DNA of 30,696 nucleotides from a virus. Position 1 is the first letter of the stretch, and the number at the start of each line of letters is the position of its first letter. The notes under the pieces are model-generated. The model was given only the letters and a program-made list of their open reading frames with translations. It did no database searches and had not been told where the DNA came from. The position numbers were made by a program, and so were the translations under genes. Below, one piece after another: positions 1 through 30,696 of this stretch. The stretch is from positions 1 to 30,696 of IMG/VR virus record IMGVR_UViG_3300023174_000477. One strand, given 5' to 3'.

Positions 1-449
1 ATTTATTAGCTTCCAAAGGCGGTTTAAAATCAGGCGCAGCAATGAAAGCTCTTGAAGAATATGCTCAAGGCACAGCTTCGCAAGAATTTGGCAATCAAGT
101 TGGATATTTACAAAATTTAGCTAATATGGGTCAACAATCTGCAACAGCAATGGGTAACGCTGAAATGATGGCTGGCACTAATATGGCAAATGCTTCTCAA
201 CAAGGTATTTTGGGTCAAGGAATGGCTATGGCTAATAGAGATGCTCAAATGGGAAATATTATTGGTGGCGCAATGAGTCAAATTGGAGGAACTGTGCTTG
301 GTATGGGAATGCAGGGCATGAGTGGGCAACCAAAATCACCTTCTGGTTTTACATCAGTAGGTGGCGGGCAATATGATTCTGCAAGAATTAATAATGCTAT
401 GAATAATCAAATGGCACCAAATACTAATTTATATTCAAATTATAGATAA
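1..449 (+). CDS. Phage DNA-ejection protein, P22 gp7-like (5' end outside window)
   Basis: The frame is open to the left edge and reads LLASKGGLKSGAAMKALEEY before the ATG at 42, so that ATG is probably internal and the gene starts upstream. The pattern of a small G/S/A-rich turn, then K-A-L-E-E-Y-A-Q-G and S-Q-E-F-G-N, then repeats of Ala, Gly, Met and Gln, is typical of the small ejection ('DNA transfer') proteins of P22-like phages. These leave the virion with the DNA and help it cross the envelope. The tail is rich in Gly, Met and Asn with no enzymatic motif. Its stop overlaps the next start (TAATG), suggesting translational coupling. Family call is by composition and gene order. Confidence 0.6.
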   Translation, partial: LLASKGGLKSGAAMKALEEYAQGTASQEFGNQVGYLQNLANMGQQSATAMGNAEMMAGTNMANASQQGILGQGMAMANRDAQMGNIIGGAMSQIGGTVLGMGMQGMSGQPKSPSGFTSVGGGQYDSARINNAMNNQMAPNTNLYSNYR

Positions 450-1618
450 TGCCAGAATTAATTCAACAACAAACCCCAGATTATGTAGGCAATGTCCTTC
501 GAGGATACCAATTTGGTCAGCAAGCAAAAGCTAACCAGTTACAGCTTCTTGCTGCCGAACAAGAAATAGATATTAAAAAACAAAAACTTGCACAAACCCA
601 AGCGGAAAATATCTTAGCAAAAACAGCTTCAATGGGTGATAGAAACGCTCTTCAAAGACTTGCTGCATTAAATCCCGTCAGTGCTGAAGGAATAAGAAAG
701 CAACAAGATTATAATGACGTTCAAGGAGCTAGAGTTTTAGAGGCTTTTGATACTTTACCACAATATGCTCGTAATCAAAAAAGATGGGAGCAAATGCACG
801 AAGAATATAAATCTGCTACTGGAAGAGAATTGCCTTTGCCAGCAAATTTTCCATCAGAAAGAAACGATCCAGCTATAGCTGAATTTAATGCTTTAAAAAC
901 TCGTCTAAAAGGCAGAGAACAAGATTTAAAAGAACAATATCAAGCTGCACAAATTAAAACTGAAGGTTTCCAACAAGCTAAATATGGCGTTGATATTCAG
1001 AAAGGTAGACAAGACCTTCGTAAAGGTGAAATTGAATTATCTATTGCCGAGCAAGAAAATGAAAACATGTCTAAACTAGGCTTAACTCCTACTGCATATA
1101 AATCTTACCAACAAAATGTAGGGCAAAATTTAGCAGATAGAACTAAGCCGCTTTCTCAAGAAAGTGCAAAAGTTGTTAGTCTTGCACAAGGTGGCTTAGA
1201 TATTGCTGCTCAATTAAAAGACCAATTTTTTAATCCAAAAACAGGTGGTTTTGAAAAGGCTAAATTTGGCAGAGCCGCAGCTGGATCAATTTTGCCGAAT
1301 GTTATGGCTAGTGAAGACGCACAGTTTCTTGAAACAAGGAGACAAAATTTATCTGATTTAATTGGACGTATGCGTTCTGGCGGGGCTATTAATAAAGATG
1401 AAGAAAAAAGATTTTTAAAATTAATTCCTAGGTTTGGTGACGAAGAAGAAACTATTAAATATAAGCTAAATCAATTAAACAAAGAGTTTGCCGCAGTAAA
1501 AGAAGCGATGGATCCATATGGCGTGAGAGGAACTGATTATAAAAAACAAACTCTATTTAATTCTGTGAAAGATATGTCAGATGAAGACCTTCTTAATTCT
1601 TTAAGTGGAGGAAATTAA
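449..1618 (+). CDS. Internal virion / DNA-ejection protein (coiled coil)
   Basis: 389 residues, rich in Gln, Lys, Glu and Ala, with long helical coiled-coil stretches (about residues 25-75 and 140-210) and no membrane segment or catalytic motif. Its place between a gp7-like gene and a very long protein matches the ejection-protein cluster (7-20-16) of P22-type phages, so it probably travels in the capsid and is injected. The start overlaps the previous stop by one base and the stop overlaps the next ATG by one base, so the three genes look translationally coupled. Assignment rests on context and composition. Confidence 0.5.
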   Translation: MPELIQQQTPDYVGNVLRGYQFGQQAKANQLQLLAAEQEIDIKKQKLAQTQAENILAKTASMGDRNALQRLAALNPVSAEGIRKQQDYNDVQGARVLEAFDTLPQYARNQKRWEQMHEEYKSATGRELPLPANFPSERNDPAIAEFNALKTRLKGREQDLKEQYQAAQIKTEGFQQAKYGVDIQKGRQDLRKGEIELSIAEQENENMSKLGLTPTAYKSYQQNVGQNLADRTKPLSQESAKVVSLAQGGLDIAAQLKDQFFNPKTGGFEKAKFGRAAAGSILPNVMASEDAQFLETRRQNLSDLIGRMRSGGAINKDEEKRFLKLIPRFGDEEETIKYKLNQLNKEFAAVKEAMDPYGVRGTDYKKQTLFNSVKDMSDEDLLNSLSGGN

Positions 1619-4600
1619 TGAAGCCGAACCAACTAGAACTTATACAAGAAGCCAATCGCAGAGGTATTTTACCAGCTGATAAAAAGCCTTTATATGATGA
1701 AGCTGTTAGAAGAGGCTTAATTAAAGACCAAAGCCAACCAGAAATGTCAATGGGAGAAGCTGCCTTTACAACTGCAACAAATCCTCTCGGTTTTGGCGAT
1801 GAAATAAAAGCTGGTATTGCTGCTGGTGTTGCTAAAATATTTGGTGGAGCTGCAACTAAAGATATTGATATTGGCGATTTGTACAGAGAAGCGAGAACTG
1901 CTGAAAGAGCTAAATTAGATAAGGCTAGACAAGATTACCCTTCAATGACTGGGATGATTGAAACTCCTTCTGATTTGGCAAGAGGTGCAGTAAAAGGTTT
2001 AGAAGAAGTTGGATCGGGTATTTATCAAACTGCCGCTGATTTTGGTGCTGATTTTTCAGGAGCTAAAGCAATACTAAGCAAAATTCGCCCTGATTTAAAA
2101 AATGAGATTGAAAGTCTTACTCCCCAAGATATTTCTAGTATTTTAGGCGAGAAAGCAGCTCAAGATTCTAAATTAACAGAACAAGAAGGCTTGGCATATA
2201 AAACAGGAAGATTTGTTGGTAAAGTCGCTCCTTTTGTTGGAGTTGGCGGATCAAGTAAAGTTGGCATGTCTGTTGGTGGCGGATTAGCTGGCGGTTCAGA
2301 ATTAATGGAAGATTCTAGTGTTGGCAAAAGGTTAGGTTTTGCTGCAGTTGGCGCAGCTGTCGCTCCAGCTATAGGAACGGCAGTCCAACAAGCTGCTCCT
2401 TATGTTGTTTCAGGAACTCAAAATATTGTTTCAAAAGCTAAAAAAACCAGTTCTTATGTTAAAAATTTATTTACAAAAGATACTGCCGAAGAAGTTGGTG
2501 CAAAAGCAATTGATCCTGAATCTGCAAAATTAGCTTTAAAAGAATTACAAGATAAACCTAGCAATAAACCTTTGACGGCAGTTGATATTCAAAATCCCGA
2601 ATTTAAAACTTTTGCAAGAAGTGTTGTTAATAAATATCCTCAAGCAAGAGAAATAGTTAAAAATTTTACAGAAGGAAGAAATAAGGAAGCTTTTACTAGA
2701 ATAAATAATGATTTAAAAATTATTTCTAAAATAGACAATGCCGATGATTACACCAAACAAATTAGCGACACACAAAAATCTTTAGCTTCTCCTTTATACG
2801 CAGAAGCGGAAGCCGATAGAACAATTGTGCCTAAATTTGAATTTAAAGAAGTTAAAACAACCACTTCTCCCCAAACCACAACAGTTTCCGAAGGTGTAAA
2901 AAGTTTTAAAACTGATTCTTCAACAAAAACCAAAACTGACTTTATCAATAAATATAATCTTCAAAGTAAGTCTAGGGATATTGAAAAACCATTAGTTTCT
3001 AAAGAAGAAAAAGAATTATTTAAACGAGGAAAGGGCAGTTTTGAAGGCTCTAGCAAAGAAGAATTATTTAATATTGCTGATAGATATAAAACTGCTACCC
3101 AAGATTTAAAAAAATATGCTCCAAAAAACCCTTTGCAAGTTATAAAAGAATTAGGAGGTATTTCTGATTTTCAAGGAGAATTAGCTTCTTTGGGAATTAC
3201 AAATAAAACTTTACCAGGTTTATTAAGAAAAGAAGGTACTGCAGGAGTTGGAATTGATGATGTTGGGCAAAAACTTTATGAAGCTGGCTATTTTAAAGAA
3301 AGACCAAGTGTAAATCAAGTTTTAGATTTTCTTGATAAAGAATTAAGAAACACAACAAAAGGCAACAGAACAACAGCTTTTTCTCAAGATAGTACAAAAT
3401 ACAATGAAGCTAAACAATTTTTAGATGAAGCGGATTCTTTAGGAATAAATATAGACGCTATCAATAAATTAAAACAAATAACTCCACAAACTGCCAAAAC
3501 TGGCATAGCTGGAATAAAAGCTGGATCATCTTATGATAAACGAGATTTGTCTAAAAAAGGAATTGAAGAATTTCAAAACACCTTAAGAAAACAAACAACT
3601 AGAATTGAAGAAGGTGGCAAAATAGTTAATGTTAGAAAAGAAATTACTAATCTTAATCAAATGTCGCCAAAATCAATGGAATTGGCTAAACAACTTGATG
3701 AATTAGAAAATAATCAAGTATTTCAAGAAACGAGAAATAAAGCTAAACAATTTTTAAATCCTGATGCTCTTGATAATTCTATTGAAACATTGCACGCTAC
3801 AAGAGAAATGTTTGATGATAAAATTTCCGTAGCTATTAGAAATGGGCAAAGCAAAGAAGTTAGAAGATTGTCAATTTTAAGAAGCAAGGTTGATAATATT
3901 ATTGGAGAAGTGTCTCCAACTTTTAAAGAAGCAGATAATGTTTTTAAACCTTTGGCAATAAGAAAAGATGCTGTAGAATTTGGAAAAGAATTTTCAAAAT
4001 ATGAACCTTCTGAAATAATAAAAAAGGTAAATGAATTTACTTCTAAATCTGGTTTAAAAAGACAAGATATTTTAGATGATGTAAAAGTTGGGGCAAAAGA
4101 TACAATTGTTAAAGATGTAGAAAAATTAATAAAATTTGATAGCTCTAATATACCAACAGAAATTCAAGTAAAAAAAATAATCGAAAATAAATTTAAAAGA
4201 GATCAATTAAAAACTTTTTTAGGTGAAAAAGATTATAGAGAATTTATTGATAATATTAACAAAGAAGCTTTATTTAATAAAACTATTAAATCTTTAAGAT
4301 TAGATAAACCAAGCACTCAAGAAGAAAGTACAAATTTTATTTTAAGAGCTTTTAATGGTTTAATTTCTTATGCTACAAGTAATTTTGGTAAATATGCGGC
4401 AATAACAAATGCGACAAAAGCTGGCGAACAATTTTTAGTAAAAAATTATAGAGGCTTAAATCCTGAAAATGCTAAAGAAATTGCTAAAATCATTACTAAT
4501 AAAAATGCTTCAATTAAATATCTTGAAAATATTATAAATAAAGCCTCTAAGGAACAGAAACCTTTTGTTTCTCAAGCAGTTACGGATTTAAAACAATTAG

Positions 4601-4797
4601 ATAAATTTTCTGGGATAGTCGCTGCAAATACTTTAGATTTTGGTATTGATGATGCCAACGCAGAAGAGCCAAACCTATCCGAAGATCAAATCCGCCAACA
4701 ACTTTTACAGCGTCAAAAAGAACAACCAGTATTGATGCAAGGTATCAATCCCGAACAAGAAGCTCAAAAAATTAAAAATCGTTATTATAGAGATTAA
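1618..4797 (+). CDS. Large internal virion / DNA-ejection protein
   Basis: 1059 residues, the longest gene here. The N-terminus (ELIQEANRRGILPADKKPLY, then DEAVRRGLI) is the short repeated helix seen at the start of many phage internal virion proteins. A Gly/Ala/Val-rich hydrophobic stretch at about residues 195-265 could insert into a membrane. The rest is Lys/Glu/Asn-rich helix, with a second hydrophobic patch near residues 905-945. No transglycosylase or protease signature was recognised. A GGAGG ribosome site precedes the ATG, which overlaps the previous stop. In P22-like phages the largest ejection protein (gp16) forms part of the trans-envelope channel; a similar role is inferred. Confidence 0.5.
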   Translation: MKPNQLELIQEANRRGILPADKKPLYDEAVRRGLIKDQSQPEMSMGEAAFTTATNPLGFGDEIKAGIAAGVAKIFGGAATKDIDIGDLYREARTAERAKLDKARQDYPSMTGMIETPSDLARGAVKGLEEVGSGIYQTAADFGADFSGAKAILSKIRPDLKNEIESLTPQDISSILGEKAAQDSKLTEQEGLAYKTGRFVGKVAPFVGVGGSSKVGMSVGGGLAGGSELMEDSSVGKRLGFAAVGAAVAPAIGTAVQQAAPYVVSGTQNIVSKAKKTSSYVKNLFTKDTAEEVGAKAIDPESAKLALKELQDKPSNKPLTAVDIQNPEFKTFARSVVNKYPQAREIVKNFTEGRNKEAFTRINNDLKIISKIDNADDYTKQISDTQKSLASPLYAEAEADRTIVPKFEFKEVKTTTSPQTTTVSEGVKSFKTDSSTKTKTDFINKYNLQSKSRDIEKPLVSKEEKELFKRGKGSFEGSSKEELFNIADRYKTATQDLKKYAPKNPLQVIKELGGISDFQGELASLGITNKTLPGLLRKEGTAGVGIDDVGQKLYEAGYFKERPSVNQVLDFLDKELRNTTKGNRTTAFSQDSTKYNEAKQFLDEADSLGINIDAINKLKQITPQTAKTGIAGIKAGSSYDKRDLSKKGIEEFQNTLRKQTTRIEEGGKIVNVRKEITNLNQMSPKSMELAKQLDELENNQVFQETRNKAKQFLNPDALDNSIETLHATREMFDDKISVAIRNGQSKEVRRLSILRSKVDNIIGEVSPTFKEADNVFKPLAIRKDAVEFGKEFSKYEPSEIIKKVNEFTSKSGLKRQDILDDVKVGAKDTIVKDVEKLIKFDSSNIPTEIQVKKIIENKFKRDQLKTFLGEKDYREFIDNINKEALFNKTIKSLRLDKPSTQEESTNFILRAFNGLISYATSNFGKYAAITNATKAGEQFLVKNYRGLNPENAKEIAKIITNKNASIKYLENIINKASKEQKPFVSQAVTDLKQLDKFSGIVAANTLDFGIDDANAEEPNLSEDQIRQQLLQRQKEQPVLMQGINPEQEAQKIKNRYYRD

Positions 4798-4800
4798 ATT

Positions 4801-6177
4801 ATGGCACAAAGATTTTACGAACCAATTGCAAGAATATTTACTAACGCTGGAGCTGTTGGCGTTGGCTACAAATATTTTTTCTATCAAACTGGAACAACAA
4901 CGCCAGTTACAACTTATCAAAATGCTGGCTTAACTGTCGCAAATACAAACCCAGTTTTATCTGACGCAAATGGTCGTTTTCCTGAAATTTGGTATTCTGA
5001 TTTATCTCAATTAAAACTTATTGTTAAAGATTCTTCTAACAATACTATTGAAACAGTCGATCCAGTTGGGGCAACCGATGCCGCCGTTTCTCTTAATGAT
5101 TTTGACGTACGCCCAACTTCTTATTGGGGCTTAACTGCTGGCACATCTACAGCTTTTACTTTGATTGCAAATCCACCAATTAGCGCTTATGCTAACACCC
5201 AAACCTTTATTATTCAATTTCATTTAGCTTGTGGCGTTAATCCTACTTTAGCAATTAATGGATTATCCGCATTTAATCTTAAAAAATATAATAGTGCAGG
5301 AGTTAAAGAGAGTTTAATTGCAGGAGATGTTCAGGCGTCATCAAGATATTTAGGAATAAATGATGGTATTGATATTGTTATTTTAAACCCAGAACATCCA
5401 AGCAGATATTACGCAAATTCTACAACTGCGAGAGGATTTACTTATATTCCAAGTCCAATAACAATAGCATTTAATAGTGTAACTTCAATTTCTTTTTCTG
5501 CGGGAAATTTTAATTTTTCAGATGGTTCTGGTCAGGCTATTGCAACGGCAATGACTAAAACATTGCAATCTAGTGGTTCGTGGGCTGCTGGAACTGGTCA
5601 AAATGGTTTAGATACAGGTGCTAAATCTAATTCAACTTGGTATCATTGTTACGCAATTTACAACCCAACAACGTTAGTTAGTGATTTCTTATTTTCGACA
5701 GGAGCGATAACCCCAACAGCTCTGCCAAGTGGTTACACTAAATTTAAACGAGTAGGAAGCATTAAAACTGATGGAAGCGGCAATATATTAGGATTTTTTC
5801 AAAATGGAACTTATTTCTTTTTAAAGATTCCAGTTCTTGATTTTTCTGGTACAAGCACGACTACATTAACAGCAGTAACTTTATCCACCCCTCTAGGAAC
5901 AAAAACAATCGCGATATTATCGGCAACTATTAACGCCTCTGCTGGTAGCACTCGCAGTTTGCGAATTTTTTCAGGAGACGCGAGCGATCAAGCAGTTTCT
6001 GCCAGTTGTTGGAATGGTGTTTATTTAGCTAGTTCGGGAACTACAACTGATATTATTACTGGGAGCGGGAACGTTTTTGTCCCAACCAGCACTTCATCAC
6101 AAGTTTTTCATGAAACATCAGCATCGGCAAGTGTGGCAATTCTTACCCAAGGTTGGATTGATAATGGAATTTTATAA
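4801..6177 (+). CDS. Tail fibre / tailspike protein
   Basis: 458 residues. The first 110 resemble the virion-binding domain of podophage tailspikes and fibres: F-T-N-A-G, a G-Y-K-Y-F-F-Y-Q-T-G-T-T strand, then V-L-S-D-A-N-G-R-F-P-E-I-W and L-K-L-I-V-K-D. The middle is beta-rich and low in charge. The C-terminal half (about 260-458) contains W-Y-H-C-Y-A-I-Y and Y-T-K-F-K-R-V-G-S-I, a module common at the ends of phage fibre proteins. No depolymerase residues were recognised, so it is more likely a binding fibre than an enzymatic spike. The next small gene may be its companion. Confidence 0.7.
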   Translation: MAQRFYEPIARIFTNAGAVGVGYKYFFYQTGTTTPVTTYQNAGLTVANTNPVLSDANGRFPEIWYSDLSQLKLIVKDSSNNTIETVDPVGATDAAVSLNDFDVRPTSYWGLTAGTSTAFTLIANPPISAYANTQTFIIQFHLACGVNPTLAINGLSAFNLKKYNSAGVKESLIAGDVQASSRYLGINDGIDIVILNPEHPSRYYANSTTARGFTYIPSPITIAFNSVTSISFSAGNFNFSDGSGQAIATAMTKTLQSSGSWAAGTGQNGLDTGAKSNSTWYHCYAIYNPTTLVSDFLFSTGAITPTALPSGYTKFKRVGSIKTDGSGNILGFFQNGTYFFLKIPVLDFSGTSTTTLTAVTLSTPLGTKTIAILSATINASAGSTRSLRIFSGDASDQAVSASCWNGVYLASSGTTTDIITGSGNVFVPTSTSSQVFHETSASASVAILTQGWIDNGIL

Positions 6178-6192
6178 TTAATTTTTACAAAA

Positions 6193-6510
6193 ATGAAATA
6201 TTTAAAAAATTTAGAAACAGGCGAGATTATTAAGGGAGATTCATTCGGCTCTTTTTTTGATTCTTGGGCGGAGCTAACTCAAAGCGAGATTGACGCTTAT
6301 GAGTTAGAGCAAGCTAAACTTGCTAAAATAGCACAATGCCAAGCTTATCTTGAAAGCACTGATTGGCAAGCAGTCGCTTTTATTAAATATGCTAGACCAA
6401 TTAACACAAATGTTTTTGAAAATTGCTTAAAAGCTAAACAATGGAAAATTGATATTGCTGCCTGCACAACCTTAGAAGAATTAAACAACATTAATATTGA
6501 TTTTTCATAA
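6193..6510 (+). CDS. Small fibre-associated protein (assembly-like)
   Basis: 105 residues directly after a fibre gene. The central pattern A-Y-L-E-S-T-D-W-Q-A-V-A-F-I-K-Y is like the Y-L-x-S-T-D-W motif in small proteins that follow phage tail-fibre genes, some of which act as fibre chaperones. The rest is helical. There is no signal peptide or membrane segment. A chaperone role is inferred from position and motif only. Confidence 0.45.
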   Translation: MKYLKNLETGEIIKGDSFGSFFDSWAELTQSEIDAYELEQAKLAKIAQCQAYLESTDWQAVAFIKYARPINTNVFENCLKAKQWKIDIAACTTLEELNNINIDFS

Positions 6511-6512
6511 AT

Positions 6513-7451
6513 ATGGCAGTTAGCGGCACTAATACATTCTCACAAACAAGAAACGACATAATCAATAGAGCTTTATCAATTCTTGGCGTTAAGACTCGTG
6601 GAAGGGCTTTAACTGCCGAAGAGGTAAATGAAGCTTCTGATGCTTTAAACTTGTTTGTAAAAGGCTTAAAAAGCGAAGGCATTTATCTTTGGAAATATGC
6701 TGAAGGAACTTTGTTTTTAACTGTAGGGCAAGAAAATTACTTGATTAATGGTTCAACCGCAAACGCAACTGAATCATTTACACAAACAACAACAAGCGCA
6801 GTAGCTTCAAGTGGAGCAACAGCAATTGTAGTTACAAGCGCAACTGGTTTTACTGCGGGTTATTTTGTCGGTGTTATGCAAGATGATGGTAATATTTTTT
6901 GGACAACTGTTGCAAGTGTTGCAGGAACAACAATTAATTTAACTAACGCCTTAACAGACGATGTTTCAAGTGCAGCAACTGTTTTTGTTTATCAAGCTAA
7001 AATTACTCGTCCTGAAGCAATAACATCAGCAAGAAGGAGAGACTCTTCGGGTTATGATACTCCTTTAAACGAACTAGCTAGAAGTGATTATTTTAATCTT
7101 TCTCAAAAAAAAGTTACAGGACAGCCAACTCAATTTTATTATGACAAGCAGTTAAATTACGGCACTTTGTATTTATACCAAGCCCCTGATGATGCAACTA
7201 ATACAATCAAATTTACATTTCAAAAAATGTTTTTTGATTTTACAAACGGAACTGATAATCCCGATTTCCCAATTGAGTGGGCTGAAACTTTAGCTTTCGG
7301 GTTAGCTTCTCGCCTTACTTATGATTATGGAATTGATAAAACAAAAGCGGAATTGATTAAAAGGACTGCCGATGAAATGCTTCGTAATTTAAAAGGTTAC
7401 GATAGAGAAGATTCAGTTTATTTTGTACCAACCTATAATTTATACCAATAA
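6513..7451 (+). CDS. Head-to-tail connector, P22 gp4-like
   Basis: 312 residues. The N-terminal block (T-R-N-D-I-I-N-R-A-L-S-I-L-G-V, then E-A-S-D-A-L-N-L-F-V-K) followed by L-W-K-Y-A-E-G-T-L-F-L-T-V-G-Q matches the common arrangement of gp4-type tail accessory proteins, which bind under the portal ring and close the packaged head. A Thr/Ser-rich beta insert at about residues 80-150 is followed by a helical C-terminal half. In P22-type phages this gene directly precedes the gp10-like gene, as it does here (stop and start share a base). Confidence 0.6.
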   Translation: MAVSGTNTFSQTRNDIINRALSILGVKTRGRALTAEEVNEASDALNLFVKGLKSEGIYLWKYAEGTLFLTVGQENYLINGSTANATESFTQTTTSAVASSGATAIVVTSATGFTAGYFVGVMQDDGNIFWTTVASVAGTTINLTNALTDDVSSAATVFVYQAKITRPEAITSARRRDSSGYDTPLNELARSDYFNLSQKKVTGQPTQFYYDKQLNYGTLYLYQAPDDATNTIKFTFQKMFFDFTNGTDNPDFPIEWAETLAFGLASRLTYDYGIDKTKAELIKRTADEMLRNLKGYDREDSVYFVPTYNLYQ

Positions 7452-8872
7452 TGCTTCAACCAATCCATTTTGGAGTAAATTCATATAAGGCAAAAAGCGG
7501 TTTAATTTCAGCGGAAAGAATGTTGAATTGTTATGCTGAAATAACTCCTCAAACAAGTGCTTTTCCAAATATGGTTTTGGGAACTGCTGGGCTTACTGTT
7601 TGGAAAGACACTGGAGTTTCTTTGCCTGTTTATGGAATGCGGGTAATGGGTGAAAATCTTTATGTAGTAGTAGGAAATAAGGTTTATAAAATAGATTCTT
7701 CAAAAACAGTAACATTATTGGGGAATATTACCACGGAGATTGGAAATGTAATAATGACTGATAACGGAGATCAAGTTACAATTCAACTTCCAAATGGAAT
7801 TACTTATTATTGCACCCCAACCGCTTCTTCTTTAGCTCAAATTACCAATGTTAATTTTAATGCTTCAGGATCAGTTACAACTTTAGACGGATTTACAATA
7901 TCCGCTTTGCTAAATAACAATGAATTTCAATGGTCAAATGTCAATACCACTCAAAATTGGAACGCTTTAAATGCCGCAACTGTCGAGGCTAATTCTTCAA
8001 AAATAGTAAGAGTTTATCAAAACAATTTAGAGCTTTGGTTTTTTAAAGAAAATATTATTCAAGTGTTTTACAATACTGGATCGGGCTCACCTCTGTTTCA
8101 AAGAAAAGAAGGTGTTTATATTGAAAAAGGCTGCGCCTCCAAATATTCAATTGCCACAATGGACAATTCATTTTTCTTTTTAGGAAATGACAGAATTGTT
8201 TATCAAACTATCGGTTATCAATTAAAACCAATTTCTACTTTTCCAATTTCACAAGAAATAGAAAATTACACAACAATTGATGATGCAATTGGTTTTACTT
8301 ACGTCCAAGACGGGCATAAATTTTATTGCTTAACTTTTCCAAATCAAAACAAAACTTGGGAATATGATATTACAACTGAACTTTGGCACGAAAGAGAAAG
8401 TGTGAATAACCAAAGCGTTGATGGAAGATGGAGGGCTAATTGCCATGTTTATTTTGCGGGCAAAAACTTAATTGGCGATTTCCAAACTGGAATTATTTAC
8501 GAAATAGACTCAAATGTTTATAAAGAAAACGAAACAGTAATTAAAAGAGAAATTATTGGAACAACAATGTTTAAAAACTTTGCAAGAATGTCTTTAAATA
8601 AGTTTGTTGTAATGATGGACACTGGCGTTGGAATTGCGACAGGGCAAGGAACTAATCCCCAATTAGTTGGCAGGTTTTCTGATAATGGCGGCAAAACTTA
8701 TACTGATGAATTATGGCAGCCAGTAGGGGTAGAAGGTTCTTTTTTAACAGAGGTATTTTGGACAAAAATAGGCGGAAAAGCCCGTTCTTTTATTGCTAGG
8801 TTAAATTATAGCGAGCCAACTAAGTTCCAAATTGTTGGGGCATTTGTGGGGACTGAAACAGAAGATGATTAA
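7451..8872 (+). CDS. Packaged-DNA stabilisation / tail hub protein, P22 gp10-like
   Basis: 473 residues. The N-terminus carries the signature of the family: R-M-L-N-C-Y-A-E-I, F-P-N-M-V-L-G-T-A-G-L. Beta-strand repeats typical of a propeller-like hub follow: L-Y-V-V-V-G-N-K-V-Y-K, then the long W-F-F-K-E-N-I-I-Q-V-F-Y segment. Members bind the gp4 ring and carry the fibres or spikes. Together with the preceding gene it is the strongest evidence that the virion is P22-like and short-tailed. Confidence 0.7.
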   Translation: MLQPIHFGVNSYKAKSGLISAERMLNCYAEITPQTSAFPNMVLGTAGLTVWKDTGVSLPVYGMRVMGENLYVVVGNKVYKIDSSKTVTLLGNITTEIGNVIMTDNGDQVTIQLPNGITYYCTPTASSLAQITNVNFNASGSVTTLDGFTISALLNNNEFQWSNVNTTQNWNALNAATVEANSSKIVRVYQNNLELWFFKENIIQVFYNTGSGSPLFQRKEGVYIEKGCASKYSIATMDNSFFFLGNDRIVYQTIGYQLKPISTFPISQEIENYTTIDDAIGFTYVQDGHKFYCLTFPNQNKTWEYDITTELWHERESVNNQSVDGRWRANCHVYFAGKNLIGDFQTGIIYEIDSNVYKENETVIKREIIGTTMFKNFARMSLNKFVVMMDTGVGIATGQGTNPQLVGRFSDNGGKTYTDELWQPVGVEGSFLTEVFWTKIGGKARSFIARLNYSEPTKFQIVGAFVGTETEDD

Positions 8873-9170
8873 TTTGCCAAATATTCAACAACCAATTGTG
8901 GAAAAAAATAATATTGTAAAACCCGAATGGAATACTTTTTTTCAGCAAATAAAAACAACAATAAAAACTGATTTATTAGTTGATATAGGAGTACCAAATG
9001 CAGGGCAACCTTTAGCAAAAGAAAATGGCGAGATTGATTCAGTTTGGTTTTCATTTTTTGAGAAAAGCTACAAAACAACTGGGGCAACTTTTGGTTTGCC
9101 ATCAGCGCAAGAAAAGCTAGGGAGAAATTGGAATAACTTTTTTCAAAGCATGTATCAAGAATTAAAATAA
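8865..9170 (+). CDS. Small conserved phage protein with three W-x2-FF repeats
   Basis: 101 residues from the ATG at 8865, which overlaps the previous stop by 8 bases. An upstream start at 8832 is possible but would give a longer overlap. The protein has three similar segments: P-E-W-N-T-F-F, S-V-W-F-S-F-F and R-N-W-N-N-F-F, each ending a Gly/Pro/Asn turn. Proteins opening with P-x-I-x-x-P-I-V and a W-x-x-F-F motif often follow gp10-type genes in podophages. It could be a minor tail component. A terminator hairpin overlaps its last codons. Confidence 0.5.
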   Translation: MINLPNIQQPIVEKNNIVKPEWNTFFQQIKTTIKTDLLVDIGVPNAGQPLAKENGEIDSVWFSFFEKSYKTTGATFGLPSAQEKLGRNWNNFFQSMYQELK

Positions 9171-9186
9171 AATCTTGATTTTTTTT
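9154..9186 (+). terminator. Rho-independent terminator
   Basis: A 7-bp stem (ATCAAGA at 9154-9160 with TCTTGAT at 9173-9179), a 12-base A-rich loop and a run of eight T (9179-9186). It overlaps the end of the upstream coding region and would end transcription of the connector/tail genes before the next fibre gene. The stem is AT-rich, so it may be leaky. Confidence 0.6.
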
Positions 9187-9210
9187 ATTAACACGGCAAA
9201 ATTTATTACA

Positions 9211-9249
9211 TTGAGTAAATGTAAAATTATGGCTATAAAAACATTTACT
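9211..9249 (+). promoter_or_regulatory. Sigma-70-like promoter inside a 9-bp inverted repeat
   Basis: TTGAGT (9211-9216) and TATAAA (9234-9239) are separated by exactly 17 bases, a good bacterial promoter. AGTAAATGT (9214-9222) and ACATTTACT (9241-9249) form a perfect inverted repeat around it, so a repressor binding there would cover both promoter boxes. The predicted start lies only about 8 bases before the ATG at 9254, so the mRNA would be nearly leaderless. Confidence 0.45.
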
Positions 9250-9253
9250 TATT

Positions 9254-10015
9254 ATGGGTGGATTATCAAACAAATATAAAGGTTTATCAGGTGTAGAGCC
9301 TAGCGCAGAAGAAATAGGTGCATTGCCACTTACTGGCGGTACACTAACTGGCAATCTTAATTTTAGCGGAAATGGATTAAAAGTTACGGGCGATTTTTCA
9401 AACGCAACTCGTGCAAACCGCCTTGCCCTTCAAACATCAACTGTAAACGGAAATACCAGAGTTCCTATACTGCCAAATGGCACTACAAGGCTTGCTGGTA
9501 TAGATTGCCACGATGGCGCTGATGCTGATAATTCTTCATTTTTACAAGTCCATTCTGACGGCACAAATAATCACGCTGGCTTAAACTCTGCTAAAATTGG
9601 CACTGGCACAACTAAAGATTTAGTATTTCAAATTGATAGTGTTACAAAAGCACAAATCAACGCAAGTGATGGTAAATTTAAAATTTTAAGTTTAGCTGCA
9701 TCTCGAAACGTCTCAACAGATGCTTCTGGCAATTTGCAAACTTTAGCTGAAGCAAATTATCCGTCTCTAAGTGGCACTACGACAGCTACTGCAACTAGCG
9801 GAATTGCAGTTTATGAGTTTATAGGAGCCGGTAGCTTAATATTACCTACAGCTATAGGGAATACTGCTATTTTTATGGTTAAAAACAGGCATACATCTGA
9901 CATAACTGTAACTTTTACAGGCGGACAAAATGCTGATGGCTCTACTTCTATTTCTTTAACACCTTACCAAGCGCTACAATTTATCTCAAACAATACTAAC
10001 TATAATATTTTTTAA
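9254..10015 (+). CDS. Tail fibre protein
   Basis: 253 residues. It contains E-E-I-G-A-L-P-L-T-G-G-T-L-T-G-N-L-N-F-S-G, the 'P-L-x-G-G-T-L-T-G' repeat that marks trimeric phage tail fibres, followed by beta-rich sequence (about 40-150) and a hydrophobic C-terminal domain (about 170-253). No intramolecular chaperone motif was seen. There is no clear ribosome site before this ATG. A 16-codon frame starting MAIKTFTYYG at 9229, a common start of phage fibre proteins, overlaps out of frame, so the true start may differ or the 5' end may have been remodelled. Confidence 0.65.
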   Translation: MGGLSNKYKGLSGVEPSAEEIGALPLTGGTLTGNLNFSGNGLKVTGDFSNATRANRLALQTSTVNGNTRVPILPNGTTRLAGIDCHDGADADNSSFLQVHSDGTNNHAGLNSAKIGTGTTKDLVFQIDSVTKAQINASDGKFKILSLAASRNVSTDASGNLQTLAEANYPSLSGTTTATATSGIAVYEFIGAGSLILPTAIGNTAIFMVKNRHTSDITVTFTGGQNADGSTSISLTPYQALQFISNNTNYNIF

Positions 10016-10017
10016 AT

Positions 10018-11067
10018 ATGGCATACAATCCAAACAATCCAAATGGACAAGCCGCAGCAGCATCCTCAGCGCCAGTAACATTATCTAATGAAAATGTTCA
10101 AGATCTTTATATTGTTGGTCAATCAGCTCAAACAGTTGTTGTAAACAATATTTTATCTGTAACCGCTGGTACGGCAGCAACAGATTCCACAGGATATAGA
10201 TCAGCATTAGTACAAGTTGTTTCAACGGCAACTGGCGGAACATTTATTTTTGAGGGATCTAATGACAACTTGAACTTTCAAGCAATACCTGTATATAACC
10301 AGAATATATTGACAGGAACTCCAATAACTGCTGCAATAACTCCAACAGCATCACAATTTGGTTATATTCTGCCAGTGAATTTTAGATATATTCGCTTGAG
10401 AATTGCCACAACAATCACTGGTGGCTCAATACAAGCATTCACTAAATTGATGCAGATTCCTTTTGCTCCTGCTGTTATTCAAGTTGCTCAAGCAACTTCT
10501 GGAAACTTGAATGCTAACATTGGTGCTGGAACAGTCACAACTGTTGGAACAGTCACAACTTTAGCAAACGGACAAACAGCTCATTCTTCTGCATCAACCG
10601 GTTCACCAGTTAGGATTGGTGGTAGAGTTAATACTACATTAGACACAAGTTTAGTTCAAGGTGATGCTTGTGATGCGTTTATGACTACGGCTGGTCAACA
10701 AGTACAAAAACCATTTGGAACAGCAGAAAACGATTGGCAATATGCGGCTGCTGCTTCTGGTATAGTTAATACAACAACTGCTGTAACAATTAAGGCCGCA
10801 GGCGCTGCTTCTATTAGGAATTACATAACTGGAATAACTATCATGGCTGAAGCATTAGGTGCTGCTACAGAATTAGTAATTAGAGATGGTGCAGCTGGTA
10901 CAGTTATTTGGAGAACAAAAATTCCAACTACTGGTTTGTTAACAACTAATATACAATTTCCAACTCCACTGAAAGGAACTGCTGCTACATTGTTAGAAGT
11001 TGCTACTTTAACAGCTTCTGTAACTGGAGCCGTTTATTTTAATGCTCAAGGTTACCAATCATTCTAA
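10018..11067 (+). CDS. Phage surface / structural protein with two beta domains
   Basis: 349 residues, rich in Ala, Thr and Gly and low in charge. The N-terminal part (about 25-150) has an S-x-x-F-I-F-E-G-S-N-D-N-L-N-F pattern typical of a beta-sandwich. The C-terminal domain (about 235-349) begins D-W-Q-Y-A-A-A-A-S-G-I-V-N and includes L-V-I-R-D-G-A-A-G-T-V-I-W-R-T, a module found at the end of many phage structural proteins. Between them is a short T-V-T-T repeat. A virion decoration or fibre-linked role is inferred. It starts two bases after the previous stop. Confidence 0.5.
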   Translation: MAYNPNNPNGQAAAASSAPVTLSNENVQDLYIVGQSAQTVVVNNILSVTAGTAATDSTGYRSALVQVVSTATGGTFIFEGSNDNLNFQAIPVYNQNILTGTPITAAITPTASQFGYILPVNFRYIRLRIATTITGGSIQAFTKLMQIPFAPAVIQVAQATSGNLNANIGAGTVTTVGTVTTLANGQTAHSSASTGSPVRIGGRVNTTLDTSLVQGDACDAFMTTAGQQVQKPFGTAENDWQYAAAASGIVNTTTAVTIKAAGAASIRNYITGITIMAEALGAATELVIRDGAAGTVIWRTKIPTTGLLTTNIQFPTPLKGTAATLLEVATLTASVTGAVYFNAQGYQSF

Positions 11068-11099
11068 TTAATTAATCAACTAAAAAAACAAGGAACAAA

Positions 11100-11435
11100 A
11101 TGACTAACAGAAATTACGACACTACTTTAGGAAAACCATTCATCAGAAGTCAAGAAATCATTATTAGATACGGAATTTCCGAATCTGAAAGAGTTAGATT
11201 GACGATTAGCGAAGTCGAAGCCATTGTTGACTCCGAAGGTGACACTAATATTATTCAAGGCTACTCAAATAATCTTGATAAAATAATAAGTCTTTCACAG
11301 ATTGATTCAGAAACTTTTGAATTGATTGATCCAATTACTGGAGAAAGTATTGGCGAAAGCATGTTATTAAAAGACCTTTTTGTTGGAATAGTTTCTTACA
11401 TCAGAAAAATCCAAAAAGAAGAAGATTCAATATAG
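11100..11435 (+). CDS. Hypothetical acidic protein
   Basis: 111 residues with a good ribosome site (AAGGA). It is acidic and Ile/Ser/Glu-rich with no membrane segment. Pieces such as E-R-V-R-L-T-I-S-E-V-E-A-I-V and I-D-P-I-T-G-E-S-I-G suggest a small alpha/beta fold. It lies between structural and lysis genes. I do not recognise a family. Confidence 0.5.
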   Translation: MTNRNYDTTLGKPFIRSQEIIIRYGISESERVRLTISEVEAIVDSEGDTNIIQGYSNNLDKIISLSQIDSETFELIDPITGESIGESMLLKDLFVGIVSYIRKIQKEEDSI

Positions 11436-11438
11436 TAT

Positions 11439-11765
11439 ATGGATTTAGATTCTTTTTATAAAATAGTCGCCATTATAAATTTTATTGCTTTGGTTATAGG
11501 TAGGACTTTTTGGAATCTTACTTTTAAAAAGCTTGAACAAGACGTAGCAATTTTAAAAGAAGCCGAACGCAAAAACTCAATCGTGCGGCATGATTTTAAA
11601 AATGTTACTACTTCTGTTTATGAGCGAATGGATAAATTAGAAGCAACATTAATTAAAACAATTGCTGAATTAAGTAAAACAATTGCTGATGGCTACACGA
11701 ATGTCAAAGAGCTCTTTAATGTTGAAATAAAAAATATTAATAAACGAATTGATGAAAAAAAGTAA
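11439..11765 (+). CDS. Single-pass membrane protein with coiled coil
   Basis: 108 residues. One hydrophobic segment at about residues 7-23 (I-V-A-I-I-N-F-I-A-L-V-I) is followed by a long charged helix with heptad-like spacing. An N-terminal anchor with a coiled-coil tail, at the head of a holin/spanin/endolysin cluster, suggests a lysis accessory or membrane-anchored tether. The 3' end overlaps the next gene in another frame. Confidence 0.5.
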   Translation: MDLDSFYKIVAIINFIALVIGRTFWNLTFKKLEQDVAILKEAERKNSIVRHDFKNVTTSVYERMDKLEATLIKTIAELSKTIADGYTNVKELFNVEIKNINKRIDEKK

Positions 11766-12021
11766 ACTATCAATACTTTGCGAAAGAAGCGGCAAGCTTA
11801 GTCTTAAGCGAGTTGTTGGCGTAGTTCTTATTGGTACTGGACTTTTAGGAAAAGTTGCTTTAAATATTTACGCAGCTACTCACATTGAGACCTTGCTTGC
11901 TAATTTCTCAAATATAGATAATTCTTTTGATAGCTTGATTTATTCAGGAATTGCTTTGCTTTTTGGAACTATTATAGATAAATTTACAAAACATGATAAA
12001 CCAACTTCTGACAGTCTTTAG
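11752..12021 (+). CDS. Holin-like protein (two membrane segments)
   Basis: 89 residues from the ATG at 11752 (an in-frame TTG lies one codon upstream). A basic N-terminus (K-K-S-K-L-S, then K-R) precedes a membrane segment at about 20-43 (V-V-G-V-V-L-I-G-T-G-L-L) and another at about 61-79 (I-Y-S-G-I-A-L-L-F-G-T-I-I). Size, topology and position just before spanin and endolysin genes fit a class II holin. There is no sequence match I can name. Confidence 0.5.
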   Translation: MKKSKLSILCERSGKLSLKRVVGVVLIGTGLLGKVALNIYAATHIETLLANFSNIDNSFDSLIYSGIALLFGTIIDKFTKHDKPTSDSL

Positions 12022-12202
12022 TGCTATTTTAGCCGCTTTGGCTTATGGTTTTGTAAAAGGTAAAAAATCAATTGAAATATTGGAAAATGAAGAAGCAGCT
12101 AAACAAGTTCAAGAAAAAAATAAATACGTTGATGATGCTAATAAGCTTACTGATACTGAACTGGACAAGCGCGTGCAGAAATACACCAAGAAGCCCAAGT
12201 AA
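11993..12202 (+). CDS. Inner-membrane spanin, Rz-like
   Basis: 69 residues. An N-terminal membrane anchor (L-L-T-V-F-S-A-I-L-A-A-L-A-Y-G-F-V, about 5-21) is followed by a charged helical domain ending T-D-T-E-L-D-K-R-V-Q-K-Y. A second frame with a lipoprotein-like signal overlaps its 3' half, the classic nested Rz/Rz1 layout. Inner spanins pair with the outer lipoprotein to fuse the two membranes at lysis. The start lies within the end of the holin-like gene. It is shorter than lambda Rz (about 150 residues), within the range of small phage spanins. Confidence 0.55.
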   Translation: MINQLLTVFSAILAALAYGFVKGKKSIEILENEEAAKQVQEKNKYVDDANKLTDTELDKRVQKYTKKPK

Positions 12203-12356
12203 AGATATTTGTTATGGCGCACATTTAGAATATTTTTACGATGGGATTAATTATTCTATTGAAGAAAAAAAATCTAAAATCGCAAATAATGATTTTGCTT
12301 GCGAAAAATGTATTGATAGTCTTAACCATGAAGAGCAAATTTATTGCGTAGATTAA
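12135..12356 (+). CDS. Outer-membrane spanin candidate, Rz1-like lipoprotein
   Basis: Overlaps the Rz-like gene in the +1 frame. From the ATG at 12135 the protein reads M-L-I-S-L-L-I-L-N-W-T-S-A-C-R-N, a short hydrophobic signal ending in S-A-C, a lipidation-type cysteine. The -3 residue is Thr rather than Leu/Val/Ile, so the lipobox is imperfect. An ATG one codon earlier (12132), or further upstream at 12072 and 12087, would add a Lys-rich leader. The mature part has further Cys residues near its end. Position and nesting support Rz1; sequence alone would not. Its stop overlaps the endolysin ATG (TAATG). Confidence 0.5.
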   Translation: MLISLLILNWTSACRNTPRSPSKDICYGAHLEYFYDGINYSIEEKKSKIANNDFACEKCIDSLNHEEQIYCVD

Positions 12357-12811
12357 TGCTTACTCTTGAAAATTTACGCCGTCCTAATTTTAAGCCAGAA
12401 GATTTTGTAAAATCAAACACGGCTGAACAAAAAGGAATTGATAACACCCCAAATCAAAATCAATTAATTGCTGGCATGGTTCTTGCAAACAAGATGCAAG
12501 AGTTACGAGATAAAATTAATCTCCCGATCATTATTTCAAATGGCTTTCGTTGCCCTGAATTAAACAAAGCAATTGGTGGCGCTCCTAATAGTTTGCATAT
12601 GCAATTCTTGGCTTGTGATTTTAATATTAAAGGGCTTGATCCTTACGAAGCAGTTTTGAAAATTAAAGAGTCAAAAGTTAGCGTGGATAAATGTTTTGTT
12701 GAGCGGAATTGCGTGCATATTCAAACTTGCATGGATGAATCTAAAAACCGTAATTTCTTTGGAACAGCAACCAAAATAAATGGTAAATGGGTTGTTACCA
12801 AAAATATTTAG
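12356..12811 (+). CDS. Endolysin, peptidase M15-type (D-Ala-D-Ala / L-Ala-D-Glu peptidase fold)
   Basis: 151 residues. Zinc ligands of the M15A family are visible: His81 and Asp88 in S-L-H-M-Q-F-L-A-C-D-F (the S-x-H-x6-D pattern) and His121 in C-V-H-I-Q. The segment I-I-I-S-N-G-F-R-C-P-E-L-N-K-A-I-G-G is also typical of this fold. Such enzymes cut peptide cross-links of peptidoglycan. No signal peptide is present, so release would need a holin, and two holin-like genes flank it. The start at 12356 overlaps the upstream stop by one base; an in-frame TTG at 12344 is less likely. Confidence 0.8.
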   Translation: MLTLENLRRPNFKPEDFVKSNTAEQKGIDNTPNQNQLIAGMVLANKMQELRDKINLPIIISNGFRCPELNKAIGGAPNSLHMQFLACDFNIKGLDPYEAVLKIKESKVSVDKCFVERNCVHIQTCMDESKNRNFFGTATKINGKWVVTKNI

Positions 12812-12832
12812 ATAAACTTAAGATAAATTTAC

Positions 12833-13108
12833 ATGAAATCCCCAATCAAAGAAACGCCCGATCAGATTATTATCGACAAAGCGAAAGTAGAATCGCTCAC
12901 AAAAAGGTTTCTAGCTGCTGCCAAGGCTTTCCTTGTTAAGATTATAACACAACCAGAATGGGAGAGATTAGGGCTTGAGAAAACATGGCGTTATTTTTTG
13001 CCCCTAATTGTTATTCTTGGGTTTTGGGTGCTTTATTATTTAAGCTTTTGGGTTGCTGGAATTACTCTTGCGATCACTGGGGTTTGGTTGTGGCGGTCTA
13101 GGAAGTAG
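12833..13108 (+). CDS. Membrane protein with two C-terminal membrane segments
   Basis: 91 residues. A charged helical half (1-50) is followed by two adjacent hydrophobic segments at about 54-70 and 72-87, ending W-L-W-R-S-R-K. It lies directly after the endolysin and could be a second holin or antiholin. Its last codons lie within a 21-bp sequence repeated at 13679, where another gene ends on the opposite strand. Confidence 0.5.
   Translation: MKSPIKETPDQIIIDKAKVESLTKRFLAAAKAFLVKIITQPEWERLGLEKTWRYFLPLIVILGFWVLYYLSFWVAGITLAITGVWLWRSRK
13087..13107 (+). repeat. 21-bp direct repeat, left copy
   Basis: GTTGTGGCGGTCTAGGAAGT plus A. An identical copy lies at 13679-13699. This copy covers the last codons of the + strand membrane gene. 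The two copies bracket a two-gene - strand cassette of about 570 bp. Confidence 0.9.
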
Positions 13109-13115
13109 ATATTGA

Positions 13116-13298
13116 TTAAACCATACCAGTAGCTGCAAAACTCCATTCACATATTGCATTTGTCGGTAGATAACCCATATTAAAATAGTTCTTCCAAGGC
13201 TGCTTACCAATTTTTTCCATTATTTCATCATTAAATCCATATTTGGGGGCTTCTTTCACCAGCAATTTATACCAAATTTCAAATTCTAGTTCAGACAT
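13116..13298 (-). CDS. Hypothetical small phage protein
   Basis: 60 residues, starting S-E-L-E-F-E-I-W-Y-K-L-L-V-K-E-A. It has several Trp and Tyr residues, no membrane segment and a C-terminal I-C-E-W-S-F-A-A-T-G. The first 13 bases overlap the end of the DUF3307-like gene upstream, so the two are probably co-translated. It is the last - strand gene before the convergent late block and lies within the 21-bp-repeat cassette. Function unknown. Confidence 0.5.
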   Translation of the reverse strand: MSELEFEIWYKLLVKEAPKYGFNDEIMEKIGKQPWKNYFNMGYLPTNAICEWSFAATGMV

Positions 13299-13663
13299 GC
13301 AATAATTCCGATATAAGTTAATTGATGAAGAAGTTGGTCGAAGCCAAGCAAATACCAGAATTTCTCTGAATTATCACATTTCCATCCGTAGCGTTTGTTG
13401 ATTTTAACCTTTGCCCAGTCGATGTGGTAGTGAATCACAAAATCAATTCCTGCTAGAAAAAAAACTTGAGCAATAAAAACATCTCTTTCTAAGAAAAAAG
13501 CTGAGATAAAAATTGCCAAGAAAGTTCCTATACAGTGAATTGATGCATGCAAAATCCCGCCACCATGTCCATAAATTCCCTTATTCAAATATTGATAAGG
13601 CTTCTGTAGCGGAAAATCGCAGATAAAATGTTTGAATTGTAGTAAGATTAGAAGTGTTATCAT
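13286..13663 (-). CDS. DUF3307-like membrane protein
   Basis: 125 residues. The opening L-L-Q-F-K-H-F-I-C-D-F-P-L-Q-K-P and a later H-A-S-I-H with D-F-V-I-H-Y-H-I-D-W-A-K match the His/Asp pattern of DUF3307 proteins. Several hydrophobic segments (about 45-62 and 66-82) suggest an integral membrane protein. Function of the family is unknown; it is common in phages and bacterial genomes. With the gene after it, it forms a cassette flanked by 21-bp direct repeats. Confidence 0.6.
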   Translation of the reverse strand: MITLLILLQFKHFICDFPLQKPYQYLNKGIYGHGGGILHASIHCIGTFLAIFISAFFLERDVFIAQVFFLAGIDFVIHYHIDWAKVKINKRYGWKCDNSEKFWYLLGFDQLLHQLTYIGIIACLN

Positions 13664-13678
13664 AATTTTTTGTAATTA

Positions 13679-13699
13679 GTTGTGGCGGTCTAGGAAGTA
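13679..13699 (+). repeat. 21-bp direct repeat, right copy
   Basis: Identical to 13087-13107, at a distance of 592 bp. It overlaps the last codons and TAG stop of the - strand gene at 13690-13878. Without the segment between the repeats, that gene and the + strand membrane gene would converge with overlapping stops. Confidence 0.9.
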
Positions 13700-13878
13700 A
13701 ATTTCCTTTTAAGCTCTTTAAAATCTTTGATAAAAAATTCTTTTTTAGTTGAAAGAGTAATTTGTTCGCGATCATTAAATTCATAAGTCCAAACTACCAA
13801 ATCATTTTTTATAAAATCAATTTTAACTACTTTGCCATCAATTGATTGCCATTCACTTCCGATTTCTATTACCGACAT
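13690..13878 (-). CDS. Hypothetical small protein, beta-rich
   Basis: 62 residues: G-S-E-W-Q-S-I-D-G-K-V-V-K-I-D-F-I, then V-V-W-T-Y-E-F and F-I-K-D-F-K-E-L. This strand pattern resembles small phage proteins with an SH3/KOW-like barrel. It starts within the end of the upstream gene (overlap about 10 bp). Its 3' end lies in the 21-bp repeat. Function unknown. Confidence 0.5.
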   Translation of the reverse strand: MSVIEIGSEWQSIDGKVVKIDFIKNDLVVWTYEFNDREQITLSTKKEFFIKDFKELKRKFTS

Positions 13879-14555
13879 TTCTTAAGCTCCTCAATATCTT
13901 TCTGCATTTGCTCGAAGGAGTTGATGAAATCAGTTAAGGTAGTAGCTTCTTTTATATTTTTATCAATTTGATTATCGTCAGTGAGAATATTAGAAAGTAT
14001 AGGCATAATAACTCTTTCATCTTTTAATCTAACTAAAAATTGTTCATTTCGCTTGTCTAATTCTTTTAAATCATCATTATCCTTCCAAATACTTCTTGGA
14101 TCGACACGTTCTTCTTTCATGTCGATTTTAGGCTCCTCTTTAGACACTTCAAGCCAAAATTCTGGTTGAACTTCTTCATTACCACCCTCTTCGTAAAGAG
14201 AATACCATTTATTTAAAAACCAATTTGCTTTGAATATTTTGTGTCTTTTATTAGTGCTTTGTTTAACAGTTATTGGTGAGCCACACTTTGGCGCACAAGA
14301 CATTGGCAACCATTTAGGCTCTGTAGTTGGTTCTTTCTCTGTTTCCTGCAAGTTGTCTTCTGCAAGTTCTTCACAGATATTACAAAAAGATGCTAGTGGT
14401 AGCGGATCACTACAAACATCGCCCCTCTTTTCAAGGTAAAGCTTGCAAGAAAAATCTTTATCCACGCTAACAACGATCACTATTTCGCCGTTGCCTTTTC
14501 CAAATTGATTTCTAAGTTTATATCTTCTCCCCACCATTGGCATTTTATTTGTCAT
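13869..14555 (-). CDS. Hypothetical protein with a DUF551-like central domain
   Basis: 228 residues with an AAGGAA ribosome site. Residues about 1-60 form a small beta domain with several Cys. Residues about 80-140 start W-L-P-M-S-C-A-P-K-C-G-S-P-I-T-V and end P-E-F-W-L-E-V, the W-x-P-x-x-x-A-P-x-x-G layout of DUF551-type phage proteins (compare 23991-24221). The last 90 residues are charged helix, probably coiled coil. It looks like a three-part fusion. Function unknown. A non-coding, hairpin-rich stretch lies upstream. Confidence 0.5.
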   Translation of the reverse strand: MTNKMPMVGRRYKLRNQFGKGNGEIVIVVSVDKDFSCKLYLEKRGDVCSDPLPLASFCNICEELAEDNLQETEKEPTTEPKWLPMSCAPKCGSPITVKQSTNKRHKIFKANWFLNKWYSLYEEGGNEEVQPEFWLEVSKEEPKIDMKEERVDPRSIWKDNDDLKELDKRNEQFLVRLKDERVIMPILSNILTDDNQIDKNIKEATTLTDFINSFEQMQKDIEELKKCR

Positions 14556-14559
14556 TTCC

Positions 14560-14768
14560 TTCTTCTTATTTGTTAATTAATACCTTACCACGCCAGACCA
14601 ACTCTTTGCTAAAGAAGCATTATTCAAAGGCTTTCCCCAATTTACAATGGGCTGCGGTTGATCTGGCTTGGAAAGGGATTAAAACGAAGCCAGAACGCAC
14701 CTAAACGATGCAATAAATCAAATGTCCTGACTTCGTATATTAAACAGAAAGCTAAGTTTAGAGCTGCA
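14560..14768 (-). ncRNA. Candidate structured RNA A
   Basis: No reading frame of note. On the - strand a clear hairpin is formed by 14662-14669 and 14687-14694 (TCTGGCTT/AAGCCAGA on +, 8 bp, 17-base loop). The loop bases GGAAAG (14670-14675) are complementary to CTTTCC (14631-14636), a possible pseudoknot. GCCAGA (14592-14597) could compete for the same TCTGGC arm. CTAAAC (14701-14706) pairs with GTTTAG (14756-14761). It directly follows the first acb2-like gene. No known class was recognised. Confidence 0.45.
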
Positions 14769-14770
14769 TT

Positions 14771-15010
14771 TTAAGCCGTTGCAGCTTTAACAGCCCACAT
14801 AGCAGCTTCTTCATAAGCTGTCATTGATAAACTTTTTAATCTGCCCACTCCAGATTTTGAACCACCTCTATTTTCATCGAGACTTTCAACTAAATTTATT
14901 AATTCTGCTGTTTTTTGTTTAATCAAATCAACCTTTTCAGTTTTTGAAGGATTAAACTCTGTTCTTACGCGGATTTCGCCAATTGATATATCGAGGTGAT
15001 AGAGATTCAA
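14771..15010 (-). CDS. Acb2/Tad1-like small protein, copy 1 (putative anti-CBASS/Thoeris sponge)
   Basis: 79 residues from a TTG start at 15010. It shares with the gene at 26876-27121 a layout of E-F-N near residue 19, a helix K-V-D-L-I-K-Q-K-T-A-E-L-I-N-L-V, a loop, and a final helix Y-E-E-A-A-M-W-A-V-K-A-A-T. The helical hairpin ending L/Y-E-x-A-x-M-W-A matches the Acb2/Tad1 hairpin family. Characterised members are small oligomers that bind cyclic nucleotides and blunt CBASS or Thoeris. The normal ATG appears lost: its 5' end is built from one arm of a palindrome. AAGGTG lies 12 bases upstream. The family call is by eye. Confidence 0.5.
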   Translation of the reverse strand: MNLYHLDISIGEIRVRTEFNPSKTEKVDLIKQKTAELINLVESLDENRGGSKSGVGRLKSLSMTAYEEAAMWAVKAATA

Positions 15011-15028
15011 ATTGAATCTCTATCACCT
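14994..15028. repeat. 35-nt palindrome (two 17-bp arms, 1-base centre)
   Basis: AGGTGATAGAGATTCAA at 14994-15010 is the exact reverse complement of 15012-15028, with a single A at 15011. The right arm belongs to the 94-bp duplication; the left arm has become the first codons of the acb2-like gene. In the mRNA it would form a hairpin over the TTG start. Such near-zero-spacer palindromes arise by fold-back template switching, or can be an assembly artefact. Confidence 0.85.
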
Positions 15029-15105
15029 TTTGAAGTCTTTTAATTATTTTCATACCTTTTTGAGCAGACAATGTTTCGCCCGCATCATAAGAATCATACT
15101 GATAA
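15012..15105. repeat. 94-bp direct repeat, copy 1
   Basis: Matches 17073-17166 with one mismatch (C at 15081 against T at 17142). This copy is in the broken gene fragment before the acb2-like gene; the other is within an intact gene. The near identity shows a recent duplication. Confidence 0.9.
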
Positions 15106-15136
15106 TAGCTCATTTTTTTTTGTTTTTAATTAATAA

Positions 15137-15243
15137 ATGCCGCTATTCAACCTTTTTGTAAGTTGCGGCTTACTTATGCCCTTTTACGGGTTTCCTCACG
15201 CTTGAATTACGCGCCTATATTTCAAGGTACAGGATTTTCGCCT
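15137..15243 (-). ncRNA. Candidate structured RNA B
   Basis: No gene lies here. Hairpins include GCCGC (15139-15143) with GCGGC (15165-15169), extended inside by AAC/GTT; CCC (15179-15181) with GGG (15188-15190); and CTTGAA (15201-15206) with TTCAAG (15221-15226). The stretch separates the 15244-15645 gene from the acb2-like module and is richer in G and C than the genes around it. It is shorter and less convincing than regions C, D and E. Confidence 0.35.
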
Positions 15244-15645
15244 TCATCTTTGCCAAGGCTGGCTTAATAATTTTATTCTATTTTGCATTTGTTTAGCTGA
15301 AATTTCGTCCTCTATTGCTTTTTCTTTATGATCTTCCGCCCATTCTAAATAATTTTTTAACCAAAGTTTACAATCATTGATATAAACTTTAAGAGCTTTT
15401 TCTTTATTTAAAAAGAATCTTTTATCACTAAATGTAATTTTGCCATTTTGTATAGTCATTAATATTTCTTGATTCCACCCTTGGAAAGTATAGTGTTCAA
15501 TTTTTTTATTTTTTTCATATGAAATGCTTTTTATTTCTAATTTTTCTTCACATTGTTCAAATGTTTTTCTCATCAAAGCATCGCAGCAATAAATAACAGT
15601 TCCGTCAGGTAGAGTTGGCTCCCACTTTTGTTTTTTTCTTTTCAT
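15244..15645 (-). CDS. Hypothetical protein between two RNA regions
   Basis: 133 residues, basic at the N-terminus (K-R-K-K-Q-K-W-E-P) and helical at the C-terminus. There is a beta-rich middle (G-T-V-I-Y-C-C-D, then H-Y-T-F-Q-G-W-N-Q-E-I-L-M-T-I) and no membrane segment or known motif. It lies between candidate RNAs C (upstream) and B (downstream). No function can be given. Confidence 0.5.
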   Translation of the reverse strand: MKRKKQKWEPTLPDGTVIYCCDALMRKTFEQCEEKLEIKSISYEKNKKIEHYTFQGWNQEILMTIQNGKITFSDKRFFLNKEKALKVYINDCKLWLKNYLEWAEDHKEKAIEDEISAKQMQNRIKLLSQPWQR

Positions 15646-15659
15646 ATTCTTTAGTTAAT

Positions 15660-16018
15660 TGATATTTTTGTTAAGTTCTTTTAAAGCGGCACTGGCAGAG
15701 AATTTCACTCTGCACGAACGGCATTTTCAGTTGATATGATACGTTTGCGCTGGATACAAGCCCACGTATCGGTATCTTAATAAACCATCTAGCTGGTTCC
15801 GTTTATTAAAACCTACATCCTAACTATCCGTTCATAAACTCTGAATACAGCTAGATATAAGCAGAGTTATTTGAACATTTTGTCTTATTCCAACACAGTG
15901 CCGCCATAAAAAAACTCACGAAGCAGAACCAGAAAAGCAATTTCACAGAACTTTTCTGATTCCGCCCCAGTGGAAGACTGTTTTCAGCCTATCTCTTACG
16001 AGATTCTTTGCCTAATCT
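15660..16018 (-). ncRNA. Candidate structured RNA C with multibranch domain and kissing loops
   Basis: About 360 bases with no gene. GCGGCACTG (15686-15694) pairs perfectly with CAGTGCCGC (15896-15904) and closes a domain. Inside are hairpins 15695-15700/15708-15713 (6 bp), 15738-15744/15764-15770 (7 bp), 15777-15785/15801-15809 (9 bp) and 15837-15843/15862-15868 (7 bp). The last two expose loops with ATCTAGCTG (15787-15795) and its exact complement CAGCTAGAT (15848-15856), a 9-bp kissing interaction. Outside the domain are an 8-bp hairpin (15930-15937/15951-15958) and, on the - strand, ATCTC-GTAA-GAGAT, a GNRA tetraloop. The RNA class is unknown. Confidence 0.65.
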
Positions 16019-16240
16019 TTAGCTGGCAAGCTTTAAATCTTTTTTAAAAATCTCAAACTCCTTTTCCATTGCCTTGCGAAAAATCCTTGAATAGCAAAAA
16101 GTTTTATTTGCTTTTTTCATGATTTTTATTTTGTTGTCCGTTTTCACGTCACTAGAAATATAAATCCGAGTATATTTCTCTTCTGGTTTTTTACGAGGTC
16201 TTCCACGTAGTTTCTTTGCCGCAGTTTTATTGTCAATCAT
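16019..16240 (-). CDS. Small DNA-binding protein (AT-hook plus ribbon-helix-helix-like)
   Basis: 73 residues. The N-terminus contains L-R-G-R-P-R-K-K-P, an AT-hook-like minor-groove motif. Then K-Y-T-R-I-Y-I-S-S-D-V looks like the strand of a ribbon-helix-helix repressor, followed by two basic helices. A regulator of nearby promoters is plausible. Its ATG overlaps the stop of the VRR-NUC gene, and candidate RNA C begins right after its stop. Confidence 0.5.
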   Translation of the reverse strand: MIDNKTAAKKLRGRPRKKPEEKYTRIYISSDVKTDNKIKIMKKANKTFCYSRIFRKAMEKEFEIFKKDLKLAS

Positions 16241-16671
16241 TATTTTTTAATCACTCCATTTTTTTCTAAAAATTCAATTGCTTCCTTTACAGAGTAAGCC
16301 ACAAAATAAAAACTATTTACCGAGTCTTCAAAAATCTTTTCAAAATCTTTTTGCGACTCACTTTGTTTCCCTGCCGCACTTTTGGTTTTTGGTTTTTTAA
16401 ACTCGATCCAAAAATAAAGCGTTTCAAAGATTGGTGAATTGCAACCATTTTTTCTTCCGCATTGCCTATTCTTAATAAAAAGGTAATCAGCTTTGCCAGA
16501 TTGCAGCCCTTTTGCTTTAAGTAAAGAAGCCGTCATTACCGTTCTTTTTTCTCCAGTGCTATCATAGCTCCAAAAATTGCAATTAAGCTTTTTATAAAGC
16601 TCTAATTGCTTAATCATTGCGGCAAAGTCTTTGTGGATTTTATCTTCTATTCCTAAGCCTCTTCTAGTCAT
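16240..16671 (-). CDS. VRR-NUC-type nuclease
   Basis: 143 residues from the ATG at 16671, which overlaps the previous stop as ATGACTAG (a further in-frame start at 16686 is less likely). Active-site pattern of the PD-(D/E)XK fold: G-K-A-D-Y-L (Asp62), W-I-E-F-K (Glu90, Lys92) and a Gln-rich helix (Gln103, Gln107). This order is characteristic of the VRR-NUC family, often Holliday-junction or flap nucleases in phage recombination. Neighbouring SSB-like, PD-(D/E)XK and ATPase genes support a recombination role. Confidence 0.7.
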   Translation of the reverse strand: MTRRGLGIEDKIHKDFAAMIKQLELYKKLNCNFWSYDSTGEKRTVMTASLLKAKGLQSGKADYLFIKNRQCGRKNGCNSPIFETLYFWIEFKKPKTKSAAGKQSESQKDFEKIFEDSVNSFYFVAYSVKEAIEFLEKNGVIKK

Positions 16672-16972
16672 TATTAAACCCCGCAAAATACTTTACCCAA
16701 TTTTTAAAATTATATTTAGGCAAACTTTCATCATTGCAGCAATCCATTTCATAATGATAAAATTGAATAAGAAGCTCATAAGAGCAGTTTATTTCCAAAG
16801 CATCAACAATTCTATCAAGCCCAAAGAAACAATCTGCTACTTCTAAAACTCCGCCAATATCTTCAGGGCATCCAACCCAAGACCAATCATCAGTCTCAAA
16901 GTATTTAGTGCAAAACTCTTGAGCAAGTGCATTGGTTGCTTTCTGCCAAGCGATTAGTTTCTTATTTTTCAT
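16664..16972 (-). CDS. Hypothetical conserved phage protein
   Basis: 102 residues with W-S-W-V-G-C-P-E-D-I-G-G-V-L-E-V-A-D-C-F-F, a motif (D-x-G-G-V-x-x-x-x-D-x-F-F) found in small phage early proteins of unknown role. It is rich in Tyr, Trp and Cys and acidic. The start overlaps the upstream stop by 11 bases. Function unknown. Confidence 0.5.
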   Translation of the reverse strand: MKNKKLIAWQKATNALAQEFCTKYFETDDWSWVGCPEDIGGVLEVADCFFGLDRIVDALEINCSYELLIQFYHYEMDCCNDESLPKYNFKNWVKYFAGFNND

Positions 16973-17219
16973 CTTCTACAATCTCCAAACGTCCTTTAAA
17001 GTTAAATCCTGAGCCGCGTAATTCGTCTTCAAGCATTGCAACCATTTCTTCTAATGTTTTAAGTGCTACGCTTTGAATCTCTATCACCTTTTGAAGTCTT
17101 TTAATTATTTTCATACCTTTTTGAGCAGACAATGTTTCGCCTGCATCATAAGAATCATACTGATAAGTCTGACTTGATAATTTCTCAAACTCCGCTATCT
17201 CTTCCCTAAGAGTTACCAT
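16962..17219 (-). CDS. Hypothetical coiled-coil protein (parent of the 15-kb fragment)
   Basis: 85 residues with helices E-E-I-A-E-F-E-K-L and I-I-K-R-L-Q-K-V-I-E, then a Leu/Glu coiled coil. Codons for about residues 19-49 are duplicated at 15012-15105. It overlaps the 48-codon gene upstream by 14 bases. Function unknown. Confidence 0.5.
   Translation of the reverse strand: MVTLREEIAEFEKLSSQTYQYDSYDAGETLSAQKGMKIIKRLQKVIEIQSVALKTLEEMVAMLEDELRGSGFNFKGRLEIVEDEK
17073..17166. repeat. 94-bp direct repeat, copy 2 (parent copy)
   Basis: Lies inside the intact gene at 16962-17219 and matches 15012-15105 at 93 of 94 positions. Confidence 0.9.
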
Positions 17220-17352
17220 TTTTTTCTCTCCTTATTTTCCATTTAATAGTTTTAACCAAATCCTTCATGTATGTCGCATAGTAGAAATCATCTGATTTTT
17301 TCAATAGGTCGTGCATTTTAAGGAGGCTTTCTAGTTCTTGCTTATAATCCAC
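17206..17352 (-). CDS. Small hypothetical protein (GTG start)
   Basis: 48 residues, beginning GTG directly after the upstream stop, with GGGGA 8 bases before it as ribosome site. The product is a charged helical protein (D-Y-K-Q-E-L-E-S-L-L-K, then D-F-Y-Y-A-T-Y-M-K-D-L). The tight packing with both neighbours (immediate start, 14-bp overlap at the end) supports it being real. Confidence 0.5.
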   Translation of the reverse strand: MDYKQELESLLKMHDLLKKSDDFYYATYMKDLVKTIKWKIRREKNGNS

Positions 17353-17532
17353 TTATTTATCCCCATCAATTAATTTCCATCCTTCGCTATTCTTTTTTAT
17401 ATCAAGGCGAGCAAGAGTAAGAACTTGTTTAACATTCTTCCCCTCGACTTCGACTTGAGCATTGCCATTGAAATAATGAACAATGATTTTGCGGTTAAGG
17501 CTGTCTTTGTAATGTTCTGTTTTCATTTTCAT
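17353..17532 (-). CDS. Small hypothetical protein
   Basis: 59 residues: a basic beta-rich start (H-Y-K-D-S-L-N-R-K-I-I-V-H-Y-F-N) then V-E-V-E-G-K-N-V-K-Q-V-L-T-L-A and G-W-K-L-I-D-G-D-K. It fills the space between the SSB-like gene and the GTG-start gene with no spare bases. Function unknown. Confidence 0.55.
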   Translation of the reverse strand: MKMKTEHYKDSLNRKIIVHYFNGNAQVEVEGKNVKQVLTLARLDIKKNSEGWKLIDGDK

Positions 17533-17542
17533 TTATTGTCAG

Positions 17543-17893
17543 TTAAAAAGGACAAGAATCATCAAGTTCTTCCTCAACATGATTAGACTCTGGCGCATAA
17601 CCATTACCTTTCGATTGAGAATGTGCGTCAATAGGCTTATCTTGTCTTACATAAGCTTTTTTGATCGTTCCCGACATGTATTCATCACCAGCTTTAGAAA
17701 TCGCCTTGTATATCGAAACCTCATAATCACCAGCGGGCAATCCTTCTGGCAAATTGATTTTGCCGTTAAAATTACCTTGATTAATCGGACTTCCTTTTGA
17801 ATCAGTTATAAAAGTTCCGTCTTTTCTTTTGATTGGTGATCCCGCGTATTTATTGGTAAAGATTGTTAGTCTTGGTTTTTGTGTGTAATCCAT
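17543..17893 (-). CDS. Single-stranded DNA-binding protein candidate
   Basis: 116 residues. A beta-rich N-terminal domain (R-L-T-I-F-T-N-K-Y, F-N-G-K-I-N-L, G-D-Y-E-V-S-I-Y-K-A) is followed by a disordered Ser/Gly/Asn linker and an acidic tip E-E-E-L-D-D-S-C-P-F. An OB-like core with an acidic tail ending P-F is the signature of SSB-type proteins, whose tip recruits recombination and replication partners. Its neighbours are nucleases and a Sak4-like ATPase, which fits. No direct similarity to E. coli SSB can be claimed by eye. Confidence 0.5.
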   Translation of the reverse strand: MDYTQKPRLTIFTNKYAGSPIKRKDGTFITDSKGSPINQGNFNGKINLPEGLPAGDYEVSIYKAISKAGDEYMSGTIKKAYVRQDKPIDAHSQSKGNGYAPESNHVEEELDDSCPF

Positions 17894-17896
17894 TTA

Positions 17897-18445
17897 TTAC
17901 TCCTTTATTTTAAAATATTCATTAAACGCTCTTTCTTCCTCTGGCAAAAGAACCATCTCATGCCAGCCTCTATTTATCACAAACTCGTCTTGTACCTTCT
18001 TTAAAAGCTCCACCCCTTCCTCTTTAGTCAAAAGAGCAAAAGATTTAGGGACTTCAAAAGTTTTCTGAAGTTGTTCGACAAGAAAGTTAAAATCTTTTAA
18101 AAGCATTTTCTGCCCTAAAAGTTCTTTCTCCCTTCTCATCTTCAAAGCTTCTCTGAAAGCCTCGTCATAATTAGCCAAGCGAGTTATTCCAAATTGATAT
18201 TTGAAAAGCTCCTTAGCCGTGTCCTTGCTGATAAAGTTTCCCTGCCTCTCGATTAGTCTTAAAGCAAATAAACGAATCAGGCGATATATTCCGCGCAATT
18301 GCTTATTTGTTTTACTCTCTTTGATTAGATCGAAGCTAACCTCAAAATCCTTCCCACCAGCAAGATATTTCATAATTGCGTCAGAAAGTTCGACCTGCAA
18401 TTTAGACCAGTTTGGTTTGTTGAATTGTAAAAATGGGATTTTCAT
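17897..18445 (-). CDS. Hypothetical recombination-region protein
   Basis: 182 residues from the ATG at 18445, one base after the previous stop. It is helical and charged, with K-T-N-K-Q-L-R-G-I-Y-R-L-I-R-L-F-A near residue 55. A 'K-x-x-x-Q-x-x-x-x-w/y' helix of this sort is seen in NinB-like recombination proteins, but the match is weak. It sits between the SSB-like gene and a small gene next to the PD-(D/E)XK nuclease. Function unknown. Confidence 0.45.
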   Translation of the reverse strand: MKIPFLQFNKPNWSKLQVELSDAIMKYLAGGKDFEVSFDLIKESKTNKQLRGIYRLIRLFALRLIERQGNFISKDTAKELFKYQFGITRLANYDEAFREALKMRREKELLGQKMLLKDFNFLVEQLQKTFEVPKSFALLTKEEGVELLKKVQDEFVINRGWHEMVLLPEEERAFNEYFKIKE

Positions 18446-18446
18446 T

Positions 18447-18653
18447 TTAATAAAAAGTGTCGCTAGCAAAATTAGCAAAATCCAAAAGTAGATTTAGTTC
18501 TTTTTCACTGAGCTGTTCTAATTCCTCTAAAGTTTTAAATTCTTTTAAAAGATAATATGGATCATAAAATGATTCACTAATTCCCATTGAATTACGACCC
18601 TTTTGCCACTTAGCTTGCTTAATATCATTGATAATTTGTTCTTTTACTTTCAT
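18447..18653 (-). CDS. Small hypothetical protein
   Basis: 68 residues, acidic C-terminal half: E-L-E-Q-L-S-E-K-E-L-N-L-L-L-D-F-A-N-F. No membrane segment or cysteine. It is followed one base later by the next gene. Function unknown. Confidence 0.45.
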   Translation of the reverse strand: MKVKEQIINDIKQAKWQKGRNSMGISESFYDPYYLLKEFKTLEELEQLSEKELNLLLDFANFASDTFY

Positions 18654-18684
18654 CTACTCCCCCTTAATTTGTTTTAATATTTCA

Positions 18685-19335
18685 TCACGCATTGTTATTG
18701 TTTTTTGATTCCCATTTGGTTAAAAACATTTCTTTAGCTTCTTTGTCGTTTTCCAAATAACCTAAAAAATCACTTATTTTACTTTTAATTTCATTTTCAA
18801 TCCCAGCGTGATTGTGATAATCTTCGCGCCAAAATTCCTTACCATCAGAAATTAAATAAGAAAAGTTAGGCAAATCAGAACAATAAAGATAAATCAAGTG
18901 CTGGCTTGAGTCTAAAAATTTACCTAGTTCGTAATTGCTGGTGAATTTGATGTCGTAAATAGTGTCTCGCTTGATGACATCAGTGCGTCCGTAAAGTAGG
19001 AACTCTTGATTGCCAACTTTGATTTCTTTTTTGATTGATTGTTGCCAGAGTCCGCCTCTAACAATATCACACACTTGACTTACAATCGCATCGTAAGAAG
19101 CCCTTTTTTCATCATCTTCGCCTTCATCCCCCATCCATATCAGATAAGGATATTTATCAGCGCAAGCCAAAGAAATATCATCCTCGAATCTTATTCCCTT
19201 AGCTTGAGCTTCTGTTGTCGGTGTTTTTTCTCTTTTTAGAGTTAGCAAAAACTTTTCTCTATTATTCTCACTTTCATCAGAAAGATACCAAGCAAAAGAT
19301 CCTAACAAAGAAGGAGTAATTAAATATTTAGTCAT
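18685..19335 (-). CDS. PD-(D/E)XK nuclease (RecB/Cas4-like, PDDEXK_1 type)
   Basis: 216 residues. Visible active-site elements are G-I-R-F-E (Glu51), L-Y-G-R-T-D-V (Asp119), I-Y-D-I-K-F (Asp128, Lys130) and the Q-H-L-I-Y-L-Y motif (Gln145, Tyr149) of RecB-family nucleases. Phages use such enzymes as recombination exonucleases beside an annealing ATPase; the Sak4-like ATPase is encoded 1 kb upstream. The N-terminus M-T-K-Y-L-I-T-P-S-L-L reappears in a 55-residue gene at 19912-20079. Confidence 0.7.
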   Translation of the reverse strand: MTKYLITPSLLGSFAWYLSDESENNREKFLLTLKREKTPTTEAQAKGIRFEDDISLACADKYPYLIWMGDEGEDDEKRASYDAIVSQVCDIVRGGLWQQSIKKEIKVGNQEFLLYGRTDVIKRDTIYDIKFTSNYELGKFLDSSQHLIYLYCSDLPNFSYLISDGKEFWREDYHNHAGIENEIKSKISDFLGYLENDKEAKEMFLTKWESKNNNNA

Positions 19336-19492
19336 TTTTCTCCAAAAGATTGCAGCTTGTTATAAATTCAGGATAAGATTGTTTTAACTCTTGGAAAGCT
19401 CTTTCTTCTGCAATTTTTAATTTATCCCAATCAATCATTGAGTGTAATTCATTCACAAGTCTTGCAAACTTATCGTCTCCGACTATTTTCAT
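19328..19492 (-). CDS. Small hypothetical protein
   Basis: 54 residues, helical: D-D-K-F-A-R-L-V-N-E-L-H-S-M-I-D-W-D-K-L, then A-F-Q-E-L-K-Q-S-Y-P-E-F. Its stop overlaps the nuclease start by 8 bases (ATGACTAA), so the two are probably translated together. Function unknown. Confidence 0.55.
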   Translation of the reverse strand: MKIVGDDKFARLVNELHSMIDWDKLKIAEERAFQELKQSYPEFITSCNLLEKND

Positions 19493-19493
19493 A

Positions 19494-19904
19494 CTATTTT
19501 TGTAAGTTAATTAAGTTTTTTTCGTGAAGCAAAATTAATAATCTGGCGGCAGTGTCGGCTAGAGATTCGCCTCTCATTTGATCGCAAAATAACATTCCAT
19601 AATCTTCATCGCACTCTAAATTATACCCAACAGCAAAAGGCATTGATGGATTATTTTTTCTTACCCCTATCGAAAAATAACCATAACCACCAATTTTTAA
19701 AGGAAAAAGATCTATAATTGTTTCGAGTTCATAGCATGAACAAACTACTTCTCCACTACTCCAACCATTGTTATATTTTATAAAAAAATGTTCTTTTGAT
19801 GAGTTGCCACAATTAATAATTTCACGATTCCAGCTAAAATCGGTTTCAGCTTTAAACCCAATCTCTGCCAGTTTTTTTGAAATCTCTAAGTTAGTTACTT
19901 TCAT
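19494..19904 (-). CDS. Hypothetical conserved phage protein
   Basis: 136 residues. The C-terminal part (E-S-L-A-D-T-A-A-R-L-L-I-L-L-H-E-K-N-L-I) and E-L-E-T-I-I-D-L-F-P-L are features of a phage protein family seen in many early regions ('A-D-A-x-A-x-L-L-I-x-L'). The middle is beta-rich with several Cys. Role unknown. Confidence 0.5.
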   Translation of the reverse strand: MKVTNLEISKKLAEIGFKAETDFSWNREIINCGNSSKEHFFIKYNNGWSSGEVVCSCYELETIIDLFPLKIGGYGYFSIGVRKNNPSMPFAVGYNLECDEDYGMLFCDQMRGESLADTAARLLILLHEKNLINLQK

Positions 19905-19911
19905 ATTTTAT

Positions 19912-20079
19912 TTATTTTAGAATTTTACCAGTTGCCGCAGAAATAGCTTGCAAAAACAAATCTTTAGAAACCGATTCTTCTGCTTTTAGAAGAGCATTAT
20001 CTCTTTCTTTTTCTAATCTATTGCACCTATCCGCAGCGTAACTCGAAAGCAGGCTTGGGGTGATTAAGAATTTAGTCAT
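19912..20079 (-). CDS. Small protein sharing its N-terminus with the PD-(D/E)XK nuclease
   Basis: 55 residues. The first 13 (M-T-K-F-L-I-T-P-S-L-L-S-S) match the start of the nuclease at 19335 (M-T-K-Y-L-I-T-P-S-L-L-G-S). After that it is a charged helix with no nuclease residues. It looks like a stub left by gene duplication or a partner that uses the same N-terminal element. The start overlaps the previous stop by 8 bases. Confidence 0.5.
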   Translation of the reverse strand: MTKFLITPSLLSSYAADRCNRLEKERDNALLKAEESVSKDLFLQAISAATGKILK

Positions 20080-20230
20080 TTTTATTGTCTAATTTGGTTT
20101 TTAAATCATCTAACTCTGTCACTAAGTCATTTACTAAGCCAACCAATTCCTCTTGGGTTAAGGACTCCAAATCTTTCTTACAATGCAGTCCAATCAATCT
20201 ACCGCTAATAGTTCTTATATCAAAATACAT
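20072..20230 (-). CDS. Small hypothetical protein
   Basis: 52 residues: Y-F-D-I-R-T-I-S-G-R-L-I-G-L-H-C-K then an acidic coiled-coil-like tail (L-T-Q-E-E-L-V-G-L-V-N-D-L-V-T-E-L). It starts two bases after the ATPase stop and overlaps the next gene. Function unknown. Confidence 0.5.
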   Translation of the reverse strand: MYFDIRTISGRLIGLHCKKDLESLTQEELVGLVNDLVTELDDLKTKLDNKND

Positions 20231-20231
20231 A

Positions 20232-21194
20232 CTACTTACCATCCTTTTTAGTTTCCTCTTTCGCTACTTTAGCTTTAAACTCCTTAGTCTTAGCATCAAA
20301 CTCACAACCAAGTTCTTCAACCTTAGCCTTCAAGAAAGCCGCTTCCATTTGGTAAGAGGACCAAAGCTTATCATGCTTGTTATAAACTGCGTTGTAATAG
20401 CTGTTTAGTTGCTCCAAGTCTTTAATATTAGAAACTTTGATTTTTAGCTCTTCAATCAAAATGTCATAATCTTTCGCAAGCTCTTCGTCTTTTTTAAGTT
20501 TTTCTTGGTAAGCATCAAAAATGGCTTCTGAAAGAAAGTTATTAAATCCAGCAAGAGGTTTGTATTCTAGGAAAGAATCAAGCCCAAGTGAGTTTTTAGC
20601 ATAATAAGCTTCGTTTGGCGCAAGGTCGATTGTTCTTTTGCCGTTTTTGATTGACATATAACCCATGAAATCAAGCTCCTTGACAATGTCTTTGCCAGAA
20701 GAGCCAGCAACATCGGGACGCTTCATAACATCATCGCCAACCTTTTCTTCTTTCTCGTGAGCAATGAAGATGGCTGATTTGTTTTTGCCTTCTAAAACTT
20801 TTAAAAGTCTTTGAAACTCACCTTTAACATTTCCCCAACCTTTCATTGAAAGTTGACCATCTGCCTGCTTAACTTTTGGGTTTGAGATTGCCAACCAATC
20901 AGCAATTCTATCAATCATTTTACCTAAAGTATCAATTACAATCGTTTCATAACTAGAAACATCTTCTTTAGTTAAAATATCTAGTAAGTCTTGATAAGAT
21001 TGGATTTGAACGCTATCAGTCTGATACTGTTTAGCAACTCTTCTCAATCCATTATCAAAATCAATTAGAAGTGGTTTGGGTGCAGATAATGCCAAACTTG
21101 TTTTACCAACTCCGGGTTGACCATAAATAAGCCCCTTTAGTTTGATCTTAGTTTGTATCAGTTCGTTTGGTTTTTTTATTAATGTCATATTCAT
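20232..21194 (-). CDS. Sak4-like RecA-fold ATPase (AAA_24 phage nucleotide-binding protein)
   Basis: 320 residues. Walker A G-Q-P-G-V-G-K-T at 25-32, L-L-I-D-F-D-N-G at 42-49, Walker B-like E-T-I-V-I-D-T-L at 83-90, and A-I-F-I-A-H-E-K further on. The opening K-L-K-G-L-I-Y-G-Q-P-G matches phage RecA-like ATPases of the Sak4 group, which assist single-strand annealing with an SSB. The last 90 residues are a Lys/Glu-rich helix extension. SSB-like, VRR-NUC and PD-(D/E)XK genes nearby complete a recombination set. Confidence 0.7.
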   Translation of the reverse strand: MNMTLIKKPNELIQTKIKLKGLIYGQPGVGKTSLALSAPKPLLIDFDNGLRRVAKQYQTDSVQIQSYQDLLDILTKEDVSSYETIVIDTLGKMIDRIADWLAISNPKVKQADGQLSMKGWGNVKGEFQRLLKVLEGKNKSAIFIAHEKEEKVGDDVMKRPDVAGSSGKDIVKELDFMGYMSIKNGKRTIDLAPNEAYYAKNSLGLDSFLEYKPLAGFNNFLSEAIFDAYQEKLKKDEELAKDYDILIEELKIKVSNIKDLEQLNSYYNAVYNKHDKLWSSYQMEAAFLKAKVEELGCEFDAKTKEFKAKVAKEETKKDGK

Positions 21195-21268
21195 TCCTCG
21201 TTTGTTGTTAAAAATTCCTCTTCACTTAAGAAAAACTCAAGTACTAGGTAGTCAAAGTCTTCGTTCAT
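21191..21268 (-). CDS. Possible tiny acidic protein
   Basis: 25 codons: M-N-E-D-F-D-Y-L-V-L-E-F-F-L-S-E-E-E-F-L. It overlaps the stop of the upstream gene (ATGA) and runs four bases into the ATPase gene (ATGA again), as coupled phage genes do. It may alternatively serve only to carry ribosomes to the ATPase start. Confidence 0.35.
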   Translation of the reverse strand: MNEDFDYLVLEFFLSEEEFLTTNEE

Positions 21269-21489
21269 AAAACCTCTAAATGGTCTAAATCTTTAATTTC
21301 TATGTCAGCATTAGAGTTTTCGTAAATAAAAGTTTTTACTTGATCTAAATTCTCACCATAAATTGTTTTGCCAATATAATTATGAGAAGTTACCGCCGCA
21401 TGCTCGTCTCCATCAAAATTTGCCATTTGTTTTTCAACATCAATCCAAGCTTGATGAATTTCTGGGGTTATTTCTAATTGTTTTGTCAT
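21265..21489 (-). CDS. Small hypothetical protein
   Basis: 74 residues, acidic: H-Q-A-W-I-D-V-E-K-Q-M-A-N-F-D-G-D-E-H, then N-L-D-Q-V-K-T-F-I-Y-E-N. No membrane segment. Function unknown. Confidence 0.45.
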   Translation of the reverse strand: MTKQLEITPEIHQAWIDVEKQMANFDGDEHAAVTSHNYIGKTIYGENLDQVKTFIYENSNADIEIKDLDHLEVL

Positions 21490-21503
21490 ATTTTACCTTT
21501 TTA

Positions 21504-21695
21504 TTAATTAATAATTTCTGTTTTATATCTTGGCTTCTCGCCCTCTACCCAATCCAATCTTTTAACGCCGTCTCTATCTTCTTGAATGGCATTAGCGCGG
21601 ACAATTCTTTTAGCTTCCATGTCGTTAATGGCATCGACTTCGATTGTGTCAAAATGCTCTATGTATTTGGTGATTTGTACTTTATATTTTGGCAT
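21504..21695 (-). CDS. Small hypothetical protein
   Basis: 63 residues: K-Y-K-V-Q-I-T-K-Y-I-E-H-F-D-T-I-E-V-D-A-I-N-D-M-E-A-K-R, a beta strand pair followed by a helix, common among small phage proteins that resemble the DpnD/PcfM group. It directly follows the endonuclease gene. Function unknown. Confidence 0.45.
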   Translation of the reverse strand: MPKYKVQITKYIEHFDTIEVDAINDMEAKRIVRANAIQEDRDGVKRLDWVEGEKPRYKTEIIN

Positions 21696-22208
21696 TTATT
21701 CTTCCTCTTCTGTTATTAAAAGTTCAGGGTTTTCGTAAATAAACTTGTATCCATTGACAAAATTTTTTTTCCCAGTTAAAACCATGCTCAAATTTCCTTG
21801 AGAAACTCCTAACTCTTTAACGCAATGCCTTTGAGATTGAAAAATTTTTATAACTTTATCGCCTAGCATTTGGAAAACTCTTGGCTTTCTTCCTCTTTTG
21901 CCATCTAATTTAGATTGTTTGTATCTATTTTCTCCCCAAGTCATCATTTGAATATTTTTAAAATAATAATGTTTTTTGCAGTCTATCCTATCAATACTTG
22001 GCTTTAACTGAATGTTATAATTAGATTTTTCCCATTCCGAAAATAATCTTAAGAATTTCTTATCTTCTAAGAATCTTCCGTGAAATTCTTTTAAAGAAAA
22101 ATCAACCTTATTTCTTTGTTTTAAATGTTGATAAATATTAGTTAGAACTCCTTTTCTAGTTTTTCTAAATTTCCGAGTATTCTCTAGTAATTTTTGGTAA
22201 TTTTTCAT
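21696..22208 (-). CDS. HNH-type homing endonuclease candidate, inserted in yopX
   Basis: 170 residues from the ATG at 22208 (22226 and 22244 are also possible). It contains P-S-I-D-R-I-D followed by N-I-Q-M-M-T-W-G-E-N-R-Y, the second half of the HNH-like fold found in phage free-standing endonucleases. Then comes a NUMOD/IENR1-type DNA-binding repeat, V-I-K-I-F-Q-S-Q-R-H-C-V-K-E-L-G-V-S. It ends Y-K-F-I-Y-E-N-P-E-L-L, and N-I-Y-E-N-P-E-L-L is how YopX proteins usually end. The upstream gene is a YopX protein lacking that end, so the endonuclease probably inserted there and took over its 3' codons. Confidence 0.55.
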   Translation of the reverse strand: MKNYQKLLENTRKFRKTRKGVLTNIYQHLKQRNKVDFSLKEFHGRFLEDKKFLRLFSEWEKSNYNIQLKPSIDRIDCKKHYYFKNIQMMTWGENRYKQSKLDGKRGRKPRVFQMLGDKVIKIFQSQRHCVKELGVSQGNLSMVLTGKKNFVNGYKFIYENPELLITEEEE

Positions 22209-22536
22209 TTTGCTTAATATAGTCATGAAAGTAAATAATATCATTATTTGATATATTTCTTAGGATATATGAGCCATTTTGAAAATCAACAATAAATTTA
22301 TTATCAATCTCCATCTTTTCAAAAATCTCTTTGCCGTTTTTATCAAGCAAACCAGTGAATTGCATTAAACAATTGCTGCCAATATATTTATTTTTAGTAT
22401 ATCCCACTGCACCAGTGCAACAAATTTGAACTATCAACTCATCATCAACAATTTCTTCATTGTAAGGTTGATTTGCTAAATAGTGCATTTTGCCAGTTTG
22501 TTTATCCCAAGCTCTAAATTTTATTTCTCTGTTCAT
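22165..22536 (-). CDS. YopX-family protein, C-terminus altered
   Basis: 123 residues. E-I-K-F-R-A-W-D near the start and L-M-Q-F-T-G-L-L-D-K-N-G-K-E-I-F are the hallmarks of YopX proteins, common phage accessory proteins of unknown function. Its end (K-L-P-K-I-T-R-E-Y-S-E-I) lacks the usual G-N-I-Y-E-N-P-E-L-L, which appears instead at the end of the overlapping endonuclease gene. A second YopX gene is at 29187-29531. Confidence 0.7.
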   Translation of the reverse strand: MNREIKFRAWDKQTGKMHYLANQPYNEEIVDDELIVQICCTGAVGYTKNKYIGSNCLMQFTGLLDKNGKEIFEKMEIDNKFIVDFQNGSYILRNISNNDIIYFHDYIKQNEKLPKITREYSEI

Positions 22537-22800
22537 TTACCCCTCCATTGATTCTTGTTGAGCGCGTCTTAATCCTTCGCTTTCGATTTTAGCTATTGCA
22601 AGCCATTCATGAATTTCGTTTTCAATCTCGTCTTCAATTTGAGCAATTGATTTATCCAAAAGACCTTTTTCATTCTCAATGGAATAAATTCTAATATCTT
22701 CGCAATTGTTTAATGCTAATTTTTCCACAATTTCTTTTTTTACTTTTTCAAAAGTTGAGGCTTGAAAAGTACCCCATTTGTAAGTTTCAATAATTACCAT
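22537..22800 (-). CDS. Hypothetical acidic protein
   Basis: 87 residues: Y-K-W-G-T-F-Q-A-S-T-F-E-K-V-K-K-E-I, then an acidic helix D-K-S-I-A-Q-I-E-D-E-I-E-N-E-I-H-E-W. It abuts the YopX gene. It is the first gene after a 147-base AT-rich gap that may hold its promoter. Function unknown. Confidence 0.45.
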   Translation of the reverse strand: MVIIETYKWGTFQASTFEKVKKEIVEKLALNNCEDIRIYSIENEKGLLDKSIAQIEDEIENEIHEWLAIAKIESEGLRRAQQESMEG

Positions 22801-22868
22801 AAAAAAATAATTTAAATTAATATTCTTACCGCATTAAAAAGATTTAATTTCTACTTACAACAATTATT

Positions 22869-22899
22869 TTTACTACGGCAGTAAATAAATCTCTTGACA
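22869..22899. promoter_or_regulatory. Inverted repeat with adjacent TTGACA box
   Basis: TTTACT (22869-22874) and AGTAAA (22880-22885) form an operator-like inverted repeat with a 5-base spacer. AATCTCTTGAC (22888-22898), followed by A, gives TTGACA on the + strand. The same 11 bases occur on the - strand at 26065-26075. No good -10 box is seen on the + strand, so promoter activity is uncertain. The 147-base gap (22801-22947) holds no gene. Confidence 0.3.
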
Positions 22900-22947
22900 T
22901 GAATTTAGTTTAGAGACTGTAGGGAAGAAATTTTTAAACAAGTTTTT

Positions 22948-23103
22948 TTATTTTATTGTAAAAGTTTTCCATTTTCCGCATTCCTTACAAAAAGATTGTA
23001 CTCTAGTATGACAATAAAGGTCTTGCATTGTGCATTCAAGCACTTGATCCGTTTGCCATTTATGGTCGCATAATCCTAAAAATTTTCTAATTAATTTTAT
23101 CAT
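22948..23103 (-). CDS. Small Cys-rich (zinc-ribbon-like) protein
   Basis: 51 residues: L-G-L-C-D-H-K-W-Q, then C near residue 24, Y-C-H and F-C-K-E-C-G-K-W-K. The C-D-H-K-W opening and C-x-x-C-G-K ending match a family of short phage proteins that probably bind one zinc ion. Confidence 0.6.
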   Translation of the reverse strand: MIKLIRKFLGLCDHKWQTDQVLECTMQDLYCHTRVQSFCKECGKWKTFTIK

Positions 23104-23123
23104 TTTATTTTCTCATTAAGTTA

Positions 23124-23828
23124 TTAAAGCTCCCTTTTGATTAACCTACCATCTAAACGAGTAGCCTTTCCATTGGAAACTACGCCGTGTGTTTTTGTTG
23201 CAAATCCTGACGAAATCCAATCAATCATTCCCTTTGGTTCTTCAATAAATGTTTCGGGTTCGTCAATACCAATACGCCCTACTAAATTGTTTATTCTATT
23301 TTTGTCAAACAAGCCGACAGGTCTCCATATTCCATCGGCGTTTTTCCTTGTAATTTCTCCAGTTGTTACACCTCTCATAGAAGCGTGCGCTAACTCCTTC
23401 CAATACATGTCAGTAGAAGCAAGAGAAAAAAGCATCTTTGCCGAACAATTAGCCAGCGCATGAAACGTAATTTCTCTTAATCTAACTCCTTCAATTTCTG
23501 ACAAACTTTCATCTAAAGCAATACACATATCAAAACCATGTTGTTGTTCAATCTGTGCTATAAAATCTCCGTTTGCTGGTGGTTGTAAAACATTAAAAAA
23601 TAGATTGTTTTTTCTAAAAGAAGAGCCGTTTCGTTCAAAACCATTAGCCAAAAGGCAATCAACAGTGATGTCGGGGTTATTTCTACGAAGAACAGTAACA
23701 TCAATTATTTGTGAATGGTCTCTTGCAAGCTCCATCAACATTGTAATTGATTTAGCATTGCCGCCGTCAAAATCTAAAATTCGGGTTTCATATTCAGGGT
23801 TTAAGTTTTGTTTGATTTTGTTTTTCAT
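23124..23828 (-). CDS. Hypothetical protein
   Basis: 234 residues, longer than most neighbours and with fewer Lys-rich stretches. Features: R-I-L-D-F-D-G-G-N-A-K-S-I near the start, G-F-D-M-C-I-A-L-D-E-S-L-S in the middle, and W-K-E-L-A-H-A-S-M-R-G-V. No membrane segment and no motif I can assign. It could be an acquired gene. Confidence 0.5.
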   Translation of the reverse strand: MKNKIKQNLNPEYETRILDFDGGNAKSITMLMELARDHSQIIDVTVLRRNNPDITVDCLLANGFERNGSSFRKNNLFFNVLQPPANGDFIAQIEQQHGFDMCIALDESLSEIEGVRLREITFHALANCSAKMLFSLASTDMYWKELAHASMRGVTTGEITRKNADGIWRPVGLFDKNRINNLVGRIGIDEPETFIEEPKGMIDWISSGFATKTHGVVSNGKATRLDGRLIKREL

Positions 23829-23849
23829 AATTATTTCCTCATTAAGTTA

Positions 23850-23987
23850 TTAAAAAGCTTGTTGGGTTTCTTCATTTGGCTCATGCTCTCCAAAACACTC
23901 CTCACAGCATTCCTTCCCGCCTAATTCAGCGCAGTTAAAATCGCTGTCTTTTTGGTTGTTGCAGATAGTGCAGATGTAGATGCTCAT
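23850..23987 (-). CDS. Small zinc-ribbon-like protein
   Basis: 45 residues with an AAGGAG ribosome site. Cys pairs in Y-I-C-T-I-C-N-N and C-C-E-E-C-F-G-E-H could bind zinc. The tail is acidic. It follows the DUF551-like gene within 3 bases. Confidence 0.6.
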   Translation of the reverse strand: MSIYICTICNNQKDSDFNCAELGGKECCEECFGEHEPNEETQQAF

Positions 23988-23990
23988 TTC

Positions 23991-24221
23991 TTACTCCTTA
24001 TTTGTTATTAATTTTGGTAATGGCATCCAGCGAGTTGGGTATACTGCGCGAGGATTCACTTTAGTCCACCACGGCGTTTTCGCATCATTTACAAAACCTC
24101 GGTAGTAAGCTTGTGAAATTCCGCCACCGCATAAACCTTTGGAATTTTTCCAAGGCTTACAATAAACTAGTATTTCGGTTCCATCAGTCGGAGCTGTCTT
24201 AATTGGTTGCCAGTTTTCCAT
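23991..24221 (-). CDS. DUF551-like phage protein
   Basis: 76 residues. N-W-Q-P-I-K-T-A-P-T-D-G-T-E-I-L-V-Y at the start, A-Y-Y-R-G-F near the middle and T-R-W-M-P-L-P at the end are the DUF551-type layout (W-x-P-I-x-x-A-P-x-D-G ... W-x-P-L-P). Function unknown; common in phage early regions. Confidence 0.65.
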   Translation of the reverse strand: MENWQPIKTAPTDGTEILVYCKPWKNSKGLCGGGISQAYYRGFVNDAKTPWWTKVNPRAVYPTRWMPLPKLITNKE

Positions 24222-24231
24222 TTTTTACTGC

Positions 24232-24780
24232 TTATTTAAAATTCATTCCCTTTAAAATTCCGCTGCCAGTTTCGGGATTTGCCAGCAACCATTCTTCCGT
24301 TTTCTTCTTTCTCTCCAAACCAACCTTACGCAAAATCAACAAATCATCTCTACGATCCCCGACAATGTCGATTTTCTGATTGTTAATAGCCTTTGCGTAA
24401 AAATAAGGACTAGCAAGCCATTCTCTAAAATTGTGAAGCTCTGCGTAGCTAAATTCATCAATTGGTCGAGTTGGTCTGCAAGCTTTTGGATTTGTCGGCA
24501 AGATTTGAGAAATAAAAATTTCTTTTGAAAAAATCTCGAATAAATAATTTGCAAGCCCAAACGGCGCAACAATATAATTATCATAAATCGCACCAAACCA
24601 ACCTTCTTCAATTGCCGCCTTTCCTGCTGCGGCTTCTAGTTTGAAAATATTGATTTTCTTTACCGCCTCAACTTCCCAAAGGTTAGAATAATTGCGCCCA
24701 GTGATTTGCTTTGCGTCATCTAGCATTTCGCAGTAAGGAGTTTCTTCTGCTATTTCTTTTTTAGTCCAGTTTGCTTTCAT
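24232..24780 (-). CDS. Hypothetical protein
   Basis: 182 residues, mixed alpha/beta, with E-E-G-W-F-G-A-I-Y-D-N-Y-I-V-A-P-F-G-L-A-N and F-R-E-W-L-A-S-P-Y-F-Y-A-K-A-I. No nuclease, helicase or membrane motif recognised. It sits three bases after the loader-like gene, so it may belong to the replication group. Confidence 0.5.
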   Translation of the reverse strand: MKANWTKKEIAEETPYCEMLDDAKQITGRNYSNLWEVEAVKKINIFKLEAAAGKAAIEEGWFGAIYDNYIVAPFGLANYLFEIFSKEIFISQILPTNPKACRPTRPIDEFSYAELHNFREWLASPYFYAKAINNQKIDIVGDRRDDLLILRKVGLERKKKTEEWLLANPETGSGILKGMNFK

Positions 24781-24783
24781 TTT

Positions 24784-25149
24784 TTACTCCTTTGTTATTT
24801 TTAATTGATCGCTAACCTTAACCATCACTCGCCTAACTAAATTTGCGCCTGTTATGCTGCATTTGTAATTTTGTTCTTGTTCGATCCATTCTTCTGGTGG
24901 AACTAAGGCACTTACCCAATCTGCAATTGTTGGCTTCCCTCGATAGCCATAAGCCTTATGCCACTCTTCTGCTTTCACATTCAAAATTTGCCAAGTTGTC
25001 CCTTCCAAAAATTGATCTGTAGTTATCTGATCCTTTAAAGAAGTAAAAACCATTGCTTGATATTCTGGCGAAGCTTCAAATCCAAAATTTTCAGAAAGAA
25101 GTAAGAATCTTTTTGTAAAAGTTTTATTATCCAACATTTTCATCTCCAT
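24784..25149 (-). CDS. Possible helicase-loader-like replication protein
   Basis: 121 residues, helical. It has K-R-F-L-L-L-S-E-N-F-G-F-E near the start, a middle helix, then G-Y-R-G-K-P-T-I-A-D-W-V. The order 'helix - spacer - P-T-x-A-(D/E)' resembles small loader proteins of phage replication modules, which often follow an initiator gene as here. The start overlaps the DUF6291-like gene by 23 bases; ATGs at 25143 and 25137 are alternatives. The family call is tentative. Confidence 0.4.
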   Translation of the reverse strand: MEMKMLDNKTFTKRFLLLSENFGFEASPEYQAMVFTSLKDQITTDQFLEGTTWQILNVKAEEWHKAYGYRGKPTIADWVSALVPPEEWIEQEQNYKCSITGANLVRRVMVKVSDQLKITKE

Positions 25150-25711
25150 TAGTTAGTCTTAAAAATTCTATAGAAGCGTCAATATTATTTTGCCGCCTTC
25201 TTTGATCTGGTGTTAAAAATTGTGTTGTGTTGCTTTTGCTTTCAAAGCTGTTACCTTCCCAAGTTCTTATAGCTGCTTTCCAATCCTTCATGGAGTTTTT
25301 ACCTATTTTCCATCCGTTGCTTTGGTAATGATCCATCCACTTTTGAGGATTGACTGAGTTTTTTCTTTCTTGGCAATAATCAGAAACTTCTTGGAGAGTA
25401 GGTAAAACTGACTTGGTTATTTTAGGCTTTGAATCTTTAGTAGGTCTTCCTCCCTTACTTCCATTGTTTTTATTCGCAGTGATTTGCTTTGTTCTCTTTT
25501 CAGCATCTCTTTTAATATTTCCAATGATTGTTGTTGTTACCATTTCAATTGCCAAATCTCCACTTTCCAAAATCTCAAAAGTTTCGTTAAAATGAAAAAT
25601 TATTCTCAAGCATTCCTTCACCTGCTCACCAGTCATTTTGCAAAAATAGCTTTTCCAGTAATCCGTGTAAAACGGAAAACCTGCTTTGCTGGTTATTATT
25701 TCTTTTAACAT
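25127..25711 (-). CDS. DUF6291-type replication protein
   Basis: 194 residues. N-terminal half: F-Y-T-D-Y-W-K-S-Y-F, then L-A-I-E-M-V-T-T-T-I-I-G-N-I-K-R-D-A-E-K, then N-K-N-N-G-S-K-G-G-R-P-T-K. That last Gly-Gly-Arg-Pro basic linker is typical of DUF6291 / replisome-organiser proteins. The C-terminal half (P-T-L-Q-E-V-S-D-Y-C ... W-K-A-A-I-R-T-W) resembles the second domain of phage replication initiators. An iteron-like array lies just upstream. It may bind origin DNA and recruit the host helicase. Confidence 0.6.
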   Translation of the reverse strand: MLKEIITSKAGFPFYTDYWKSYFCKMTGEQVKECLRIIFHFNETFEILESGDLAIEMVTTTIIGNIKRDAEKRTKQITANKNNGSKGGRPTKDSKPKITKSVLPTLQEVSDYCQERKNSVNPQKWMDHYQSNGWKIGKNSMKDWKAAIRTWEGNSFESKSNTTQFLTPDQRRRQNNIDASIEFLRLTNGDENVG

Positions 25712-25740
25712 AGTTTCTAATTCCTATTTTCTTTTAACTT

Positions 25741-25845
25741 ATCTCTTATCTCTTCTTTCTTATATCTTATATCTATTAAGGCTTTTAATGGGTTTTGATG
25801 GGTTATTTTAAAAAACCCAAATAAACCCAAATAACCCAATGGGTT
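25741..25845. promoter_or_regulatory. Iteron-like array, possible origin or operator
   Basis: TGGGTT at 25789 and 25799, AACCCA at 25814, 25824 and 25833, and TGGGTT at 25840: five hexamers and one more in opposite orientation, mostly 9-10 bases apart. This helical phasing is usual for sites bound by a protein array. To the left (25741-25780) is a pyrimidine-rich run with repeated TATCT, possibly an easily melted element. It lies between an HTH-like gene and the replication protein start. The gap is 134 bases. Confidence 0.5.
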
Positions 25846-26034
25846 TTATTCAATAATATTGACTTTAGCCTTTGTCTGTCTATTGCCAGATCCTTTTAAC
25901 TCAATTTTGTATTTCTTCAAATAACTCATTAAAGTAGGCATGGTAATTTTAAGAATTTCACACAATTCTCTATTCTTTTTTGTTGAATAAAGTTGCTTTA
26001 ATTCCGATTGGGTTATTGTTAATTTTGTTTTCAT
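25846..26034 (-). CDS. Small helix-turn-helix protein
   Basis: 62 residues: L-K-Q-L-Y-S-T-K-K-N-R-E-L-C-E-I-L-K-I-T, then M-P-T-L-M-S-Y-L-K-K-Y, a helix-turn-helix arrangement with a basic tail G-S-G-N-R-Q-T-K. It may control the replication genes through the repeats just downstream of its stop. Confidence 0.5.
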   Translation of the reverse strand: MKTKLTITQSELKQLYSTKKNRELCEILKITMPTLMSYLKKYKIELKGSGNRQTKAKVNIIE

Positions 26035-26073
26035 AAAAGTAAAAGTAAAGATTAAATTTAATCAGTCAAGAGA

Positions 26074-26286
26074 TTATTTTTTCGATATACGAGTAATCGA
26101 AAATTTGTTTGTCCACACTGCTTTGGAGGTTACTTTATAATCAAGCTGAAGTCTGAACCAATCATTTTTGGCATAATTATCGCACCCTAATAAATCGCAC
26201 ATATCTTGCTCATATTTGCCTAGCAAGGCTGCCAAATCTTCATCAAATTGTTCTTGTATTTTTTTAATTTCCTGATCGTGCTGCAT
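26074..26286 (-). CDS. Small coiled-coil protein behind a structured leader
   Basis: 70 residues from the ATG at 26286: D-Q-E-I-K-K-I-Q-E-Q-F-D-E-D-L-A-A-L-L, then C-D-L-L-G-C. The frame extends to 26337, but that part is the arm of a hairpin. AGGGG, a good ribosome site, lies ten bases before 26286, so the shorter start is chosen. The ribosome site is in a 7-bp stem, so translation may be controlled. Confidence 0.5.
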   Translation of the reverse strand: MQHDQEIKKIQEQFDEDLAALLGKYEQDMCDLLGCDNYAKNDWFRLQLDYKVTSKAVWTNKFSITRISKK

Positions 26287-26369
26287 ACTGTCCCCTTGTA
26301 GTTTGGCGATCTGCGACAGGGGACTACCGCAGACCATAAAAAAATTGTAAATTAAAAAGTCGTCCCCTA
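26286..26369 (-). promoter_or_regulatory. RNA switch candidate covering a ribosome site
   Basis: On the - strand GTCCCCT (26324-26318) pairs with AGGGGAC (26296-26290), which holds the ribosome site of the 26074-26286 gene. A second AGGGGAC (26368-26362) lies upstream and can pair with the same GTCCCCT, with two extra G.U pairs. The two pairings exclude each other: upstream pairing would expose the ribosome site. The upstream copy is at the 3' end of candidate RNA D. Confidence 0.45.
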
Positions 26370-26872
26370 CTTCTTAATTTCTTTCACCACTCTCAACTCC
26401 TATTTCTAAGAATCAAGAGAAAATTGCCTTTTTACAGAAGGCTAACTTACCCCTTTCAAGGTTTGACTTGCTCAACATAGCATTAGGTCTTTTTACTAGT
26501 AAAAGCCTGATTGGACTCCGCTCTTCATACTATGCTGTCAAATATTCTTACACTTATCTTTCCTCGTGCCGAGGTTGCCGTACTATTCCGAGCTGTCAGC
26601 TACATTGAAGTAAATTCTTCATCCTCAAGGCTTCTTACAGCAGCTACGATAAAGCTTTCTTCTTTGATTTACGCTTGTGTAAGTTCTGCACTAATCTTTA
26701 GCCGTGCTGACTTGCCCCCATCTCTACCTAGGCTAGGTTTTTGGTCGCGCTGCAAACTTTGGATCCGTTCACTCATGCTACTTCACCCTTGCTAGCAAGG
26801 TTTTTCACTCTTAGCCTTAACTTGTCCTCCGCTGGTGCGATCCTTTCGGAGTCGTTCGGAGGCACTATTACA
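26340..26872 (-). ncRNA. Candidate large structured RNA D
   Basis: About 530 bases with no convincing gene. At the 5' end (- strand) CCTCCG/CGGAGG (26826-26831 with 26857-26862) encloses an arm with a GAAA tetraloop (TCC-GAAA-GGA). Further arms: 26787-26791/26796-26800, 26726-26730/26734-26738, 26634-26639/26678-26683, 26606-26610/26617-26621 and 26562-26566/26570-26574. The helix 26473-26483 with 26527-26537 is 11 bp on the - strand with two G.U pairs; on the + strand those would be mismatches, so the - strand is the RNA. AAGGCTAA/TTAGCCTT (26438-26445 with 26811-26818) may close the core. Confidence 0.65.
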
Positions 26873-26875
26873 TTT

Positions 26876-27121
26876 TTAACGCTTTTTAGAAGTAGCTAAT
26901 TTAACCGCAAACATAGCAGCGGTTTCATAATGTAAAATTGCAAAATCTCTCAATCTTACAATTTCTTCTTGATTTTCAAATGAACTATCACAAGAAATAT
27001 TTTGAACAATATTAATTAAATCAGCTGATAGTTTTTTGATTTCATCAACTTTGCTATTAAAAGAAGCGTTAAAATCAATTCTTACAATTTCCTCTCCTTT
27101 ACTTTTTATTGAAGTATCCAT
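26876..27121 (-). CDS. Acb2/Tad1-like small protein, copy 2 (putative anti-CBASS/Thoeris sponge)
   Basis: 81 residues, ATG start. Layout matches copy 1: V-R-I-D-F-N, helix K-V-D-E-I-K-K-L-S-A-D-L-I-N-I-V, loop, then R-L-R-D-F-A-I-L-H-Y-E-T-A-A-M-F-A-V-K-L-A-T. Several conserved positions of the Acb2/Tad1 hairpin (E-x-A-x-M-x-A) are kept. The two copies differ at many residues, so the duplication is old or the copies came separately; different ligand preferences are possible. It is flanked by RNA regions E (upstream) and D (downstream). The family call is by eye. Confidence 0.5.
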   Translation of the reverse strand: MDTSIKSKGEEIVRIDFNASFNSKVDEIKKLSADLINIVQNISCDSSFENQEEIVRLRDFAILHYETAAMFAVKLATSKKR

Positions 27122-27134
27122 ATTATTATAAATA

Positions 27135-27427
27135 TTAAATTGCAGAGAACGCCTTATAATTCGGACGAACTCAGAAACTCCTTCTACGCTAGGTAGATAA
27201 GTGTATTAGTCCCCGCCTTTGCGTGCGGTTGATGTCCTTTCGGAATTTAAGAGAGCCTAATTTTTCAGCTTTCCCGCTATTTCTAGCTAGTTTGGCAAGA
27301 TTTTATTGGCTTTCGCCTCACGGCAGGAGACTTGCCAGCCCCTTAGTCCGATTTGTTTCATCCCCCGCTACGCAGTGAATAAAACCTGACGCATTTCTGC
27401 GCTTATTTTAAAACTACCGCTTAAAAA
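27135..27427 (-). ncRNA. Candidate structured RNA E with four GAAA tetraloops
   Basis: About 290 bases without a gene. On the - strand four hairpins end in GAAA: CGCA-GAAA-TGCG (27390-27401), GGC-GAAA-GCC (27308-27317), GCTA-GAAA-TAGC (27276-27287) and TCC-GAAA-GGA (27235-27244). On the + strand each loop would be TTTC, so the - strand is the RNA. TGGCAAG (27293-27299) pairs with CTTGCCA (27331-27337) around the second; GTGA could replace GAAA by switching partner. CCGC/GCGG (27213-27228) and TCTAC/GTAGA (27183-27197) add arms. TCGGAC/GTCCGA (27161-27166 with 27346-27351) closes a multibranch domain. Confidence 0.65.
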
Positions 27428-27568
27428 TTAAAATTCAATCTCTTTTTTTGATGATTTAGTATATAATTCCTCATCAATACTTTTAAAAAAATAATAAGTT
27501 GAGAAAGTTGCAAAAATAAAAAATATTGTTCCGATAATAAGTAAAATTTTTTCTTTGGTAGTAAACAT
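27428..27568 (-). CDS. Small single-pass membrane protein
   Basis: 46 residues: K-E-K-I-L-L-I-I-G-T-I-F-F-I-F-A-T-F, one membrane helix at about 7-24, then a charged tail. The ATG is next to the upstream stop (TAATATG). Function unknown. Confidence 0.55.
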   Translation of the reverse strand: MFTTKEKILLIIGTIFFIFATFSTYYFFKSIDEELYTKSSKKEIEF

Positions 27569-27569
27569 A

Positions 27570-27698
27570 TTAAATAAATTTGATTAAGTAAATAATTATG
27601 CTGAAAATAAAAGCAATTGCCAGCGGCGCGATCATCAGTATTTTAAGAAAATAAATTTGTTCTTGAAGCTCTTCGGTTTCGTAATCATAGAGTTTCAT
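27570..27698 (-). CDS. Small single-pass membrane protein
   Basis: 42 residues with an AAGGAG ribosome site. Acidic start (Y-D-Y-E-T-E-E-L-Q-E-Q) and a C-terminal membrane helix (M-I-A-P-L-A-I-A-F-I-F-S-I-I-I-Y). Paired with the similar-sized membrane protein downstream. Function unknown. Confidence 0.55.
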   Translation of the reverse strand: MKLYDYETEELQEQIYFLKILMIAPLAIAFIFSIIIYLIKFI

Positions 27699-27699
27699 T

Positions 27700-28173
27700 T
27701 TACTCCTTAATTTTAAAACTCATTAATCTTTCTAAAAAATTGACCGCCAAAAGATATTCCGAGTCGGCTCCATATTTTTCTTCCACTTTTTCTAAAAACT
27801 CATCTTTTTTCTTAAAGAAACAACCAGCTTGAAAATATAAAACTCCTTCAAGATTCCAGCAATAAAGCTTTCTCTCACATTCACCAATTCTATCGATGGC
27901 TTTATAATTTATGATTTTAAAACCAAATAACTTGCAATCCTCGCCAAAGCTGCAACGCTCGCCAAAGCTGCAACGCTCGCCAAAGCTGCAACGCTTGCCA
28001 AAGCTGCAACGCTCGCCAAAGCTGCAACGCTCGCCAAAGCTGCAACGCTCGCCAAAGCTGCAACGCTCGCCAAAAATTTTTATTAGGCTAAGATTAGAAA
28101 AAGCTGGGACAATTTGCCCACCAAATTCATTTTTAGGCAACGCGTCAAATTCCTCTTGTGTAAATATTTTCAT
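27700..28173 (-). CDS. Repeat protein, tandem F-G-E-R-C-S hexapeptides
   Basis: 157 residues. Residues about 34-76 are seven near-identical six-residue units F-G-E-R-C-S (one K for E), then F-G-E-D-C. Hexapeptide periodicity with a Phe/Gly rung suggests a left-handed beta-helix, with Cys, Glu and Arg stacked in lines. The N-terminal 33 residues and a helical C-terminal domain (about 85-157, with [13 protein letters not shown]) are unique sequence. Proteins of this design are known in phages but their role is not. The unit number may vary between strains. Confidence 0.6.
27943..28068. repeat. Seven tandem 18-bp repeats
   Basis: The unit GCCAAAGCTGCAACGCTC (+ strand) repeats seven times, from 27943 to 28068, with one substitution in the third copy (CTT for CTC). 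It encodes the F-G-E-R-C-S units. High identity implies recent expansion by slippage or unequal crossover. Confidence 0.9.
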
Positions 28174-28175
28174 TT

Positions 28176-28394
28176 CTACTCCTTGATTTTAAAAGTTTTA
28201 ACTTTCGCTTTCCGACCTCTTTTTGCACCCGTTGGCATTGGCTTGTTGAATGCCAAGCAATAGGATTTAATGTGAAACCGCAAGCCTTGCTGACTGATTG
28301 GCTGATCAATCATTGCCGCCATTTCGGGAAAGCCTAGATTTTCGGCGATCATTTTATTGTAGATTTCGGAAGGTGTAAATTCTTTTTTGTTCAT
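28176..28394 (-). CDS. Small basic protein, possible DNA binding
   Basis: 72 residues: [20 protein letters not shown] then a basic end [12 protein letters not shown] helix pair with a basic tail could bind DNA. It lies between the two repeat-built genes. Function unknown. Confidence 0.45.
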
Positions 28395-28405
28395 AGTTTC
28401 CTTTT

Positions 28406-28951
28406 TTAAATTAAGTTTTGATTCCAGATTTCAAGCGGCAAATATTTTCGACAAATATCGGCGGTTTGTTTTTGGTTTTGCTTTTGCTTTTTTGCAGCAC
28501 CAGCAGCATCAGCACCAGCAGCAGCAGCAAAAGTAGCATCAGCAGCAAAAGTAGCAGCAAAAGCAGCATTAGCACCAGCAGCAGCAGCAACAACAGCAGC
28601 AGCAAAAGTAGCATCAGCAGCAAAAGTAGCATCAGCAGCAAAAGTAGCATCAGCAGCAGCAGCGTCTAATTCTTTCCTTGTCGCTTTTTCTTCGCCAAAA
28701 GCAATTGCAACATCAACCGCTCTAGTGCTTCGCTTGTCTTTCATCAATTCCCGCACTGTATTTGTGCAATGTGCTTTCGCCAAAGTCAATTCTGGCAAAG
28801 AATTAGGATTAGTTTTAGCAAAAAGCCATAAAATCCAATCACCGCGTTCGCAGGTGCTTAAAAACTCTTCCAAAGTTAAATTTTTCGCAAAGTCAAAGCC
28901 ATCTTTGCAAGCGTGGTTTTTTTCTAAAAATTCTTTTAATGTTTTTTTCAT
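28406..28951 (-). CDS. Alanine-rich repeat protein of phages
   Basis: 181 residues. Unique N-terminal 90 (helical, with W-I-L-W-L-F-A-K and R-E-L-M-K-D-K-R-S-T-R-A-V-D-V-A-I-A-F). Then comes a low-complexity block of A-A-D-A-T-F-A units, and a C-terminal K-Q-T-A-D-I-C-R-K-Y-L-P-L. Proteins with an Ala-rich repeat before a '(A/C)-D-I-x-R-K' end are frequent in phage genomes. The repeat should form a long helix or helical coil. Function unknown. Confidence 0.6.
   Translation of the reverse strand: MKKTLKEFLEKNHACKDGFDFAKNLTLEEFLSTCERGDWILWLFAKTNPNSLPELTLAKAHCTNTVRELMKDKRSTRAVDVAIAFGEEKATRKELDAAAADATFAADATFAADATFAAAVVAAAAGANAAFAATFAADATFAAAAGADAAGAAKKQKQNQKQTADICRKYLPLEIWNQNLI
28497..28655. repeat. 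Low-complexity GCA/AGC-rich repeat block
   Basis: Irregular tandem units (AGCAGCAAAAGTAGCATC and variants) coding the A-A-D-A-T-F repeats. The same block gives long spurious frames of Ser or Leu in other phases. Confidence 0.85.
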
Positions 28952-28954
28952 AAT

Positions 28955-29173
28955 TTATTTTACCCAATTTAAAAAATTTAAGCGTTCATTAATCCTTGCA
29001 AGCATTTCTTTATCACAAGTTACGGCTACGCCGTCCGCCATCAAATAAACGCCGTCCTTATCGCTTTTAACAAGCCTTCCAATGTTTAAAGAGCCAAAAA
29101 TACTTTCGCCAGTTAAAGTTGTAACGTGAATTCTTTTTTTAATTTCTTTTTGAGTTATGTTTTTTATTTTCAT
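28955..29173 (-). CDS. Small hypothetical protein, beta-barrel-like
   Basis: 72 residues: K-R-I-H-V-T-T-L-T-G-E-S-I-F-G-S-L-N-I-G, then G-V-Y-L-M-A-D-G-V-A-V-T. The strand spacing is reminiscent of Sm-like or SH3-like barrels, but no motif proves it. It is two bases after nothing recognisable and has a weak ribosome site. Function unknown. Confidence 0.45.
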   Translation of the reverse strand: MKIKNITQKEIKKRIHVTTLTGESIFGSLNIGRLVKSDKDGVYLMADGVAVTCDKEMLARINERLNFLNWVK

Positions 29174-29186
29174 AAATTTATTTTTA

Positions 29187-29531
29187 TTAAATTATTTCGA
29201 CATTTCTTTTATTTTCTATTAAACAACCTAGGGTTAAATGACCTTGCGGGCAATTATCATCTACATAAAAACAACCATTTTTAAAATAAACGATCCCTTC
29301 AAATGTTTTGTTGGAATAATCGAAATCAAACTTAATTTTGTCGTTCTCGTAAATTTCTTGGTTATTTTTATCAAACAACCCAGTAAATTGGGCTAATGTT
29401 TGACGATCTATAATTTCATTTTCCCCAGTAAAATAGTTGGCAATTCTATGTTCTCCACTTGGCAAAACAAAATATTGTCCATAAATTAAATTACCTTTAT
29501 TGCCAACGCCTCTAAATTTTATTTCTCTCAT
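29187..29531 (-). CDS. YopX-family protein
   Basis: 114 residues: R-E-I-K-F-R-G-V at the start and L-A-Q-F-T-G-L-F-D-K-N-N-Q-E-I-Y-E-N-D-K-I-K in the middle, the YopX signature. The C-terminus (L-G-C-L-I-E-N-K-R) is intact but differs from the classical ending. It is the second YopX in the window and diverged from the one at 22165-22536. Confidence 0.7.
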   Translation of the reverse strand: MREIKFRGVGNKGNLIYGQYFVLPSGEHRIANYFTGENEIIDRQTLAQFTGLFDKNNQEIYENDKIKFDFDYSNKTFEGIVYFKNGCFYVDDNCPQGHLTLGCLIENKRNVEII

Positions 29532-29535
29532 AAAT

Positions 29536-29796
29536 TTATTGATTATAAGTTAATTGAATAATTCTTTGAAATTGTTGTTGCTCTAGTTTTTTGTTAATCT
29601 TGCCCGCTTGCGCGTCTAAGCAAACTACAATCAACCAAAAGCAGCCCGCCGCAATTATCCCGACCAGAATTGAAGCTCTCAAAATTCCTGAATTATTTTC
29701 TAAATCAAAATTCTGATCCAGAACGCCAGCAAATCTTTTATCTTGTGCGCGGTTGAATTTTGCGGAGGCAATTAATTTTTTTATTTTATTTAGCAT
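29536..29796 (-). CDS. Membrane protein with one helix
   Basis: 86 residues: basic N-terminal half, then I-L-V-G-I-I-A-A-G-C-F-W-L-I-V-V-C-L (about 43-60) as membrane segment, then a charged tail rich in Gln. The ATG lies within the end of the upstream gene. Function unknown. Confidence 0.55.
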   Translation of the reverse strand: MLNKIKKLIASAKFNRAQDKRFAGVLDQNFDLENNSGILRASILVGIIAAGCFWLIVVCLDAQAGKINKKLEQQQFQRIIQLTYNQ

Positions 29797-29956
29797 TTGT
29801 TACCCCTTTTTTTTGATTGATTTTTCTTTGGTTTATAAAATTCTGCGATTCTTCAAAAAATCCATTGCTCAAATCATCGAGTTTATTAAAAATGTCGCCA
29901 ACACTGCGGCCTTCATCATCTTTTTCAATTTCAATTGTTTTAATTTGTTCTTTCAT
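29786..29956 (-). CDS. Small hypothetical protein
   Basis: 56 residues: acidic N-terminal half (E-I-E-K-D-D-E-G-R-S-V-G-D-I-F-N-K-L) and basic C-terminal half. AGGGG ribosome site. Its stop overlaps the next start by 11 bases. Confidence 0.55.
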   Translation of the reverse strand: MKEQIKTIEIEKDDEGRSVGDIFNKLDDLSNGFFEESQNFINQRKINQKKGVTNAK

Positions 29957-30075
29957 TTTTCCCCTGATTTAGTTATTAATATTTTCCCAATTCTTTTTAA
30001 TTTCTTTTTTTTATTTAGTCAATAATTATTTTCAATTCTTTTTAATTATTTTAAGAGCCGTGGTGAGGCTTTTTT
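29957..30075 (-). promoter_or_regulatory. AT-rich gap with direct repeats and a promoter-like box
   Basis: 119 bases without a gene. CAATTCTTTTTAATT occurs at 29988-30002 and again at 30033-30047, 45 bases apart. On the - strand TTGACT (30022-30017) followed 17 bases later by TAAAAA is a fair promoter for the genes to the left. AGCC/GGCT with eight T (about 30055-30074) looks like a + strand terminator, but nothing on + leads into it. Confidence 0.35.
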
Positions 30076-30696
30076 TTATTCTTGAGTTCCCGCTTTTAAA
30101 ATCTTACTTGCCGCGCCTAAAATTCTTTTAAAATTGCTTTCTTTTATTTCATCCCCTGCCAGCCAGTCTTTAATATAATTTCTTGAAAATTCTAAGCCCT
30201 CAAAAATTCCTAAGCTTGTTTTCACAATGTAGGCGGTGCCTTCCGCTTCCAATTCTTTAATGGAGCGTGGTAAAAGGGTTTCGCCGTGATTTAAAGTTTC
30301 GCCATCTTCTTCTTTGTGAAGCAAACAATGCGCCATCTCATGAATTGAAGTTTTAAAAAAATCACTGGCTAACGGGTTTATTGCTATCAAATTCTTATTT
30401 GGTTTCGCGTACCCTTGGCAATTGCCGTTAACCATTGCGAATTTTTCTACTTTAATTTCCAAAGCTGCCAAAGCCTTTTCTAAGTCAAAATTTGCAGGTA
30501 ATTCTTGTTTATAATCCGCGCCGCTTGTGTCTGAAAGCTTGAACCAATTTTTTTTCTTGATATAAAAAGTTTTGATCTTTGTTTCGTCTTCTTTATCTTT
30601 TAAAGAAACTGGTAGCATTAGTTCAATTGCTTTAGCTCCTTTTTTTACTTGCCGCCCTAAGCCTTGCCAGCCTTTGTAAGTGTTGATTGGCAAGGC
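30076..30696 (-). CDS. ArdC-like antirestriction/zincin protein (5' end outside window)
   Basis: At least 205 residues; the frame runs off the right edge, where A-L-P-I-N-T-Y-K-G-W-Q-G-L-G-R-Q-V-K-K-G matches the end of the N-terminal ssDNA-binding domain of ArdC-type proteins (so no start codon is seen). The second half has S-I-H-E-M-A-H-C-L-L-H (HExxH zincin site) and E-L-E-A-E-G-T-A-Y-I, the distal glutamate. ArdC-type proteins protect incoming DNA from host restriction; other members are maturation proteases. The role here is inferred from family. Confidence 0.65.
   Translation of the reverse strand, partial: ALPINTYKGWQGLGRQVKKGAKAIELMLPVSLKDKEDETKIKTFYIKKKNWFKLSDTSGADYKQELPANFDLEKALAALEIKVEKFAMVNGNCQGYAKPNKNLIAINPLASDFFKTSIHEMAHCLLHKEEDGETLNHGETLLPRSIKELEAEGTAYIVKTSLGIFEGLEFSRNYIKDWLAGDEIKESNFKRILGAASKILKAGTQE

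Follow-up and report, generated by a model that had tools for sequence, protein, structure and literature searches.

The locus (16029–14575, minus strand) spans about 1,440 bases of a bacterial virus and comprises two conserved folded RNA domains flanking a variable middle; all coordinates refer to the window, by which we mean the whole stretch of viral DNA analyzed (30,696 nucleotides). The 5′ domain was first noticed as a folded stretch without genes amid phage genes (15660–16018); delimited here as 15660–16035 on the minus strand, it matches model R2, is homologous to stretches in the related contigs L005, L006, L007, and L002, and in its proper extent comprises 16029–15660 plus 15265–15240. 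The window copy of the 3′ domain was located at 14575–14680 (minus strand), and the locus is therefore approximately 1.44 kb long, of which the initial annotation had described the 5′ domain only: the folded stretch it reported is genuine, while the second domain, some 900 nt away, had been missed. From the first to the last anchor motif, the locus measures 1,439 nt in the window, 837 nt in L007, 1,099 nt in L006, and 2,441 nt in L005, a span of 0.84–2.4 kb in relatives.

The region 15646–16018 contains no ORF of at least 50 aa, and none of its frames stays free of stops for more than 46 codons; a protein-coding role for the folded stretch was rejected on these grounds. Its 373 bases fold on the minus strand at −126.7 kcal/mol (z −8.5), a value that none of 100 shuffles equaled, and folding is therefore far beyond chance; the same bases give z −5.5 on the plus strand. 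The initial annotation had assigned only its upstream hairpins to the minus strand, correctly, and the rest of the element belongs there as well: in a five-sequence alignment, every one of the 295 pair cells holds a standard pair on the minus strand; 44 of these are G-U, which leaves 251 that could form on the plus strand. Scans for promoter-like sites and terminators performed no better than on shuffled sequence.

Compensatory changes preserve base pairing in both domains

The 5′ domain opens with a terminal element, TTGCCAGCTAAAGATTAGGCAA (16008–16029, minus strand), which is constant in five relatives bar one loop base. This element can form either a local 5-bp hairpin or a pairing with the conserved element AAGCCAGCCTTGGCAAAGATGAAGGC at the end of the domain (15240–15265, minus strand), thereby closing the domain, and both alternatives are possible in all five. 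Next is a GNRA hairpin, AUCUC-GUAA-GAGAU (15991–16005, minus strand), previously recognized by its GTAA tetraloop; in two relatives it reads AUUCC-GAAA-GGAAU, the loop changing from GTAA to GAAA while the stem covaries through two compensatory pairs. Within the upstream part, the hairpin that folds most strongly has 20 bp and belongs to the conserved core (about 15969–15918, minus strand); 100% of its cells are paired in five sequences, with one-sided changes only. The perfect 9-bp helix described at the outset, in which GCGGCACTG (15686–15694) is the exact complement of CAGTGCCGC (15896–15904), extends to a closing helix of 22 pairs, RNA-strand 15918–15896 with 15694–15672 (minus strand); three of these pairs have changed on both sides and none is broken, the letters being GGCGGCACTG/CAGTGCCGC in the window and GGCAACGCTG/CAGCGTTGC in L005. 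Within this helix lie a small hairpin, UUG-GAAUAAGA-CAA (15880–15893, minus strand), with UCG/CGA and GCG/CGC in relatives and two pairs changed on both sides, and a hairpin GCAGAG-UGAAAUU-CUCUGC (15695–15713, minus strand) kept in four of five relatives.

The 3′ domain consists of an 18-bp hairpin (CGAAGTCAGGAC..GTTCTGGCTTCG; 14684–14737, minus strand), supported by fold and covariation, and a long helix around two small hairpins; the region 14565–14775 folds with z −5.3. Model R1, built from five other contigs with the window excluded, found the window copy independently (14575–14680, minus strand; 124.5 bits, E 7e-34), and covariation is seen in this part too. Under stricter filters, the same model gave no match across 1,149 bacterial genomes of three classes, which is weak evidence. 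An 18-mer of the domain has six exact matches in bacterial genomes, none accompanied by the rest of the domain, and we therefore attribute these to chance.

Base pairing is kept by compensatory change on the minus strand. In the alignment of the 5′ core (five relatives, interior modules removed before aligning), all 295 cells of 61 pairs are paired, seven pairs have changed on both sides, and none is broken; 11 cells carry two-sided changes versus 4.5 in shuffles (0 of 500 reaching this number), and sliding the partners by 1–3 columns leaves only 0–1 pairs changed on both sides. The 3′ part, aligned after removal of the linker insert from the L005 and L006 rows, has 55 pairs, 96.8% paired, with seven changed on both sides and nine two-sided cells versus 4.1 in shuffles (0 of 500; 0–2 pairs in the slid control). 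Between the window and L005, 20 of 372 positions differ, with two-sided changes in four pairs, of which one rests on the consensus structure rather than a single-sequence fold; the 5′ domain, 95.2% identical between these contigs, is better conserved than its neighboring genes, three genes being 84.8, 85.1, and 77.7% identical. The whole L007 RNA and that of L009 fold with z −7.4 and −8.4, respectively. The claim of a structured non-coding RNA thus withstood the comparison with homologs, in which covariation was found and protein-coding conservation was not, and every sequence feature on which it had been based was recovered in place by direct reading. That this is a structured phage RNA not described before, composed of two conserved domains, is, in our assessment, very likely.

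Two hairpin loops within the closing helix display exact 9-nt complements, as had been noted: ATCTAGCTG (15787–15795, minus strand) and CAGCTAGAT (15848–15856, minus strand). The free minimum-energy fold partly closes one of the two loops, leaving only 6 nt free; keeping both 9-mers open costs 3.7 kcal/mol, versus −12.0 kcal/mol for the duplex. Among 300 shuffles the longest loop–loop complement was 7 nt, reached twice; the complement is real and unlikely to arise by chance. It belongs to a module outside the conserved core that is present, and identical, only in the window and L005 and absent from other members; as a swappable module in two contigs without variation, the candidate kissing loops are beyond the reach of covariation. 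They fit a putative role in assembly but do not prove it. The window and L007 share an 8-nt complement between the 5′ loop and the 3′ domain, but it is missing from L005 and L006 and no claim is built on it.

Whole modules are exchanged between phages within intact helices

Relatives were retrieved from IMG/VR via the neighboring 133-aa ORF (L002 and L003), via the upstream gene (L004), and by DNA patterns from conserved stretches (L005, L006, L007, L008, L009, and L010). L003, L004, and L005 are one contig, and the phage of L008 is almost identical to that of L005; the set thus comprises eight contigs, two nearly identical, with five to six closely related sequences per alignment. The IMG/VR scans required exact short matches, and more diverged members would therefore escape; a looser 3′-domain pattern brought no further contig from IMG/VR, and isolated phages and plasmid records yielded no convincing DNA relative.

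All-against-all comparison revealed a modular 5′ domain. TTGCCAGCTAAAGATTAGGCAA and the GNRA hairpin are followed by a short hairpin in the window, L005, and L006 and by a domain of about 240 nt in L007 and L002; then come the 20-bp hairpin and the 22-bp closing helix, which encloses an exchangeable module: some 200 nt with the 9-nt loops (window, L005), a shorter one (L006, L007), or an unrelated one (L002). Whole modules have thus been exchanged between phages within intact helices. The two domains are also separable, L002 having no 3′ domain and L010 and L009 no window-type 5′ domain; the 3′ domain occurs in seven of the eight contigs and the window-type 5′ domain in five. The window, L005, L006, L007, and L002 have other genes in common. 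L009 (G005) is podovirus-like, unlike these tape-measure phages, with a head-tail adaptor nearest those of Pelagibacter podoviruses (~31%); what it has in common with the window is limited to the 3′ part and a single stretch of about 830 nt (5508–6337). Given the 3′ domain in this otherwise unlike phage, the RNA appears to move between phage types.

The linker between the domains varies, carrying protein genes in the window, a tRNA-Gln in L006, and tRNA-like pieces in L005 and L009. In the window, a 133-aa ORF (15244–15645, minus strand) lies between the 5′ domain and the element 15240–15265; it occupies the same site in L002 and L005 and is absent from L006 and L007. Its product matches no Pfam or PHROG profile, including those of endonucleases and reverse transcriptases, and its fold model has a pLDDT of 43. 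A window-unique, weakly structured stretch (15130–15239, minus strand; z −1.8 for 15125–15275) also belongs to the linker, as does a gene with an Acb2/Tad1 hairpin domain (14771–15010, minus strand; PF24729, E 6e-13, 49 bits against a cut-off of 27). This gene, over the cut-off in the window alone among the eight contigs, is predicted to encode a cyclic-nucleotide sponge with anti-CBASS or anti-Thoeris activity. These cargo genes and the mosaic build had been overlooked in the initial annotation, although its structured RNA itself held up.

In L006 the linker tRNA-Gln is canonical and flanked by two copies of one hairpin arm; the tRNA-like pieces of L009 (27 bits) and L005 (17 bits) fall below the Rfam gathering score and are degenerate, with CCA ends. 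L007 has no linker gene, its domains being contiguous over 837 nt, and the window and L007 keep both domains without a recognized tRNA. In the L005 linker, two direct copies of AAGCCAGCCTTGGCAAAGATGAAGGC (50 nt at 98% identity) flank a gene of 157 aa that runs in the opposite direction.

Several further features of these contigs were recorded. In L005, the 157-aa gene and its flanking repeats (7870–8742) resemble a gained cassette, and the C-terminus of the encoded protein resembles, by eye, the product of the gene that precedes the RNA in L006. The window contains two copies, 99% identical, of a 94-nt piece of a gene (15012–15105 and 17073–17166); this duplicated piece is joined to the acb2-like gene where a perfect inverted repeat of 17 nt with a 1-nt spacer lies (14994–15028), through either a recent rearrangement or an assembly artefact. 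The window also contains a second weak Acb2-like match (26900–27052, minus strand; 18.6 bits, under the cut-off), a DUF3307 membrane protein gene of moron type (13286–13663, minus strand; PF11750, phrog_2470), and two overlapping direct-repeat copies of 75–93 nt at 85–89% identity (28494–28663). The L005 contig encodes a nicotinamide phosphoribosyltransferase (L017 694–1971, minus strand; phrog_448, E 1e-130), possibly serving to rebuild NAD+ against defense. PADLOC scores for Cas6 and DpdC were weak and were disregarded.

Possible roles of the RNA

We propose, with a probability of about one half, that the locus 16029–14575 (minus strand) is a large modular non-coding phage RNA outside Rfam that acts as a scaffold presenting or protecting its linker cargo. 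The 5′ domain (16029–15660 plus 15265–15240) and the 3′ domain (14737–14575) are its folded units and would be joined in one transcript, as suggested by the 837 contiguous nt of L007 without an intervening gene. The variable linker carries the cargo, a tRNA or tRNA-like piece in some phages and protein genes (the 133-aa ORF, the Acb2-like gene) in others. The RNA would serve as a structural scaffold, probably through loop–loop contacts within or between copies, and would present or protect what the linker holds, as proposed for the GOLLD and ROOL cages. GOLLD shares the layout of two domains and a cargo linker, and by this analogy scaffolding or self-assembly is the leading candidate mechanism; self-assembly taken by itself is a tentative suggestion, rather doubtful. 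Quite unlikely, in our view, is the fullest form of the idea, in which the RNA would be a third kind of self-assembling phage cage or scaffold, unrelated in sequence to GOLLD and ROOL, with messenger cargo (including an Acb2-type anti-defense gene) and tRNAs, its modules traded between unrelated phages.

The absence of the 3′ domain from L002 and of this 5′ domain from L010 and L009 means that two RNAs may be present. Such separate occurrence would suit a polycistronic precursor from a phage tRNA/small-RNA region, processed into folded RNAs that function individually (as tRNA-like decoys to counter a host tRNA-cutting defense, for instance), as would the tRNA-Gln of L006 between its repeated hairpin arms and the degenerate pieces with CCA ends in L005 and L009. 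However, the window and L007 retain both domains with no recognized tRNA, domain order is the same in all four contigs that have both, and the ends of the 5′ domain are able to pair in five of five, and we regard a precursor as unlikely.

The 3′ domain ends about 20–30 nt before the start codon of the gene at 13869–14555, and its AAGG strand is paired; it could mask a ribosome-binding site within a cis-acting leader, riboswitch- or attenuator-like, that regulates the downstream gene. Yet the domain precedes different genes in L005, L006, L007, and L009, the genes in the window and L010 have their own ribosome-binding site further down, and a length of 0.8–2.4 kb with an internal tRNA would be unusual. 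Upstream and downstream genes differ among relatives, and the RNA is therefore not the leader of one gene; regulation of this kind is improbable. Equally improbable is a DNA-level recombination platform, hairpin-rich DNA that gains and loses cassettes (the 133-aa ORF, acb2, a winged-helix-like gene) with RNA structure as a by-product. The direct repeats around the L005 cassettes, the fusion of upstream genes at the same start motif, and the 35-nt palindrome and 94-nt duplication of the window linker would accord with such a platform, but the minus strand alone accommodates the G-U pairs and the exchanges between G-U and A-U (295 versus 251 of 295 cells), and DNA hairpins would not need them. 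A self-splicing intron or other ribozyme is highly improbable: ORFs do lie inside the structured RNA, as in mobile introns, but Rfam returns neither an intron nor a ribozyme at E ≤ 10, no host gene is split, and the ORF matches no endonuclease or reverse transcriptase. Protein coding, a leader for one gene, and an intron are all disfavored, which leaves a large structured RNA with a cargo linker between two folded ends.

The genes and tRNAs carried in the linker, together with the trading of modules across types of phage, offer testable hints on function, and the L007 member, 837 nt long with no gene between its domains, lends itself directly to structural studies.

Comparison with known large RNAs

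Few large ornate RNAs are known from phages. Rfam searches at gathering score (window, L002, L003, and L006) and at E limits of 5–10 (window, L005, L006, L007, and L009) returned only the L006 tRNA over threshold. Membership of GOLLD or ROOL, raised initially as worth testing, is not supported: RF02032 matched none of the eight contigs at E ≤ 10 and RF03087 gave no match at that limit. The control genomes likewise showed no match over cut-off for either model, and a very distant kinship may therefore exist. E-values in this analysis stem from a short calibration. In our judgment, the RNA represents a family not described before among the large ornate RNAs of phages.

OLE RNA is likewise large, ornate, and non-coding; it is bacterial rather than phage-borne, and the present RNA has no Rfam match. 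HEARO RNA and group I and II introns resemble it as structured RNAs adjoining or enclosing a small ORF and differ in that there is no Rfam match here and, by profile search, the ORF encodes neither a nuclease nor a reverse transcriptase. ROOL (RF03087) is closer in kind, being phage-encoded, large, and ornate, with loop–loop contacts proposed; it differs in the lack of a covariance-model match. For the conserved intermolecular kissing loop of ROOL, the candidate counterpart here is the 9-nt loop complement, which is real, invariant, and present in two contigs only.

GOLLD (RF02032) offers the nearest parallel, and its choice for comparison, with ROOL, proved sensible. GOLLD RNAs are phage RNAs, many over 800 nt, with conserved 3′ and variable 5′ regions (PMC12286853); in the RNA cage each region is a domain of its own, and the linker, which is variable and sometimes includes a tRNA, lies inside (PMC12286853). 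The present RNA likewise has a conserved 3′ region (seven of eight contigs), a variable 5′ region (this 5′ domain in five), and a linker tRNA, the tRNA-Gln of L006. It differs in its whole-module swaps within the 5′ domain, in the protein genes of its linkers, and in having no detectable sequence or structure kinship; the homo-oligomeric RNA cage of GOLLD has a merely putative counterpart here. If the GOLLD layout recurs in an independent family of unrelated sequence, the design would seem to have evolved more than once and to benefit phages.
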